A model generated the notes under the pieces. It was not told the DNA's origin. It did no database searches and saw only the letters and a list, made by a program, of their open reading frames with translations. Positions 1-56,843 of a stretch of 56,843 bases of DNA are shown here, in pieces. Each line of letters begins with the position of its first letter. The stretch's first letter is position 1. Both the position numbers and the translations under genes were made by a program. Source of the DNA: Bacteroidales bacterium (GTDB taxonomy: Bacteria; Bacteroidota; Bacteroidia; Bacteroidales; UBA12170). The stretch covers positions 1-56,843 of the forward strand of contig JAGGUP010000117.1 of NCBI GenBank assembly GCA_021158405.1. Direction: 5' to 3'.

Positions 1-2721
1 AAGTATTGGAAGAATCAAATTTTGATCAGAGTATTTAAAATAGCTATTTCCAGCCCAATCAATATTTGCATTATCAAGAGCTTCAAAATCAAGCTGGTTG
101 TTGTAAACATAGCATTCTCTGAGTTTAGGGAGAGTTGATAGGTCGGGTAAATCACGAAGTTCATTATCGTAAATTCTGAAATATTTAAGGCTGCTCATAT
201 TGGCTATTTCAACAGGAAGAGAACCGCTAAGTAGGTTGTTATTTAGGAGTAGAACATAAATTTCGGTAAGTTGTCCAAAAGAGGAGGGTACTGTTCCACT
301 TAACAGGTTATCATAAGCATAAAACCGATTAAGCCCTTCAATATTGCCAATTTCACTTGGTATATCTCCCGTGAGATTATTGGACTGAATGTGAATGTCA
401 TATGCATTACTTAAATTCCCAAAAGATGTAGGAATAGTGCCGCTAAAATTATTTTGGTATAGATATAAGCCAGTAACACTGTGTAAATTCCCAATTTCGG
501 TAGGTATTTCTCCTCCAATCAGGTTATCGTACAGGTAAAGTTTGTCTAAGTAATTTAAGTCGCCAATTTCTGGAGCTAGTATGCCTGTTAGGTTGTTATT
601 GGTTAATCCTAATGTGCTAACACGTCCGTTTTCTACTTCGACCCCTGCCCAGTCATTAATGGGTTCACTACTTAGCCAATTGGTATTGTCTGTCCAGTTG
701 TCGCCATTGCTAGAATTGTAAACGGCAACCAAAGCCAATGAATCCGATAGAAAAACGCCACCATGCAATTCGCCATTGATATAAACTTCTGTTTCTAATG
801 TAAGTTCAGGTAAATTATTATGATTGGCTTTGCATTGATAAACACCCAAGTCTGATGTGGTAAAAGTTAAAGTTTTGGTGGTTTCATTTAGAATGGCTTG
901 TTTGTCTTTATACCATTGGTAGCTTGTTCCTGCATAATCATAGTTTACGCTTAAAGTAATGTCTGAGCCATTTGTTTGTTCAGTAAAAGGCAATTGGTAA
1001 TTCTGTGGACTATAATAAAAACCATCTGTTGACCAATCAATTTGTGTTATTTCAAAGGCTTCGAAATCAAATAAGTTATCTTTTACGTAAAGCGATATAA
1101 GGTTTGTAAGTGCCGATAAATCAGATAATCCACTTAGTTTGTTATCAGAGATTGATAAAAATGTTAATGCGCTTAGTCCAGATATATCGGGTAAATTACC
1201 GCTAAATTTATTATAAGTAAGCTTTAGCTCATTTAGTTTCGTTAACTGATTTATTTGAGAAGGAATTTCTCCATCAAAATTATTTGAATGCAGAAAAAGG
1301 ATTTCCAGTAAATTTAAGTTTTCTATGGCAGAAGGGATATTGCCAGAGAAAGTGTTTCTGGATAAATCCAGCTCTATAAGATTGGTCAAATCCCAGACTT
1401 CTATTGGAATCAACCCCGTTAATTTATTATTAGAAAGATTAAGCGTTTGTAAAGCTGTTAAGTCGCCAACGGAAGCAGGAAGCGTTCCGCTTAGGTTGTT
1501 TTCTTCCAAATCGAGAGCAATTACTCTACCGCTAGAAATAGTAAGTCCTTCCCATTGTGATATGGGTTCTGTGCTTAACCAATTATCGGGAGAACCATCA
1601 TAGCCAATATGTGAGTACCAATTTTCGCCATCCGTATTTTCATATAGATTTACTAAAGCTAGGGAATCGGATAAGATTACACCGCCGTGTAAATCGCCAA
1701 TAATAATAGATTCACTTTCTAAACTTAAATCTGGCCAGTTGAGATGTGTTGCTGTATAATTGTAAACACCAATATTAGCTTCTGGAACAATTAAACTTGC
1801 ATTGGTTTCAGTGTTAATTGAAACGTCGTCTTTTTTCCATTGATAAGTGGTTCCTTCGTAGTTATATAGAGCGTTAAGAGTATATTCTGTGCCGTTAAGT
1901 GTTTCGGAAATGCTTAGTTCTGTTCTTTGGTCATCGTAGGTAATATCAACTTGATCTTTATCAATGTTAGTTGCATCAAGATCCTCAAAATCGAGCATAT
2001 TTGCATCAACACCTAAATACCGAAGATTGGTAAAGCTGGAAAAATCAATTAATGAAGTAAATGCATTATTAGATAAATAAATACGTTCTAATGCTGTAAG
2101 ATTAATCATTTCTGGGAATAAAGCTCCTGAGAAATCATTTTCAGTAAGCTCTAGTCGTGTTAGCTCAGAGAGGTTTCCAAGGGCAGCAGGGATCATTCCC
2201 GATAATTCATTATCACCCAACATAAGTTCTTCTAATAAGATAATATTTCCTACTTCTGAAGGAATATTCCCCGAGAAATGGTTTTCGGAAAGTGTTAATT
2301 CTGTTAGCTTTGTTAGATTACCTATACTTGTTGGAATGCTACCTGTAAATCCATTTCCATGCAATACTAATTCTGTAAGTTCTGTTAAGTTTCCTATTTC
2401 ATCAGGTAGATTTCCGTTGAGCAGGGGATTAGAGAGAATCAGAAGGCTTGTAAGTGCGTTGAGATTTCCAATTTCAGCGGCTAGTGTTCCATTTAAATTA
2501 TTACCATAAAAATGCAACTTTTGAACTCTATTTTCAATTACAGTTACACCTTCCCAAGTAGAAATGGGTTCTGAGCTAAGCCAGTTGGTATTGTTCTCCC
2601 AATTATCGCCATCGGTGGCTTCGTAGATTTTTACTAAGGCTAATGAATCTTGTTCGCGTTGAGCATAAAGTGATACGGATAAATAAAGAATGCTGAAAAT
2701 TGATAATGCTATTTTTTTCAT
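1..2721 (-). CDS. Secreted leucine-rich-repeat protein with three tandem LRR/Ig-like modules (partial, C-terminus off the left edge)
   Basis: An open frame of 907 codons runs from the ATG at 2719-2721 to the left edge without a stop. Residues 1-20 form a Sec signal peptide (MKKIALSIFSILYLSVSLYA). The rest is three copies of one roughly 305-residue module, starting near residues 22, 350 and 655. Each opens with a DSLALV..Y...DGxNW cap and an NWLSSEPI motif. Each continues with about seven to nine LRRs of the plant-like type (GxIPxxIGNLxxLxxLxLxxNxLSG). The first two end in an Ig-like stretch (TYQWKKD, SYQWYKD) before the next cap; the third is cut. LRR proteins of this kind are usually surface binding or adhesion proteins. 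Type IX secretion is possible, but the C-terminal signal lies outside the window. The binding partner is unknown. Confidence 0.9.
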   Translation of the reverse strand, partial: MKKIALSIFSILYLSVSLYAQREQDSLALVKIYEATDGDNWENNTNWLSSEPISTWEGVTVIENRVQKLHFYGNNLNGTLAAEIGNLNALTSLLILSNPLLNGNLPDEIGNLTELTELVLHGNGFTGSIPTSIGNLTKLTELTLSENHFSGNIPSEVGNIILLEELMLGDNELSGMIPAALGNLSELTRLELTENDFSGALFPEMINLTALERIYLSNNAFTSLIDFSSFTNLRYLGVDANMLDFEDLDATNIDKDQVDITYDDQRTELSISETLNGTEYTLNALYNYEGTTYQWKKDDVSINTETNASLIVPEANIGVYNYTATHLNWPDLSLESESIIIGDLHGGVILSDSLALVNLYENTDGENWYSHIGYDGSPDNWLSTEPISQWEGLTISSGRVIALDLEENNLSGTLPASVGDLTALQTLNLSNNKLTGLIPIEVWDLTNLIELDLSRNTFSGNIPSAIENLNLLEILFLHSNNFDGEIPSQINQLTKLNELKLTYNKFSGNLPDISGLSALTFLSISDNKLSGLSDLSALTNLISLYVKDNLFDFEAFEITQIDWSTDGFYYSPQNYQLPFTEQTNGSDITLSVNYDYAGTSYQWYKDKQAILNETTKTLTFTTSDLGVYQCKANHNNLPELTLETEVYINGELHGGVFLSDSLALVAVYNSSNGDNWTDNTNWLSSEPINDWAGVEVENGRVSTLGLTNNNLTGILAPEIGDLNYLDKLYLYDNLIGGEIPTEIGNLHSVTGLYLYQNNFSGTIPTSFGNLSNAYDIHIQSNNLTGDIPSEIGNIEGLNRFYAYDNLLSGTVPSSFGQLTEIYVLLLNNNLLSGSLPVEIANMSSLKYFRIYDNELRDLPDLSTLPKLRECYVYNNQLDFEALDNANIDWAGNSYFKYSDQNLILPIL

Positions 2722-2886
2722 TTTTTTAAGTGTTTATTCTTAAATGCGTGTAAAATCTGCCTAAATAAATAAGTTAAAGGTAGTTGTTTTTTTAGAAATA
2801 GTTTGTTTTGTGTACTAGTTTTCATTTTTTTTGTACTAAAGTTCTTATTTAGAGAAAATTAACTTTAATAATTAATAATTACAATC

Positions 2887-3366
2887 ATGAAAAAACTTGT
2901 ATTTCCATTTGTCATTTTACTATTTGTTTTAGTGGCTTGTGATAAAACCACCACCGATCCTGTAGCAGATACACTTTATGTTAAGTTTGAAAACGCCAGT
3001 ACTTCGGATTATACAATTACAGTTATTGAAACTCGTTCTCGTGGAATTTCAAATGGTACAGATCAGCCGGTAGGAGAATGGGGAAGTAATTTACTTAACG
3101 GTGGATTAACATTGGCTCCCGGAGCATCTACTTTTTTCACCTTGGATATTCCTAATTTGCATTGGAGTGAATACCGAATTGGAGTAGATAATGGGGGAAC
3201 TTTAGTAATGGTTCAGGAAAACGAAAATGCGGGTGTTGCAAGTGGTTACCCAATTACGCATTGGGGTGGCGATGACAGAACGGTAAGTATTACTGTAAGA
3301 TATGATCCAAACAGCGATTCAATTTATGTGAGTGGTTGGAGCGATTGGGTTGGAATTGACGAATAA
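2887..3366 (+). CDS. Small hypothetical lipoprotein
   Basis: This 159-residue protein has a lipoprotein signal peptide: a charged MKK start, a hydrophobic stretch and the lipobox LVAC, with the lipidated cysteine at residue 18. The mature part is probably all beta, with alternating Thr/Val/Ile and several Trp residues near the C-terminus (ITHWGGDD, SGWSDW). I do not recognise the family. It lies divergently from the LRR gene, with 165 bp between the two start codons, and converges on the bax-like gene with a 23-bp gap. A weak -7-like TAACTTTA is at 2860-2867. It is probably anchored in the outer membrane or periplasm; no function can be assigned. Confidence 0.8.
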   Translation: MKKLVFPFVILLFVLVACDKTTTDPVADTLYVKFENASTSDYTITVIETRSRGISNGTDQPVGEWGSNLLNGGLTLAPGASTFFTLDIPNLHWSEYRIGVDNGGTLVMVQENENAGVASGYPITHWGGDDRTVSITVRYDPNSDSIYVSGWSDWVGIDE

Positions 3367-3389
3367 ATATCGCCTAAAACATTAGTGAA

Positions 3390-4187
3390 TTAGTTATTTG
3401 CGATATTTTCCGGGATGTATATTCTTAAAATGGATTCTATCATAAATTGATAGGATTGTCCAATCGCAGAGTATCCTTTTATACTTCTTGCCAGTTTTGG
3501 TAAACTAGGGATAGAATCTCTATGAAAATAGTTAACACGTTCGTTGCGAAATCTTTGCATCCCCCTTTTAGAATTGATAAACAATAAGTAATCGTTAACG
3601 GATTCTTGTGCGTTTGAATATGATTTTACTTCAAATTCCCCATCCTTATCTTCTGAAGCTTTTATTCCACAATCGGGTGTATAGCAATGAATCCCAAAAT
3701 AAGAATTTCCTTCTATACAAAAACGTGATGTTCCCCAACCTGATTCTATTGCTGCTTGAGCAAGTGCAAAACGAATGGGTATCATATCTACACGCTCTAG
3801 CAATTTGTCGATATACTTTAATTGAGATTCTTTTTCTTTTGGAAATAGGTGTGTGTTATTTTTGCCTTCGTATTTTATTTTTAGCTTTTTAAGCCATTGC
3901 CGCTCTGGTTGTTTTAGATTTTTTCCTTCACTAACCAACGAATAAATTTTTAATAAAAGTTCGCGCTCCATCAATACTTCCTGATTAGAATGCTGGATAA
4001 GTGGAATTAAATCCAGAATGAAATCCTTATGAGTTTCCGGAATAGTGGGTTTATCTAAAAATAAACTTTCGTTATAACTGAGTGTATGTTCTACTTTATC
4101 AGGGTTATAGGTATGAGTTGGTAGTAAAAAAAACAGGAAAGTCATTACACTTAGAAGGAAGGAAGGCTTTGTGATAATCTTAAGCAT
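3390..4187 (-). CDS. Bax-like peptidoglycan N-acetylglucosaminidase
   Basis: The 265-residue protein starts with an N-terminal hydrophobic signal or anchor (about residues 9-24). Its C-terminal half carries the glucosaminidase (GH73-type) signature: FALAQAAIESGWG with the likely catalytic Glu at residue 148, then GNSYFGIHC and a YSNAQESVNDYL segment. E. coli Bax is of similar length (about 274 aa). The family cleaves the glycan backbone of peptidoglycan, so the expected place of action is the periplasm. The ATG at 4185-4187 is the only start that keeps the hydrophobic segment. The gene is monocistronic and convergent with the small lipoprotein. The hydrolase family assignment is firm, the exact bond cleaved less so. 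Confidence 0.85.
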   Translation of the reverse strand: MLKIITKPSFLLSVMTFLFFLLPTHTYNPDKVEHTLSYNESLFLDKPTIPETHKDFILDLIPLIQHSNQEVLMERELLLKIYSLVSEGKNLKQPERQWLKKLKIKYEGKNNTHLFPKEKESQLKYIDKLLERVDMIPIRFALAQAAIESGWGTSRFCIEGNSYFGIHCYTPDCGIKASEDKDGEFEVKSYSNAQESVNDYLLFINSKRGMQRFRNERVNYFHRDSIPSLPKLARSIKGYSAIGQSYQFMIESILRIYIPENIANN

Positions 4188-4304
4188 AAAATGAAAAATT
4201 GATGGCTAATATATTCAAATAGCAAATTATTTTTGTGAGGCTAAATTAACAATTATCGTTTAATAAGTTTTAAATTATTTAGGGGATAGTCTTGTATTCA
4301 ATTC

Positions 4305-4312
4305 TAAATTTG
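4305..4312 (+). promoter_or_regulatory. Promoter -7 element TAAATTTG
   Basis: TAAATTTG fits the Bacteroidota -7 consensus TAnnTTTG. Transcription would begin about four bases downstream, near 4316. That would make the ATG at 4319 nearly leaderless and favours the second in-frame ATG at 4334. No good -33 TTTG is seen at the usual distance. Confidence 0.45.
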
Positions 4313-4333
4313 TAATCAATGCAAGACAGAGCA

Positions 4334-5203
4334 ATGAATTTGGACAAAACTAAATCGAAAGAACTTAAAGCGCTTGTGCGGCTTTTGGATGATCCGGATC
4401 TTGCCGTTATTAATCAGATAGAAGATCGAATATTGAGTTTTGGTGAGGCGGCGATTGATTTGCTTGAATCGACAAATAGTATTGGAATCGAAAAAGAGGT
4501 AAGCAATCGTATTGATGAATTGATACGAAAAATCCGGTTCAATTCGGTGTATTCACAACTTGTTGAGTGGAAGCAAAATGATCAAGCCAGTTTATTCGAA
4601 ATGGCTTTGAGTATTTCTGCTATGCATTATCCTAAAATGGATATCAAGGCACTTCGTGAATTAATGGATAAGATAACACGAGATGTGTGGTTAGAAATGA
4701 ATGAAGAGCTTACTCCACTTGAGAAAGTTGAAATTTTTAATCATATTTTCTTTGAGATTTATTCGTTTTACGGAAATAAAGGTAATTTAAGTTCTCCTCA
4801 AAATTCGCTCATTAATGATGTGCTGGAAAGTAAAAAAGGAAACTCTTTAAGCATGAGCATCTTGTATTTGGAAATAGCACGCCGTTTGAATATGCCTATT
4901 TATGGTATCGATTTACCTCAGAATTTTGTGCTTGCCTATGTAAACGACGAAAGTGTTCTTTCAGCAAAACATCGCGTATTGTTTTACATTAATCCGTTTA
5001 ATAAAGGAATTATCTTTACTAAGAAAGATATCGATGCTTTTTTGAAGCAGATTAATGAACCTCCAAGAAATGCGTATTATGAGGTTTGTGATAATGTAAG
5101 TGTTGTTAAGCGACTTTTATCAGAGCTTGTCGAAAGTTTTTCGGCAGTTGGACAGGACGATAATGCAGAAACTTTTCAGCGACTTTCCAAAGCAATAGAT
5201 TAG
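4334..5203 (+). CDS. SirB1-family (transglutaminase-like core 2) protein
   Basis: A 289-residue soluble protein from the ATG at 4334; an in-frame ATG at 4319 would add five residues. The N-terminal third is helical and HEAT-like. The middle carries the SirB1/Transglut_core2 signature: a GNLSSPQNSLINDVLESKKG stretch, then SLSMSILYLEIARRL and GIDLPQNFVLAYV, matching the family pattern GxPISLxxLYLEVARRLGLxxxGVxLPGHF with the GHF replaced by QNF. Family members are widely conserved, but their biochemical role is poorly defined; they resemble papain-like transglutaminase folds without clear evidence of catalysis. The gene stands alone and is followed after 120 bp by a lipoprotein gene with its own promoter. 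Confidence 0.8.
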   Translation: MNLDKTKSKELKALVRLLDDPDLAVINQIEDRILSFGEAAIDLLESTNSIGIEKEVSNRIDELIRKIRFNSVYSQLVEWKQNDQASLFEMALSISAMHYPKMDIKALRELMDKITRDVWLEMNEELTPLEKVEIFNHIFFEIYSFYGNKGNLSSPQNSLINDVLESKKGNSLSMSILYLEIARRLNMPIYGIDLPQNFVLAYVNDESVLSAKHRVLFYINPFNKGIIFTKKDIDAFLKQINEPPRNAYYEVCDNVSVVKRLLSELVESFSAVGQDDNAETFQRLSKAID

Positions 5204-5271
5204 CAGCCTAAATTCTTTCTCTTAAAATTTAAATTCCTAGTAATGTTTTCTTTCTTTGGAAACTTGTTTGT

Positions 5272-5303
5272 TTTGCATCAATCAAAAAATCTAAATACCT
5301 TTG
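5272..5303 (+). promoter_or_regulatory. Promoter of the Ig-like lipoprotein gene (TTTG-N20-TACCTTTG)
   Basis: The -33 element TTTG is at 5272-5275 and the -7 element TACCTTTG at 5296-5303. The 20-bp spacer and both motifs match the Bacteroidota housekeeping promoter pattern. The predicted start near 5307 leaves a leader of about 15 nt before the ATG at 5323. Confidence 0.6.
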
Positions 5304-5322
5304 TTCGTCTAAAAAGAATCCT

Positions 5323-7155
5323 ATGCAATCTAAACAAATTATAAATCTAACTGCTTCTATTTTAATTTTGCTTTTGATTGTAGTTTCTTGTGCCAATCCT
5401 ATTGCGCCAACGGGAGGACCAAAAGATGAAACTCCTCCTGAGTTTTTAGGGAGCGATCCTGTAAATCGTACTACACTTTTTAAATCAGATAAAATTGATT
5501 TGGCATTTGATGAATTTGTGGTTTTAAAAGAGTTGAATAAGCACCTTTTGGTTTCGCCTCCTACGCAACACAAGTTGGATATAAAAACAAAAGGGAAAGG
5601 GCTTAGAATCAAATTTGATAAAGAAGAAATATTAGCCGATAGCACCACTTATACCATCTATTTTGGAGACGCAATTGTCGATTTACATGAAAGTATTCCT
5701 TTATCAAACTTTCAATATGTTTTTTCTACGGGGCCGGATATTGACAGTTTGAGTATTCGTGGAAAAGTCTTGGAAGCTCAGTATCTAATTCCTTCTGAAG
5801 AAATTTATGTTTGTTTGTACTTAAATAATAACGATACGCTTTCATTCGATAAAATGCCTCAGAATATACGTCCCTATTATGTTGCTAAAACCAATAAGGA
5901 CGGTTTTTTCGAAATTAACAACATCCGAAACGATTCCTATCTGATATTTGCTTTGAAAGATGCCAATGCAAATTATTTTAACGATATGCCAAACGAAGCT
6001 ATTGCATTCGTGGATACGCTTGTTTTACCTGAAGAAGTATTTGATTTTATTCCGGATACTATTCCTATTGATACAGCAAATGTAATGTTGATGGATAGTT
6101 TGTGGGCAAATTATGCGATTCCCATCACAAAGCATACATATACTTTATTGCTTTATGAACCGCAAGATTCTGTTCAAAAAATAATTAAAAAGACATTATT
6201 GAATAATAATCGAATGCATTTTGAATTTAAATATCCATTAAAAGATTCCGTTCAATTTGAGGTCTTGAATTTAGATTCAATTGCTGAAAGCACCATTTTT
6301 TTAGCAGAGTATTCAAGCAAAATGGATACACTCGATTTGTGGTTTTTAAAACCTTTTGCCGATACTATTCGCTTAAAAATGGTTGTGGACACGCTCAAAG
6401 CAGATACAATTCAGATTTTATTAAATGCTCCAGTAGTTAAAAAAACTGGCAATGCCAAAAGAGGAAAATCAACAAAAGCATCCAAGACTATTAAAGCAAA
6501 AACGATTGCTTATTCGATTAATATAAAATCGGAATTGCCCTATTTTTCTAAGGGAAAAATTGTGTTTGAAACACCTATTCGAAATGCAAACTTTGAAAAT
6601 TGTACTTTATTGGAAGATAGCACTTCAGTTCCTTTCAAAATTGAATTTACCGATAAAGTTAAACGTAAACTCGTGGTTGATTATCCTTGGAAAGAAGGCG
6701 TTAATTATCGATTTGAAATTCCGGATCAAGCCTTGACTGATATTTATGGAACTCAAAACGACAGTATAGTTGCTAATTTTAAAACTACAGAAGAAAGTAA
6801 ATACGGCGAGTTGCAGGTTTATTTTATTTTGCCCGAAACATCGAAATCACATTGGCTAGCGCAGCTGATAAAAGGAGACGCAGATAAAGAGAAAGTTTTG
6901 GGGTTTGCTCCGGTTAAAGACAGTAGTACAGTGATATTTTCTAATTTGAAAGACGATAAATATAGAATAAAAATACTGGAAGATAGAGACAATAATGGAC
7001 GTTGGAGTAGTGGCGATTACTTGAAAAAATTACTCCCTGAGAAAGTTTTTTATTTTCCAACGGCCATCGAAATAAAAGCAGGTTGGAAGGTAGAGGAAGA
7101 ATGGGTGGTTTCCGATGATGCACAAGAAAACCCAAGTGTAAAAAGCAAGAAATAA
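5323..7155 (+). CDS. Ig-like (Big_5/SbsA-type) domain lipoprotein
   Basis: This 610-residue lipoprotein has a lipobox ending at Cys23 (IVVSC), followed by the mature start ANPIAPTGGPKDETPP. That start is highly typical of a conserved Bacteroidota lipoprotein with an N-terminal bacterial Ig-like domain: DxTPPxFxGSDPVNxT, then TTYTIYFGDAIVDLHE and FQYVFSTG at about residues 108-145. The middle contains further beta-rich segments and a short basic linker (KTGNAKRGKSTKASKTIKAK, about 375-395). The C-terminus ends with DNNGRWSSGDYLKKLLPE, as is common in this family. The protein is probably on the periplasmic face of the outer membrane or at the surface. The family is conserved, but I know of no established function. 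Confidence 0.85.
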   Translation: MQSKQIINLTASILILLLIVVSCANPIAPTGGPKDETPPEFLGSDPVNRTTLFKSDKIDLAFDEFVVLKELNKHLLVSPPTQHKLDIKTKGKGLRIKFDKEEILADSTTYTIYFGDAIVDLHESIPLSNFQYVFSTGPDIDSLSIRGKVLEAQYLIPSEEIYVCLYLNNNDTLSFDKMPQNIRPYYVAKTNKDGFFEINNIRNDSYLIFALKDANANYFNDMPNEAIAFVDTLVLPEEVFDFIPDTIPIDTANVMLMDSLWANYAIPITKHTYTLLLYEPQDSVQKIIKKTLLNNNRMHFEFKYPLKDSVQFEVLNLDSIAESTIFLAEYSSKMDTLDLWFLKPFADTIRLKMVVDTLKADTIQILLNAPVVKKTGNAKRGKSTKASKTIKAKTIAYSINIKSELPYFSKGKIVFETPIRNANFENCTLLEDSTSVPFKIEFTDKVKRKLVVDYPWKEGVNYRFEIPDQALTDIYGTQNDSIVANFKTTEESKYGELQVYFILPETSKSHWLAQLIKGDADKEKVLGFAPVKDSSTVIFSNLKDDKYRIKILEDRDNNGRWSSGDYLKKLLPEKVFYFPTAIEIKAGWKVEEEWVVSDDAQENPSVKSKK

Positions 7156-7160
7156 AAAAA

Positions 7161-7182
7161 GAGAGCATCGTCAAAAGCTCTC
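7161..7182. terminator. Bidirectional terminator hairpin between convergent genes
   Basis: A GAGAGC/GCTCTC stem (7161-7166 with 7177-7182) encloses a 10-nt loop. It has an A-tract on its left, which is a T7 tract on the minus strand, and a pyrimidine-rich stretch on its right. It sits between the lipoprotein stop (7155) and the arsR-type stop (7208), so it can serve both. Confidence 0.75.
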
Positions 7183-7207
7183 TTCCTTCCTTGTTATTCT
7201 TCAATAA

Positions 7208-7507
7208 TTAATCTTCGTTACACCGATTAATACATTGAATAATTTCAGTTAATGTGTTGTTCTTTAAGGAATAAAAAATCTTTTTACCTTCCCTTTTCGA
7301 AATCAGCACTTTATTATTTTTTAATATATTCAAATGATGAGAAGCGGCTGCTTGCTCTATATTTAGCGCTTTATATATTTCTGTTACGCTCAGTCGTTTA
7401 TTGTCAGCTAACATATCGATAATAGCAATACGCATAGGATGTGCAATTGATCTTAATTTGCTAGCTGCAAATTCAAGTTTATCGATGTCAAGCATTAATT
7501 TTTCCAT
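7208..7507 (-). CDS. ArsR/SmtB-family winged-helix transcriptional repressor
   Basis: A 99-residue winged-helix protein. It carries the ArsR pattern LRSIAHPMRIAIIDML, then the helix-turn-helix LSVTEIYKALNIEQAAASHHL (about 39-59) and a beta-wing with KREGKKIFYSLK. The metal-sensing CxC of classic ArsR (ELCVCDL) is absent; the corresponding place reads LSVTEI. The only cysteines are the pair in the C-terminal tail (CINRC), which could in principle sense thiols, sulfide or metal. The gene is downstream of adenine deaminase on the same strand but has its own promoter (7554-7583) bracketed by repeated ATATTGAT boxes, which suggests autoregulation. No target gene other than itself is apparent here. 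Confidence 0.85.
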   Translation of the reverse strand: MEKLMLDIDKLEFAASKLRSIAHPMRIAIIDMLADNKRLSVTEIYKALNIEQAAASHHLNILKNNKVLISKREGKKIFYSLKNNTLTEIIQCINRCNED

Positions 7508-7519
7508 AGTGTATATTTA

Positions 7520-7617
7520 ATATTGATTTGCGTTTAACAATAAATACAACATACAAAGTTAAATATTTAGTTATGTAAACAAAATAAATACATCAATATT
7601 TAATAATTTATATTGAT
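7520..7617. promoter_or_regulatory. Operator-like repeated ATATTGAT boxes around the arsR-type promoter
   Basis: The octamer ATATTGAT occurs on the plus strand at 7520-7527 and 7610-7617, and as its reverse complement at 7592-7599. The two right-hand copies form a perfect inverted repeat with a 10-bp spacer (7592-7617), just upstream of the -33 element. The left copy lies between the predicted start site and the ATG. Boxes on both sides of a promoter suit an autorepressor; binding by this ArsR-type protein is inferred. Confidence 0.5.
7554..7583 (-). promoter_or_regulatory. Promoter of the arsR-type gene (TTTG-N18-TAACTTTG)
   Basis: Read on the minus strand, TTTG (7580-7583) is followed after 18 bp by TAACTTTG (7554-7561). 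Both fit the Bacteroidota -33/-7 motifs. It gives the repressor a transcript independent of the upstream adenine deaminase gene. Confidence 0.55.
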
Positions 7618-7627
7618 TCTAAGTATC

Positions 7628-9253
7628 TTATTCAAATAAATTTGTCAGGGAGAAGCTGTTTCCGTCGAATAATCCTTTGTCACTCAGTTTTAATTCTGGA
7701 ATTACGAGTAAGGCCATAAAGGAAAGCGTCATAAAAGGGGCTTCTAAATTGCCTCCTAGTGATTTGGCTTTTTTGTCAATTTCGGCATATTTTCTAGCGA
7801 CCTCAAAACCATCCTGATTAGACATAATGCCTGCAACGGGAAGTGGAAGTATCATTTGTTCTTTCTCGTTAACCCAGGAAACTCCTCCGGTTTTATTAAT
7901 AATTAAATTGATAGCTTTTAATAATTCGGCATCGGTTGTCCCAATGCCAATAATATTATGACTGTCGTGTGCAACACTTGAAGCAATGGCTCCTTTCTTA
8001 AATCCAAAACCCCGTACAAAACCAATCGCTGGTTTTGAGGGTTTATATCGATTTATTACCGCAATTTTTAAAACATCATGTTGGATATCACTAATTACAT
8101 TGTTTTGTTCAATTAGCGCTTCACCCAAAACGGATCTGGTAATTAACTGACCAGTAATAGCTTCGATAATTTTTAATTTTTTGTCTTGAGGTTTAACGAT
8201 TAAGTCGGAAATAGTTAAAGGTTGTGCAACGAATAGATTGGGCGTTTCTTCCTGTACTGAATCAATTAAAGTTTTTCCATTTTCGGCAATGAGTTGTCCT
8301 TGTACAAAGGTCTTTAAAACCTGAAAATGGGTTGGATTATCAATCACAATAAAATCAGCATCATCACCCACTTGTAATAATCCTACGTTGAGTTTATAAT
8401 GTTGAATGGGGTTGAGGGTACAGCTTTTTAGTACATTCATTAGATCAAATCCTTTGGCCAATGCACGTTTAATCATTTGATTAATATGTCCTTGTTCAAG
8501 ATCGTTAGGATGTTTATCGTCGGAGCAGAGCATGATTTTATCACTGTATTTTCCCATAAGCTCTATGAGCGATTCGAAGTTTTTAGCAGCGCTTCCTTCA
8601 CGAATTTGGACAAACATACCATCTTTCAATTTATCAAGAGCTTCTTCGGTGGTAAAGCATTCGTGATCGGTAGAAATGCCGGCTGTAACATATTTTTGAG
8701 CATCTTTTCCTTTCAATCCCGGAGCATGACCATCTACTGGTTTATCGTGTCTTTTAGCACTCGAAAGTTTTTTCAGAACTTCAGGATCTCCATTCAAAAC
8801 CCCGGGAAAGTTCATCATTTCGGCCAAATATTTTATTTCATCCATTTCTAAAAGTTCTTCTACTTCTTTTGGACCTAGAGATGCACCGGTGCTTTCAAAT
8901 GGAGTGGCAGGCACGCACGATGGAGCTCCAAAATAAAACTTAAAAGGAACCTTTTTCCCATTTTCAATCATAAACTTAACACCGTCAATTCCCAAAACAT
9001 TGGCAATTTCGTGGGGGTCGGAAACCGTGGCTACTGTCCCATGAACAGAGGCCAATCGTGCAAATTCCGACGGAATAAGCATAGAACTTTCAATATGAAT
9101 ATGAGCATCAATTAAACCGGGTAAAATATATTGAGTTTCGGTAATTGTATTGTTTGGAATGATTGCTTTTATTTTTGAGCCTTCGATATGGAGCTCGCCT
9201 TTAATAATCTTTCCTGCAAGTATATCAACGATATTTCCTTTAAAAATTTTCAT
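7628..9253 (-). CDS. ade: Adenine deaminase
   Basis: A 541-residue metal-dependent amidohydrolase that converts adenine to hypoxanthine and ammonia (purine salvage, cytosol). Visible motifs are LPGLIDAHIHIESSM (His51, His53, Glu55), TVATVSDPHEIANVLG, DGHAPGL, STDHECFT and LCSDDKHP. The C-terminal Ade domain includes AIASSVAHDSHNIIGIG and PLPVAGIMS. Length and order agree with bacterial Ade. The frame extends 13 codons further to a TTG at 9292, but the ATG at 9251-9253 (MKIFKGNIVD) gives the normal N-terminus. It is last of the tgt-lptG-ade run on the minus strand, 53 bp behind the permease gene; there is no obvious metabolic link to those neighbours. Confidence 0.92.
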   Translation of the reverse strand: MKIFKGNIVDILAGKIIKGELHIEGSKIKAIIPNNTITETQYILPGLIDAHIHIESSMLIPSEFARLASVHGTVATVSDPHEIANVLGIDGVKFMIENGKKVPFKFYFGAPSCVPATPFESTGASLGPKEVEELLEMDEIKYLAEMMNFPGVLNGDPEVLKKLSSAKRHDKPVDGHAPGLKGKDAQKYVTAGISTDHECFTTEEALDKLKDGMFVQIREGSAAKNFESLIELMGKYSDKIMLCSDDKHPNDLEQGHINQMIKRALAKGFDLMNVLKSCTLNPIQHYKLNVGLLQVGDDADFIVIDNPTHFQVLKTFVQGQLIAENGKTLIDSVQEETPNLFVAQPLTISDLIVKPQDKKLKIIEAITGQLITRSVLGEALIEQNNVISDIQHDVLKIAVINRYKPSKPAIGFVRGFGFKKGAIASSVAHDSHNIIGIGTTDAELLKAINLIINKTGGVSWVNEKEQMILPLPVAGIMSNQDGFEVARKYAEIDKKAKSLGGNLEAPFMTLSFMALLVIPELKLSDKGLFDGNSFSLTNLFE

Positions 9254-9306
9254 AATTAGCTTGTTTTTCAATGCTAATATAGGCTTTTTCAAGAAACAAG
9301 CAAAAT

Positions 9307-10386
9307 TTATTTAGGTGCTTTTTTGAGAAGGTACAAGGCAATAAAAATATAAATAATATTAGGTAACCAAGCAGCGGCTAGAGGAGAAAGATTTCCTGAG
9401 ATAGCAAATACGGTTGTGAATTGCATAAATAAAATATAGAGAAATGTGAGCGCGATTCCAGCGCCTAAATGTACCCCAATACCTCCACGTACTTTCCGGC
9501 TTGATAAACTCACCCCGATTATGGTTAAAATGATGGAAGCAAAAGGAAAAGCGATACGTTTATGCATTTCAATTTCGTAGGTAATTACATTGGGAGCTCC
9601 TTTGAGTTTTTGTTTGTCAATAAAATTACGTATTTCCATAAAGTCCATTTCTTCATAATCTTCTTTGATTAAGATAAGATCTTTTGGGCTAATTTTTAGC
9701 GTGGTGTCTTTCTCTTTTCCGATAATGAGTTCTTCATTTAAACCATTGATATAGCGCTCATAATAATTTTTAAGTTGCCATTTATTGCTCACTGAGTCAT
9801 AAATTGCTTTCTCGGTATTCAATTTGTACTTCAATTTTCCTGTGCTATCGATTTGTTCAAGGGAAAATTTTTGTGCCGTATTTGATTTTCTATCAAAGCG
9901 TTCTATATAGGCAAATACACCTTTGCTCATTTGAAGATGAATATTATGCCCCATATCATTTCGTAAATTTTGAATGTATTTCTGCTTGAAAGCACGAGTT
10001 TCAATATTTGTATGTGGAATAACAAAATTGGCAAGTGCAAAAGACAGAGCGCCGAGTATGGCGGCAGAAATAAGATAAGGTTGAAGCAAGCGTCTGAAAC
10101 TAATGCCGGCACTCAGAATTGCAATAATTTCGGTGTTTGAAGCTAGTTTGGAAGTGAAGAAAATAACCGAAATGAAAACAAATAAATAGCTGAAAAGATT
10201 GATGAAATAAGGAATAAAATTAAGGTAATAAGAGAAAATAATCTCGTATAAAGGAGCTTCATTTTCGATGAAATTCTCTATTTTTTCAGAAACATCAAAA
10301 ATAATTATTATTACTGTTAACAGGGCAATAGCATAGAAAAAAGTGCCAAGAAATTTTTTGATAATGTAATAATCAATTTTCTTCAT
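9307..10386 (-). CDS. LptF/LptG-family (YjgP/YjgQ) LPS export permease
   Basis: This 359-residue protein has the LptF/LptG architecture. Two or three N-terminal membrane helices come first (about 12-31, 45-75, 95-120), followed by a periplasmic beta-jellyroll-like region (about 125-265). Three C-terminal helices then lie at about 270-355, including KRIAFPFASIILTIIGVSLS. Typical family motifs are the start MKKIDYYIIKKFLGTFFYA and ASNTEIIAILSAGISFRRL. In the family, LptF and LptG form the membrane part of the LptB2FG transporter that extracts lipopolysaccharide from the inner membrane. The gene starts 4 bp after the tgt stop, so the two are cotranscribed. It is closer in layout to LptG, but F and G cannot be separated with certainty here. 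Confidence 0.88.
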   Translation of the reverse strand: MKKIDYYIIKKFLGTFFYAIALLTVIIIIFDVSEKIENFIENEAPLYEIIFSYYLNFIPYFINLFSYLFVFISVIFFTSKLASNTEIIAILSAGISFRRLLQPYLISAAILGALSFALANFVIPHTNIETRAFKQKYIQNLRNDMGHNIHLQMSKGVFAYIERFDRKSNTAQKFSLEQIDSTGKLKYKLNTEKAIYDSVSNKWQLKNYYERYINGLNEELIIGKEKDTTLKISPKDLILIKEDYEEMDFMEIRNFIDKQKLKGAPNVITYEIEMHKRIAFPFASIILTIIGVSLSSRKVRGGIGVHLGAGIALTFLYILFMQFTTVFAISGNLSPLAAAWLPNIIYIFIALYLLKKAPK

Positions 10387-10390
10387 TTGC

Positions 10391-11521
10391 TTAGAGGCGA
10401 GTTGTCAATTTTTTTATCATCACATTTTTCCAGAAACTAAAATCACCGGCTAAGATATGATTTCTTGCTTCATCAACCAACCATAAATAAAAACGTAAAT
10501 TATGTAAACTAGCTATCATTCCACCCAAAATTTCTTTAGCAGCAAATAAATGTCTTAAATAGGCTTTCGTATATTGAGCATCAACAAAAGACAATCCGTT
10601 TGTATCAATTGGAGAGAAGTCTTTTTGCCATTTTAGATTTTTAATATTGATAATCCCTTCACTGGTGAAAAGCATTCCATTTCGTCCATTGCGAGTAGGC
10701 ATTACACAATCGAACATATCCACGCCCAGAGCGATACTTTCTAAAATATTTGCAGGAGTTCCAACTCCCATTAAATAACGAGGTTTGTCTTTTGGCAGAA
10801 TTCCACAAACTAAATCCGTTTGTTCATACATCACCTCATGTGGCTCACCGACCGATAATCCCCCTATTGCGTTTCCGTCAGCATTATAGGAAGCAATTAT
10901 TTCAGCTGATTTTTTTCGCAAATCACTGTAAGTGCTCCCTTGAACTATTGGGAATAAAGCTTGTTTATAACCGTATTTTCCTTCTGTATTATTGAAATGA
11001 GTGACACAGCGATCCAACCATCGGTGTGTAAGTTCCATGGAGCTTTTGGCATAATCATAATCGCAAGGATAAGGAGTGCATTCATCAAAAGCCATCATGA
11101 TATCTGCACCAATTGTTCGCTCAATATCCATTACTCTTTCCGGAGTAAACAAATGCCTCGAGCCATCAATATGAGATTGAAATAAAACGCCTTCATCTGT
11201 TAATTTTCTGGTTGCAGATAGAGAATACACCTGATATCCACCACTGTCGGTTAATATGGGCTTGTCCCATCCATTAAATTTATGCAAACCGCCTGCAAGC
11301 TCAATCACTTCCATCCCCGGACGTAAATACAGGTGATAGGTATTTCCTAAAATTATCTGTGCTTTGGTATCTTCTTTAACATCGCGAATATGAATCGCTT
11401 TTACAGCTCCGGCGGTTCCTACAGGCATAAAAATGGGTGTTTTTATTTTTCCGTGATTAGTAGTTATTTCTCCAGCCCGGGCATTGCTGCCGCTATCCGT
11501 CTTTTCCAGTTTAAAATCCAT
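10391..11521 (-). CDS. tgt: Queuine/preQ1 tRNA-guanine transglycosylase
   Basis: A 376-residue cytosolic enzyme that exchanges G34 for a queuosine precursor in tRNAs with GUN anticodons. The TIM-barrel motifs are intact: LTDSGGYQVYSL (Asp92), IMMAFDEC, the GGLSVGE loop (about 220-226) and the nucleophile Asp271 in VDMFDCVMPTRNGRNG. The C-terminal zinc site is not: the usual CxCxxC segment is replaced by DTNGLSFVDAQYTKAYL (about 307-321), and only the final His340 (SLHNL) remains. I recall the same loss in other Bacteroidota Tgt proteins, so this is probably a lineage trait rather than inactivation. It heads an operon with the LptG-like gene and has a TATCTTTG -7 element just upstream. Confidence 0.93.
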   Translation of the reverse strand: MDFKLEKTDSGSNARAGEITTNHGKIKTPIFMPVGTAGAVKAIHIRDVKEDTKAQIILGNTYHLYLRPGMEVIELAGGLHKFNGWDKPILTDSGGYQVYSLSATRKLTDEGVLFQSHIDGSRHLFTPERVMDIERTIGADIMMAFDECTPYPCDYDYAKSSMELTHRWLDRCVTHFNNTEGKYGYKQALFPIVQGSTYSDLRKKSAEIIASYNADGNAIGGLSVGEPHEVMYEQTDLVCGILPKDKPRYLMGVGTPANILESIALGVDMFDCVMPTRNGRNGMLFTSEGIINIKNLKWQKDFSPIDTNGLSFVDAQYTKAYLRHLFAAKEILGGMIASLHNLRFYLWLVDEARNHILAGDFSFWKNVMIKKLTTRL

Positions 11522-11535
11522 GTAATAAATTTTTA

Positions 11536-11543
11536 CAAAGATA
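11536..11543 (-). promoter_or_regulatory. Promoter -7 element TATCTTTG before tgt
   Basis: On the minus strand TATCTTTG fits TAnnTTTG and lies 14 bp before the tgt ATG. Only a weak -33 (GTTT, 19 bp further upstream) is seen. Confidence 0.5.
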
Positions 11544-11834
11544 GAAAAAGCCCAACAAGTTGAAACTTGCTCGATTGCTTAATTATTTAATGAGAACAAT
11601 CCTTTTGGAAATTCATTATTCAGTGTATCTTTATATATTGAGAAATATTTTTGGCTATCACCTAAACAATTCAATGATTTGCCCTGCGTAAGTGTTATTT
11701 GTTTTGCTATTTGGATGATTTATAGATGAGAATGGTAGTGATTATTAACATTATTGCATTAGTAAGTTTAAAGTAAAAGCCAATATTTACACATGCGAAA
11801 TTTTTAATTTCGCTAGAATAAAATAGACTGCATT
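11544..11834. other. Intergenic region between divergent tgt and glycosyltransferase operons
   Basis: No open frame with gene character is seen on either strand. It contains a perfect 8-bp inverted repeat GCGAAATT/AATTTCGC with a 3-nt loop at 11795-11813, about 20 bp before the glycosyltransferase start. That repeat could be an operator or part of a leader. There is also a small hairpin CAAGTT-GA-AACTTG near 11559-11572. No confident -33/-7 pair was found for the plus-strand operon. Confidence 0.45.
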
Positions 11835-12938
11835 TTGTTGAAATTTGATGAAATACTAGTAGGAGGGCTTGCCCTTAGTTTTGTAATCCAGATACTCTAT
11901 CATGGATTGGTTTTTGCACGTTTGGTTTATTATAAGCCTAGGCCAAAAAACGTAAGTCATTTGCCAGTTTCAGTGGTTATTGTGGCTCGAAATGAATATC
12001 ATAATTTAATAAAAATGCTGGAGCCTATTTTGAATCAGGATTATCCTCAATTTGAAGTTGTGGTAGTAAATGATAATTCTGATGATGAGACTCACTTTTT
12101 TTTAAGAGAACTGGAGAAATCGTATGCGCATTTAAAAGTGGTTCAGATTGATCAAAGCTTAAACTTTTTTAAAGGGAAGAAATTTCCACTTTCAATTGGT
12201 ATTAAATCGGCTAGCTATGATACTCTTTTGCATACAGATGCCAATAGTGTTATTCACTCTGATCAATGGATTAGAAGTATGCAAGGAGCATTTCAAGAAA
12301 AAACGCAAATTGTATTGGGTTATGCTCCATATAAAGTAGAAGCAGGGTTTTTAAACAAACTTATTCGTTTCGATGCTTTTATGGCGGCATTGAATTATCT
12401 TTCTCTTGCACTTTTGCGTATCCCATACAAGGGTGTTGGGCGAAACCTTGCCTATAGTAAAAGTATGTTTTATCAGAAGAAAGGATTTATTGCACATTAT
12501 AAAGTAGATTTAGGCGATGATGATTTGTTCATTAATCAAGCGGCAAATAAAATAAATACGGCTATTTGTATAGAACCTGAAAGCTTTGTATATTCTAATG
12601 CCGAAAAAAAAATAGGGTTTTGGTTAGAACAAAAAAAACGTCAATTATCTACTAGTCGATTATACAAATCAAAACACAGGTTATTCTTAATGATTTATCC
12701 AATTTCGCTTTTCGTTTTTTATGTGTTCAGCCTTACGTTATTGATTTTAAATAACTGGTTAATAGTTGTTTTGATTTTATTTATAGCTCGCTTATTAAGC
12801 TTTATTCTGATCCAGAAAAGTGCTTTAAGCAAGTTAAAAGAACAAAAATTATTATTACTTTCGCCATTACTCGAGTTGTTGCTATTTTCTTTATTGGGTA
12901 TGGTAATGGGCTTAAATATTTTCAACAGAAAAAAATAA
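11835..12938 (+). CDS. Membrane-anchored family 2 glycosyltransferase
   Basis: This 367-residue protein starts with a membrane helix (about 8-30). A GT-A fold follows: SVVIVARNEYHNL, VVVNDNSDDE (about 75-85), the DxD-like HTDANS, and GDDDLFINQ, where an acidic catalytic base is expected. EQKKRQLSTSRLY stands in place of QxxRW. Two or three further helices end the protein (about 285-360). The fold and topology resemble processive GT2 enzymes; the sugar and acceptor cannot be told. The only in-frame starts are TTG codons (11835 or 11838); no ATG lies near the N-terminus and the upstream ATG is out of frame. Its TAA abuts the sigma-factor ATG directly, so translation is probably coupled. Confidence 0.82.
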   Translation: MLKFDEILVGGLALSFVIQILYHGLVFARLVYYKPRPKNVSHLPVSVVIVARNEYHNLIKMLEPILNQDYPQFEVVVVNDNSDDETHFFLRELEKSYAHLKVVQIDQSLNFFKGKKFPLSIGIKSASYDTLLHTDANSVIHSDQWIRSMQGAFQEKTQIVLGYAPYKVEAGFLNKLIRFDAFMAALNYLSLALLRIPYKGVGRNLAYSKSMFYQKKGFIAHYKVDLGDDDLFINQAANKINTAICIEPESFVYSNAEKKIGFWLEQKKRQLSTSRLYKSKHRLFLMIYPISLFVFYVFSLTLLILNNWLIVVLILFIARLLSFILIQKSALSKLKEQKLLLLSPLLELLLFSLLGMVMGLNIFNRKK

Positions 12939-13547
12939 ATGGAACTAGACATTCATTTAACAGATAAAGGAAAACGCGATTATGCATTGGTGCAGATGGC
13001 TATAGAAGGTAGCCAGTCAGCCTATGCTGATTTAATGAATAATTACCGTGATTCGCTTTATTTTATGTTGTTGAAGATGACAAATAATGCCACGGATGCC
13101 GAAGATATGACCATAGAAGCATTCGGGAAGGCATTCAAGAGCATTCATTTATATTCTCCAAAATATGCTTTTAGCACTTGGCTTTTCCGTATTGCCACTA
13201 ATAATGCCATCGATTTTATCCGAAAGAAAAAGCAAGGTATACTTTCTATAGATAAAAGCCTTACCGGAGATGAAAAAGGACCAAATTTATCTCAAAATAT
13301 AGATTCTGGCGCACTCGATCCTGAGGAAATATTTGTTCGAGAACAAAAGATTGAATTAATGCGTCAAGTGGTCGACCGCCTAAAACCGCATTATAAATTA
13401 CTAATCGAACTTCGCTATTTTAAAGAGTTTTCGTACGATGAGATTGCTGATGAAATGGATTTGCCTTTAGGTACGGTTAAAGCTCAACTCTTCAGAGCGC
13501 GCGAATTTCTTTACAATATCATGAAAAACGCCAAGGAAAATATTTAA
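12939..13547 (+). CDS. RNA polymerase sigma factor, sigma-70/ECF type
   Basis: A 202-residue sigma factor with two domains. Region 2 (about residues 20-95) contains YRDSLYFMLLKMTNNATDAED, EAFGKAFKSI and FSTWLFRIATNNAIDFIRKK. Region 4 (about 140-197) contains KPHYKLLIELRYFKEFSYDEIADEM and a helix-turn-helix LPLGTVKAQLFRAREFL. A linker of about 40 residues separates the two. It starts at the base after the glycosyltransferase stop, so it belongs to that operon. No anti-sigma gene lies next to it, so it may be a housekeeping-like ECF factor of the kind Bacteroidota use constitutively. The regulon is unknown. Confidence 0.88.
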   Translation: MELDIHLTDKGKRDYALVQMAIEGSQSAYADLMNNYRDSLYFMLLKMTNNATDAEDMTIEAFGKAFKSIHLYSPKYAFSTWLFRIATNNAIDFIRKKKQGILSIDKSLTGDEKGPNLSQNIDSGALDPEEIFVREQKIELMRQVVDRLKPHYKLLIELRYFKEFSYDEIADEMDLPLGTVKAQLFRAREFLYNIMKNAKENI

Positions 13548-13590
13548 TCTTCATTTACTTTATTTTTTTATAAAAATTAGAGCATAAAAA

Positions 13591-13612
13591 AAGCAAGCCA
13601 AAAGGCTTGCTT
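13591..13612. terminator. Terminator hairpin AAGCAAGCC/GGCTTGCTT
   Basis: A perfect 9-bp stem with an AAAA loop lies 43 bp after the sigma-factor stop. On the plus strand the tract after it is short (TTATAT). On the minus strand the stem is followed by a clean run of seven T, so termination is stronger for minus-strand transcripts, hinting at an RNA made from the region to its right. Confidence 0.7.
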
Positions 13613-14060
13613 ATATAGAGATAATTATTTGCGTTAATTTAAGCTGTTAGGTTCAATCTCATAACTTTGGCTAATATAGGATACTTATTCAAAGTGGAAC
13701 ATGCAAATGAGCAGGCGTTAGTATCTATTGTATAAACGTCCACATTTTCCGTTTAAACGTAATAATTTTTCAATGGGTTTTGGTATTTGACAAAGTAAAG
13801 AGATAAGTAAATCGGGATGTTTACTTATCTCTTTGGTAAGAAATAATAATGCGTAAATATTGCTTGGAGGTAAAAAGACCCAAAGGTAGCATGTAAAAAA
13901 TGGCGATTGTGAGTAAATGTACGAGCGAATAGATCTATTTATTAAACGCGTTGTTTCATTGATTAAGCGTAACGTTTTCTGTTCTTTTTTTGTATTTTAA
14001 AAATTAACATTCCCTTATAAGGAATTCTGATAATCGGTATGTTAAAAAGAATTTTATTCG
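13613..14060 (-). ncRNA. Non-coding stretch; possible minus-strand small RNA (about 13591-13877)
   Basis: No plausible protein is encoded here on either strand. Three signals suggest a minus-strand transcript: a -7-like TACCTTTG at 13881-13888, a perfect 15-bp stem with an 8-nt loop (13797-13811 with 13820-13834), and the terminator at 13591-13612, whose T7 tract faces the minus strand. No good -33 is seen. The sequence matches no RNA family I can recognise by eye (not tmRNA, RNase P or SRP RNA). A 10-bp palindrome CGTTTAAACG lies at about 13750. The call is speculative. Confidence 0.3.
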
Positions 14061-14068
14061 TAAATTTG
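14061..14068 (+). promoter_or_regulatory. Promoter -7 element TAAATTTG of the suf operon
   Basis: TAAATTTG matches TAnnTTTG and lies 38 bp before the sufB ATG. The expected -33 position near 14040 holds only TGTT. No recognisable IscR- or Fur-type palindrome was seen around it. Confidence 0.5.
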
Positions 14069-14106
14069 CGGACTTATTTTAAATTAATCTAAATAAGAAG
14101 CAAAAC

Positions 14107-15555
14107 ATGGCTCAAGACGAGAAAAGACTGATAGAAGAGGTTACGCAGAGCGAGTATAAATATGGATTTGTTACAGATATTGAAACTGAAACAGCCCCCA
14201 AAGGATTGAATGAAGATACTGTTCGTTATATTTCCACTCAAAAGAATGAACCTGAATGGCTTTTGGAGCATCGCTTAAAAGCTTTTCGGAAATGGAAAGA
14301 AATGGAACAACCCAATTGGGCTCATTTAAAAATTGCCGAAATAGATTTTCAGGATATTATATACTATGCCGCACCTAAGAAGAAAAAAGAACTGGCAAGT
14401 CTGGATGAGGTTGATCCGGAATTAATAGATACGTTTAATAAACTTGGAATCTCATTGGAAGAGCAAAAACGGTTGTCCAATGTGGCGGTAGATGCTGTTA
14501 TAGATAGTGTATCGGTAAAAACTACGTTTACAGATACGCTTGCGAAACATGGCATTCTGTTTTGCTCGTTTAGCGACGCAGTTAAAAATTATCCCGATTT
14601 GGTTAAAAAATATTTGGGCATGGCAGTTTCTCCAAGCGACAATTTTTTTGCTGCTTTAAATACGGCTGTGTTTAGTGATGGATCTTTCTGTTATATTCCA
14701 AAAGGCGTAAGAAGTCCAATGGAATTGTCTACTTATTTTAGAATAAATGCAGCCAATACCGGACAGTTTGAAAGAACACTTATTATTGCTGAAGAAGGTT
14801 CTTATGTGAGTTATATGGAAGGTTGTACAGCACCGCAACGCGACGAAAACCAATTGCATGCTGCTATTGTAGAGATTATTGCGATGAAAGATGCTGAAGT
14901 TAAATATTCTACCGTACAAAATTGGTATCCGGGAAATAAAGAAGGTAAAGGCGGAATTTATAATTTTGTAACTAAACGGGGAATTTGCAAAGGCGATCAT
15001 TCTAAAATTTCGTGGACTCAAGTTGAAACAGGTTCTGCAATCACTTGGAAATACCCTAGTTGTATTTTATCCGGCGATAATTCAGTTGGTGAATTTTATT
15101 CGGTAGCTGTAACTAATAATTATCAGCAAGCGGATACAGGTTCTAAAATGATTCATTTGGGAAAAAATACGAAGAGCACTATTATTTCAAAAGGAATCTC
15201 TGCAGGTCATAGCAATAATAGCTATCGAGGTTTGGTAAAAATGACCAAACGTGCAACAAATAGCCGAAATTATTCCCAATGCGATAGTTTATTGTTGGGC
15301 GATCAATGTGGAGCACATACCTTTCCTTATATTGAGGGCGCCAATAAAAGCTCCATAATCGAGCATGAAGCAACAACTTCTAAAATTTCGGAAGATCAGT
15401 TGTTTTATTGTCAGCAACGAGGAATTAGTCAAGAATCGGCTGTTGGCCTGATCGTTAATGGTTATGCGAAAGAAGTGTTGAATAAATTACCTATGGAATT
15501 TGCTGTGGAAGCTCAAAAATTGCTTAGTATCAGTTTAGAAGGTAGTGTGGGTTAA
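14107..15555 (+). CDS. sufB: Fe-S cluster scaffold subunit SufB
   Basis: This 482-residue protein matches SufB in length and sequence. It has the N-terminal helical part ending in [22 protein letters not shown], then the right-handed beta-helix core with [42 protein letters not shown] and [17 protein letters not shown]. The conserved [17 protein letters not shown] holds the cysteine used for sulfur transfer in the family. SufB, with SufC and SufD, builds the nascent Fe-S cluster in the cytosol. It is the first gene of a six-gene operon in the order sufB-C-D-S-E-T; sufA is not in the operon. Confidence 0.96.
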
Positions 15556-15602
15556 ATTAAATAGATTTTTATCCCCGATTTTCGGGACAAAATAAATAGA
15601 GA

Positions 15603-16361
15603 ATGTTATTACAAATAAAAAATCTTCACGTTTCAATCAACGGAAAAGAAATATTAAGAGGAATTAATTTAGAAGTAAATAAAGGCGAAGTTCATGCCAT
15701 AATGGGACCAAATGGAACAGGTAAAAGTACACTTGCCAATGTAATTGCCGGTAAAGAAGGTTATGAGATTACACAAGGAGAGATTTTGTATAACGGCAAG
15801 GATATTCAAAAAATGCCACCGGAAGTGAGAGCACAGGAAGGCATCTTTTTGGGTTTTCAATATCCAGTCGAAATTCCGGGCGTGAGTATGACCAATTTTA
15901 TGCGTACTTCTTTGAATGAAATCCGAAAATACCATGGCCAAGAGCCAATTCCCGCAAAGGAATTTTTAGCTAGGATGGCTGAAAAGAAAGAATTAGTGGA
16001 AATCACAGCTAAACTCACCAATCGTTCTGTAAACGAAGGCTTTTCAGGCGGTGAGAAAAAGAAAAATGAGATTTATCAAATGGCCATGCTTGAACCTCAA
16101 TTGGCTATCTTGGATGAAACCGATTCAGGTTTGGATATTGATGCATTGCGTATCGTAGCCAACGGAGTTAATAAATTGAAAACCAGTGAGAATGCAACGG
16201 TAGTTATCACGCATTATCAGCGATTACTTGATTATATTGTTCCTGATTTTGTCCATGTGCTTTTCGAAGGAAAAGTGGTCCTTTCAGGTGGAAAAGAACT
16301 GGCATTAGAGCTTGAAGAAAAAGGTTACGATTGGATAAAAAAAGAAACGGAAAAGCGCTAG
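15603..16361 (+). CDS. sufC: Fe-S assembly ATPase SufC
   Basis: A 252-residue ABC-type ATPase without membrane domain. Walker A is GPNGTGKST (about 35-43), the Q-loop region is FLGFQYPVEIPGVS, the signature is EGFSGGEKKKNE, and Walker B is LAILDETDSGLDIDAL with the TDSGLD form typical of SufC. The H-loop follows (VVITHYQRLL). SufC binds SufB and SufD and powers conformational change of the scaffold during cluster assembly. It follows sufB after 47 bp and is separated from sufD by 3 bp. Confidence 0.96.
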   Translation: MLLQIKNLHVSINGKEILRGINLEVNKGEVHAIMGPNGTGKSTLANVIAGKEGYEITQGEILYNGKDIQKMPPEVRAQEGIFLGFQYPVEIPGVSMTNFMRTSLNEIRKYHGQEPIPAKEFLARMAEKKELVEITAKLTNRSVNEGFSGGEKKKNEIYQMAMLEPQLAILDETDSGLDIDALRIVANGVNKLKTSENATVVITHYQRLLDYIVPDFVHVLFEGKVVLSGGKELALELEEKGYDWIKKETEKR

Positions 16362-16364
16362 GTT

Positions 16365-17771
16365 ATGAGTAAGGAACTAAATTCAATACCTGTGCTTGAT
16401 TCTATTCCTCAGTGGTTTGATGCCATTGTAGGAAAGGAGGGGAATGCGTTTAAAGGTCTTCAAAATGTACGTACTTCGGCGCTGGAAGATTTTAATCGAC
16501 TAGGATTTCCAAATAAGAAAATGGAAAAATGGCGGAGTACCGACCTTAAAAATGTTCTATCTTTTGATTATTCAATGGCAACTAAGGATTTTTTGATGAA
16601 AGACATCTTGGAAGAAGTTTTTGAGTGTGAAGTTCAAGAGTTAGATTCCTACGTTATGAATCTGTATAAAGGGCGTTTTGTGTATAAAGAAAGCCCTTTG
16701 CATATTTTAGATGACGGTGTAATTGTTGGTAGTCTGAGTGCTGCCTTTGATAAATATCCTGAACTAGTTGAAAAGCATTTTGGAAAATATGCTAAGACGG
16801 AAAATAATGCTTTCAATGCGCTGAATACGGCTCTTTTTTTGGATGGATTATTTGTTTATATCCCTAAAAATGTGAAAGTTGAAAAACCGTTACAATTAAT
16901 CAATGCAGTAGGGACAACGGAAGATGTTTTTGTGCAGAATCGTAATCTGATTATACTCGAAGAAAACAGTCAGCTTACGCTTATACATTGTGACGATTCA
17001 TATAATTATAAGCGTAGTTTTACCAATTCGGTAACTGAAATCGTTTTGGGAGCCAATGCTTCAATCGATCATTATCGTTTGCAAAATATCAATAATAATT
17101 CAAGTTTAAAAAGTACCGTTGCCGTTGAACAAGCTCGTGATTCTCGACTGAATACGAATAGTATTATTCTCAATGGAGGCTTAATTAGGAACGAATCATT
17201 TGTTACACTGAATGGAGAAGGAGCACATGCAGATATTCTGGGCGTTTATTTGGCTGACAAAAATCAACATATTGATAATCAGGTATATGTAGATCATGCA
17301 GTACCACATTGTACTAGTAATGAATTGTTTAAAGGTATTTTAGATGATTATGCTCGTGCTGTTTTCAATGGTCATATTTTGGTTCGCAGAGATGCACAGG
17401 AAACACTGGCTTCGCAAAATAATGCTAACATCATTCTTACAGATAAGGCGATGATTAATACCAAACCATTCCTTGAAATTTATGCTGATGATGTAAAATG
17501 TAGCCATGGTGCTACAGTTGGTCAGCTCGACGATAGTGCATTATTCTATATTCGGCAACGTGGAATTAGTGAAGACAATGCAAGGATGTTGTTAATGTAC
17601 GCTTTTGCTGCGGAAGTTACTCAAAAAATTAAAATTGATTCCTTACGTGAACGTGTGGAAGATATGGTGAAGAAACGGTTAAGAGGAGAGCTTTCTATTT
17701 GCGATCAATGTGTTTTGCAATGCAGCAATCCTGAAAAGTATAATTTTGAAATCGATATGAGTAAAATTTAA
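16365..17771 (+). CDS. sufD: Fe-S cluster scaffold subunit SufD
   Basis: A 468-residue SufB/SufD-family protein. The N-terminus has the SufD-type NKKMEKWRSTDLKNVL. The beta-helix core contains ENNAFNALNTALFLDGLFVYIP, FNGHILVRRDAQET and ADDVKCSHGATVGQLDDSALFY, which holds the conserved His of the SufB-SufD interface. The tail carries three cysteines (CDQCVLQC, about 447-454). SufD completes the SufBC2D scaffold. It is longer than E. coli SufD (423 aa), as is usual in this phylum. sufS starts 3 bp after its stop. Confidence 0.94.
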   Translation: MSKELNSIPVLDSIPQWFDAIVGKEGNAFKGLQNVRTSALEDFNRLGFPNKKMEKWRSTDLKNVLSFDYSMATKDFLMKDILEEVFECEVQELDSYVMNLYKGRFVYKESPLHILDDGVIVGSLSAAFDKYPELVEKHFGKYAKTENNAFNALNTALFLDGLFVYIPKNVKVEKPLQLINAVGTTEDVFVQNRNLIILEENSQLTLIHCDDSYNYKRSFTNSVTEIVLGANASIDHYRLQNINNNSSLKSTVAVEQARDSRLNTNSIILNGGLIRNESFVTLNGEGAHADILGVYLADKNQHIDNQVYVDHAVPHCTSNELFKGILDDYARAVFNGHILVRRDAQETLASQNNANIILTDKAMINTKPFLEIYADDVKCSHGATVGQLDDSALFYIRQRGISEDNARMLLMYAFAAEVTQKIKIDSLRERVEDMVKKRLRGELSICDQCVLQCSNPEKYNFEIDMSKI

Positions 17772-17774
17772 CCT

Positions 17775-18995
17775 ATGGGTATAAATCAGAATCAATTTAT
17801 CGCGCAATTTCCTATTTTAAAACAGCAAATAAACAAGTATCCACTTGTGTATTTTGATAATGCTGCTACTACGCAAAAACCGCAAATGGTTATAGATAGA
17901 ATCAGTAATTATTATACGAATTTTAATAGTAATATTCATCGTGGAGTTCATCATTTGTCGCAAAAAGCAACCGATGCTTATGAGAAAGCAAGGATAAGTG
18001 TTAAAGATTTTATCCATGCGACTAGTTCGAAAGAAATTATTTTTACGAAAGGGACCACGGATTCTATTAATTTGTTGGCTTTTTCTTTTGGTGAAACCTT
18101 TCTAAAAGAGGGAGATGAGATTATTGTTTCTGAATTGGAGCATCATTCAAATATTGTTCCTTGGCAGATGCTTTGTGAACGAAAAAAGGCAAAGCTTCGA
18201 GTTATTCCGGTGAATGACGAAGGAGATCTTTTGCTCAATGAATATAGTAAATTATTGAATGAGCGTACGCGTTTGGTTGCTGTTGGGCATGTGTCTAATG
18301 CTTTGGGAACACTAAATCCGGTGAAGAAAATTATTGATTTAGCGCATAAAAATAAGAGCTTGGTTTTGATTGATGGAGCTCAAGCGATAGCGCATATTTC
18401 TGTTAATGTACAGGATTTGGATTGTGATTTTTATGCTTTTTCCAGTCATAAAATGTATGGCCCCATGGGAATAGGCGTGCTTTTTGGTAAAAAGAATTTA
18501 TTGGAGCAACTGCAACCTTATCAAGGTGGGGGAGAGATGATTGCAAGTGTAAGTTTTGAAAAAACCACTTATAATGAGTTACCTTTTAAATTTGAAGCCG
18601 GAACGCCAAATGTTGCTGATGTTTTGGGTTTGGAAGCTGCCATTGAATTTATTCAAAAAGAAGGAATTGAAAATTTAGCAGTACTCGAAGAGGAAGTTTT
18701 AAACTATGCTACTTCCGAATTTCAAAAAATTGATAGAATACAGATTATTGGGAAAGCAAAAAACAAGGTCGGTGTACTGTCTTTTTTAATTGATGGAATT
18801 CATCCTTATGATGTTGGAACTATTCTTGATCAGATGGGAATTGCAGTGCGAACAGGAAATCATTGTGCGGAACCAATTATGAAACGAATGGGTATTCGTG
18901 GAACAATTCGAGCTTCTTTTTCTGCTTATAACACGAAAGAAGAAATTGATCGTTTTGTTCAAGCTATTCATAAAACCATAGAAATGTTTGGTTAA
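17775..18995 (+). CDS. sufS: Cysteine desulfurase SufS
   Basis: This 406-residue PLP enzyme is a group II cysteine desulfurase. The PLP lysine is Lys226 in AFSSHKMYGPMGIGVL. The catalytic Cys364 lies in VRTGNHCAEPIMKRMGI, the same number as in E. coli SufS. The N-terminus has LVYFDNAATTQKPQMVI and NIHRGVHHLS. It removes sulfur from cysteine as a persulfide and hands it to SufE, encoded 27 bp downstream. Length and motifs are complete. Confidence 0.96.
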   Translation: MGINQNQFIAQFPILKQQINKYPLVYFDNAATTQKPQMVIDRISNYYTNFNSNIHRGVHHLSQKATDAYEKARISVKDFIHATSSKEIIFTKGTTDSINLLAFSFGETFLKEGDEIIVSELEHHSNIVPWQMLCERKKAKLRVIPVNDEGDLLLNEYSKLLNERTRLVAVGHVSNALGTLNPVKKIIDLAHKNKSLVLIDGAQAIAHISVNVQDLDCDFYAFSSHKMYGPMGIGVLFGKKNLLEQLQPYQGGGEMIASVSFEKTTYNELPFKFEAGTPNVADVLGLEAAIEFIQKEGIENLAVLEEEVLNYATSEFQKIDRIQIIGKAKNKVGVLSFLIDGIHPYDVGTILDQMGIAVRTGNHCAEPIMKRMGIRGTIRASFSAYNTKEEIDRFVQAIHKTIEMFG

Positions 18996-19022
18996 TTATT
19001 ATTTTTGCTAGAAAATTGAGAG

Positions 19023-19445
19023 ATGACAATTCAGGAAAAAGAAGAAGAATTAATTGAAGAGTTTGCCGTTTTTGAAGACTGGATGGATAAATACAATTAT
19101 CTTATTGAATTAGGTCAGTCTTTGCCTATCATCGATGATAAATTTCGTAACGATAGTTATTTAATTTCGGGCTGCCAGTCGCGCGTTTGGATATCAGCAG
19201 AAATGGAAGACGGGAAAATGATTTTGAAAGCAGATAGCGACGCGGTGATAACCAAAGGTATTGTTTACCTTTTGGTAAATGTTTTATCAGGCCAAAAACC
19301 GGAGGATATTTTGAATTGCGAGCTAGCTTTTTTAAATCAAATAGGCTTGCAGGAACATTTGTCACCGACACGTGCCAATGGGTTAACATCCATGATTAAA
19401 CAAATTAGATTATATGCTTTGGCTTTTCAAGCCAAAGGAAATTAA
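19023..19445 (+). CDS. sufE: Sulfur acceptor SufE
   Basis: A 140-residue SufE protein. The persulfide-carrying cysteine is Cys51 in SYLISGCQSRVW, as in E. coli SufE. The family motifs FAVFEDWMDKYNYLIELGQSL and SPTRANGL are present. It stimulates SufS and passes sulfane sulfur to SufB. The position between sufS and the sufT-like gene is the usual one in Bacteroidota. Confidence 0.94.
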   Translation: MTIQEKEEELIEEFAVFEDWMDKYNYLIELGQSLPIIDDKFRNDSYLISGCQSRVWISAEMEDGKMILKADSDAVITKGIVYLLVNVLSGQKPEDILNCELAFLNQIGLQEHLSPTRANGLTSMIKQIRLYALAFQAKGN

Positions 19446-19456
19446 AGCGAAAAAAC

Positions 19457-19843
19457 ATGTTTGGGTTAGGAAAAAAGAAAAATAAAGAAAAAGCAAAAGA
19501 AGATAAAACAATACCGGAAAAGCCTGTTATTACAACAAAAATGGAGTTTGAGAAAAAGGTTTTAGATGTGCTTAAAACGATTTTCGATCCTGAGATTCCA
19601 GTTAATATTTTTGATCTTGGTCTTGTCTATGAAGTAAACGTTGCCGAAGATTTCGAGGTGGAAATAGTGATGACTTTAACAGCACCAAATTGTCCCGTTG
19701 CAGAATCTATGCCCAATGAGGTACATGAAAAAGTAAAAGCCATTGAAGGGGTTAAAGATGTTCATGTTGAAATGACTTTTGAGCCTCCTTGGGACAAGGA
19801 TATGATGAGCGAAGAAGCACAACTTGATTTGGGCTTTTTATAA
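19457..19843 (+). CDS. sufT: SufT-like MIP18/DUF59 Fe-S assembly factor
   Basis: A 128-residue protein with a lysine-rich N-terminal tail (about 1-25), then a MIP18/DUF59 domain: VLKTIFDPEIPVNIFDLGLV, VEIVMTLTAPNCPVAESMP and VEMTFEPPWDKDMMSEEA. The single cysteine (in APNCPVA) is conserved in the family. SufT-type proteins assist maturation of Fe-S proteins; the precise step is not settled. It is the last gene of the suf operon, and its stop is separated from the stop of the convergent AsmA-like gene by one base, so no terminator separates the two transcripts. Confidence 0.9.
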   Translation: MFGLGKKKNKEKAKEDKTIPEKPVITTKMEFEKKVLDVLKTIFDPEIPVNIFDLGLVYEVNVAEDFEVEIVMTLTAPNCPVAESMPNEVHEKVKAIEGVKDVHVEMTFEPPWDKDMMSEEAQLDLGFL

Positions 19844-19844
19844 A

Positions 19845-22800
19845 TTAATCTTCTTTCAGTTTTTTTACCTTTTTTGCAATACGCTTGTCTGCAAGTCCCA
19901 TACTTGTTTTCATTCCTAAAATGCTAATTTCAGCCCAATAATTGAATAAAGATCTGTCCTTGTTTCGCTCGAAATAAATTGGTCCATTTCGAGGGAACAA
20001 ATAGTTAATATTTTCAGTTTTAATCATTGCATTCGCAAATAAGGTGCTAAAGAAGCCTTTTTTCATAGATTTATTTAGTACGTCTACTTTTAAATCGTAA
20101 TAAAGCATTTTCATATAGCCAAAGGCATAATCATCGTTTGCTTCAACGGATAAGTCCACGGATTCAATGGTTCCGCTTCTGGCTCGTATCAATGCCAGAG
20201 GCTTTAAAATGGGTTCTAAATAATCTATTTCTATTCGTTCCAATTGAGCATTAAGTTTGAATGATTTTCCTTGATCAAGCAAAGGAAAAGTAGCGTCCAG
20301 ATTTAATTTACTTTTTCCCATCAGCATGGCTTGAGCATTTAGAACCGTATTTCCTCCAAATTTTATATAATCCGGATTATTGGAAACTTTTAAAATTAGA
20401 GCATTCAATTTGTCGAAATAGATATAGCCATATTCTTCAGTATGTTCTCCCTTTTCTTTGTAAGCAAAATGGGAGTCATTAAGCAGCAAACTATCGACCT
20501 GAATAAAATAAGGTAAATTTAAAAGTCGCTGAATAGGATTGGGCGGATAATAATTGGGCCTTCTTGGAATGACGCCATCTCGAGAAGCTTCTCCGATTAA
20601 TTGATTAATATCAGCTCGCCTTATTGTGTATTTATTACGGAACATAGCATCTTGAAAATCGATGCCGGATAATCTTATATTATGAACAGTAATATCGAAA
20701 CGATCGGACTGATATTGCATCTGTTTTGCAAAATCGGCATAATTGTAGAGTGGTTGAAGCGAAACAGAATCTATATCCATCATTCCGCTTAAAGTTGAAA
20801 GTCGTAAATCGGCGAAATTTAATCGATACATTTCGTTGGCAATTTGAGCCGAATAATTGCGCAAATGAACTAAGGTGTTTCGGGTATAGAAAAAGCGATT
20901 ATTTTGAAAAGCACCTGTGATGGAATCAATTTTAAAATCGTGCATTTGCAGATTAAGGTGACCTAAGTTATATATATTGGTACTATTTCCTTTTAGAACA
21001 TCAAGTTTTAGCGTCATATCGCGCAAATCAATCGTATTGAAAGTTAATGCCGAAAAATAAGTTTTTAGAAGTGGATACAGATCTAATGTGTTTAAATTTT
21101 TTACTGTGGAGTTTTCATCAAAGCCGAAAAAACGCAGTTTGGTATTGGGCTTTTGAATCAAAATATTATCAACACTGAGACTAAAGTTGTGCTGAAAATC
21201 CGCAAAATTTATTTTGTTAAATGAAACCCGATCAATGGTGAAATTGTAATTATTCTGATTCGCTTTTTGAAGCGTGTAAAATTGAATATTATCGAAATTT
21301 AATTGTTTTTTTAAAGATGAAAATCCAATATCCTTAACCATTAATAAGTATTTACCATTTTGAAAATGTTTTTTGAAGTTTCCGATATAAAAATCGATAG
21401 AATTGGAAAAGAATATGCGTTCTGGATTTATAAATGAGCGATAACTTAGGCGAAAATCCAGAGCCTCAAAATTAGCTTTTTCAAGAGTAGTTATATTTGT
21501 AATTCCCTTTATGGTATAGGTTGACAGCCAGGTGAAATCGTGAATAATAAAACGATCGAACTCTACATATGGAAGTTGTTGTAAATTTTCGAGTGAGAAA
21601 AATTGCTGAAAATCAACGTGTTGCTTTTTGTCGGAATTGTGCTTGCTTATGATGGTTGGAGCGTTAATCTTAAATTCTTTGGCGGAAATTAAATTGCTTT
21701 GGAAGAATAAATTATGATCGAAACCTGTAATCTTCACCAATTTTGAATTTAATTGATGATGGATAGATTTGCCATTTTTTTTCGAATTTATATCGACCTT
21801 GAATTCTTGAAATCCTATGGATTCATCCTTTGAATCGAAATCTATTTTTTTAAAATTAAAGTTTAATCCTTGCGCTTCGTTTTGGTAAAATCCTTTTTTT
21901 GTAACTGCGATTAAATGTCGATAATTTATTTGGAAAAGACTATCGCTAAATATTTCCAGAAAGTCGCCCTGAAGATGAATTCCATTTACCTGAGCAAGCC
22001 GATTTATGATGGAACTATCATTGTAAGCGGCAAAATTACCTGTTATTAATTCAAAAGAAGAAATCCGAATAGGTGGAATATTTGCTTTTAGTTTAGTTTC
22101 ACTAATGTGTTTTCCAAACTGCTTTAGACTAAGAGAATCGATGGATAAATGGCTTAAAGCAAGGGTGTCTTTAAGTCGTATCTGATAAAATGGTTTTTTG
22201 GTTTTAATTTTAATATGCTCAGCAAAGATTTTAAAGTGTGCATTTTCATTCAGTGGTTCATTATTAAGTGTTTTCCAGCGAGGAAAACTTTGCACTTTCT
22301 GTATCGTTATTTCTTGCGATTGACTGTTTATTGCTATGGCGTTGGCAAGATAATGATGTCTTTGGTCGTCGCTGACCCAACTAAATCGATTGATTTGAGA
22401 ACTGAAATCAGAAAATAGACCAAAGGCTAATTTTGAATCGTTGGGAACTTGGAAGGAGTTTAACTGAGCATCAATATTTTTAGCTTGTATTGCTTTTGAA
22501 AGAAGATGGTAGTTCCAATCTTGAAACTGTATGGTTTTAATCTTTATTAAATTAAAAAAAGACAGTAGCGAATTGTTTAAGTTTTCTATTTTTTTAATAG
22601 ATAATTTGGATTTTAAAGGATGGGTTTGTGTAAAATTTCCTTTTTTTAGAATCAAGTTATCTGCAATGAGCTTGTTCGAATTAAGCAACTGAATCCAATC
22701 AACCATATTCAATTGAATTTCTTCTAATTGAAATCTGGAATCTTTCTTTTTGCCAGAAACAAAATTAATTCCTGTCAAGTTAAATGTTTTTTGCTGAAAG

Positions 22801-24014
22801 TTTAACTGTGCGAGATTAAATTGTAAATTTTGATGATTCAATGTGTCGGAAAAGGTAAAATCAGGAAGTAATACCTCCCCATCAGTTAGCGAAAAATGAC
22901 GCTGCTCTTTAGGATAAAATGTTAAATTATTGACTTGAAATTTACAGTTTCCGTCGAAATTTATTTGTTGATGCTTTAGAAAATTAATCTGACTTTTAGC
23001 AATATTAACTTCTGTATTTTGAATATGTATTTTGTTTAGATGTTTATTAATCAAATCACTCAGCTGCTTATTAATAGTTGAATTGTGGTTTGAGTTTGAA
23101 TCAGATTTAATTTGAATATTTAGATAATTTATATTGAGGTTCAAATATTGAGCAAGAAACTCCTTTTGGTTGATAAGCGAATCGAATTGAAAATTATTCA
23201 AGCTGAATTGTGGAATATCAAGCGAATATGTGTTGTTGCTATTGGTTGTTTGAAAAGGGATTATGTAAAGGCTATCCAATTGAAATAATTTTTCTTTTGA
23301 TGAAAATTTAAGTCTACTCAAAGAAATTTGATGACTCTTATCGGGAACGATAATTTGTTGTTTTTTTAAATCCAAGTCGATATCAACGAAATGAAATCGG
23401 TTGGTTTTTACCGTATCCCTTAAGGAGTCAATCCGTAAGTGATTTAGTTCTAAGCTGAGTGACGGAATATAAATGGAATCATTCGCCTGTTTATAAACTA
23501 TTTCTGCTTCTTGCACACTGAAAATTGAAATTTCCAATTGAGATAAGTATGAACTCAAAGGATTTGAGAGCTTTTTATTTTTAAGTGTTGACTGTTCGTT
23601 TTCTATTTTTAGTTTTAATTTATTGACTTCTATTTTTTCAAATTTTAAGATCTGGTTTTTTTGTAAAGCCCGAATGTTTAATTTGCTAAAAAGGAACCGG
23701 TCAGAATTAAAAATAACGAGTGGACTATGGAGAGTATTCTTTTCTGTTTTGATTATTTCGAAACCAAAAAAAGTTGCTTCTCGAGTTAAAAGATTGATTT
23801 TTAAATTGTCAAAAGTAAGAGTATACTCCTGATTTGTTAGTTTGGAAAAAGTTTTTTTTATTGTTGTGTTAAAAAGAAAATTAGAAAAAAAGTAGGGGAT
23901 AAGCCAAACGATTATCAGAATTATTGCAAGAGCAAGCGATAACTTTATCCAAAAACGATTTTGCTTTTGAGGTACTTCTTTAACAGTATTGGTATTTTCG
24001 GGTTTTGTTATCAC
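19845..24014 (-). CDS. Giant AsmA/TamB-like single-pass membrane protein
   Basis: A 1389-residue protein with one N-terminal membrane helix (about residues 22-44), then a very long periplasmic region of short alternating polar/hydrophobic strands. The usual reading is a repeating beta-groove of the AsmA/TamB/DUF748 superfamily. The C-terminus (YFERNKDRSLFNYWAEISILG, SMGLADKR) resembles the AsmA-like C-terminal regions common in Bacteroidota. Members of this superfamily are thought to bridge the periplasm and move phospholipids or assist outer-membrane assembly; that role is inferred here. The start is GTG at 24012-24014, because the nearby ATG (24018) is out of frame and a stop lies shortly upstream. 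It is 27 bp downstream of the Crp/Fnr-type gene on the same strand and may be cotranscribed with it. Confidence 0.7.
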   Translation of the reverse strand: MITKPENTNTVKEVPQKQNRFWIKLSLALAIILIIVWLIPYFFSNFLFNTTIKKTFSKLTNQEYTLTFDNLKINLLTREATFFGFEIIKTEKNTLHSPLVIFNSDRFLFSKLNIRALQKNQILKFEKIEVNKLKLKIENEQSTLKNKKLSNPLSSYLSQLEISIFSVQEAEIVYKQANDSIYIPSLSLELNHLRIDSLRDTVKTNRFHFVDIDLDLKKQQIIVPDKSHQISLSRLKFSSKEKLFQLDSLYIIPFQTTNSNNTYSLDIPQFSLNNFQFDSLINQKEFLAQYLNLNINYLNIQIKSDSNSNHNSTINKQLSDLINKHLNKIHIQNTEVNIAKSQINFLKHQQINFDGNCKFQVNNLTFYPKEQRHFSLTDGEVLLPDFTFSDTLNHQNLQFNLAQLNFQQKTFNLTGINFVSGKKKDSRFQLEEIQLNMVDWIQLLNSNKLIADNLILKKGNFTQTHPLKSKLSIKKIENLNNSLLSFFNLIKIKTIQFQDWNYHLLSKAIQAKNIDAQLNSFQVPNDSKLAFGLFSDFSSQINRFSWVSDDQRHHYLANAIAINSQSQEITIQKVQSFPRWKTLNNEPLNENAHFKIFAEHIKIKTKKPFYQIRLKDTLALSHLSIDSLSLKQFGKHISETKLKANIPPIRISSFELITGNFAAYNDSSIINRLAQVNGIHLQGDFLEIFSDSLFQINYRHLIAVTKKGFYQNEAQGLNFNFKKIDFDSKDESIGFQEFKVDINSKKNGKSIHHQLNSKLVKITGFDHNLFFQSNLISAKEFKINAPTIISKHNSDKKQHVDFQQFFSLENLQQLPYVEFDRFIIHDFTWLSTYTIKGITNITTLEKANFEALDFRLSYRSFINPERIFFSNSIDFYIGNFKKHFQNGKYLLMVKDIGFSSLKKQLNFDNIQFYTLQKANQNNYNFTIDRVSFNKINFADFQHNFSLSVDNILIQKPNTKLRFFGFDENSTVKNLNTLDLYPLLKTYFSALTFNTIDLRDMTLKLDVLKGNSTNIYNLGHLNLQMHDFKIDSITGAFQNNRFFYTRNTLVHLRNYSAQIANEMYRLNFADLRLSTLSGMMDIDSVSLQPLYNYADFAKQMQYQSDRFDITVHNIRLSGIDFQDAMFRNKYTIRRADINQLIGEASRDGVIPRRPNYYPPNPIQRLLNLPYFIQVDSLLLNDSHFAYKEKGEHTEEYGYIYFDKLNALILKVSNNPDYIKFGGNTVLNAQAMLMGKSKLNLDATFPLLDQGKSFKLNAQLERIEIDYLEPILKPLALIRARSGTIESVDLSVEANDDYAFGYMKMLYYDLKVDVLNKSMKKGFFSTLFANAMIKTENINYLFPRNGPIYFERNKDRSLFNYWAEISILGMKTSMGLADKRIAKKVKKLKED

Positions 24015-24041
24015 CCATCTAAAGTATCAAAAAATCTATTA

Positions 24042-24725
24042 CTAACCAACCTTAGCGATAATTTTGATTGCGTTGTCGTCTAAAATTTCAATAAATCCTT
24101 TCTCATCACTGATTATCTTATCCGTTTTAAATGTGTTGAGTACACGAATAGCGCCCATTGTAGACATACCGGTAAAATCGGCCAAATCTTTTCTGCTTAA
24201 TGTAAGTTTGAACCGATTGCTCTGATACACTTCTTTAGAAAGAAAGATTAGTGCTGAGGCCATACGGCCATTTAATTGTTTGTGGGTGAGGTTGTACATT
24301 TGATTATAGGCTCTCAAAGTATTCCGATTGGATCGTTGTAAAACTGCAGTAGCAAATTTTGCATTCGTTTGAATTAATTGTTTTAATACGGCAAGTTCAA
24401 TTAAATAGATCTCAGATTTTTCAATCGCAACAATAGAATAATTAAAAACATTATCACCATAGATGGACGATATTCCCACCAATTCGTCGCCACCAAAAAT
24501 ATTTAAAATTAGATTGTTATTGTCCGGGCCTTCTTTATAAAGTTTAACCATTCCCTTTTTAATGTAAATCAGTCCGGATGCAAATGAACCTTGTTTAGCA
24601 ATGGTTTCCCCCTTTTTAAATGTTACTGCGACTTTACTTTTGTCAATAGTTTTCAAGTCTCTATCGCTTAAAGCTCCAAAGCAATTTGTATCACTTTTAC
24701 AAGATATGCAGCCTTCATTTTCCAT
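24042..24725 (-). CDS. Crp/Fnr-family transcriptional regulator with N-terminal C-X2-C-X5-C
   Basis: A 227-residue regulator from the ATG at 24723-24725; a TTG two codons upstream also fits the frame. The cyclic-nucleotide-binding-type beta-roll covers about residues 25-140 (FKKGETIAKQGSFASGLIYI, GDELVGISS) and lacks the Arg of the cAMP phosphate cassette. A winged helix at the C-terminus contains LSRKDLADFTGMSTMGAIRVL (about 172-192). The recognition helix lacks the E-xx-SR pattern of Crp/Fnr. The N-terminus has Cys6, Cys9 and Cys15, spaced C-X2-C-X5-C exactly as the N-terminal cysteines of E. coli FNR, but there is no fourth cysteine in the protein. A redox or oxygen sensing role is possible, not shown. 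It lies between korB and the AsmA-like gene. Confidence 0.85.
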   Translation of the reverse strand: MENEGCISCKSDTNCFGALSDRDLKTIDKSKVAVTFKKGETIAKQGSFASGLIYIKKGMVKLYKEGPDNNNLILNIFGGDELVGISSIYGDNVFNYSIVAIEKSEIYLIELAVLKQLIQTNAKFATAVLQRSNRNTLRAYNQMYNLTHKQLNGRMASALIFLSKEVYQSNRFKLTLSRKDLADFTGMSTMGAIRVLNTFKTDKIISDEKGFIEILDDNAIKIIAKVG

Positions 24726-24762
24726 AATCAAAATTTTGGTAAATATAAGGATTTAATAAAAA

Positions 24763-24795
24763 AGAAAAAGGCCTCCAAATTGAAGGCCTTTTTCT
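24763..24795 (-). terminator. Intrinsic terminator of korAB
   Basis: A perfect 12-bp stem (24763-24774 with 24784-24795, core AAAAAGGCCT/AGGCCTTTTT) with a 9-nt loop lies 15 bp after the korB stop. It is followed on the minus strand by a T-rich tract and separates korAB from the regulator gene. Confidence 0.85.
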
Positions 24796-24810
24796 AAATC
24801 AAATAAGACT

Positions 24811-25824
24811 TTAAACAGTCCAAGTGCTTCCGCTATGTAACAAATCAGTCATATTTTTTATTGGTGATTTTGCTTTTACTTCTGCAATTTGATCTTCCAT
24901 TTTTTGCTCATATGTAGTTGTTCGCACTTCGCGAATAACACCTAAAGCAATTGGGAAATCAGGGCCTTTCATGGCTATTAACATCCAATGCAAAAATGGT
25001 GTTTCTTCATGTGCATCGTGTGTTAAAATGTCGTTTTCAGTAATGCCATTTTCTCCCAGAGTAACCACTTTAAGTTTCAATCCATCTAAAACTAGGCCTT
25101 TGTCGTTATTCTTTCCGAAAATCATCTTTTCGCCATGATGAAGAACAATTTGACGATCGAGTTTGTTTTCTTTATCTGTATAGAAACCATGAACGCCATT
25201 TGAAAAGATTACACAATTTTGTAGAATTTCAACTACTGAAGTACCTTTATGCTTTTGTGCATTGATAAGTATTTCCTGTGTAAGTTTCATATTTACATCA
25301 ATAGTACGAGCGAAGTATTTACCTTGAGCACCTAAAACCAATTCACCTGGATTAAATGGTTGTTCAATAGTTCCATAAGGCGAAGTTTTTGTTTTAGTTC
25401 CCTCTTTAGTTGTAGGTGAATATTGACCTTTAGTCAATCCGTAAATTTCGTTGTTAAACAACAAAAGATTCAGATTGATATTTCTACGATTTAAATGAAT
25501 AAAATGGTTACCACCAATTGCTAATCCATCGCCGTCACCATTAATAACCCATACACTTAAGTCAGGATTGGCAACTTTTACACCGGAAGCTATAGTAGCT
25601 CCACGGCCATGAATGGTATGGAAGCCATAGGTATTCATATAGTATGGAAAACGAGAAGAACAACCAATTCCGGCAATTACGGCAAATTTTTCTTTTGGAA
25701 TTCCCATCTCTGCCATTGCTTTTTGAACGGAATTCAAAATAGCATGATCACCACAACCAGCACACCAACGTACTTCCTGATCGCTTTTAAAATCTTTGAA
25801 AGTTAATTTTACTTCAGCAGCCAT
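24811..25824 (-). CDS. korB: 2-oxoacid (2-oxoglutarate):ferredoxin oxidoreductase, beta subunit
   Basis: A 337-residue thiamine-diphosphate-binding subunit. It has EVRWCAGCGDHAIL (Cys21, Cys24) and GIGCSSRFPYYM, whose third cysteine is a likely cluster ligand. The ThDP/Mg motif is VWVINGDGDGLAIGGNH...NNEIYGLTKGQ. With the alpha subunit it oxidatively decarboxylates a 2-oxoacid to the acyl-CoA and reduces ferredoxin, or runs in reverse in anaerobes. Lengths of the two subunits and sequence flavour suggest 2-oxoglutarate, but substrate is not certain from sequence alone. It starts 2 bp after the alpha-subunit stop. Confidence 0.9.
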   Translation of the reverse strand: MAAEVKLTFKDFKSDQEVRWCAGCGDHAILNSVQKAMAEMGIPKEKFAVIAGIGCSSRFPYYMNTYGFHTIHGRGATIASGVKVANPDLSVWVINGDGDGLAIGGNHFIHLNRRNINLNLLLFNNEIYGLTKGQYSPTTKEGTKTKTSPYGTIEQPFNPGELVLGAQGKYFARTIDVNMKLTQEILINAQKHKGTSVVEILQNCVIFSNGVHGFYTDKENKLDRQIVLHHGEKMIFGKNNDKGLVLDGLKLKVVTLGENGITENDILTHDAHEETPFLHWMLIAMKGPDFPIALGVIREVRTTTYEQKMEDQIAEVKAKSPIKNMTDLLHSGSTWTV

Positions 25825-25826
25825 GA

Positions 25827-27674
25827 TTATTTCTCCTCTAATATTTTATTAAAATTATCCATTAGTTCGATCGATGTAAAAGGTAAACCCATTACTTTGT
25901 TGTATTGTAAATAAGTAAATTCAGGAAACATTGATCTAAGATAGTTTACAAATTGACCGTTATTTAATTCAGCAACTAAAATTTTCTTGAATTTTTTAAA
26001 TACATCTTTAGTATTAGCCGGTAATGGCTTGATATAGTTGAAGTGCACAAAGCTGATGCTTTTTCCTTCTTTTTGCATATCATGAGCCGCTGTTAAAAGG
26101 TGACCATAAGTTCCGCCCCATCCAACAACTAATAAATCGCCTTCGTCTTCACCAATGATTTCCAGATCAGGAACATCAGCAATAATGCGTGCTACTTTTT
26201 CTTCACGAAGATCCGTCATCACTTGGTGATTTTCTGGAACATAAGAAACAGCACCTGTTTTGTCCATCTTTTCTAATCCACCAATGCGGTGTTCTAAACC
26301 TGGTGTTCCTGGAATAGCCCATTCACGAACAAGATTTTCTTCGTTACGTAAATAAGGCATATAATTTTCAGTTCCTTCTTTTGCAATAGGAGCTTTAATT
26401 TCTGGATAATCTTCCATATTTGGAATTTTCCAAGGCTGTGTTCCATTTGCTAAAAAGCCATCGGTCAATAAGACTACAGGAGTCATATGTTCTAAAGCAA
26501 TTTTACCTGCTTGAAATGCATAATGGAAACAGTTTGAAGGAGTACTTGCAGCAATAACAGCCACAGGGCTTTCACCGTTTCGACCATAAAGTGCTTGTAA
26601 TAAGTCGGATTGTTCTGTTTTTGTTGGTAATCCTGTCGATGGTCCACCCCTTTGAACATTTACGATTACTAAGGGAAGTTCAGTGATAACAGCTAAGCCA
26701 ATAGCTTCACCTTTTAAAGCCAAACCAGGCCCCGAAGTTGTAGTAACAGCAAGGTTACCGGCAAAACTAGCGCCGATAGCTGAAGTAACACCTCCAATTT
26801 CATCTTCGGCTTGGAAAGTTTTAACACCAAAGTTTTTTAACTTGGCTAGTTCATGCAAAATATCTGTTGCCGGTGTAATAGGATAAGATCCACAGAACAA
26901 AGGTAAACTTGATTTTTCAGATGCAGCAACTAAGCCCCATGCAGTAGCTGTATTTCCATTAATATTTCTATAGGTTCCTTTTGAAATTTCTTCAGCAGCA
27001 ACTTTATAAGGAGTTAATTCTTGCACATTATAGCCGTAATTATAACCGGCTTTTAAAACCTTTTTGTTGGCCTCAATAACAGCAGGGACTTTCTTAAACT
27101 TCGTTTCAATGAATTTTTCTGTAAAAGTCAATTCACGGTTAAACAAATAATAACACATCCCTAAAGCAAACATATTTTTGCTTCGAAGAATGGTTTTATT
27201 GTCCATTCCGGTATCTTTTAAAGTTTCTTGTGTCATCGAAGAAATTGGCGCTGAAATAATATTAAAGCCTCCAAGATTGTCTTCTTTAATCGGATCATCT
27301 GTTTTATAACCCGCCTTTTCTAGATTTTTTGCTGTAAAGGCATCCTTATCTAAAATAATGCTTCCGCCTAGTTTTGTCCATTTAGCATTTGCTTTTAAGG
27401 CTGCAGGATTCATGGCTACCAAAACATCGGCATAATCCCCAGGGGTGTTAATGTCGTGGCCAAAATGAACCTGAAATCCGGAAACTCCACCAACAGTGCC
27501 TTGAGGGGCTCTGATTTCTGCCGGATAATCAGGAAAAGTAGAAATACCATTTCCCATAAAAGCAGAGGTGTCGGAGAATAAAGTTCCAGTCAATTGCATG
27601 CCATCACCCGAGTCGCCGGAAAATCGAATTACAACGTGATCGAGTTCAATAACTTTATCTATTTTATTCGTCAT
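25827..27674 (-). CDS. korA: 2-oxoacid (2-oxoglutarate):ferredoxin oxidoreductase, fused gamma-alpha subunit
   Basis: A 615-residue subunit in which the gamma domain is fused in front of the alpha domain. Residues about 10-190 form the gamma (POR/KOR catalytic) domain with IRFSGDSGDGMQLTG and TFPDYPAEIRAPQGTVGG. The alpha domain follows with GSYPITPATDILHELAKL, FQAEDEIGGVTSAIGASFAG, TTSGPGLALKGEAIGLAV and RGGPSTGLPTKTEQSDLL. The C-terminal domain contains VVGWGGTYGHL. This fused layout is the usual form in Bacteroidota. A -7 element TACATTTG lies 25 bp upstream, in the 200-bp divergent region shared with the ferredoxin gene. Confidence 0.92.
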   Translation of the reverse strand: MTNKIDKVIELDHVVIRFSGDSGDGMQLTGTLFSDTSAFMGNGISTFPDYPAEIRAPQGTVGGVSGFQVHFGHDINTPGDYADVLVAMNPAALKANAKWTKLGGSIILDKDAFTAKNLEKAGYKTDDPIKEDNLGGFNIISAPISSMTQETLKDTGMDNKTILRSKNMFALGMCYYLFNRELTFTEKFIETKFKKVPAVIEANKKVLKAGYNYGYNVQELTPYKVAAEEISKGTYRNINGNTATAWGLVAASEKSSLPLFCGSYPITPATDILHELAKLKNFGVKTFQAEDEIGGVTSAIGASFAGNLAVTTTSGPGLALKGEAIGLAVITELPLVIVNVQRGGPSTGLPTKTEQSDLLQALYGRNGESPVAVIAASTPSNCFHYAFQAGKIALEHMTPVVLLTDGFLANGTQPWKIPNMEDYPEIKAPIAKEGTENYMPYLRNEENLVREWAIPGTPGLEHRIGGLEKMDKTGAVSYVPENHQVMTDLREEKVARIIADVPDLEIIGEDEGDLLVVGWGGTYGHLLTAAHDMQKEGKSISFVHFNYIKPLPANTKDVFKKFKKILVAELNNGQFVNYLRSMFPEFTYLQYNKVMGLPFTSIELMDNFNKILEEK

Positions 27675-27698
27675 TAGAATTTAGTTTTTTTGATAGCG

Positions 27699-27706
27699 CA
27701 AATGTA
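27699..27706 (-). promoter_or_regulatory. Promoter -7 element TACATTTG of korAB
   Basis: On the minus strand TACATTTG matches TAnnTTTG and lies 25 bp before the korA ATG. No clear -33 was identified. Confidence 0.5.
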
Positions 27707-27799
27707 AATGTATTTTTACTTTAATCGCCTAATATTCACCTATCAATTTCTTAATTTAGAAAGAGTATAAATCTTTTTATTTCTAATTATTTATAGGTA

Positions 27800-27827
27800 T
27801 TGGAATTGTAAATTATTTATACATTTG
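27800..27827 (+). promoter_or_regulatory. Promoter of the ferredoxin gene (TTG-N17-TACATTTG)
   Basis: TTG at 27800-27802 and TACATTTG at 27820-27827 fit the Bacteroidota -33/-7 pattern with a slightly short spacer. The -7 element is identical in sequence to the divergent one of korAB. The predicted leader before the ATG at 27871 is about 40 nt. Confidence 0.55.
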
Positions 27828-27870
27828 CACAAAGAAATTGAATTTATTTAATACGTTAAAATTTATTGTT

Positions 27871-28038
27871 ATGGCTTATGTAATTAATGACGATTGTGTT
27901 GCTTGTGGTGTCTGTATAGACGAATGTCCTGTTGAAGCAATTTCTGAAGGAGATATCTATAAAATTGATGCAGATATCTGCACAGATTGTGGTTCTTGTG
28001 CTGATGTTTGCCCAACCGAAGCAATCCATCCTGAATAA
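27871..28038 (+). CDS. 2[4Fe-4S] ferredoxin
   Basis: A 55-residue ferredoxin with two complete CxxCxxCxxxCP motifs: Cys9, 12, 15, 19 (CVACGVCIDECP) and Cys37, 40, 43, 47 (CTDCGSCADVCP). The length and the start MAYVINDDC are standard for clostridial-type ferredoxins. The frame is open 11 codons further upstream, but MAYVINDD is the expected start and sits behind a good promoter. It is divergent from korAB and is a plausible electron acceptor for that enzyme. Confidence 0.95.
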   Translation: MAYVINDDCVACGVCIDECPVEAISEGDIYKIDADICTDCGSCADVCPTEAIHPE

Positions 28039-28059
28039 TACAAAAATTCTCATGGAATG

Positions 28060-28093
28060 AAAAAGCTGTTGAATTTGTTCAATGGCTTTTTTT
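28060..28093 (+). terminator. Intrinsic terminator of the ferredoxin gene
   Basis: A 14-bp stem with two wobble pairs (28060-28073 with 28078-28091, AAAAAGC paired to GCTTTTT) has a TTTG loop and a run of seven T. It lies 21 bp after the stop codon. Confidence 0.85.
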
Positions 28094-28198
28094 ATTGCCA
28101 ATTTGAAATACGTTTAACTGCTAAACCATTACGCTTGCTAAATAGTTTCTTACGTTCGTCAAAATATTTGTTGTAGTATCTTTAGAAATTATACTTTC

Positions 28199-28286
28199 GT
28201 GGGAGATAATGAAGAACACAAGTTTATATTGTGTTTTTTTGAATTTCTCCTCTATAAAAAGCAAGTCTCCCAAACTTGCTTTTTTT
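28199..28286 (+). promoter_or_regulatory. Tandem terminator-like hairpins in the leader of the MobA-like gene (possible attenuator)
   Basis: Two hairpins with T-tracts stand in a row before the gene. The first is AACACAA/TTGTGTT (28215-28221 with 28229-28235) followed by T to 28240. The second is AAAAAGCAAGT/ACTTGCTTTTT (28256-28266 with 28274-28284) followed by T. Upstream, TGGGAGA (28200-28206) is exactly complementary to TCTCCCA (28266-28272), which forms the loop of the second hairpin. Such pairing could make a pseudoknot or a competing structure. A -7-like TATCTTTA lies upstream near 28168-28177. Ligand, if any, is unknown. Confidence 0.4.
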
Positions 28287-28326
28287 CTTTTTAGCATTCA
28301 TTCTTTCCTTATTTTTGAACCGGTTT

Positions 28327-28905
28327 ATGATTGATGTTATTCTTCTAATTTCCGGTAGCTCAAAAAGGATGGGCAAAGAGAAGGCTTTATTGCCGTTTTC
28401 GAACAGCAAGAGCTTTGTAAATTATTTAATAGATATTTATTCCCAGATGAATGATTCAACGCTTATTGTTGTCTTAAATAGAGAAAATGAAGATAAAATT
28501 AAATTCGAAATAGGAAAAAGGAAGAAACCCATATTGTTTTTAATCAATCCGGAACCGGAAAAGGGAAGATTCTCTTCTATTAAAATAGGTTTAGATCATA
28601 TTCAGAAAGGAAGAGGCGCATTTATTCAAAATATCGACAATCCTTTTATCACCAAAGAGCTTATTGCTGAAATGCAAAAACGATATCAAGTAAATGCTTT
28701 TCTAGTCCCCCAATACAATGGGAAAAATGGACATCCCTTGCTTTTGGGAGCCGATCTGGTGAGGGAGTTAAAAGAAAGTAAGGATTCAATTCATGATCTA
28801 AAAAGCTTTCTTGATAGTAAAGAAAAGCAAATTGTTAAAACAAAAGGGCAAGGTGTTTTGGCCAATATCAATAGCCCGGAAGACTATCAATACTGGTTTT
28901 CTTAA
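28327..28905 (+). CDS. MobA/MocA-like nucleotidyltransferase
   Basis: This 192-residue protein begins with the GT-A nucleotidyltransferase signature LLISGSSKRMGKEKALLPF, the form seen in molybdenum-cofactor cytidylyl- or guanylyltransferases and other MobA-like enzymes. Further motifs are NIDNPFITKELI, where MobA proteins have a metal-binding Asp, and NGKNGHPLLLG, a typical MocA-like GHP motif. The frame is open 17 codons upstream, but that extension would be translated from terminator sequence; the ATG at 28327 gives the correct family N-terminus. The substrate could be a molybdopterin or another phosphorylated compound; no molybdoenzyme genes are nearby. It converges with dsbD, 20 bp apart. 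Confidence 0.8.
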   Translation: MIDVILLISGSSKRMGKEKALLPFSNSKSFVNYLIDIYSQMNDSTLIVVLNRENEDKIKFEIGKRKKPILFLINPEPEKGRFSSIKIGLDHIQKGRGAFIQNIDNPFITKELIAEMQKRYQVNAFLVPQYNGKNGHPLLLGADLVRELKESKDSIHDLKSFLDSKEKQIVKTKGQGVLANINSPEDYQYWFS

Positions 28906-28925
28906 ATGGAGAGTGAGTGGAATCT

Positions 28926-30950
28926 TTAACGCTTTAGCTGCACGGTTTTCCCGTTTTTGAAATTTTCTATTCCTGCATCTAAAAATGTAACGAAGTTATC
29001 TACGTTTAAATCATACGCTTTTGGTTGCATCAACATTTCTCCATCAGGACTTAGTAAAACATAAAAAGGTTGAGCATTTGTGTTGAATTTACTTATTTGA
29101 AAATCAGCAAATTTATTTCCTACAGTCTTTTTTATTTTCCCATCATATTTTGAGGTAATCCAATCTGTTTTGGGGAGTCTGGTTTTATCGTCAACATACA
29201 ATGCGGTGATAATAAAATTACTTTTTAATCGACTTAAAACTTTAGGATCTGCCCAGACATTGGCTTCCATCTCACGGCAATTGACACATCCATGGCCTGT
29301 AAAATCGATAAAGAGCGGTTTGTTTTGTTCTTTGGCGCAAGCAAGTGCTTGCTCGTAATCAAAATAGCCTTCCAAACCATGGGGAAGGTGTAAGAAATCA
29401 TGATATTTTGGTGTTTCGCAGAGTTCTTTATTTTCATTTATACCAGATTCAAAATTGGCCGTTTTTAGTTCATTACGAATAGATTGATTGATATCAAAAT
29501 CTTGTGTGTGCATAGGAGGGATATATCCCGATAATGCTTTTAATGGAGCTCCCCAGAGTCCGGGAATCATATAAACCACAAAAGAGAAGGTGATGATTGA
29601 CAGGATTAATCGGGGAACACTCACAAAAGGAACATCACTATCGTGGGCAAATTTTATTTTTCCTAAGAGATAGAAACCCATTAAAGCAAAAATAACAATC
29701 CATAATGCCAAGTATATTTCGCGGTCGAGTAGACCCCAATGATATGTTTGATCGGCTATGCTAAGGAATTTTAATCCAAGAGCCAATTCTAAGAAACCTA
29801 AAACAACTTTTACGGAATTTAGCCAGCCTCCCGATTTTGGTAACTTGTTTAACCATTGAGGAAAAAAAGCAAATAAAGTAAAAGGCATAGCAAAAGCCAA
29901 TGAAAATCCCAACATGCCAATAATTGGTTTTAAAATTTGCCCTCCTGCTGATTCAACTAAGATAGTCCCAACTATTGGTCCGGTACAAGAAAAGGAAACC
30001 AGAACAAGCGTAAAAGCCATAAAAATAGAGCCTAGAATTCCGCCTCGATCTTCGTGTGCAGTTGATTTATTTACTAACCAATGAGGCATTATTATTTCAA
30101 ACATCCCAAAAAAGGAAGCAGCAAAAATCATAAATATAAAGAAGAACAAAAGATTGGGCAACCAGTGTGTACTTAGCCAGTTGGCAATTCCGGGGCCAGC
30201 TACAACGGCTAATACAGAGCCGATAAAAACATAAATAGCAACGATGGAAATGCCATAAACAATAGCTTGCATTCGTCCTTTTGCTTTATTCTCGCTATCT
30301 TTCATAAAGAAGGACACGGTCATTGGAATCATTGGAAAAACACAAGGAGTTAATATGGCAGCTAATCCAAATAAGAAGGCTACAAAGAAAAAACCTATGA
30401 GTGTTTCACTGCTTTGACTTTCATCTGCATTGTCGATTGAAATAATATTAGATTCGCTAATAGCATTTGATGCCTCATTAAATTTAAAACTAAATTCTTC
30501 ATCCGAAGGAGGGAGGCATTGTGTGTCGTCGCAACTCATAAAGTTGATAAATCCTTTAATCTCAATTGGATCAGTTGATAGTAGTTTTATGCGTTGGACA
30601 AAAGTAGCTTCGTGTGAAAAATACTTTAATACCATGTCGAAATTTGCATCATATTCCGAAATAGATTCTGTTTCGCTTACTTCGCCTATACGCTCATAAC
30701 CAACAATGCTGTCAAAATTAAAAGTAGTAGCTGGTGGAGCCATCGGAATATCTTGTGAATACAAGTGCCAAGGATCTTCAATATTAGCTTTGAAAATTAA
30801 TTCTACTTCGTCTTCGCTTATTTGATTGCTGCTCATTTGCCATAAAACGGGAGTATATACTTGGGCAAAAAGCTTGCTTACAATTAAAAGGCTAAAAATA
30901 AATAGGCTTAAAATGATTTTGGAACGAATGGATTTTTCTTTTTTATTCAT
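28926..30950 (-). CDS. dsbD: Thiol:disulfide interchange protein DsbD
   Basis: A 674-residue inner-membrane protein with all three DsbD domains. After a signal segment (about 10-29) comes the periplasmic N-domain with CDDTQCLPP (about 134-142). The membrane domain of about eight helices follows, with the two redox cysteines in AILTPCVFPMIPMT and SCTGPIVGTIL. The C-terminal thioredoxin-like domain has active site CVNC at 555-558. DsbD carries electrons from cytosolic thioredoxin to periplasmic disulfide reductants, including those of cytochrome c maturation. No partner genes are adjacent. Confidence 0.93.
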   Translation of the reverse strand: MNKKEKSIRSKIILSLFIFSLLIVSKLFAQVYTPVLWQMSSNQISEDEVELIFKANIEDPWHLYSQDIPMAPPATTFNFDSIVGYERIGEVSETESISEYDANFDMVLKYFSHEATFVQRIKLLSTDPIEIKGFINFMSCDDTQCLPPSDEEFSFKFNEASNAISESNIISIDNADESQSSETLIGFFFVAFLFGLAAILTPCVFPMIPMTVSFFMKDSENKAKGRMQAIVYGISIVAIYVFIGSVLAVVAGPGIANWLSTHWLPNLLFFFIFMIFAASFFGMFEIIMPHWLVNKSTAHEDRGGILGSIFMAFTLVLVSFSCTGPIVGTILVESAGGQILKPIIGMLGFSLAFAMPFTLFAFFPQWLNKLPKSGGWLNSVKVVLGFLELALGLKFLSIADQTYHWGLLDREIYLALWIVIFALMGFYLLGKIKFAHDSDVPFVSVPRLILSIITFSFVVYMIPGLWGAPLKALSGYIPPMHTQDFDINQSIRNELKTANFESGINENKELCETPKYHDFLHLPHGLEGYFDYEQALACAKEQNKPLFIDFTGHGCVNCREMEANVWADPKVLSRLKSNFIITALYVDDKTRLPKTDWITSKYDGKIKKTVGNKFADFQISKFNTNAQPFYVLLSPDGEMLMQPKAYDLNVDNFVTFLDAGIENFKNGKTVQLKR

Positions 30951-31057
30951 TGTATTTTTGGGGTTTAATAAAAAGAGGCTTTTATGGGTTTAGTTTGAGG
31001 CGGTAAAAATAATTATATTCAGCTAATTAAAAATTATTTATAAGTAATAAACTTTGT

Positions 31058-31065
31058 TAATTTTG
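31058..31065 (+). promoter_or_regulatory. Promoter -7 element TAATTTTG of udk
   Basis: TAATTTTG matches TAnnTTTG and lies 37 bp before the udk ATG; the -33 region is unclear. Confidence 0.4.
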
Positions 31066-31102
31066 TTTTTTTGAATAAAGTAAAGAAACTAAAATTTCCA
31101 TT

Positions 31103-31726
31103 ATGTTGATTATTGGTATAGCTGGGGGGTCTGGATCGGGCAAAACAACAGTAGTAAAAAAAATCATTGAATTACTACCCAAAAATTCAGTTACGGTCAT
31201 CCCACAGGATGCTTATTATAAGGATAATGGGCATTTATCGGCAGAAGAACGTGCAAAAATAAATTTTGATCATCCTTCTTCCATTGAGTTTACTCTTTTA
31301 AATCAGCATATTGATGAGCTCAGGCGAAATAATCCAATCGAAATGCCCATTTATTCGTATTTGACTTGTTCAAGAGCAAAAGAAACTGTAAAAATAGCAG
31401 TACATGAAGTTGTCATTATCGAAGGAATTTTGGTCTTAACCAATAAAAGACTTCGTGATAAAATGGATATTAAAGTTTTTGTTGATGCCGAACCCGATGA
31501 CCGATTGATGCGAGTCATTCGTCGGGATATGGAAGAAAGAGGGAGAGCTTACAATAAAACGCTCGAACATTATACAAAATGGGTAAAACCGATGCATCAA
31601 CTTTTTATAGAACCAACCAAACGTTTTGCGGACATTATTGTTCCTCAAGGAGGTGCTAATATTGTAGCTATTGATTTGGTGGCAACTAAAATCCATCAAA
31701 CAATGGCCGAAAAAAATAAAAAATGA
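31103..31726 (+). CDS. udk: Uridine kinase
   Basis: A 207-residue P-loop kinase. The P-loop is IAGGSGSGKTT (about 6-16), followed by VIPQDAYYKD, NFDHPSSIEF, PIYSYLTCSR and the base-binding and lid segments VFVDAEPDDRLMRVIRRDMEERGR and PMHQLFIEPTKRFADIIVPQGG. All are standard for uridine/cytidine kinase, which phosphorylates uridine and cytidine in pyrimidine salvage. YSYLTCSR replaces the more common YDFxxHTR. It has its own promoter and is divergent from dsbD. Confidence 0.93.
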   Translation: MLIIGIAGGSGSGKTTVVKKIIELLPKNSVTVIPQDAYYKDNGHLSAEERAKINFDHPSSIEFTLLNQHIDELRRNNPIEMPIYSYLTCSRAKETVKIAVHEVVIIEGILVLTNKRLRDKMDIKVFVDAEPDDRLMRVIRRDMEERGRAYNKTLEHYTKWVKPMHQLFIEPTKRFADIIVPQGGANIVAIDLVATKIHQTMAEKNKK

Positions 31727-31730
31727 TTGG

Positions 31731-31892
31731 CTACAAGCGCTGATAATAGTAAAAGCTGAGAAAACCAACCGGCGGACTTAATAACAATCCGATTAAAATA
31801 ATTTTAGAACTGAATTGTGGCAACGTTTCTGATTTCCATACGAGCAACGCGAAGGAAGCTACATAGGCTATTATTAGAATATCAATTAGCAT
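31731..31892 (-). CDS. Small two-helix membrane protein
   Basis: A 53-codon frame encodes a hydrophobic protein: helix one at about residues 3-19 (LIDILIIAYVASFALLVW), a short polar loop WKSETLPQFSSK, helix two at about 31-50 (ILIGLLLSPPVGFLSFYYY), and a tail QRL. It is too short for most automatic calls. Two things support it: a -7 element TACATTTG on the same strand 29 bp before the ATG (31921-31928), and a coherent hydrophobic pattern. The frame ends 4 bp from the udk stop, convergent. Family and function are not recognised; the cyclase gene that ends upstream on the same strand is a separate unit. Confidence 0.55.
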   Translation of the reverse strand: MLIDILIIAYVASFALLVWKSETLPQFSSKIILIGLLLSPPVGFLSFYYYQRL

Positions 31893-31920
31893 TTTTTTGA
31901 TTTTTAATCTATTGATAATT

Positions 31921-31928
31921 CAAATGTA
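31921..31928 (-). promoter_or_regulatory. Promoter -7 element TACATTTG before the small membrane protein
   Basis: On the minus strand TACATTTG matches TAnnTTTG and gives a short leader before the ATG at 31892. No clear -33 is visible. Confidence 0.4.
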
Positions 31929-32042
31929 ATAAACTTCGGCTTCGACGGATTGGGAAATGTACTAATGTAGAGGTTTATTGAGCAAGCGTAATGAAATTAA
32001 GGATAAGCGTAAATATTTATAAGTTTAATATCCGGTAAATGT

Positions 32043-34109
32043 CTATTTAAAAAGAAGGACTTCTACTCCGTCCCAATCTTCCGGAATACCATGTTTGATG
32101 TTTTTATTGCATCTTTCTATATACAAATGAATAGCTTTATCGGCAGGATTAATTTGTTTGAGGCTAATAAAAAGAGAGACCGCTTTTTCGAAAAACTTAT
32201 TACGATACAACTCAATAGCCTTATTAAATTGTTCTTTAGTTTCTAGTTTTAATTTTCGTTGGGCTGCTTTTTCTCCGTCTAATATTTCAAAAATATTTAC
32301 GGACGATTTTCTTCCTTTTACTTTTACAATATCGAGAAAGCGAAAATTGTATTGGAGAGGATTTTCTATTTTTATTAGGGTATCCTGACTTATAATTATA
32401 GGTGCTCCATATAATTTTGTCAAGCCTTCGAGACGTGAAGCCAGATTGACATGATCAGAGATAACAGTGCCTTCTATTCGGCTCCTGCCGCCAACTATTC
32501 CGAGCATCAAATCGCCTGTATGGATGCCAATTCCACTGTCTATTGCCTGTTTGCCATTCATGGCAAGGTCTTCATTAAACTCTTCTAATTTTGCACGCAT
32601 CTCAATGGCTGCATTTATTGCATCGTTCACAGAAAGACTATAAAGTGCCATAATGGAATCGCCAATGTATTTGTCGATAAAACCATTGTTACGCATAACG
32701 ACCGGTTCCATATAACCTAGATAATGATTGATAAAATCGAAGTTTTCTTTGGGAGTGAAATTTTCTGAAAGCTCTGTGAAAGCACGTATGTCTGAAAACA
32801 TAACCGTCATTTCTCGCTGTATTTGATCTCCCAATTTAATGTCTGTAATTTTCTGCTTTCCTAAAAATTCGAGGAATTGTTTTGGTACAAATCGAAAATA
32901 GGAAATGCTGAGCTGGTTTATGCTATCAATATGGTCTTTTATTCGTTGAGCCATAATATTAAAACCCTCGCTAAGTTCTCCAATTTCATCATTTGTGCGG
33001 ACGAGACTAAAGTTAGCATCTCCTTCTCCTTCTCCGGTTTTATGAATATTGTAAAGCAATTCTTTCACCGGATAAACGATGTCCAGTGTCGTCCACCTAA
33101 CAAAAGCAAAAATATAAACCAAGGAAACAAATACACTTGTACCAATTCCAACAAGCATCATATAGGTGTTTAAGGAGTTGATATAAATGGTATTTCCCAA
33201 CGAAATGTTTTCTGTTAATTGGGCGTAGGAACCGTATAAAATGCTTCGAATTTCATCTGTAACCGTTGGAATATTTAAATCTTCAAAACTGGTTACGCTC
33301 AATACAATATAAAAAATAACAATACTTAAAGGGAGTAAAGTGGTCATTCCACTAGCAATCCACAAGCGGTCTCTAATTTTCCCTACACTCTTTTTAAAGA
33401 TCCGTTTGCGTAGCTCCATATTGTTGTAAATTATTTCTAAGTAGAAAAGATGAACACGGTGCTTGGTCCAATAATAAACAAACAATATGGTGAGCATGGC
33501 CGAAAGAAGACTTACGTAAAAATAATTCTGAAGCATGCTAAAGTCAAGGTCATTATTAATTTTTCCGAAGTAAAGAGCCCAAGCCGTATAAGCCAAACTT
33601 ATAATTAATGGAATCGCAAATAGAACAGTATGAATTAAGGGTGTTTTTAAAAGCCATTTTCGACAATGATTTTCCAGTTTTTGGGTAACGAATAACTTTT
33701 TTCTTCGCCTGTTGAAAAATCGTTTAAAAGGAATGCTAAATAGGGCTAAGATTACCAAACTGACTAAGAAAGTATCCAGTAAATAGTCGAAACTTGTACC
33801 AATACGACTGGGTGGTTTAGCTTTTTTCTCTGTTTCTTGTACAGCAGTATTATTTTCGAATAAATTCGTGATTAACACATCGTGGGTATCAAATTCTTTC
33901 GCTGATTGTTGTTGTGCTTGTTCATTTTGCGATAGATTAACCTTCAATAAGCTGTCTGTTTGTGTTAATTCAGCCTCGCTATTGATCCTTAATAATTCAG
34001 GCATTTTTTGCACCCACATAAAACCGGCAAAAGGAATCACCAAAAAGAAGTAAAGCAATGCGGATGAAATAAAAATGCGTAAGCTTATATATTTTGGTAC
34101 TTTTTTCAT
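32043..34109 (-). CDS. Membrane-bound class III adenylate/guanylate cyclase with HAMP domain
   Basis: This 688-residue protein starts with a helix (about 12-32). A periplasmic stretch of about 75 residues follows, then five further helices to about residue 340. Next is a HAMP domain (VYPVKELLYNIHKTGEGEGDA to FNIMAQRIKDHI, about 342-400). The class III cyclase domain spans about 430-610: VMFSDIRAFTELSE and FIDKYIGDSIMALY carry the two metal aspartates and the substrate lysine, and VNLASRLEGL has the catalytic Asn and Arg. A short TPR-like helical tail ends the protein (FNKAIELYRNKFFEKAVSLF). All catalytic residues appear present, so it is probably active. The signal it senses is unknown. The Crp-like protein in this window lacks cAMP-binding residues, so it is not an obvious receptor. 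Confidence 0.88.
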   Translation of the reverse strand: MKKVPKYISLRIFISSALLYFFLVIPFAGFMWVQKMPELLRINSEAELTQTDSLLKVNLSQNEQAQQQSAKEFDTHDVLITNLFENNTAVQETEKKAKPPSRIGTSFDYLLDTFLVSLVILALFSIPFKRFFNRRRKKLFVTQKLENHCRKWLLKTPLIHTVLFAIPLIISLAYTAWALYFGKINNDLDFSMLQNYFYVSLLSAMLTILFVYYWTKHRVHLFYLEIIYNNMELRKRIFKKSVGKIRDRLWIASGMTTLLPLSIVIFYIVLSVTSFEDLNIPTVTDEIRSILYGSYAQLTENISLGNTIYINSLNTYMMLVGIGTSVFVSLVYIFAFVRWTTLDIVYPVKELLYNIHKTGEGEGDANFSLVRTNDEIGELSEGFNIMAQRIKDHIDSINQLSISYFRFVPKQFLEFLGKQKITDIKLGDQIQREMTVMFSDIRAFTELSENFTPKENFDFINHYLGYMEPVVMRNNGFIDKYIGDSIMALYSLSVNDAINAAIEMRAKLEEFNEDLAMNGKQAIDSGIGIHTGDLMLGIVGGRSRIEGTVISDHVNLASRLEGLTKLYGAPIIISQDTLIKIENPLQYNFRFLDIVKVKGRKSSVNIFEILDGEKAAQRKLKLETKEQFNKAIELYRNKFFEKAVSLFISLKQINPADKAIHLYIERCNKNIKHGIPEDWDGVEVLLFK

Positions 34110-34225
34110 TGCAGGTTTTGGATGTTTTTTAGATGCGTAAAAAATATAGATGTTACGAATTTACAGAAAAAAGTGTTTACTGCCACATTTCTTATTCTAT
34201 GAATCTAGATTTGTTTTAGTTACAA

Positions 34226-34256
34226 TTTGTGTTTTATGTAAAATTTCCTATATTTG
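34226..34256 (+). promoter_or_regulatory. Promoter TTTG-N19-TATATTTG
   Basis: TTTG at 34226-34229 and TATATTTG at 34249-34256, with a 19-bp spacer, are a full match to the Bacteroidota -33/-7 pattern. Transcription would start near 34260 and produce a leader of about 320 nt that includes the whole 163-bp palindrome before the SprB-repeat gene at 34584. Confidence 0.6.
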
Positions 34257-34366
34257 GTTGGTATTTAAGTATTACTTTCACATTACTATCGGGGAGAAAA
34301 AAGTTATTTTAAAATATAAAGCTGTTTTTTTATTTGGGAGATAGAAAAACCGACAGCATTATTGAT

Positions 34367-34529
34367 GAACTTGTTTAAAGTAAAACAGCAAAACTGCGAG
34401 CGAACCCTTGGTGCCATTGACTTCAGCTATTTTTGATTCCGTAGCTAAGGCTATGCAATAAAAAATGAGATTCGTCACTGGACACCAATGGTTTACTCTC
34501 GAAATCACGCTTTAACTTTAAACAAGTTC
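34367..34529. repeat. 163-bp imperfect palindrome (MITE- or REP-like hairpin element)
   Basis: The ends are exact inverted repeats GAACTTGTTTAAAGT/ACTTTAAACAAGTTC (34367-34381 with 34515-34529). The complementarity continues imperfectly inward for about 60 bp: TTGGTG near 34409 with CACCAA near 34484, then ATTTTT with AAAAAT. It closes in a central hairpin TAGC-TAAG-GCTA (34442-34453). The symmetry centre and the loop coincide, so the whole element folds into one long hairpin. There is no transposase and no coding frame. No second copy is seen in this window. Confidence 0.65.
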
Positions 34530-34583
34530 GATTAGATCAAATAGTGAAGATTCTGATTTTATCAAAATTGTAAACTAATTCTT

Positions 34584-36137
34584 ATGACAAAACGAGTTAT
34601 TAATTTTGGTTCAGTACTAATTCTCTCCATGGCTTTTTGGTCATTAAGCCAATTTTCTTTTGCTCAATCCGTTCAAAAAATGAAATGTGAGGCAATTATT
34701 AGCGACGCAAATGATTTCCTTATTATCAATCAAACAATAGGCATGCGTTTAAGCGTTCGGCAAGGCTCATTAAATGGAAGAGCGGTCTATGTTGAAACTA
34801 TTAATCCAACAACGCAACCCGATGGCTCGGTCGAAATTAGGATTGGAAACGGGCGAGTAGAGTCTGGAAAATATGAGGATATTGACTGGATAAATGGAAC
34901 GTATTTTGTTACTACAGAAACTGATTTAACGGGAGGAAAAAGATATAAAGGCACTGGCATGTGTAAATTATTACAAGATAAGAAATTGATAAATAAATCG
35001 GAAGTATTCCCGAGTAACAGCAAAAATGTTGCAATAGATCCCGTTGATGAAGTAGTAAAAGAGTCCGTTCCTGAAAAACATGTGCCTATCAAGCGTAAGT
35101 TGATAATCAACCATGAAATTGGCTATGTAAGTTGCTATGGGGAAAAGGATGGATCTATTGATGTTACGATTGACGGAGAAGCACCTCCTTATCAGTTTTT
35201 ATGGAATACCGGTGATGAAACAGAAGATTTGATAGATGTTTCTGCAGGAACTTATGCCTTAACTGTTGAAGATAGTGAAGGCAATAAAAGCTCCGAAGAA
35301 TTCCTAGTAGAAGAACCTCCCGTATTGACTTGTTCCGGAATTTCTATCAATGAAACGGAGGATAGAAATGATGGAAAAGTAATGCTTTCTGTGGATGGCG
35401 GCTCAGGTATGTATAGTTATAAATGGAGCAATGGTGCGATATCTCTAAATTTATCAGGTTTGTCTGGCGGAGATTATTCAGTTACAGTTACCGATTTGAG
35501 TGATTGCACTTGTACCACAACAGTAACTGTAAACAGTGACATGTATTTCAAAGCAGACCTTAAAAATGCGTCTTGCTTTGGTGCTTCCGATGGTGCGATA
35601 AATCTCATCGTTGGGGGAGGTGTTGCTCCATATTCTGCTTTTTGGGACAAAGGCTCTTTTACACAAAGTTTAAGCGATTTGGGAGCTGGGATTTATTCTG
35701 TTAAAGTGATTGATGCTAATGGAACAATAAAAGATGGAGATTTTACCATTACAGAACCCGAAGCAATTATTATCTCCGATAGTATAAGGCCAAGTACCGG
35801 CATGGATGGAAGTATTGATATTACAGTAAGTGGAGGCCGGCCTCCCTATTCATTTTTATGGAGTACAGGTGCTGTAACAGAAGATATAGACCATTTGTCT
35901 GGAGGGAATTATGTGATAACTGTTACTGATTCTAATCAGTGTAGTGTGCAGAAATCTATACTTGTGCTCGGACCTTCTAATATTCAGGAAAAAGTTGTTC
36001 ATAATACGTACTATTCGGATACATTGGGTTCTATTTCGCTGGAGGTAAAGAATTTAATCTATAAGGGGAATATAAATTTATTCTCGGCAATTAATATTAA
36101 CGCAGACAAAATAGTTTTAAAGAATGAAGAAAAATGA
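34584..36137 (+). CDS. Secreted SprB-repeat protein
   Basis: This 517-residue protein has a signal peptide (about 1-28, ending SFAQ), then an unfamiliar N-terminal domain of about 135 residues. Four SprB-type repeats follow (about 168-465), each with the pattern NxxCxGxxDGSIxVxVxGGxxPYxFxWSTGxxTxxLxxLSxGxYxVTVTDxxGC. Clear examples are CYGEKDGSIDVTIDGEAPPY, CFGASDGAINLIVGGGVAPY and MDGSIDITVSGGRPPY. SprB repeats occur in surface proteins of Bacteroidota, including the gliding adhesin SprB, and are often type IX secreted. The tail after the repeats (about 466-517) is not a classical type IX C-terminal domain. The gene lies between two palindromic elements and has a long structured leader. Confidence 0.82.
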   Translation: MTKRVINFGSVLILSMAFWSLSQFSFAQSVQKMKCEAIISDANDFLIINQTIGMRLSVRQGSLNGRAVYVETINPTTQPDGSVEIRIGNGRVESGKYEDIDWINGTYFVTTETDLTGGKRYKGTGMCKLLQDKKLINKSEVFPSNSKNVAIDPVDEVVKESVPEKHVPIKRKLIINHEIGYVSCYGEKDGSIDVTIDGEAPPYQFLWNTGDETEDLIDVSAGTYALTVEDSEGNKSSEEFLVEEPPVLTCSGISINETEDRNDGKVMLSVDGGSGMYSYKWSNGAISLNLSGLSGGDYSVTVTDLSDCTCTTTVTVNSDMYFKADLKNASCFGASDGAINLIVGGGVAPYSAFWDKGSFTQSLSDLGAGIYSVKVIDANGTIKDGDFTITEPEAIIISDSIRPSTGMDGSIDITVSGGRPPYSFLWSTGAVTEDIDHLSGGNYVITVTDSNQCSVQKSILVLGPSNIQEKVVHNTYYSDTLGSISLEVKNLIYKGNINLFSAININADKIVLKNEEK

Positions 36138-36240
36138 ACGCCGGAGACCTTTTGAATGGGGTTCTGTGGTTATCGTTGGCATCATATCATTGGTGGTTAT
36201 CTATAAGTGTATAGAAATTATTTTGGCGAGTTTTAAATAA
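36124..36240 (+). CDS. Small single-helix membrane protein overlapping the SprB-repeat gene
   Basis: A 38-residue frame overlaps the last 14 bases of the SprB-repeat gene in another frame. It encodes a basic N-terminus (MKKNERRRPFEW), then one hydrophobic helix (about residues 13-36, SVVIVGIISLVVIYKCIEIILA) with a positive-inside layout. The overlapping start suggests translational coupling. The 140-bp hairpin element begins 15 bp after its stop. The family is not recognised; it could also be an accidental frame. Confidence 0.4.
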   Translation: MKKNERRRPFEWGSVVIVGIISLVVIYKCIEIILASFK

Positions 36241-36255
36241 AGCGAAATTGATTTT

Positions 36256-36395
36256 GAGAACTTTGCAGGATGATAGATTTTGATTCAAATCGAGGCAAAA
36301 TCAGATAAAAAACCACAGTTTACTTCCGTAAATGAGGATTTTGAAGAAGATTTTAACGAAGAGTTGGATCAAGAAATGAGTTTTGCAAAGCTCTC
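36256..36395. repeat. 140-bp full-length hairpin element, copy 1
   Basis: Terminal inverted repeats GAGAACTTTGCA/TGCAAAGCTCTC (one mismatch) bound a 140-bp element. Its exact centre is the hairpin TTTAC-TTCC-GTAAA (36319-36332). Between them the arms pair imperfectly along most of their length, for example AAAATC/GATTTT and GATTCAA/TTGGATC. The flanks carry a possible 5-bp direct repeat ATTTT (36251-36255 and 36396-36400). A second copy of identical length is at 55476-55615, with about 14 base differences by eye (about 90% identity). It encodes no protein and no transposase. Confidence 0.8.
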
Positions 36396-36448
36396 ATTTT
36401 CTGATTTAAGCGTTTGTGGATAATAAATTTCTGAATGTGCTGAAGAAT

Positions 36449-36625
36449 AACTCTACGAGGGTTTTAAACCCTCGTAGAGTTTTGGGGGAGTTCTTAAGAA
36501 GATATAGCGTTGAGCAAAGGCCCACTTTTTATTTTTTATTAGTCGATTGGATTATCTGTAATCCCTACGGGATATTAGGATTTTTTCCTACGGTTTTTTC
36601 TACCCTATTATTTCCCTAGGGGAAA
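36449..36625. repeat. Cluster of short perfect palindromes
   Basis: Four hairpin units lie in a row without a coding gene. The first is a 33-nt near-perfect palindrome, AACTCTACGAGGG with its complement CCCTCGTAGAGTT (36449-36481). The others are ATCCC-TAC-GGGAT (36561-36573), TAGGA-N5-TCCTA (36576-36590) and TTTCCC-TAG-GGGAAA (36611-36625). The layout looks like a composite intergenic repeat of REP type. The first unit could also act as a terminator for the SprB-repeat transcript. The 67-codon frame across it is not credible. Confidence 0.5.
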
Positions 36626-36675
36626 TTTTGTTTGAGAATGCTGGAACAATGGAATCTTTGTATGCAAATAAAAAA

Positions 36676-36702
36676 GAGCTACAATCTTTATGATTGTAAC
36701 TC
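36676..36702 (-). terminator. Intrinsic terminator of tRNA-Pro
   Basis: An 11-bp stem with one mismatch (36676-36686 with 36692-36702) and a 5-nt loop is followed on the minus strand by a run of six T. It lies 14 bp after the tRNA 3' end. Confidence 0.75.
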
Positions 36703-36715
36703 TTTGCTTTTTATG

Positions 36716-36788
36716 TCGGAGTGACAAGACTTGAACTTGCGACCCCTTGACCCCCAGTCAAGTACGCTACCAACTGCGCTACACCCCG
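36716..36788 (-). tRNA. tRNA-Pro (anticodon GGG)
   Basis: On the minus strand a 73-nt cloverleaf is complete. The acceptor stem is CGGGGTG/CACTCCG with one G-T pair, the D arm GCGCAGTTGGTAGCGT, and the anticodon stem CTTGA/TCAAG with loop CTGGGGG (anticodon GGG). The T arm GTTCAAGTC lies inside AAGTTCAAGTCTT. The discriminator base is A and CCA is not encoded. It reads CCC and CCU codons. A TAAATTTG -7 element lies upstream and a terminator downstream, so it is a single-gene unit. Confidence 0.95.
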
Positions 36789-36817
36789 CCAATCCGCTAT
36801 TTAGCGGAATAAGGCTG

Positions 36818-36825
36818 CAAATTTA
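36818..36825 (-). promoter_or_regulatory. Promoter -7 element TAAATTTG of tRNA-Pro
   Basis: On the minus strand TAAATTTG matches TAnnTTTG and lies 29 bp before the tRNA 5' end. Between them is a small hairpin CCGCTA-TT-TAGCGG (36794-36807), which would form in the 5' precursor. Confidence 0.5.
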
Positions 36826-36865
36826 TAAAAAATAAGCAACTAAATTTAAAAATTATAAAGCCGTT

Positions 36866-37315
36866 TTAGCTTAAAAGTTCTTTTACGATAGCAGAGATTG
36901 TTTTATTGTCGGCTTTGCCTTCTAAAGCTTTAGCAGCCATGCCCATAACGCGACCCATATCTTTCATAGAGGAGGCGCCGGTTTCTGAAATTATAGCTTT
37001 AATTTTAGATTTTATTTCCTCCGCACTCATTTGTTCGGGCAAATATTTTTCGATGATAGACGCTTGAAATAATTCATCTTCAGCCATATCCGGACGATTT
37101 TCTTTGTACATTTCAGCAGATTCTTTACGCTGTTTCACCAGCTTTTGTAAAAGTTGAATCTCAATGTTTTTCGGAATTTCTTCGCTATGGATGTCTCCGC
37201 CTGTTTTGATAAGTAAAAGACCGGCTTTTATTGCGCGTAAAGCTTCCAACATCTTTTTGTCTTTGGCTAACATGGCCTTTTTAATGTCGTTATTTATCTG
37301 AATTTCTAAGCTCAT
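36866..37315 (-). CDS. yqeY: GatB/YqeY domain-containing protein
   Basis: A 149-residue soluble protein of the YqeY family, full length. Motifs are LEIQINNDIKKAMLAKDKKML, LRAIKAGLL, RKESAEMYKENRPDMAE, IEKYLPEQMS and MKDMGRVMGMAAKALEGKADN. The family shares the tail domain of the GatB amidotransferase subunit and may bind tRNA, but its role is not established. It lies downstream of ftsZ on the same strand, a pairing often seen in Bacteroidota, with a terminator-like hairpin between them (37347-37368). Confidence 0.9.
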   Translation of the reverse strand: MSLEIQINNDIKKAMLAKDKKMLEALRAIKAGLLLIKTGGDIHSEEIPKNIEIQLLQKLVKQRKESAEMYKENRPDMAEDELFQASIIEKYLPEQMSAEEIKSKIKAIISETGASSMKDMGRVMGMAAKALEGKADNKTISAIVKELLS

Positions 37316-37346
37316 AATGAATGTTTTTTTCGAAAGGTAAAGGTAT

Positions 37347-37368
37347 AAAAAAAACCCGGCTTAGCGGG
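37347..37368 (-). terminator. Terminator between ftsZ and yqeY
   Basis: On the minus strand CCCG-CTAAGC-CGGG is followed by a run of eight T, 20 bp after the ftsZ stop. The stem is short, so read-through into yqeY is possible. Confidence 0.6.
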
Positions 37369-37387
37369 CTCAAAATTTTTGTTTAGA

Positions 37388-38944
37388 CTAGTCTACATTG
37401 TCGTGCAGAAACTTATTATTCGATTTTATTTCTAATCCGTCCTCGCTTTCCGAAAGCGTAAAACGAGCTACTTCAGAGTCAGTAGAAGGAATTTTTTGTG
37501 ATAGGTTGATATTTTTTCTTTTATAAGCAGGCACATTTTCCATATCATCAATATTTGCTTTTCCACCGTAAGAAAGCTCCCGAAGTTTTCTTTGTCTTTC
37601 TTTGTGCTTATCGTCTTGCGCCGGTTTGTTGATAGCAGGTTGTGATTGCTCGGTTGTTTCTTCTTCTCTATCAGATGCTACATTAAAGATATCCTCATTG
37701 ACAGCTGCATGAGGTTTGCTTTCAATTTCGCGAATGATAAGCTCTTTACTGGGTTCGAAATCGAAATGGCTGACTTCTGTATTCTTTTCCTTGCTATCGT
37801 CTAAATTGAATACTTTCTTTTCGGAACTGATATTTTTTTCAGTACTTTTAGGTTGATCAATTAATTCGATTTTATTGATAGTGTCTTCCAAAACTTCTAC
37901 ATCTTCCTGTTCTTGGGAAGGTAGAGTAGAACCGTCGAGTTGAATTACTTTTTTCTCCGGTTTGTTTTTATTTTTATTTGCTGCTTTACGGTCAAATCCG
38001 GTAGCGATCAAGGTAATGCTGATACTTTCTTCCAGAGCAGGATCTTTTCCACTTCCCCAAATAACCTCACAGTCGTAACCGGTATGTCCTTGAATTATTT
38101 CGGTAATCTCGCTCACTTCATCCATCGAAATTTCATTTGTGCCCGAAGCGATATACAAGAGCATATTTGTGGCTCCGTTGATATCATTATCATTCAGTAG
38201 AGGAGAGGATAATGCTTCCTCGGTAGCCAGAGTGGCTCTGTTTTCACCTTCGGCTTTTCCTGCACCCATTATGGCAACTCCGCTGTTTTTCATTACCGTA
38301 TTAACATCTTCAAAGTCGACATTGATATATCCAGTAACGGTGATGATTTCGGCAATGCCTTTGGCGGCCTTGGTTAAAATATTATCGGCCTGACTAAACG
38401 CTTGCGAAAGTGAAAGATTTCCATACAATTCGCGTAATTTATCGTTGTTGATGATCAGGACAGTATCTACATGTTTTTTTAATTCGGTAATCCCTTCTTT
38501 TGCCAGCTCGGTTCGTTTGCGGCCTTCAAAAGCAAAAGGTAAGGTAACAATTGCAACCGTTAAAATACCCATTTCTTTGGCTGCTTGTGCAATTATTGGA
38601 GCCGCACCTGTTCCTGTTCCACCACCCATTCCTGCAGTGATAAAAAGCATTTTGGTATTGTTGCTCAATAGCTCTTTGATGTCATCGATATTCTCAATAG
38701 CAGAATTTCTGCCAACTGCTGGTTTTGATCCGGCACCCCGACCTTCTGTAAGACTTGAACCAATTTGGACTTTGGTTGGAATAGGACTGTCTTCCAAATG
38801 CTGACTATCTGTATTGCACAAGATAAAATCAACATCTTTTATGCCTTGCTTAAACATATGGTTTACAGCGTTACCACCGCCGCCACCTACGCCAAGGACT
38901 TTAATTATATTGGATTGGTTCTTAGGGGAATCGAAATTTAACAT
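37388..38944 (-). CDS. ftsZ: Cell division GTPase FtsZ
   Basis: A 518-residue tubulin homologue. The N-terminal GTPase core has VLGVGGGGGNAVNHM, the signature GGGTGTG at 107-113 and NTDSQHL. The core ends near residue 320 (ITLIATGF). A long acidic linker of about 170 residues follows, as is common in Bacteroidota, and the conserved C-terminal tail FLHDNVD for binding FtsA and other partners. FtsZ forms the division ring. It is the last gene of the dcw cluster but is separated from ftsA by a strong terminator (39042-39069), so it probably relies mainly on its own promoter in the 137-bp gap. Confidence 0.96.
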   Translation of the reverse strand: MLNFDSPKNQSNIIKVLGVGGGGGNAVNHMFKQGIKDVDFILCNTDSQHLEDSPIPTKVQIGSSLTEGRGAGSKPAVGRNSAIENIDDIKELLSNNTKMLFITAGMGGGTGTGAAPIIAQAAKEMGILTVAIVTLPFAFEGRKRTELAKEGITELKKHVDTVLIINNDKLRELYGNLSLSQAFSQADNILTKAAKGIAEIITVTGYINVDFEDVNTVMKNSGVAIMGAGKAEGENRATLATEEALSSPLLNDNDINGATNMLLYIASGTNEISMDEVSEITEIIQGHTGYDCEVIWGSGKDPALEESISITLIATGFDRKAANKNKNKPEKKVIQLDGSTLPSQEQEDVEVLEDTINKIELIDQPKSTEKNISSEKKVFNLDDSKEKNTEVSHFDFEPSKELIIREIESKPHAAVNEDIFNVASDREEETTEQSQPAINKPAQDDKHKERQRKLRELSYGGKANIDDMENVPAYKRKNINLSQKIPSTDSEVARFTLSESEDGLEIKSNNKFLHDNVD

Positions 38945-39041
38945 AGGTTGGTTATTTTAAAATACTAATTTAGCGTGAAAAGGCTTTTTGCTTAAGCTGT
39001 TCAAGCGTTTTTATTAACAAATTAAGTGTTGATATCCGAGC

Positions 39042-39069
39042 AAAAAAAAACGGAGATGAACTCCGTTTT
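39042..39069 (-). terminator. Intrinsic terminator between ftsA and ftsZ
   Basis: A perfect 9-bp stem AAAACGGAG/CTCCGTTTT (39061-39069 with 39047-39055) with a 5-nt loop runs into nine T on the minus strand, 12 bp after the ftsA stop. Confidence 0.8.
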
Positions 39070-39081
39070 GGTTTTTCTTTT

Positions 39082-40371
39082 TTATTTCAATTCCTCGGCA
39101 TCATTATCAAAAAAGTCTTGAATTTTTTGAAAAAAACTTTTGTCGGTTGTGTGTTGTTTTTTGGCTACAGGAGCTTGTTGCGTTTCACTATTTGCCGGCT
39201 GTTGATTTTCGAAATCGTAACGCTCAAAACCTTCAATTACAAGTCCTATACCTGTGGAATAGGTAGGACTTGCCAATTCTTCCGGTGTACCTTCTGCCAG
39301 ATGTTCGTTTGGATATCCAATGCGGGTGTCCATACCGGTCATAAACTCAGTAAGTTGTGCAATGTGTTTTAATAATGCACCACCACCGGTTAAAACAATA
39401 CCTGCGATCAATTTATTTTCGTATCCCGAATTTTTTATTTCGAAATACACCTGCTCGATAATTTCTTCGATCCGAGCTTGAATAATGCTGGCAAGGTTTT
39501 TCAGGGTAATTTCTTTTGGTGGACGACCTCTTAAACCTGGGATAGCCACTACTTCTTCTTCTTTATTTTCGCTGGCTAAAGCAGAACCAAATTTGACTTT
39601 TAATTCTTCCGCATGTTTTTTAATAATTGAACAACCTTCTTTTACATCTTCGGTAATTACATCGCCACCAAAAGGAATTACAGCCGTATGCCGAATAATT
39701 CCATCGTGAAAAATAGCTACATCTGTGGTTCCTCCGCCGATATCAACCAAAGCAACGCCTGCTTCTTTTTCCTCTTCGCTTAAAACGGCTTTGGCGGAAG
39801 CAATTGGCTCTAAAATTAAATCGACAATGTCTAAATCGCTTTTACGAACACATTTAAAAATATTTTTTGCAGCGGTAGTTTGACCGATAATGATATGAAA
39901 GTTAGCCTCTAAAGAATTTCCCAGCATGCCCACGGGTTCACGGATACCGGGTTCTCCATCGATGATGTATTCTTGAGGAATCACATCAATAATTTCTTCT
40001 CCCGGACTCATATTTAGATTGTGCATGCTTTCTAATAAATCATCCACATCTTTTTGGCATATCTCGTCATCAATATTTTTACGGATGATAATTCCACGAT
40101 GTTGCAAGCTCTTAATGTGTTGTCCGGCAATACCAACGTTCACATAATCAATTTTTACGTTCGATTTTGACTCCGCTTCCTCAATGGCTTTTTTTATCGA
40201 TTGAACGGTGTTTTCAATATTTGAAACAACACCTCTTTTAACGCCAATGGATTCTGTTTTTCCTGCTCCAAGAATTTCTATTTTCCCGTGTGTGTTACGA
40301 CGGCCAACAATCGCAGCTATTTTTGTTGTTCCAATATCCAATCCTACTATGATAATCTCTGAGGCTTCCAT
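39082..40371 (-). CDS. ftsA: Cell division protein FtsA
   Basis: A 429-residue actin-like ATPase. Motifs are IIIVGLDIGTTKIAAIVG (phosphate 1), the 1C domain with NVGIAGQHI, VDIGGGTTDVAIFHDG (phosphate 2) and GIVLTGGGALL (adenosine). The C-terminus ends in an amphipathic segment SFFQKIQDFFDND, suited to membrane binding. FtsA anchors FtsZ to the membrane and recruits later division proteins. It starts 4 bp after ftsQ. Confidence 0.95.
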   Translation of the reverse strand: MEASEIIIVGLDIGTTKIAAIVGRRNTHGKIEILGAGKTESIGVKRGVVSNIENTVQSIKKAIEEAESKSNVKIDYVNVGIAGQHIKSLQHRGIIIRKNIDDEICQKDVDDLLESMHNLNMSPGEEIIDVIPQEYIIDGEPGIREPVGMLGNSLEANFHIIIGQTTAAKNIFKCVRKSDLDIVDLILEPIASAKAVLSEEEKEAGVALVDIGGGTTDVAIFHDGIIRHTAVIPFGGDVITEDVKEGCSIIKKHAEELKVKFGSALASENKEEEVVAIPGLRGRPPKEITLKNLASIIQARIEEIIEQVYFEIKNSGYENKLIAGIVLTGGGALLKHIAQLTEFMTGMDTRIGYPNEHLAEGTPEELASPTYSTGIGLVIEGFERYDFENQQPANSETQQAPVAKKQHTTDKSFFQKIQDFFDNDAEELK

Positions 40372-40375
40372 ACGT

Positions 40376-41161
40376 CTATTTTTTTGTGCAAACTACTTGA
40401 TTCTTGTATTCCAGATTAATCGATTTGTAAATCGACCAATCTATTTTTTCTTTTCCTTTGATATAAAAAATCTTCAAACGTTTCAATTTATTCTCCAGGT
40501 TATTTGTGTCTCCAAACTCTATGTAATTAACTCCGGTCTTAGGAATTAGCTCAATTTCTTGGTTTGTTTTAATATAAATTTCGTCGATCAATGCATTTAA
40601 AAATTCGTCTTTTTGAATTTTCGCGGCCAAGATATATATTTTTTTATAGATATCGGGCAAAACGAGCGTATCATTCCTGCTTTGTTTAAAGTAATCCATT
40701 TTTAATTTTGGAAGAGCTCCATTGGCAAGCAATAATCGAAGTCTATGTTGGGAACTTAGAGGCATTACCACGTTATCTTCGCCTAAATAAAAATGCTGGC
40801 CAGCTTGATTGTAAACGCGCATAATTGCTTTACGTGGGCTGGCCTTCAATACTAAGTCTCCGTCGATGGTAAAATAGGTGTTGTAGTTTTTTAAATAAGC
40901 AATTTGGCCTACATTATTCTCGATGTGTTCCAGATTTAGGTTTTTTATTTTTTGACCTTCAATGGGATCATGATTCTCTAAAAGTTCAGTACGCAACTCA
41001 ACGGGGGAAGTTAGAAGTGGATAATTGTTCTTGTTTTTTAATTCGATGCTTAGTTTCTTGCAAGGCGTATTTCCATTTTTGCGTAAGGCATATACTTCGA
41101 AAGACAATAAAGCCAGAACGCTCAGAACCCAAAAGGTGATATATAGTATTCTTTTAATCAT
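40376..41161 (-). CDS. ftsQ: Cell division protein FtsQ/DivIB-like
   Basis: A 261-residue bitopic protein: a short cytosolic start, one membrane helix (about 5-22), then a periplasmic part. Segments LEHIENNVGQIAYLKNYNTYF, LVLKASPRKAIMRVYNQAGQHFYL and LPLSSQHRLRL-like VMPLSSQHRLRLLLANG match FtsQ POTRA and beta domains. Sequence conservation is low, but position between murC and ftsA is diagnostic. FtsQ links FtsL and FtsB-type proteins to the division ring. Its ATG overlaps the murC stop by 4 bp. Confidence 0.85.
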   Translation of the reverse strand: MIKRILYITFWVLSVLALLSFEVYALRKNGNTPCKKLSIELKNKNNYPLLTSPVELRTELLENHDPIEGQKIKNLNLEHIENNVGQIAYLKNYNTYFTIDGDLVLKASPRKAIMRVYNQAGQHFYLGEDNVVMPLSSQHRLRLLLANGALPKLKMDYFKQSRNDTLVLPDIYKKIYILAAKIQKDEFLNALIDEIYIKTNQEIELIPKTGVNYIEFGDTNNLENKLKRLKIFYIKGKEKIDWSIYKSINLEYKNQVVCTKK

Positions 41162-42525
41162 TCGAAAGCAGATTTTATTTTTTCAACTAAGCGATCAATA
41201 TCTCCGGCACCTAAGCTTAAAATTACTTGAGGAGTATCGCTTTTTAAATAGGGGATAAGGTCTTCTTTTTGTAAAAGGATTTTATTTTTCATTGGTGTTT
41301 TATCCAGTAAAAGCTTGCTATTAATTCCTTCGATTGGCTCTTCACGTGCGGGATAAATATCGAGTAATATCAATTGATCGAGAAGCGCTAAGCTCTTGGC
41401 AAAACCCTCTAAAAAATCTCGTGTTCTACTGTATAAATGAGGTTGAAAAATACCTGTCACTTTTTTGTCGGGATACAAGGCTTTAACCGATAAAATGCTC
41501 GCTTTTAATTCTTCCGGATGATGTGCATAATCATCTATATAAACCAAATCCTTACGCTTAATAACATATTCCATTCTTCTTTTTACTCCTTTAAAAGAAG
41601 AAAGTGCTTGTTTGATGATGTTTGGATTTTCTCCGTTTAAAGAGGCAGCCGCCGATGCGGCTAAAGCATTTTCAACATTCAATTTGCCGGGCATTCCTAA
41701 GTTGGCATTTTCTATTTTTAAATCAGGTCCTAAAAGTGTGAATTGATAATTGCCTTCCAATAAGCGAAGGTTTTCAATGCTAAAATCGGCTGAAGAATTC
41801 TCAAGTGAATAGGTATAGATTGGGACTTTTGAATGAAGCTCTTTTTCCAAGCCAAGCTTAACTAATAACTTGCCTTCTGGGTGAATCAAATTTACGAAAT
41901 CCTGAAAGCTTTTCTTTAAGCCTTCGTGGTTGGAATAAATATCCAAATGATCCGCATCCATAGAAGTAATCACGGCTATATTTGGTGCAAGCTGTAAAAA
42001 GGAGCGATCAAACTCATCGGCTTCCACCACTAAATTTTGGCTGTTTTCATTTAGAATCAGGTTGCTATTGTAATTATTGGTTATGCCGCCTAAAAAGGCA
42101 GTGCAGCCATTTTTCCCGGTATTTAAAATATGAGCCGTCATGCTGCTAACCGTAGTTTTTCCGTGTGTTCCGGCAATAGCAATACAATTTTTATCATGGC
42201 TTATTAATCCTAAAACCTGACTCCGTTTCAATAAATTATAGCCATTTTCTTTGAAGTAATTCAGTTCCTTATGAGCTACCGGAACAGCAGGAGTATATAT
42301 TATTAAGGTCTTTTCTTTACTTATAAATTGGGGAAGTATTTTGTTTAAATCATCTTCAAAGTGAATATTGGCACCTTCTATTTCGAGTAAATCGGTGAGA
42401 GGCGAGCGTGTTCGGTCATAGCCGGCAACCTCTTTATTATTGGCCATAAAATATCTGGCTAAGGCGCTCATCCCGATGCCGCCAATGCCTATAAGATAGA
42501 TATATGTATACTGACTTAATTTCAT
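41158..42525 (-). CDS. murC: UDP-N-acetylmuramate--L-alanine ligase
   Basis: A 455-residue Mur ligase. It has the N-terminal nucleotide-binding motif YLIGIGGIGMSALARYF, the ATP loop IAGTHGKTTVSSM (about 117-129), VVEADEFDRSFLQL, DADHLD and the C-terminal VYIDDYAHHPEE. It adds L-alanine to UDP-MurNAc, the first amino acid of the stem peptide. Start and stop overlap the neighbouring murG and ftsQ by 4 bp each (ATGA type), typical of tight coupling. Confidence 0.96.
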   Translation of the reverse strand: MKLSQYTYIYLIGIGGIGMSALARYFMANNKEVAGYDRTRSPLTDLLEIEGANIHFEDDLNKILPQFISKEKTLIIYTPAVPVAHKELNYFKENGYNLLKRSQVLGLISHDKNCIAIAGTHGKTTVSSMTAHILNTGKNGCTAFLGGITNNYNSNLILNENSQNLVVEADEFDRSFLQLAPNIAVITSMDADHLDIYSNHEGLKKSFQDFVNLIHPEGKLLVKLGLEKELHSKVPIYTYSLENSSADFSIENLRLLEGNYQFTLLGPDLKIENANLGMPGKLNVENALAASAAASLNGENPNIIKQALSSFKGVKRRMEYVIKRKDLVYIDDYAHHPEELKASILSVKALYPDKKVTGIFQPHLYSRTRDFLEGFAKSLALLDQLILLDIYPAREEPIEGINSKLLLDKTPMKNKILLQKEDLIPYLKSDTPQVILSLGAGDIDRLVEKIKSAFE

Positions 42526-43634
42526 CGAATTAGTTTTAGAACTTCTTGTGCAATAGAAATATCGGCTTCAGGTTTTGCAAACTGCTTTATGTTTTTGCTT
42601 AGAAGAAAGCGTTCGGTTTCATTTCTGATTAAAGCTTTACATGTTTCGAAAAGTTTATCTTTGGCCTCTATATTCGGGATTAAAATAGCTGCTTTTTTAT
42701 CCGCTAAACTTTTTGCATTTTTTGTTTGATGGTCTTCTGCAGCTGAAGGAAGCGGAATAAAGATACAGGCTTTGGCTGTTGCACTTAATTCAGAAATAGC
42801 AATAGCTCCTGCTCTTGATATAACCAAATCGGCGGCGGCATAGGCCAAATCCATTTCGCTTATAAATTGATGAGCAACGATGTGAGCTGTGTTCTGTTTT
42901 GCAATTTGGGTTTTTGCCTCTTGGATGCCGGTGATGCCTGTTTGCCAAATCAGTTGAAAATCAGCTTTCGCCCATAAATCGAAATGAGTCAATACAGCTT
43001 GATTGATTGATCGAGCACCTAAACTTCCCCCAACCAGTAAGACGGTTTTTTTCTCGGACGAAAGTCCAAAATGTTTTAATCCCTGCTCTCTTTTTCCTTC
43101 GATTTGAATGATGTGTTTTCTGATAGGATTTCCGGCTTCAATAATTTTATCAGCAGGGAAAAAGCGTTCCATATTTGGGTAGGCAACGCATATTATTTTG
43201 GCCTTGTTAGCGAGCAATTTGTTCGTAATTCCCGGATAGGAATTTTGTTCTTGTATAAGAGCTGGAATGCTGAATCGGTTAGCCATATAGAGGGTTGGAC
43301 CGCTTGCAAATCCGCCTACACCAACCACTACATCAGGTTTGAATTTTTTAATTATCCGCCCTGCTTTCCATAAACTGCTTATCAATTTGAAAGGAAATAA
43401 TAGATTTTTTAAGCTTAAGCTGCGCTGAAATCCGCTGATCCACAATCCTTTTATTTGAAATCCTGCAGCCGGAACTTTTTCCATTTCCATTTTGTCCTGA
43501 GCTCCAATAAAAAGGAAATTACTTAAAGGGTGTATTTTCTGTAATGCTTGTGCAATCGCAATAGCAGGAAATATATGGCCGCCTGTTCCTCCGCCACTGA
43601 TTAAAACATTTATATGTCTGTTTTCTTCAATCAT
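42522..43634 (-). CDS. murG: UDP-GlcNAc:undecaprenyl-PP-MurNAc-pentapeptide GlcNAc transferase
   Basis: A 370-residue GT-B glycosyltransferase of family 28. Motifs are LISGGGTGGHIFPAIAIA (glycine-rich loop 1), VVGVGGFASGP (loop 2), LIQEQNSYPGITNKLLA, LLVGGSLGARSIN (loop 3) and VISRAGAIAISEL with the UDP-GlcNAc-binding region. It converts lipid I to lipid II at the inner face of the membrane. It shares one base with the ftsW stop. Confidence 0.96.
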   Translation of the reverse strand: MIEENRHINVLISGGGTGGHIFPAIAIAQALQKIHPLSNFLFIGAQDKMEMEKVPAAGFQIKGLWISGFQRSLSLKNLLFPFKLISSLWKAGRIIKKFKPDVVVGVGGFASGPTLYMANRFSIPALIQEQNSYPGITNKLLANKAKIICVAYPNMERFFPADKIIEAGNPIRKHIIQIEGKREQGLKHFGLSSEKKTVLLVGGSLGARSINQAVLTHFDLWAKADFQLIWQTGITGIQEAKTQIAKQNTAHIVAHQFISEMDLAYAAADLVISRAGAIAISELSATAKACIFIPLPSAAEDHQTKNAKSLADKKAAILIPNIEAKDKLFETCKALIRNETERFLLSKNIKQFAKPEADISIAQEVLKLIR

Positions 43635-44806
43635 TATTCTTGATTATCGTTTGCAGCATCAGGGTTCACCTTTATACTAGAGCCGGCTTTAACGCTTTGA
43701 ATCATTCCTAAAGCCATGGATGTAAACATAAAAGAAGTTCCGCCAGAACTCAATAAGGGTAGGGGCTGGCCAGTCACAGGAAGCAGATTTACCGCGACCG
43801 CCATATTTACCATCGCTTGAAAAACAATGGTAAACATCAATCCAACGACTAGTAAAGCACCAAAATGTGTTTGACAATGTTTGGCTATAATCAAAGCTCG
43901 GAAAAAAAGTGATAAATATAAAAAGATGATAAAGAAACCAACTAAGGTTCCGTATTCTTCAATAATAATGGCATAGATAAAATCGGCATGTGCCGAAGGT
44001 AAAAAAGCGCGTTGACTGCTTTTTCCTGGGAGTTTTCCAATAACAGGATTAGAAGCAATCGCAATTTTCGCTTGTAAGACTTGATAATTCGCATCGGGAT
44101 CGTCTGAATTAAAATTCTCGATACGGCTAACCCAGGTATCAAAGCGGGGAATAATATTTGGATTGACTTTAACCAATAAGAAAGCGAAAGCGGCTATAAT
44201 AATACCACTTCCTGCAAGGGACAAAAGATATTTTGATTTAACATTTCCTATAACCATCAGAAAAAAGGCCGACACAAAAATTAAGGCTGCGGTAGAAAGA
44301 TTCGATTGTAAAATAATCGCCGTGATGAGAAGCGTTGGCGCAAAAATATGGAGTAGCACATATTGGAGTGTGTTCTTGTTTTCACGGTATTTTTCCGGAA
44401 GTTTGCTCAAGGATCTGGCAAGATAAGTAAGAAGGACAATTTTAGCAAAGTCAGAACTTTGAAAACTAATATTTATTCCGGGAATCATAAGCCAACGGCT
44501 AGCATTGTTAATATTAGTTCCTAATAGAATGGTGAGCAACAAAACGGGTACTACAAACCAGATGAGTATTTTACTTCCGATACTGAAATAGGTGAATTTT
44601 ATTCGATGCATTAGGTACATAACAACAAAACCAATGACTACAATCCCTAATTGTTTGAATAAGTATTGTAGGGCATAGTTATCTTCCTGTTTATAGGCTA
44701 GATAGCCTGAAGCGCTATAAACAACAGCAAGCGAAATCATGGAGAGTAAAATATATATTCCCCAAATAACTTTATCTCCTTTTAGTTGTAAACTAAAATT
44801 ACTCAT
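43634..44806 (-). CDS. ftsW: Peptidoglycan glycosyltransferase FtsW (SEDS family)
   Basis: A 390-residue protein with about ten membrane helices. SEDS motifs are visible: SRWLMIPGINISFQSSDFAKI, HADFIYAIIIEEYGTLVGFF (catalytic-loop Asp) and NLLPVTGQPLPLLSSGGTSF. FtsW polymerises lipid II at the septum together with the FtsI transpeptidase. The gene lies between murD and murG, its standard place. Confidence 0.95.
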   Translation of the reverse strand: MSNFSLQLKGDKVIWGIYILLSMISLAVVYSASGYLAYKQEDNYALQYLFKQLGIVVIGFVVMYLMHRIKFTYFSIGSKILIWFVVPVLLLTILLGTNINNASRWLMIPGINISFQSSDFAKIVLLTYLARSLSKLPEKYRENKNTLQYVLLHIFAPTLLITAIILQSNLSTAALIFVSAFFLMVIGNVKSKYLLSLAGSGIIIAAFAFLLVKVNPNIIPRFDTWVSRIENFNSDDPDANYQVLQAKIAIASNPVIGKLPGKSSQRAFLPSAHADFIYAIIIEEYGTLVGFFIIFLYLSLFFRALIIAKHCQTHFGALLVVGLMFTIVFQAMVNMAVAVNLLPVTGQPLPLLSSGGTSFMFTSMALGMIQSVKAGSSIKVNPDAANDNQE

Positions 44807-44809
44807 TTT

Positions 44810-46147
44810 TTACAATTCATTTACGGCATCAATAAATCTGTTTCCGCGTTCTTCATAATCTTCAAAAAGATCGAAGCTGGCGCAAGCAGGAGAAAGTAAG
44901 ACAACATCCCCCGAATTTGCCAATTTATGGGCTTCTTCAACGGCTTCCTGTGCGGTGTATGTTTGGATAATGATGGGTATCATTTTGCCAAAATGGTGTA
45001 TGATTTTTTGATTATCTAATCCCAAACAAACAATCGCTTTCACGCGACTTTGAACCAAATCGTCGAGCGAACTATAATCATTTCCTTTGTCTTTGCCGCC
45101 GGCAATCCAGATGATAGGTTTCCGAACACTATCCAAAGCGAAATAAGTACTGTTGACATTGGTGGCTTTTGAATCGTTGATGAATTCTATACCACCAATG
45201 TTTGCTACGGATTGCATACGATGGTCTATATTTTGGAATTCAGCCAATGAATCCTTTATGCTTTTGTTTCGGATATTTTGTAATTTGCCCGTAACACCCG
45301 CTGCCATCGAATTGTAAATGTTGTGTTTTCCCTGAAGTGCTAATTCTTTTAGTGTCATAGTTAAATTGTCCTTAGATATATTAATATTTATATTTTCATT
45401 TTCTAAATAGGCGCCTTCCTTCATTGCTTTGTTTTGAAGCGTAAAAGGAATCAGCCGCATGTTCAATTTTCGTTTTGATAATTTCTGCTCAATTACAGGA
45501 TCATCGGCATTGTAAATCAGATAATCAGAAGAGGTCATGTTTTGGAGTATCCTAAATTTGGATTGCGTATAGTTTTCAAAACTATTGTCGTATCTATCCA
45601 AATGATCTGGAGTGATATTCGTAAGAATGGCGATATCCGCTTTAAATTGGAACATACCATCTAGCTGAAAACTGCTAATCTCCAGCACGTAGATGTCGAA
45701 ATTATTTTCAGTCACTTGCCAAGCAAAACTTTTCCCAATATTTCCGGCTAATCCCACATTTAATCCGGCATTTTTTAAAATGTGATGGATCAATAGTGTG
45801 GTCGTTGTTTTTCCGTTGCTTCCGGTAATACAAATTAATTTGGCATCGGTAAAACGAGCTGCAAATTCAATTTCAGAAATGATTGGAATTCCTTTTTCGT
45901 GGATTGATTTAATCAACGAAATATGATCTGGAATTCCCGGACTCTTTATGATTTCATCCGCATTTAGTATTTCTGAAAGGCTGTGCTTCCCTTCTTCGAA
46001 TCTGATTTCATGATTTTTAAGAACTTTTTTGTAGCTTTCGTCGATCGAGCTCTTATCACTCAAAAAGACTTCATAGCCTTGCTTTGCAGCTAATATTGCC
46101 GCTCCGGTTCCGCTTTCTCCGCCGCCTAGAACAACAATCTTTTTCAT
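44810..46147 (-). CDS. murD: UDP-N-acetylmuramoyl-L-alanine--D-glutamate ligase
   Basis: A 445-residue Mur ligase with VLGGGESGTGAAILA at the N-terminus, the ATP loop CITGSNGKTTTTLLIHH (about 107-123), LEISSFQLD, LTNITPDHLDRYDN and the C-terminal SPACASFDLFEDYEERG. It adds D-glutamate to UDP-MurNAc-L-Ala. It begins at the base next to the mraY stop, and ftsW follows after 3 bp. Confidence 0.96.
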   Translation of the reverse strand: MKKIVVLGGGESGTGAAILAAKQGYEVFLSDKSSIDESYKKVLKNHEIRFEEGKHSLSEILNADEIIKSPGIPDHISLIKSIHEKGIPIISEIEFAARFTDAKLICITGSNGKTTTTLLIHHILKNAGLNVGLAGNIGKSFAWQVTENNFDIYVLEISSFQLDGMFQFKADIAILTNITPDHLDRYDNSFENYTQSKFRILQNMTSSDYLIYNADDPVIEQKLSKRKLNMRLIPFTLQNKAMKEGAYLENENININISKDNLTMTLKELALQGKHNIYNSMAAGVTGKLQNIRNKSIKDSLAEFQNIDHRMQSVANIGGIEFINDSKATNVNSTYFALDSVRKPIIWIAGGKDKGNDYSSLDDLVQSRVKAIVCLGLDNQKIIHHFGKMIPIIIQTYTAQEAVEEAHKLANSGDVVLLSPACASFDLFEDYEERGNRFIDAVNEL

Positions 46148-47404
46148 CTATCTCAGTTTTAATGTGATGATGCTAATCAAAGCCAGCAGTAGCCCAATGA
46201 TGAAAAATCGCATCACTATTTTAGGTTCTGCATAACCCTTTATTTGATAGTGGTGATGAAGCGGAGACATTAAAAAGACTCGCTTTCCTTCACCATATTT
46301 TTTCTTTGTATATTTAAAATAGGCCACTTGTATCATTACCGAAAGATTTTCCATTAGGAAAATGCCTGCCAAAATAGGAATCAATAATTCTTTACGAATG
46401 AGAATGGCAAAAACAGCAATGATTCCTCCAAGAGTTAAACTGCCGGTATCGCCCATAAAAACTTGAGCAGGGTAGGTATTATACCATAAAAATCCAATGG
46501 TAGCTCCCACAAATGCGCTGATGAAAATGGTTAACTCACCCACGTTTGGGATGTACATGATATTGAGATAATTTGAAAAAATAACGTTACCACTTACCCA
46601 GGCCAGCAAGCCAAGCGTGGAACCCATTATGGCAGATGTTCCGGTGGCTAAGCCATCAATTCCATCGGTTAAATTTGCCCCATTAGAAACAGCTGTAATA
46701 ATCAGAATCACCAAGGGAATAAATAATATCCAAGCCCATTTTTTAGCTTCAGGTCCTGCCCAAGCAATTAGCAAAGCATAGTCGAAGTTGTTGTTTTTGA
46801 AAAACGGAATGGTGGTTTGAGTCGAATGAATTGGTTTTGTGGAGACCGATTCCGAAGTTATTTTATTGGGTTCATCCGTATTCTGAGTGTGAATTTCGGT
46901 TTTAATTGTGGAGGCAGGAAGCTGCTCTCTTATGGTAATGTCGGGATGAAAATACATGGTGAGTCCAATAACTATCCCTAAAATAACTTGACCAATGATT
47001 TTAAATTTCCCGGCTAGTCCTTCCTTATTTTTCCTGAATATTTTTATGTAATCATCAATAAATCCAATAAATCCCAACCAAAGTGTGGTAAATATCATAA
47101 GGATTATATAAATGTTATCGAGCTTTGTAAAAAGGAGTACAGGAATCAGAATAGCTCCAATAATGATTAGTCCACCCATGGTTGGGGTTCCTTTTTTCTC
47201 CATTTGGCCCTCTAAACCTAAATCGCGGATGCTTTCTCCAATTTGTTTTTTTCTTAGATAATCGATTAGGCTTTTGCCAAAAATCATCGAAATAGTAAGC
47301 GATGTAATGGCGGCCATCCCTGCTCGGAAAGAGATATATTGAAAAACACCAGCTCCGGGAAAATCAAATGTGCTATTTAGATAATCAAACAAATAGTATA
47401 ACAT
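46148..47404 (-). CDS. mraY: Phospho-N-acetylmuramoyl-pentapeptide transferase MraY
   Basis: A 418-residue integral membrane enzyme of about ten helices that makes lipid I. Motifs are [22 protein letters not shown] (metal aspartates), [31 protein letters not shown] and [16 protein letters not shown]. It is longer than E. coli MraY (360 aa). The difference is mostly a polar insertion of about 60 residues (about 150-215, rich in Thr/Ser/Glu) in a loop between helices. This insertion is, to my knowledge, common in Bacteroidota MraY. Confidence 0.95.
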
Positions 47405-47407
47405 GGT

Positions 47408-48868
47408 TTAGAGTGTTTTTTTAATCAATTTATTTATAACGTCCTTGTCATCAAAGGGATAACGAACTCCTTTTATTTCTTGATATGTTTCGTGACCTTT
47501 TCCTGCAATAAGAATGACATCGCCTTTTTGTGCCAGAAAAAAGGCTGTTTTTATAGCTTCTTCCCGATTGGTAATCGATAGGCTGCGTTTTTGTTGTTCC
47601 TCATTTAATCCCGTCTGCATATCAGAAAGAATGGTTTCAGGATCTTCAAAACGTGGATTATCGGAAGTAAGAATTAGGCGGTCGCTTAATTGAACCGCTA
47701 TTTTGGCCATTTCTGGGCGTTTACTTTTATCGCGATTGCCTCCTGCACCGACTACGGTAATGATTTTGCAATTTTCGTTTTGTAGCTGATTGATGGTTTC
47801 GAGTACATTCTTCAGGGCATCAGGAGTGTGAGCATAATCCACAATGGCAATTATTCCTTTGGGAGTTTGTTGATAATCAAAACGGCCTGCAACAGAGGAT
47901 AGATTCGATAATGCAGGTAAAATTTCTTCTGAACGCTCTCCCAAAAGGCGAGCAGCTCCATAAATGGCGAGCAGGTTGTAAGCGTTGAATTGACCAACTA
48001 ATCGACAATATATATCATTACCATCAATTTGCATGTGCAAGCCGTGAATTTGATTTTCGATAATTCTTCCTTTAAAATCAGCTAGATTTTTTATACTGTA
48101 GCTGTGCTTTTTAGCTTTGCAATTCTGCAACATTACGTTTCCATTCTTGTCATCGATATTGCTTAATGCAAAAGCTGATTTTGATAGTCCATCAAAAAAT
48201 AGTTTCTTCGCTTTTATATATTCTGGAATCGTTTTGTGAAAATCGAGATGATCATGAGTGAGATTCGTAAAGATTCCTCCCTCAAACTGGAGGCCGGTAA
48301 TGCGCTTTTGAGCTAAGGCATGACTGCTAACTTCCATAAAGCAATAGGAACATCCTGCTTTTACCATTTTGTCTAGTAAAGCATTTAACTGAAGAGCATC
48401 CGGTGTAGTGTGAGTGGCTGCGAAAATTTGCTTATCAATTTTGTTTTCTATGGTTGATAATAATCCGCAACAATACCCCAGATCTGTAAATAGAGTATGT
48501 AAAAGGCTTGCAATTGTTGTTTTTCCATTGGTTCCTGTTACACCAACTAATTTTAATTTTTTGGAAGGATTGTCGTACCATTTTGCTGCAATTAGACTTA
48601 AACTTTCTTGACTATCTTGCACCCTGACATACGTTAAGTTTGGATCGCATGCTGAAGGAATATTTTCGCAAATGATGCAGCTGGCACCCTTTTCTATGGC
48701 AATGGAAATGTAATCATGACCATCAACCAAAGTTCCTCGTGTGGCAACAAATAAAAAGTTTTTTTCAACTTTTCTGGAATCGAAAGCTAAACCTGCAAGA
48801 AAACGGTCTTTATTTCCCACTATCTCTAATGGTTTCAATTCAGATAATATGTTTTTTAGCTCTTTCAT
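47408..48868 (-). CDS. murE: UDP-MurNAc-tripeptide synthetase (meso-diaminopimelate-adding)
   Basis: A 486-residue Mur ligase from the ATG at 48866-48868; the frame is open ten codons further, but that would overlap the ftsI coding region. The ATP loop is VTGTNGKTTIASLL (about 110-123). The lysine-containing HTTPDA and VSSHALAQKRI motifs are present. The specificity motif is DNPR (403-406), the form that selects meso-diaminopimelate rather than lysine, so the wall is DAP type. The gene begins 1 bp after the ftsI stop. murF, the next enzyme, is not in the cluster. Confidence 0.95.
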   Translation of the reverse strand: MKELKNILSELKPLEIVGNKDRFLAGLAFDSRKVEKNFLFVATRGTLVDGHDYISIAIEKGASCIICENIPSACDPNLTYVRVQDSQESLSLIAAKWYDNPSKKLKLVGVTGTNGKTTIASLLHTLFTDLGYCCGLLSTIENKIDKQIFAATHTTPDALQLNALLDKMVKAGCSYCFMEVSSHALAQKRITGLQFEGGIFTNLTHDHLDFHKTIPEYIKAKKLFFDGLSKSAFALSNIDDKNGNVMLQNCKAKKHSYSIKNLADFKGRIIENQIHGLHMQIDGNDIYCRLVGQFNAYNLLAIYGAARLLGERSEEILPALSNLSSVAGRFDYQQTPKGIIAIVDYAHTPDALKNVLETINQLQNENCKIITVVGAGGNRDKSKRPEMAKIAVQLSDRLILTSDNPRFEDPETILSDMQTGLNEEQQKRSLSITNREEAIKTAFFLAQKGDVILIAGKGHETYQEIKGVRYPFDDKDVINKLIKKTL

Positions 48869-48869
48869 A

Positions 48870-50969
48870 TTACGAAACCGATAAAGTGAGTGAGACAAGC
48901 ATGTTCTTATTTATTTTTGTGCCGGCTTTAACAGATTGTTTAACTACAAAGCCTTTTCCTGTTATCTGGCAGTCAATTCCTAAACCTCCTAGAATAAATA
49001 GGGCGTCCTTGGCTGTCATACCAACTAAGTATGGAATCGTTTCTGTTCGGATAATCCGGCGACCGAAATTGATGGTATCTTGAGCCGAAAGGCAAACCAC
49101 CCATTCTGTACCCGGATTTTTAGTGGTGGGAATACCCATAGCTTTAAAAATAGTGTTGAAGTCTTCTTTATATCCTGTTCTCGGACGAGGATTGATTGAA
49201 TTTTTTGCAGTATTTATATCTCCCACTAAATCAGAATTATTAGCAAATATTTTATCCGAAATCTCCTTAAATACAGGTGCGGCAACTGCGCTTCCATAAT
49301 AGCTTTTTACACTAGGGTCGTTGATAGCAACAATACAAGAGAATTTTGGTTTGGACGCCGGGAAATAACCTGCAAACGATGCTATATAATGGCTCTTATT
49401 ATACCCTTGGTTGTTTTGTGCTATTTGCGCCGTTCCGGTTTTGCCTGCTATAGAATAAGAGTCATTTTTGATATTTTTGGCTGTTCCTCTTAGAACAACT
49501 CCTTCTAGCATTTTTTGAAGTTTTGAAATAGTTTTCGGTGAAGCAATTTGCTCATTAAGAACGATGGGATCAAATATTTTAAGGCTTTGATTTATGGAGC
49601 GAATTTCTTTTACAAACCGGGGCTTCATCATTTTGCCTCCATTTGCAATGGCATTGTAGAATGTAAGCGTTTGTAAAGGAGTGATTTGCAATTCATATCC
49701 ATGAGCTATCCAGGGAAGAGAAACTCCCGACCAGGTTTTGTCACTTGTGTTTTTGATATAAGGTTTGCCTTCGCCGCTAAGAGAGATCCCAAGCGATTTG
49801 TTTAATCCAATTTTATAAAGACCATCTATAAATTTTTGAGGATTATTTCGGTAGTTTTCCGTGATAATTTTAGCCATTCCTACATTGGATGATTCCTCAA
49901 TAACCTCTTGAATACTTAGAATACCATCCTTTATTTTGTGTGTATCTTTGATCGTTTGGTTATAATAATTAACACTGCCGTTTCCGGTGTCTATTGTATC
50001 GTTAATGTCAATTACACCATCTTCAAGTGCAACCAAAATAGAGGCAAGTTTAAATGTAGATCCTGGCTCTGAGCTTTCTCCAATAGCATAATTGTAATCC
50101 TCTTGGTAATTGTTATTTGCATCTCGCCCTAAATTTGCAATGGCAAGAATAGCTCCTGTTTCAACCTCCATTACAACTACGCTACCATGTTTGGCCTTGT
50201 ATTTACGTAAGTTGCGCATTAAAGCGGTTTCGGCAATGTCCTGAATATCAATATCAATAGTTGTTACAACATCATTCCCGTTTTTGGGTTCTATCTCATT
50301 GGCAGGGTCAATGGGCATCCAGATTCCTCCTGATATTTTTTGCATTAACCGATTGCCTTCTGTGCCTTTTAAATAGTCATTATAAGCACCTTCAATTCCC
50401 ACTTCATACCTGCCTTTTTCGTAATTATAAATACCAAGTGTTCTTTTTGCCAGCAGGTTATAGGGTAAATCGCGCTTGTTAGTTTGAATCGGAATCAATC
50501 CTCCTTTATTTCTGCCTAAACGAAGAATAGGGAAGGTTTTTATTTTCTGATATTCATCGTAACTCAAGTTTTTGGCTATTAAGAAATAGTAGTTGCCTGA
50601 CTTTCTTGCACGTATTATTTCCCTTTTATAATTAGCCGCACTTTTGTCTTTTAAAAGAGCGCTCAACTTTCTTGCAAGGTTATCTATATTCGCATTGAAG
50701 AAATCTTCAGTTTTATTTGAAATGGGGTCGAAGCGGATTTCATATTTTGGTGTGGTAACTGCTAAAAGTTTGTTATTGTGTGTATAAATATTTCCTCTTA
50801 GCGCTTCTGTTTTAATCTCTTTGGTACTGTGTTCCAGTCCCATTTTCCGAAGCTCTTCTCCCTCTTTTATCTGAATATGCAACACCTTGGCAATAATACC
50901 TAAGCCGAAAAACAAGATGAAAAAATACATCAGGTAAGAGGCTTTTAGTATGTGTGCGTTGTTATTCAT
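48870..50969 (-). CDS. ftsI: Septal peptidoglycan transpeptidase FtsI/PBP3 with PASTA domain
   Basis: A 699-residue class B penicillin-binding protein. One N-terminal membrane helix (about 12-31) is followed by the pedestal domain (RGNIYTHNNKLLAVT). The transpeptidase motifs are STFK at 304-307, SSN at 360-362 and KTGT at 510-513. A single PASTA domain ends the protein (about 636-699, PYLVGMTAKDALFILGGLGI). FtsI cross-links septal peptidoglycan with FtsW. The C-terminal PASTA domain is absent from E. coli FtsI but usual in Bacteroidota. Confidence 0.95.
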   Translation of the reverse strand: MNNNAHILKASYLMYFFILFFGLGIIAKVLHIQIKEGEELRKMGLEHSTKEIKTEALRGNIYTHNNKLLAVTTPKYEIRFDPISNKTEDFFNANIDNLARKLSALLKDKSAANYKREIIRARKSGNYYFLIAKNLSYDEYQKIKTFPILRLGRNKGGLIPIQTNKRDLPYNLLAKRTLGIYNYEKGRYEVGIEGAYNDYLKGTEGNRLMQKISGGIWMPIDPANEIEPKNGNDVVTTIDIDIQDIAETALMRNLRKYKAKHGSVVVMEVETGAILAIANLGRDANNNYQEDYNYAIGESSEPGSTFKLASILVALEDGVIDINDTIDTGNGSVNYYNQTIKDTHKIKDGILSIQEVIEESSNVGMAKIITENYRNNPQKFIDGLYKIGLNKSLGISLSGEGKPYIKNTSDKTWSGVSLPWIAHGYELQITPLQTLTFYNAIANGGKMMKPRFVKEIRSINQSLKIFDPIVLNEQIASPKTISKLQKMLEGVVLRGTAKNIKNDSYSIAGKTGTAQIAQNNQGYNKSHYIASFAGYFPASKPKFSCIVAINDPSVKSYYGSAVAAPVFKEISDKIFANNSDLVGDINTAKNSINPRPRTGYKEDFNTIFKAMGIPTTKNPGTEWVVCLSAQDTINFGRRIIRTETIPYLVGMTAKDALFILGGLGIDCQITGKGFVVKQSVKAGTKINKNMLVSLTLSVS

Positions 50970-50978
50970 CGTTACTAC

Positions 50979-51353
50979 TTATTTTTTTACATATATTTTC
51001 TTGGGAGGTGTGAGTGATTCTTCCAAACCTATATTTTTGACTTTATTGGCAATTTGAGTTTGGCGTGTGTTATCCATCAGCTTTGCCTTTATTGAAATTG
51101 ATTTTATGCGTAGCTCTTTAACTTCTTGCTTGTATTTATCAATTTTGCGAACTGTTCCTTGAGCCCAAAAAGTATTAGAAATAAACAGGATGATCAGAAA
51201 CAGTAGAAAAGCCATAAATGGGAGCTCTTTAGCCGAATTTTCGTGGGAAAGAAAGCTTCCATCAAGCAGAGGCTTGATATACGTTTTCACGAAATTTTTC
51301 CTTGCCTTGGCAGGTTCTTCTTGCGGAGTGGTATTGTTTTTAATCTCGTTCAT
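50979..51353 (-). CDS. ftsL: FtsL-like division protein
   Basis: A 124-residue bitopic protein. A polar cytosolic N-terminus of about 45 residues is followed by one membrane helix (about 47-64, MAFLLFLIILFISNTFWA), then a coiled-coil-like periplasmic part (RKIDKYKQEVKELRIKSISIKA to about 110). This topology and the position between rsmH and ftsI identify it as the FtsL equivalent despite weak sequence similarity. It overlaps the end of rsmH by 14 bp and precedes ftsI by 9 bp. It is expected to act in a complex with FtsQ and an FtsB-type protein. Confidence 0.75.
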   Translation of the reverse strand: MNEIKNNTTPQEEPAKARKNFVKTYIKPLLDGSFLSHENSAKELPFMAFLLFLIILFISNTFWAQGTVRKIDKYKQEVKELRIKSISIKAKLMDNTRQTQIANKVKNIGLEESLTPPKKIYVKK

Positions 51354-52245
51354 CGTTTCTAATAGCTATTCTTAATTTAGCACTGCGTGCGCGACTGTTT
51401 CTTCCAATTTCTTCTTCGGATGCGATCAAAGGTTTTCGGGTAATGCTTTTAAGCGGTGCGATTATATTTCCATAAAAATCCTTCTCCAATTCCCCTTCGA
51501 AATTTCCCGCTTTGATGAAGTTTTTTATCAAGCGATCTTCAAGTGAATGGTAGGATAGAAAAACCAAACGCCCCCCTGGTTTGAGTACTTCTACGCTTTG
51601 TTTTAAAAGGCTTTCCAGCGCATCTAATTCTTCATTGACTTCAATTCTTAAGGCTTGAAAAACTTGAGCGTAAAACTTATTTTCTTTATGGTGAGGAGTA
51701 TGAGAAGCAAGGCAGGCTTTTAGTTCATCGACGGTATTTATTGGAGCGATACTTCTTGCTTCAACTATTTTTTTGCTAATGCTGTAAGCGTTTTTTAATT
51801 CGCCATACAAGCGAAAAACTCTGGCTAAATCATTTACGGAATAAGTGTTAACAAGCGTTGCGGCAGTTTGCTCGTTTCTTTTATCCATACGAGCATCTAA
51901 TTCTCCATCAAAACGGGTAGAAAATCCACGCTCCGGAATATCAAACTGATGAGAGGAAACGCCTAAATCGGCAATTAAACCATCAATTTTACTCGCTTGA
52001 TGCAAGCGTAGAAAGTTCTTAAGGTATTTGAAATTTTGATGAACAAGGGTAAATCTCGGGTCGTCGATAGCGTTTGAAAGTGCGTCAATATCCTGATCAA
52101 AAGCAATTAAACGACCGTCTTTCAATTGATCCAATATGGCTTTAGAATGACCACCACCACCAAATGTAACATCAACATAGATACCGCTAGGCTGGATATT
52201 CAGCCCGTCAACACTTTCTTTTAGCATGACTGGATTATGATACAT
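51340..52245 (-). CDS. rsmH: 16S rRNA (cytosine1402-N4)-methyltransferase RsmH
   Basis: A 301-residue SAM-dependent methyltransferase (formerly MraW). Motifs are YHNPVMLKESVDGL, VDVTFGGGGHSKAIL (SAM loop, about 25-38), IADLGVSSHQFD, ARMDKRNEQTAATLVNTY, FQALRIEVNEEL and FLSYHSLEDRLIK. It modifies C1402 of 16S rRNA. It is second in the cluster, 14 bp after mraZ. Confidence 0.96.
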   Translation of the reverse strand: MYHNPVMLKESVDGLNIQPSGIYVDVTFGGGGHSKAILDQLKDGRLIAFDQDIDALSNAIDDPRFTLVHQNFKYLKNFLRLHQASKIDGLIADLGVSSHQFDIPERGFSTRFDGELDARMDKRNEQTAATLVNTYSVNDLARVFRLYGELKNAYSISKKIVEARSIAPINTVDELKACLASHTPHHKENKFYAQVFQALRIEVNEELDALESLLKQSVEVLKPGGRLVFLSYHSLEDRLIKNFIKAGNFEGELEKDFYGNIIAPLKSITRKPLIASEEEIGRNSRARSAKLRIAIRNDERD

Positions 52246-52259
52246 ACACCTTATTTTTA

Positions 52260-52724
52260 CTACTCGTCGTCGCTGGGGACATTCCCCATTACGTCTTCTG
52301 CAAGAGCGCCAAAGTCAATGTTTGGATCGTTTAGGATTTCTTCATAAAGGTCTTTGTTCCAGATTTCTATTCGGTTTACCGAAGATGCTAAAACAATTTC
52401 CCTTTTGATTTCACTAAACTTGACTAAATCTTTTGGAACGAGGATTCGGCCTACATTGTCAATTTCCAGTGTTCGAACTCCGGCCATAAACATGCGGATG
52501 AAATCGGTATTTTTCTTAACAAAGCGATTAAGTTTGTTTACGCCCGCTATTTCCTGATTCCATTCGCTCATTGGATAGAGCTCCAAACATTTTTGGAAAA
52601 CACTTCGCTTGATAATAAATCCCTCATTGAGAATGGGTTGTATTTGCTTTTTAAGGCCTGCCGGTAGCATTAATCGGCCTTTTGCATCTACTTTACATTC
52701 GTATGTTCCAATTAGGTTTATCAT
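52260..52724 (-). CDS. mraZ: Transcriptional regulator MraZ
   Basis: A 154-residue protein with two SpoVT/AbrB-like swapped-hairpin domains. YECKVDAKGRLMLPAGLKKQI (about 8-28) begins the first, and LEIDNVGRILVPKDLVKFSEI (about 86-106) the second, each with the conserved D-xx-GR-xxxP motif. MraZ forms ring oligomers that bind repeated boxes before its own operon and usually repress it. Three 10-bp direct repeats are found at the right place (52761-52790). It is the first gene of the dcw cluster. Confidence 0.94.
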   Translation of the reverse strand: MINLIGTYECKVDAKGRLMLPAGLKKQIQPILNEGFIIKRSVFQKCLELYPMSEWNQEIAGVNKLNRFVKKNTDFIRMFMAGVRTLEIDNVGRILVPKDLVKFSEIKREIVLASSVNRIEIWNKDLYEEILNDPNIDFGALAEDVMGNVPSDDE

Positions 52725-52745
52725 CTATTCTTTGCAATTTGAGTG

Positions 52746-52753
52746 TAAAAATA
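52746..52753 (-). promoter_or_regulatory. Possible -7 element TATTTTTA of the dcw cluster
   Basis: On the minus strand TATTTTTA matches TAnnTTTG in all but the last base and lies 21 bp before the mraZ ATG. The MraZ-type repeats would cover its -33 region. Confidence 0.4.
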
Positions 52754-52760
52754 CGGTTAT

Positions 52761-52790
52761 ATTTACCACATTTTACCACATTTTACCACA
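52761..52790 (-). promoter_or_regulatory. Putative MraZ operator: three 10-bp direct repeats
   Basis: On the minus strand TGTGGTAAAA occurs twice in tandem, followed by TGTGGTAAAT. Three in-phase boxes at 10-bp spacing just before mraZ match the known MraZ operator design, where E. coli has TGGGN boxes every 10 bp. The box here is TGTGG. The repeats overlap the expected -33 position, so binding would block RNA polymerase. Confidence 0.65.
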
Positions 52791-52965
52791 TTGTTAATAA
52801 AAAGTTACAGTTATGAATAGAAAAAACAGCTTTAAATTATTTAATAGCCTATAAATCAGAATGATAATATCAAAATATACAAGGCGTTTTGTGTGGGGGT
52901 GTTTATAACTTCTAAGGACAAGCCCTTGAATTATTTAGGGATAGGCTTTTAACGAATTATTTTTT

Positions 52966-52973
52966 AATTTTGT
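52966..52973 (+). promoter_or_regulatory. Promoter -7 element TAATTTTG of the gls-engB operon
   Basis: TAATTTTG matches TAnnTTTG and lies 36 bp before the first gene of the operon; the -33 is weak. The rest of the 285-bp gap between mraZ and this operon holds the MraZ boxes and a GC-poor imperfect hairpin near 52921-52950. Confidence 0.4.
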
Positions 52974-53009
52974 CGAAAATACATTCGATTTACTGAACAA
53001 ACTGAAGAA

Positions 53010-53825
53010 ATGGCAAAGGATTTTATTGATGTTGAGCGGATAATAGGGTCAAAAAGTAAGAAAGCGCTTAAATATACTCCTCGTTTTATTATCTCTTATT
53101 TAAAACGGATTGTACATCAAGATTATATTAATGGTTTTTTGAAAGAGCAAGAAGGCGTAATGGGCTTTGATTTTGTCAGTGCCGTGCTTGATGAATTCGA
53201 GATTAAACTCAATGTACAAGGTGTAGAGAATATTAATCCGGAAAGGAAATATATTATTGCATCAAATCATCCTATTGGAAGTATGGATGGCGTTGCATTG
53301 ATGGATGTGCTTGGAAAAGTGAGGAAAGATCTTATTTTTCCGGTAAATGATTTGTTGATGAATATCCCACATCTTCAGTCGCTTTTTATTCCGATTAATA
53401 AGCATGGAAGTAATGTTGAAAATGCCCGTATTATTGACCGCGCTTTTGCTTCGGATGTGATGATGCTTTATTTCCCAGCAGGGCTAGTTTCTCGTCGAAA
53501 AAAAGGAATAATTGAAGATTTAGAGTGGAAAAAGACATTTATTCGTAAATCGCGTGATTATGAGCGTGATATTATACCAACCTATGTTGAAGGCTCGAAT
53601 AGTTCTTTCTTCTATGGTTTAGCTAACTGGAGAGCACGTTTGGGAATAAAAATGAATTTGGAAATGCTTTATTTAGCAGATGAAATGTTTAAGCAAAAAG
53701 GTAGAGAAATTAAAATTGTTTTTGGCAAACCAATTCCGTATCAAACTTTTGATCGCTCGAAGAAAGATTTGGCTTGGGCTAAAGATGTAAAAAAACAGGT
53801 TTATGCCTTGCGAAAGTTAACTTAA
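53010..53825 (+). CDS. glsA: Lysophospholipid acyltransferase-family protein, GlsA-type O-acyltransferase
   Basis: A 271-residue PlsC-like acyltransferase. The active-site segment is IIASNHPIGSMDG, with His87 and Asp93. This is HX5D instead of the HX4D of PlsC, and is usual for this subfamily as I recall it. The substrate-binding part is LYFPAGLVSRRKKGIIED, followed by IIPTYVEGSNSSFFYGLANW. In Bacteroides thetaiotaomicron the GlsB/GlsA pair makes glycine lipids; GlsA adds the second acyl chain by O-acylation. Here it is directly upstream of the N-acyltransferase gene, which supports the same role. Membrane lipid class (glycine, ornithine or another aminolipid) is not certain from sequence. 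Confidence 0.85.
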   Translation: MAKDFIDVERIIGSKSKKALKYTPRFIISYLKRIVHQDYINGFLKEQEGVMGFDFVSAVLDEFEIKLNVQGVENINPERKYIIASNHPIGSMDGVALMDVLGKVRKDLIFPVNDLLMNIPHLQSLFIPINKHGSNVENARIIDRAFASDVMMLYFPAGLVSRRKKGIIEDLEWKKTFIRKSRDYERDIIPTYVEGSNSSFFYGLANWRARLGIKMNLEMLYLADEMFKQKGREIKIVFGKPIPYQTFDRSKKDLAWAKDVKKQVYALRKLT

Positions 53826-53846
53826 GTAAATAAGAAAGGAGTCTCT

Positions 53847-54827
53847 ATGCGAAATGTTATTCCAAAAGTAAGTCGAGCCGTGCTCGATAAAGAATTGACC
53901 AAGGATATCTTTTTTACAGATACCAATAATGGAGGAAATGAGCTGTATGTTTTTGATGCTCATCAACGTCCGAATCTGATGCGTGAAGTTGCTCGTTTGC
54001 GTGAAATTACTTTCCGTGATGCTGGCGGTGGAACCGGAAAAGAAATGGATATTGATGAGTATGATACCTTAGAGAATCCATTTGGTCAACTTATTGTTTG
54101 GAACCCTACAGATAAGGAAATTGTTGGCGGTTATCGTTTTATTTGTGGTGATAAAATTCCAATTATTGATGGAAAAGTAAAAAGCCCTACAACAGGTTTG
54201 TTTGAATTTTCAGAGAAGTTTATCAAAGACTATCTTCCTTATTCTATAGAGTTAGGGCGATCTTTTGTACAACCTAATTATCAACCTAATTACAATCTCA
54301 GAAAAGGCATGTATTCGCTCGATAATTTATGGGACGGCATTGGTGCTTTATCGGTAGAACATTCGGAAATAAAATATCTCTATGGGAAAATGACCATGTA
54401 TACCGATTATAATGTATATGCCAGAGATGTGCTTTTGTTCTTTCTGCGGAATTTTTTTCCGGATCCTCAGAACTTAATTTATCCACATGAAGAGATTGAG
54501 CACAAATACGCAGACAAAGATTTTGAAGATATTTTTACGGGAACTACTTTTGAAGAAAATTATAAGATTTTAGTTCGTGTCATTCGCCAACACAAAGAGA
54601 ATATTCCTCCCTTATTCAATGCCTATATGAATTTATCATCCAGTATGATGATATTTGGTACTGCGGTTAATCATCATTTTGGTGAGGTGGAGGAAACGGG
54701 AATGCTGATTACCATCGAAGATATTTACGAAAAGAAAAAGCGTCGCTATTTCCACAGCTATCTTCAAAAAATACAGAAGAATATAAAATTTTTTAGATTC
54801 CATTTGAATGATCGTAAAAACAGCTAA
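53847..54827 (+). CDS. glsB: GNAT-type amino acid N-acyltransferase, GlsB/OlsB-like
   Basis: A 326-residue N-acyltransferase of the hemolysin/OlsB type. Motifs are LMREVARLREITFRDAGGGT, EYDTLENPFGQLIVWNP, VGGYRFICGD and SIELGRSFVQPNYQ. The C-terminal third is helical and basic. The homologue GlsB in B. thetaiotaomicron acylates glycine with a 3-hydroxy fatty acid, the first step of glycine-lipid synthesis. The start is well supported: a Shine-Dalgarno-like AAGGAG lies 8 bp before the ATG, which is unusual in this phylum and in this window. The end overlaps engB by 20 bp. Confidence 0.87.
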   Translation: MRNVIPKVSRAVLDKELTKDIFFTDTNNGGNELYVFDAHQRPNLMREVARLREITFRDAGGGTGKEMDIDEYDTLENPFGQLIVWNPTDKEIVGGYRFICGDKIPIIDGKVKSPTTGLFEFSEKFIKDYLPYSIELGRSFVQPNYQPNYNLRKGMYSLDNLWDGIGALSVEHSEIKYLYGKMTMYTDYNVYARDVLLFFLRNFFPDPQNLIYPHEEIEHKYADKDFEDIFTGTTFEENYKILVRVIRQHKENIPPLFNAYMNLSSSMMIFGTAVNHHFGEVEETGMLITIEDIYEKKKRRYFHSYLQKIQKNIKFFRFHLNDRKNS

Positions 54828-55419
54828 ATTTCTGGTTAGCAACAGTTATTATCAAAATTGCCCAAAACCGGATAAGCCGGAATATGCTTTTATTGGTCGT
54901 TCTAATGTTGGAAAATCCTCTTTGATCAATAAAATTGTGGGTATTAATGGATTGGCTAAAACATCGGGAAAACCGGGGAAAACACAATTGATTAATCATT
55001 TCTTTGTCAATGAGGAATGGTATTTAGTCGATTTGCCCGGTTATGGTTATGCCAGTATTCCGCTTAAAATAAAAGCGAAATGGGAAACGATGATAAGTGG
55101 CTATTTACAAACCCGAAAAAACCTGCTCAACACTTTTGTTTTGATTGATATTCGGCATGCTCCCCAGAAAAAAGATATCGATTTTATCGAAAATTTAGCC
55201 GAGTATCAAATTCCATTTTCTTTAATTTTTACCAAAGCAGATAAGGTAACGAGACGGCAATTGAAAGAAAACCTTAAAACTTATGAGGGTTATTTAAAAG
55301 AAAGCTGGGAAGAACTTCCTGGTATTTTTGTTACTTCATCGGAGACTGGATTGGGCGCTGAAAGGGTTCTTGATTATATAGAACAGACCAATAAGGTGTT
55401 TGTTTATCAGCCTGAATAA
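54808..55419 (+). CDS. engB: Ribosome biogenesis GTPase EngB/YsxC/YihA
   Basis: A 203-residue circularly complete TrmE-Era-type GTPase. G1 is GRSNVGKSS (30-38), G2 the GKTQLINHF region, G3 DLPGYGYA, G4 TKADK and G5 TSSETG. The family helps assemble the large ribosomal subunit. Its start lies inside glsB, so it is cotranscribed and probably coupled to it. No terminator is obvious; the 140-bp hairpin element begins 56 bp after the stop and could serve as one. Confidence 0.95.
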   Translation: MIVKTAKFLVSNSYYQNCPKPDKPEYAFIGRSNVGKSSLINKIVGINGLAKTSGKPGKTQLINHFFVNEEWYLVDLPGYGYASIPLKIKAKWETMISGYLQTRKNLLNTFVLIDIRHAPQKKDIDFIENLAEYQIPFSLIFTKADKVTRRQLKENLKTYEGYLKESWEELPGIFVTSSETGLGAERVLDYIEQTNKVFVYQPE

Positions 55420-55475
55420 TTTATACTTTTAGTTTTCTTATAGCTACTTTTTTAAAGAGAAATATTTCATTGAGT

Positions 55476-55615
55476 GAGAGCTTTGCAAGACGAAAGATTT
55501 TGATTCAGATTGAGGCAAAATCAGATGAAAAACCATAGTTTACTAATGTAAATGAGGATTTTGAAGAAGATTTTAACGAAGAGTTAGATCAAAAAATGAA
55601 TTTTGCAAAGCTCTC
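55476..55615. repeat. 140-bp full-length hairpin element, copy 2
   Basis: Terminal inverted repeats are perfect here: GAGAGCTTTGCA/TGCAAAGCTCTC. The exact centre is TTTAC-TAAT-GTAAA (55539-55552). Compared with copy 1 the loop differs in three of four bases while the closing stem is unchanged. The flanks TGAGT and TGATT are similar but not identical. The region 55616-55761 after it is the leader of the next gene, with nothing else recognised. The element sits in the 342-bp gap behind engB. Confidence 0.8.
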
Positions 55616-55761
55616 TGATTATAAAATTAATATATTTGAGCTCCGCAAGCAATAGGAGTAGGTTGAGTAATCAACTTTAAATTATTGTTATATAAATAGT
55701 TATATATTTATTGAAATTAAAGTCATTGATCACTAAATAGAAACGAAAGAAAAACACATCT

Positions 55762-56843
55762 ATGTCAAACTTAGTTATTCGAACGGTGGCAAGTAAGAAG
55801 GATTTAAATGCCTTTATCCATTTGCCTTTCGAAATTCATAAAAATCACTCGAATTGGCTTCCTCCTTTACTTACCGATGAAAAAAAAGTGTTTGACTCTA
55901 CTAAGAATCATTCTTTTTCCCATTGCGAAACCATTTTGCTTTTAGCCGAAAGAAACAATAAAGTGCTTGGTCGCATAATGGGAATTATCAATCTGGCTTA
56001 TAATAGCGTTCATAATGAAAAGAATGCGCGATTCTTTGCTTTGGAAACCTATGATGATGCAGAAGTTTTTGATGCTCTTTTAGCGGCTGTTGAGCGCTGG
56101 GCAAAGGACAAAGAAATGAATAAACTCGTTGGCCCTATTGGTTTTTCTGATAAAGATGCTCAAGGATTTTTGTTGAGTGGTTTCGACGATCCTGTTTCTA
56201 TAATCGTAACCAATCCAAGTTTTGAATATATGATTACTCATATGGAGCGTAATTTATATTTCAAAAGTATTGATTTGGTTCAATACCGTGCAGAGGTTCC
56301 TCAGGAAATTTCACCTGTTTATGAATCTATGTTTCAGCGAGTGATTGATGCCGGATATCAAATTTTAGAGTTTAGTAAAACGAAAGCTGTTCGACCGTAT
56401 ATTCCTACCGTTTTTGCTCTTTTAAATAAAACCTATACTGAAATTTATGGTTTTGCTCCTTTAGATGACAAGGAAATCACTGAATTTTCGGAGCGTTTTC
56501 TTCCTTTTCTCGATGCTCGTTTTATTAAAGTAGTGATCGATCAAGATAAAAATGTTGTGGCATTTCTAGTGGCTATGCCTGATATTAGCAAAGGAATGCG
56601 CAAAGCGAAGGGAAAACTTTTCCCATTTGGGTTTATTCATATTTTGAGATCTGGCAAAAAATCAAAACAGCTCAATTTGCTGCTGGGAAGTGTTGAAGAA
56701 AGTTTACGTATCAAGGGAATTGTGTCTCTTTTGGCGGTCAAAGTTGTTGAATCTGCACAAAAGGCAGGAATGGAAATACTTGACAGTCATTTAGTTATGG
56801 AAGATAATACCAAGATGAGAGCAATGTGCGAACGTTTTGATGC
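55762..56843 (+). CDS. GNAT-like acyltransferase family protein (partial, C-terminus off the right edge)
   Basis: The frame opens with the ATG at 55762 and runs 360 codons to the right edge without a stop. The start NLVIRTVASKKDLNAFIHLP and the segment NWLPPLLTDEKKVFD fit a conserved group of YghO-like proteins with GNAT-type folds. The central part has VLGRIMGIINLAYN and KLVGPIGFSDKDAQGFLLSGFD. A second GNAT-like half includes FIKVVIDQDKNVVAFLVAMPDISKG and LLLGSVEESLRIKGI. The substrate is unknown. A possible link with the nearby aminolipid genes is only positional, as the hairpin element separates them. Confidence 0.8.
   Translation, partial: MSNLVIRTVASKKDLNAFIHLPFEIHKNHSNWLPPLLTDEKKVFDSTKNHSFSHCETILLLAERNNKVLGRIMGIINLAYNSVHNEKNARFFALETYDDAEVFDALLAAVERWAKDKEMNKLVGPIGFSDKDAQGFLLSGFDDPVSIIVTNPSFEYMITHMERNLYFKSIDLVQYRAEVPQEISPVYESMFQRVIDAGYQILEFSKTKAVRPYIPTVFALLNKTYTEIYGFAPLDDKEITEFSERFLPFLDARFIKVVIDQDKNVVAFLVAMPDISKGMRKAKGKLFPFGFIHILRSGKKSKQLNLLLGSVEESLRIKGIVSLLAVKVVESAQKAGMEILDSHLVMEDNTKMRAMCERFD

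Follow-up and report, generated by a model that had tools for sequence, protein, structure and literature searches.

The stretch of DNA analysed here, 56,843 nucleotides of a Bacteroidales draft genome and referred to below as the window, carries at 34584-36137 on the plus strand a gene for a 517-residue surface protein. Domain matches confirm that this protein contains SprB repeats, as a preliminary description of the same DNA had proposed; it also matches Por_Secre_tail, barely over the cut-off. Upstream of the gene lies an imperfect palindrome of 163 bp (34367-34529), which is overlapped by no open reading frame of 100 or more residues in the ORF list of the window. The geometry given for it beforehand is exact. 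Its 15-bp ends are perfect inverted repeats (GAACTTGTTTAAAGT/ACTTTAAACAAGTTC), the left at 34367-34381 on the plus strand and the right at 34515-34529 on the minus strand; a TAGC-TAAG-GCTA hairpin stands on the symmetry centre at 34442-34453; and 54 bp separate the palindrome from the ATG at 34584. The central hairpin belongs to a 20-nucleotide core, TGCATAGCCTTAGCTACGGA (34438-34457, minus strand), that is common to many differently-ended elements, and the palindrome is bounded by a 3-bp target duplication, GAT, at 34364-34366 and 34530-34532. Two promoter-like sites, both identified by consensus match only, are found on the plus strand: TTTG-N19-TATATTTG at 34226-34256, upstream of the palindrome, and TTG-N17-TATTTTTG at 34408-34435, within it and directed towards the SprB gene, the latter match being not above chance. 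The predicted RNA fold of the palindrome (-58.6 kcal/mol, z -7.9) is far beyond chance, with none of 200 shuffles as stable; folded as DNA it gives a z of -6.3 (0 of 200 shuffles).

The palindrome is not confined to this locus. The source draft genome (2.94 Mb in 187 contigs, 96% complete) holds 13 copies with 95-100% identity, 11 of them full length and two cut by contig ends, and the sequence beyond the ends varies between copies. Perfect 3-bp target duplications border all ten copies for which both flanks are readable (at least 3 nucleotides on each side), the duplicated triplets being GAT, AAT, TAT, AAA, ATT, ATA, ATT, ACT, GAT and ATT; the eleventh full-length copy has a left flank of only 2 nucleotides and is consistent with a TAT duplication. 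Identical flanking triplets are the signature of a transposon cutting with a 3-bp stagger. Of the three possibilities raised in the preliminary description (a second mobile hairpin family, a regulatory leader or a separate small RNA), it is therefore the first that proves right: the 163-bp palindrome is a MITE, a dispersed mobile element and no unique leader.

Every MITE feature that was looked for is present in the palindrome except an empty site, which was sought via cyclase orthologues in 11 genomes of the genus. The SprB gene lies beside the cyclase gene in none of the 10 other genus genomes, some of whose contigs leave little flank, and the flanking region is non-syntenic in all of them, only the left flank being alignable and that in a single genome, G004. 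Because the SprB gene does not adjoin the cyclase gene in these relatives, an empty site is not demonstrable for the copy at 34367-34529. Relatives of the palindrome family occur in one of the 10 (G008). No match to the element was found in the plasmid and phage collections, and viral contigs gave one core match. Several draft contigs end within or at the middle of palindromes (C15:83-99 and C27:81-97 of G262; C31, C95 and C150 of G000), and short-read assemblies seem to break at the hairpin centre of such palindromes.

Which transposase could move such an element? Elements with ends GAAGTTGTTTAAAGTT and the same core are found in Saccharicrinis aurantiacus HQYD1 (G255) and in a Prolixibacteraceae MAG (G262), the loci that combine these ends and the core including L167 and L186. 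G262 also carries an insertion sequence of 891 bp (L263) that has GAAGTTGTTTAAAGTT ends and a TTC duplication and encodes an IS5-family transposase, with matches to PF13340 and PF13359 and to NF033580 above its cut-off; in G255 an end of the GAAGTTGTTTAAAGTT type directly adjoins the C-terminal portion of a related transposase, with 62% identity. In G367, a single-contig genome, four related transposase genes reside in elements of 927-929 bp whose ends, GAAGTGATTTAAACTT/GAACTCATTTAAACTT, match the MITE ends of that genome. Three of these four copies have 3-bp duplications, the fourth having recognisable ends and no duplication, and two of the transposases were scanned and score 109.7, just below the NF033580 cut-off of 110.

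The source genome contains one decayed IS5 transposase fragment, corresponding to residues 137-233 (E 3e-14) and interrupted by stop codons, which runs straight into GAGCTTGTTTAATGT, identical to the MITE end at 13 of 15 positions. A protein search of the draft returned this fragment and no intact matching IS5 transposase, and there are no PF13340 matches in it. Searching the source genome by exact ends for an autonomous copy yielded solo ends on contigs C57 and C53 with no transposase adjoining, and no ORF recurs near the cores of 113 loci beyond small clusters of two to three ORFs. The matching ends give a good likelihood that the helper of the MITE is of IS5 type. As the source genome has no intact matching transposase, its own helper stays inferred and appears to be dead or unassembled; an intact transposase in the same genome is no defining feature of a non-autonomous element.

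A single copy of this kind is ordinary, but the superfamily behind it is not. The central 20 nucleotides, or a variant of the middle 18 with one or two bases changed, recur in three further repeats of the source genome; in two of these, inverted ends of different sequence can be recognised. With at most one mismatch allowed, the core is present in 6 of 247 genomes of the order, where a reversed control pattern gave no match, and at most of these loci it lies mid-element, in about 160 bp of sequence with inverted ends. Exact cores were found in at least 112 stretches of named genomes, the taxa among the matches listed being Flavobacteriaceae, Saprospiraceae, Prolixibacteraceae, Bacteroidales, Chlorobiota and Gammaproteobacteria/Comamonadaceae MAGs. 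The core was the search key in these scans, so that its invariance there is by construction.

The matches listed include 94 cores outside the Gammaproteobacteria/Comamonadaceae, of which 13 were dropped for too little flank and 81 analysed. Among these Bacteroidota/Chlorobiota cores, 67 of 81 have inverted ends (at least 12/16), 53 of the 67 inverted-end elements are 159-168 bp long, and simple clustering, again among the matches listed, gives 41 end types, or about 40, some being the same family offset by one or two bases. When small shifts of the ends are allowed, 3-bp duplications are found for 35 of the 67, against 11.4 in shuffled flanks (maximum 20 in 500 shuffles); with the automatic ends left unshifted the figures are 7 of 67 and 1.8. 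Exact 3-bp duplications are not universal across the superfamily. In Gammaproteobacteria the same 20-nucleotide core is found in dispersed repeats of a different build (L170, L172, L175, L196, L197 and related loci), which begin with a CTAGCCCG-type end and have the core about 80 bp in; some of them show CGGGATAG about 55 bp past the core.

A covariance model was based on 53 sequences, drawn from the 81 non-redundant core loci with Gammaproteobacteria omitted and at least 45 of 70 mirrored positions required to be foldable. Conservation across these 53 Bacteroidota elements is seen in the core and in paired T/A tracts at ±35-41, and the other arm positions vary yet pair. At 35 named pairs, 82.4% of cells pair, a percentage biased upward by the selection for foldable arms, compared with 47-55% when the partner is slid, a control that the selection affects less; the covariation score for the same pairs is 0.509, compared with 0.165-0.257. 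The palindrome arms thus covary across the superfamily. With eight candidates scored per genome, the model finds members in at least 8 of 395 genomes of the phylum. Its matches in seven other genomes, 25 among the loci returned, keep the motif GCATAGC-N2-5-GCTAYGG in 17 cases and the exact 20-mer in one, implying that the core drifts slowly; such matches to arms and core together give a less biased figure for core conservation than do the core-keyed scans. In G367 all eight listed model matches are on the plus strand, and in G462 and G490 the strands are mixed, 5:3 in each.

In some elements the centre differs or is missing. The G008 copies keep the ends and arms of the palindrome family and have another tip hairpin, and L264, in G262, has CCCGAGTTTCGGGA at the tip position. 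Three same-ended elements, L250, L258 and L259, are without the core. Since L250, an element of 105 bp, has these ends and a 3-bp duplication, movement may not require the core, unless L250 lost it by a later deletion. L258:2506-2746 (241 bp) and L259:2488-2700 (213 bp), both in G262, have GAACTTGTTTAAAGTT ends and other, short mid-element hairpins such as CCCGAGcactCGGG. Two closely similar palindromic repeats of about 143 bp are also present in the window, at 36255-36397 and 55475-55617, with ends TGAGARCTTTGCA / TTGCAAAGCTCTC; they are probably what the preliminary description called its 140-bp element, for which it gave no coordinates. Its statement that the palindrome does not share the sequence of that element is true only in part, as the superfamily model also scores both repeats, at 30-32 bits (E about 1e-3 and 3e-4), and on this model evidence they are probably a distant relative with another centre.

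What does the insertion mean for the SprB gene? The upstream site had been described as a strong promoter. The motif is indeed there, but its strength is not established, because motif matches in the window are not above chance: TTTG-N19-TATATTTG matches once in 57 kb, with 0.29 expected and at least one match in 28 of 100 shuffles, and the looser TTG-N17-23-TAnnTTTG matches 17 times in the window against 14.6 expected. One congener, G004, retains the -7 part of the site, TATATTTGG. The leader of the SprB gene is probably changed by the insertion and, because the element sits between the promoter-like site and the start codon, transcription from the upstream promoter, if that promoter is used, would plausibly give an mRNA led by the hairpin. 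The hairpin in such an mRNA would probably be a consequence of the insertion, a putative by-product rather than a demonstrated function.

The converse reading, in which the palindrome acts on the SprB gene as a cis-regulatory leader, or as a small RNA in its own right, and controls expression through the long hairpin, is very improbable. It would account for the position upstream of the ATG and downstream of a consensus promoter-like site, the very stable predicted RNA fold and the second promoter-like motif inside the palindrome, and in the available part of PMC3733652 transcription is reported for MITEs close to genes, along with effects on the stability of mRNA. It is at odds, however, with the dispersal of the palindrome at 13 places, with the absence of the SprB gene from beside the cyclase gene in all 10 relatives, and with promoter motifs that are no commoner than chance. 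Nor does any Rfam 15 family match the element at gathering score; there are weak chance matches around it, and the sole match at that score in the whole window is a tRNA at 36716-36788. Relatives of the palindrome show no preferred gene context or orientation. At 71 Bacteroidota/Chlorobiota loci with usable flanks, as judged by a simple longest-ORF gene caller and with loci dropped where the core lies less than 300 bp from an end, the neighbouring genes are tandem in 38 cases, divergent in 21 and convergent in 12, compared with 144, 65 and 36 for background intergenic regions. None of the 71 copies lies inside an ORF of 150 or more residues, and the tandem copies are divided equally, 19 of 38 running with the gene direction and 19 against it. 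These background-like contexts and the 19:19 orientation imply a tolerated passenger and not a strand-specific RNA device. The dispersed copies, the contexts and the lack of an Rfam match lead us to reject this as the main reading, and the regulatory-leader and small-RNA options are both left unsupported.

Least credible of all is the reading that the element is a palindrome of REP or REPIN type, mobilised in single-stranded form by a tyrosine transposase of the IS200/IS605 or RAYT kind. A central imperfect hairpin with a fixed mismatch, palindromic form and intergenic location are all in keeping with it, and the source genome has five Y1_Tnp matches; yet no core, with up to five mismatches allowed, is found in five loci around the Y1 genes, the 3-bp target duplications (10 of 10) and 15-bp inverted ends are marks of DDE transposons, and the ends match those of IS5-family transposons. 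The RAYT/REP reading was rejected on the target duplications and the lack of a core near Y1 loci. A more serious competitor, although still an unlikely one, holds that the shared centre does not reflect common descent of whole elements; a tiny independent hairpin unit would instead have made its way, or been copied, time and again into the middle of unrelated MITEs. It would explain why the same 20-nucleotide core is found with about 40 end types and in the differently built repeats of Gammaproteobacteria MAGs, and why tips are exchanged on retained arms in the G008 copies and L264. Against it, the core is central, at about ±80, in most Bacteroidota elements, whose length is near-constant, and the T/A tracts at ±35-41 are conserved too; moreover, the relatives found with arms and core, which keep GCATAGC-N2-5-GCTAYGG in most cases and the exact 20-mer hardly at all, look like the outcome of gradual drift.

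We conclude that the locus is very probably best explained by a MITE with an IS5-type helper acting in trans, belonging to a Bacteroidota superfamily and leaving a leader hairpin as a by-product. On this explanation a 163-bp non-coding element with inverted ends was inserted here, duplicating GAT, as the 13 near-identical copies, the sharp ends and the target duplications show. The matching ends point to mobilisation in trans, the probable helper being an IS5-family transposase with a 3-bp staggered cut and specificity for GAAcTTGTTTAAAGT-type ends. An intact transposase of this kind exists in other Bacteroidota, the decayed relic alone being seen in the source draft genome. The element belongs to a large Bacteroidota superfamily of palindromes of about 160 bp with a common central hairpin, built to a plan of a GCATAGC-loop-GCTAYGG centre, a T/A-tract pair about 38 bp to either side, variable arms that pair, and family-specific ends. 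It landed between the promoter-like site and the SprB start codon, with the leader hairpin as a probable by-product.

In its terminal inverted repeats and 3-bp duplication the element agrees with IS5-family insertion sequences (NF033580 / PF13340 + PF13359) and their MITEs, as represented by the 891-929 bp elements of G262 and G367. It differs in its centre, since L263, the one matched full-length insertion sequence that was read through, is without the core hairpin, and the MITE interior is no simple deletion product of L263. Palindromic bacterial MITEs such as ERIC, NEMIS/Correia, RUP, Nezha and EFAR are foldable elements of 70-300 bp with inverted ends, often adjacent to genes and present in many copies, each family having, as far as is known, its own ends. 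The palindrome resembles them in size range, inverted ends, foldability, proximity to genes and multiple copies; unlike them, it belongs to a set in which a single central hairpin and a single length are found again and again in combination with about 40 end types. This constant centre and length, combined with many kinds of end, is a departure from described bacterial MITEs. We know of no target duplication in the GTAG/CGTC-tagged REP class, from which the 3-bp duplications and IS5-type ends seen here set the element apart. The REPs of that class and their RAYTs are treated in the available part of PMC3733652, where the REPs are likewise small imperfect hairpins in intergenic positions and where most of the palindromic MITE families named above are listed.

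Among Bacteroidota, MITECca01 of Cardinium is similarly a non-coding, high-copy, short inverted-repeat element; as described in the accessible text of PMC9769881, it is derived from IS982, about 240 bp long and mobilised by its parental insertion sequence. It differs in being known from a single lineage, in its IS982 ends and in its retention of parental sequence, and no core common to differently-ended elements is reported in that text. We recognised no description of the core or superfamily in the portions consulted of the open-licence literature, including PMC9769881, PMC3733652, PMC5771137 and PMC4853749, by which we do not imply its absence from print; a GCATAGC match in the text seen of PMC4853749 proved to be a primer.

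The conserved centre raises the question of what the hairpin is for. We suggest, tentatively and at somewhat less than even odds, that a single hairpin heart with a constant layout (a central GCATAGC-loop-GCTAYGG that includes a conserved G-G mismatch, T/A tracts near ±38 and a total of about 160 bp) persists over Bacteroidota, Chlorobiota and perhaps Gammaproteobacteria, its ends having been repeatedly exchanged or re-adapted to different transposases, so that the element is a general hitch-hiker on many transposons and the heart itself is needed. If so, the heart might be required, for example, to form a cruciform that brings the ends together or to serve as a binding site for a host factor. 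The usual view of MITEs is that they are what deletion has left of a single parental transposon, and each family would therefore die with its parent. One heart with about 40 kinds of end suggests instead a non-coding passenger that switches transposase and so survives the loss of its helpers, and the covariance model allows such elements to be annotated across the Bacteroidota.
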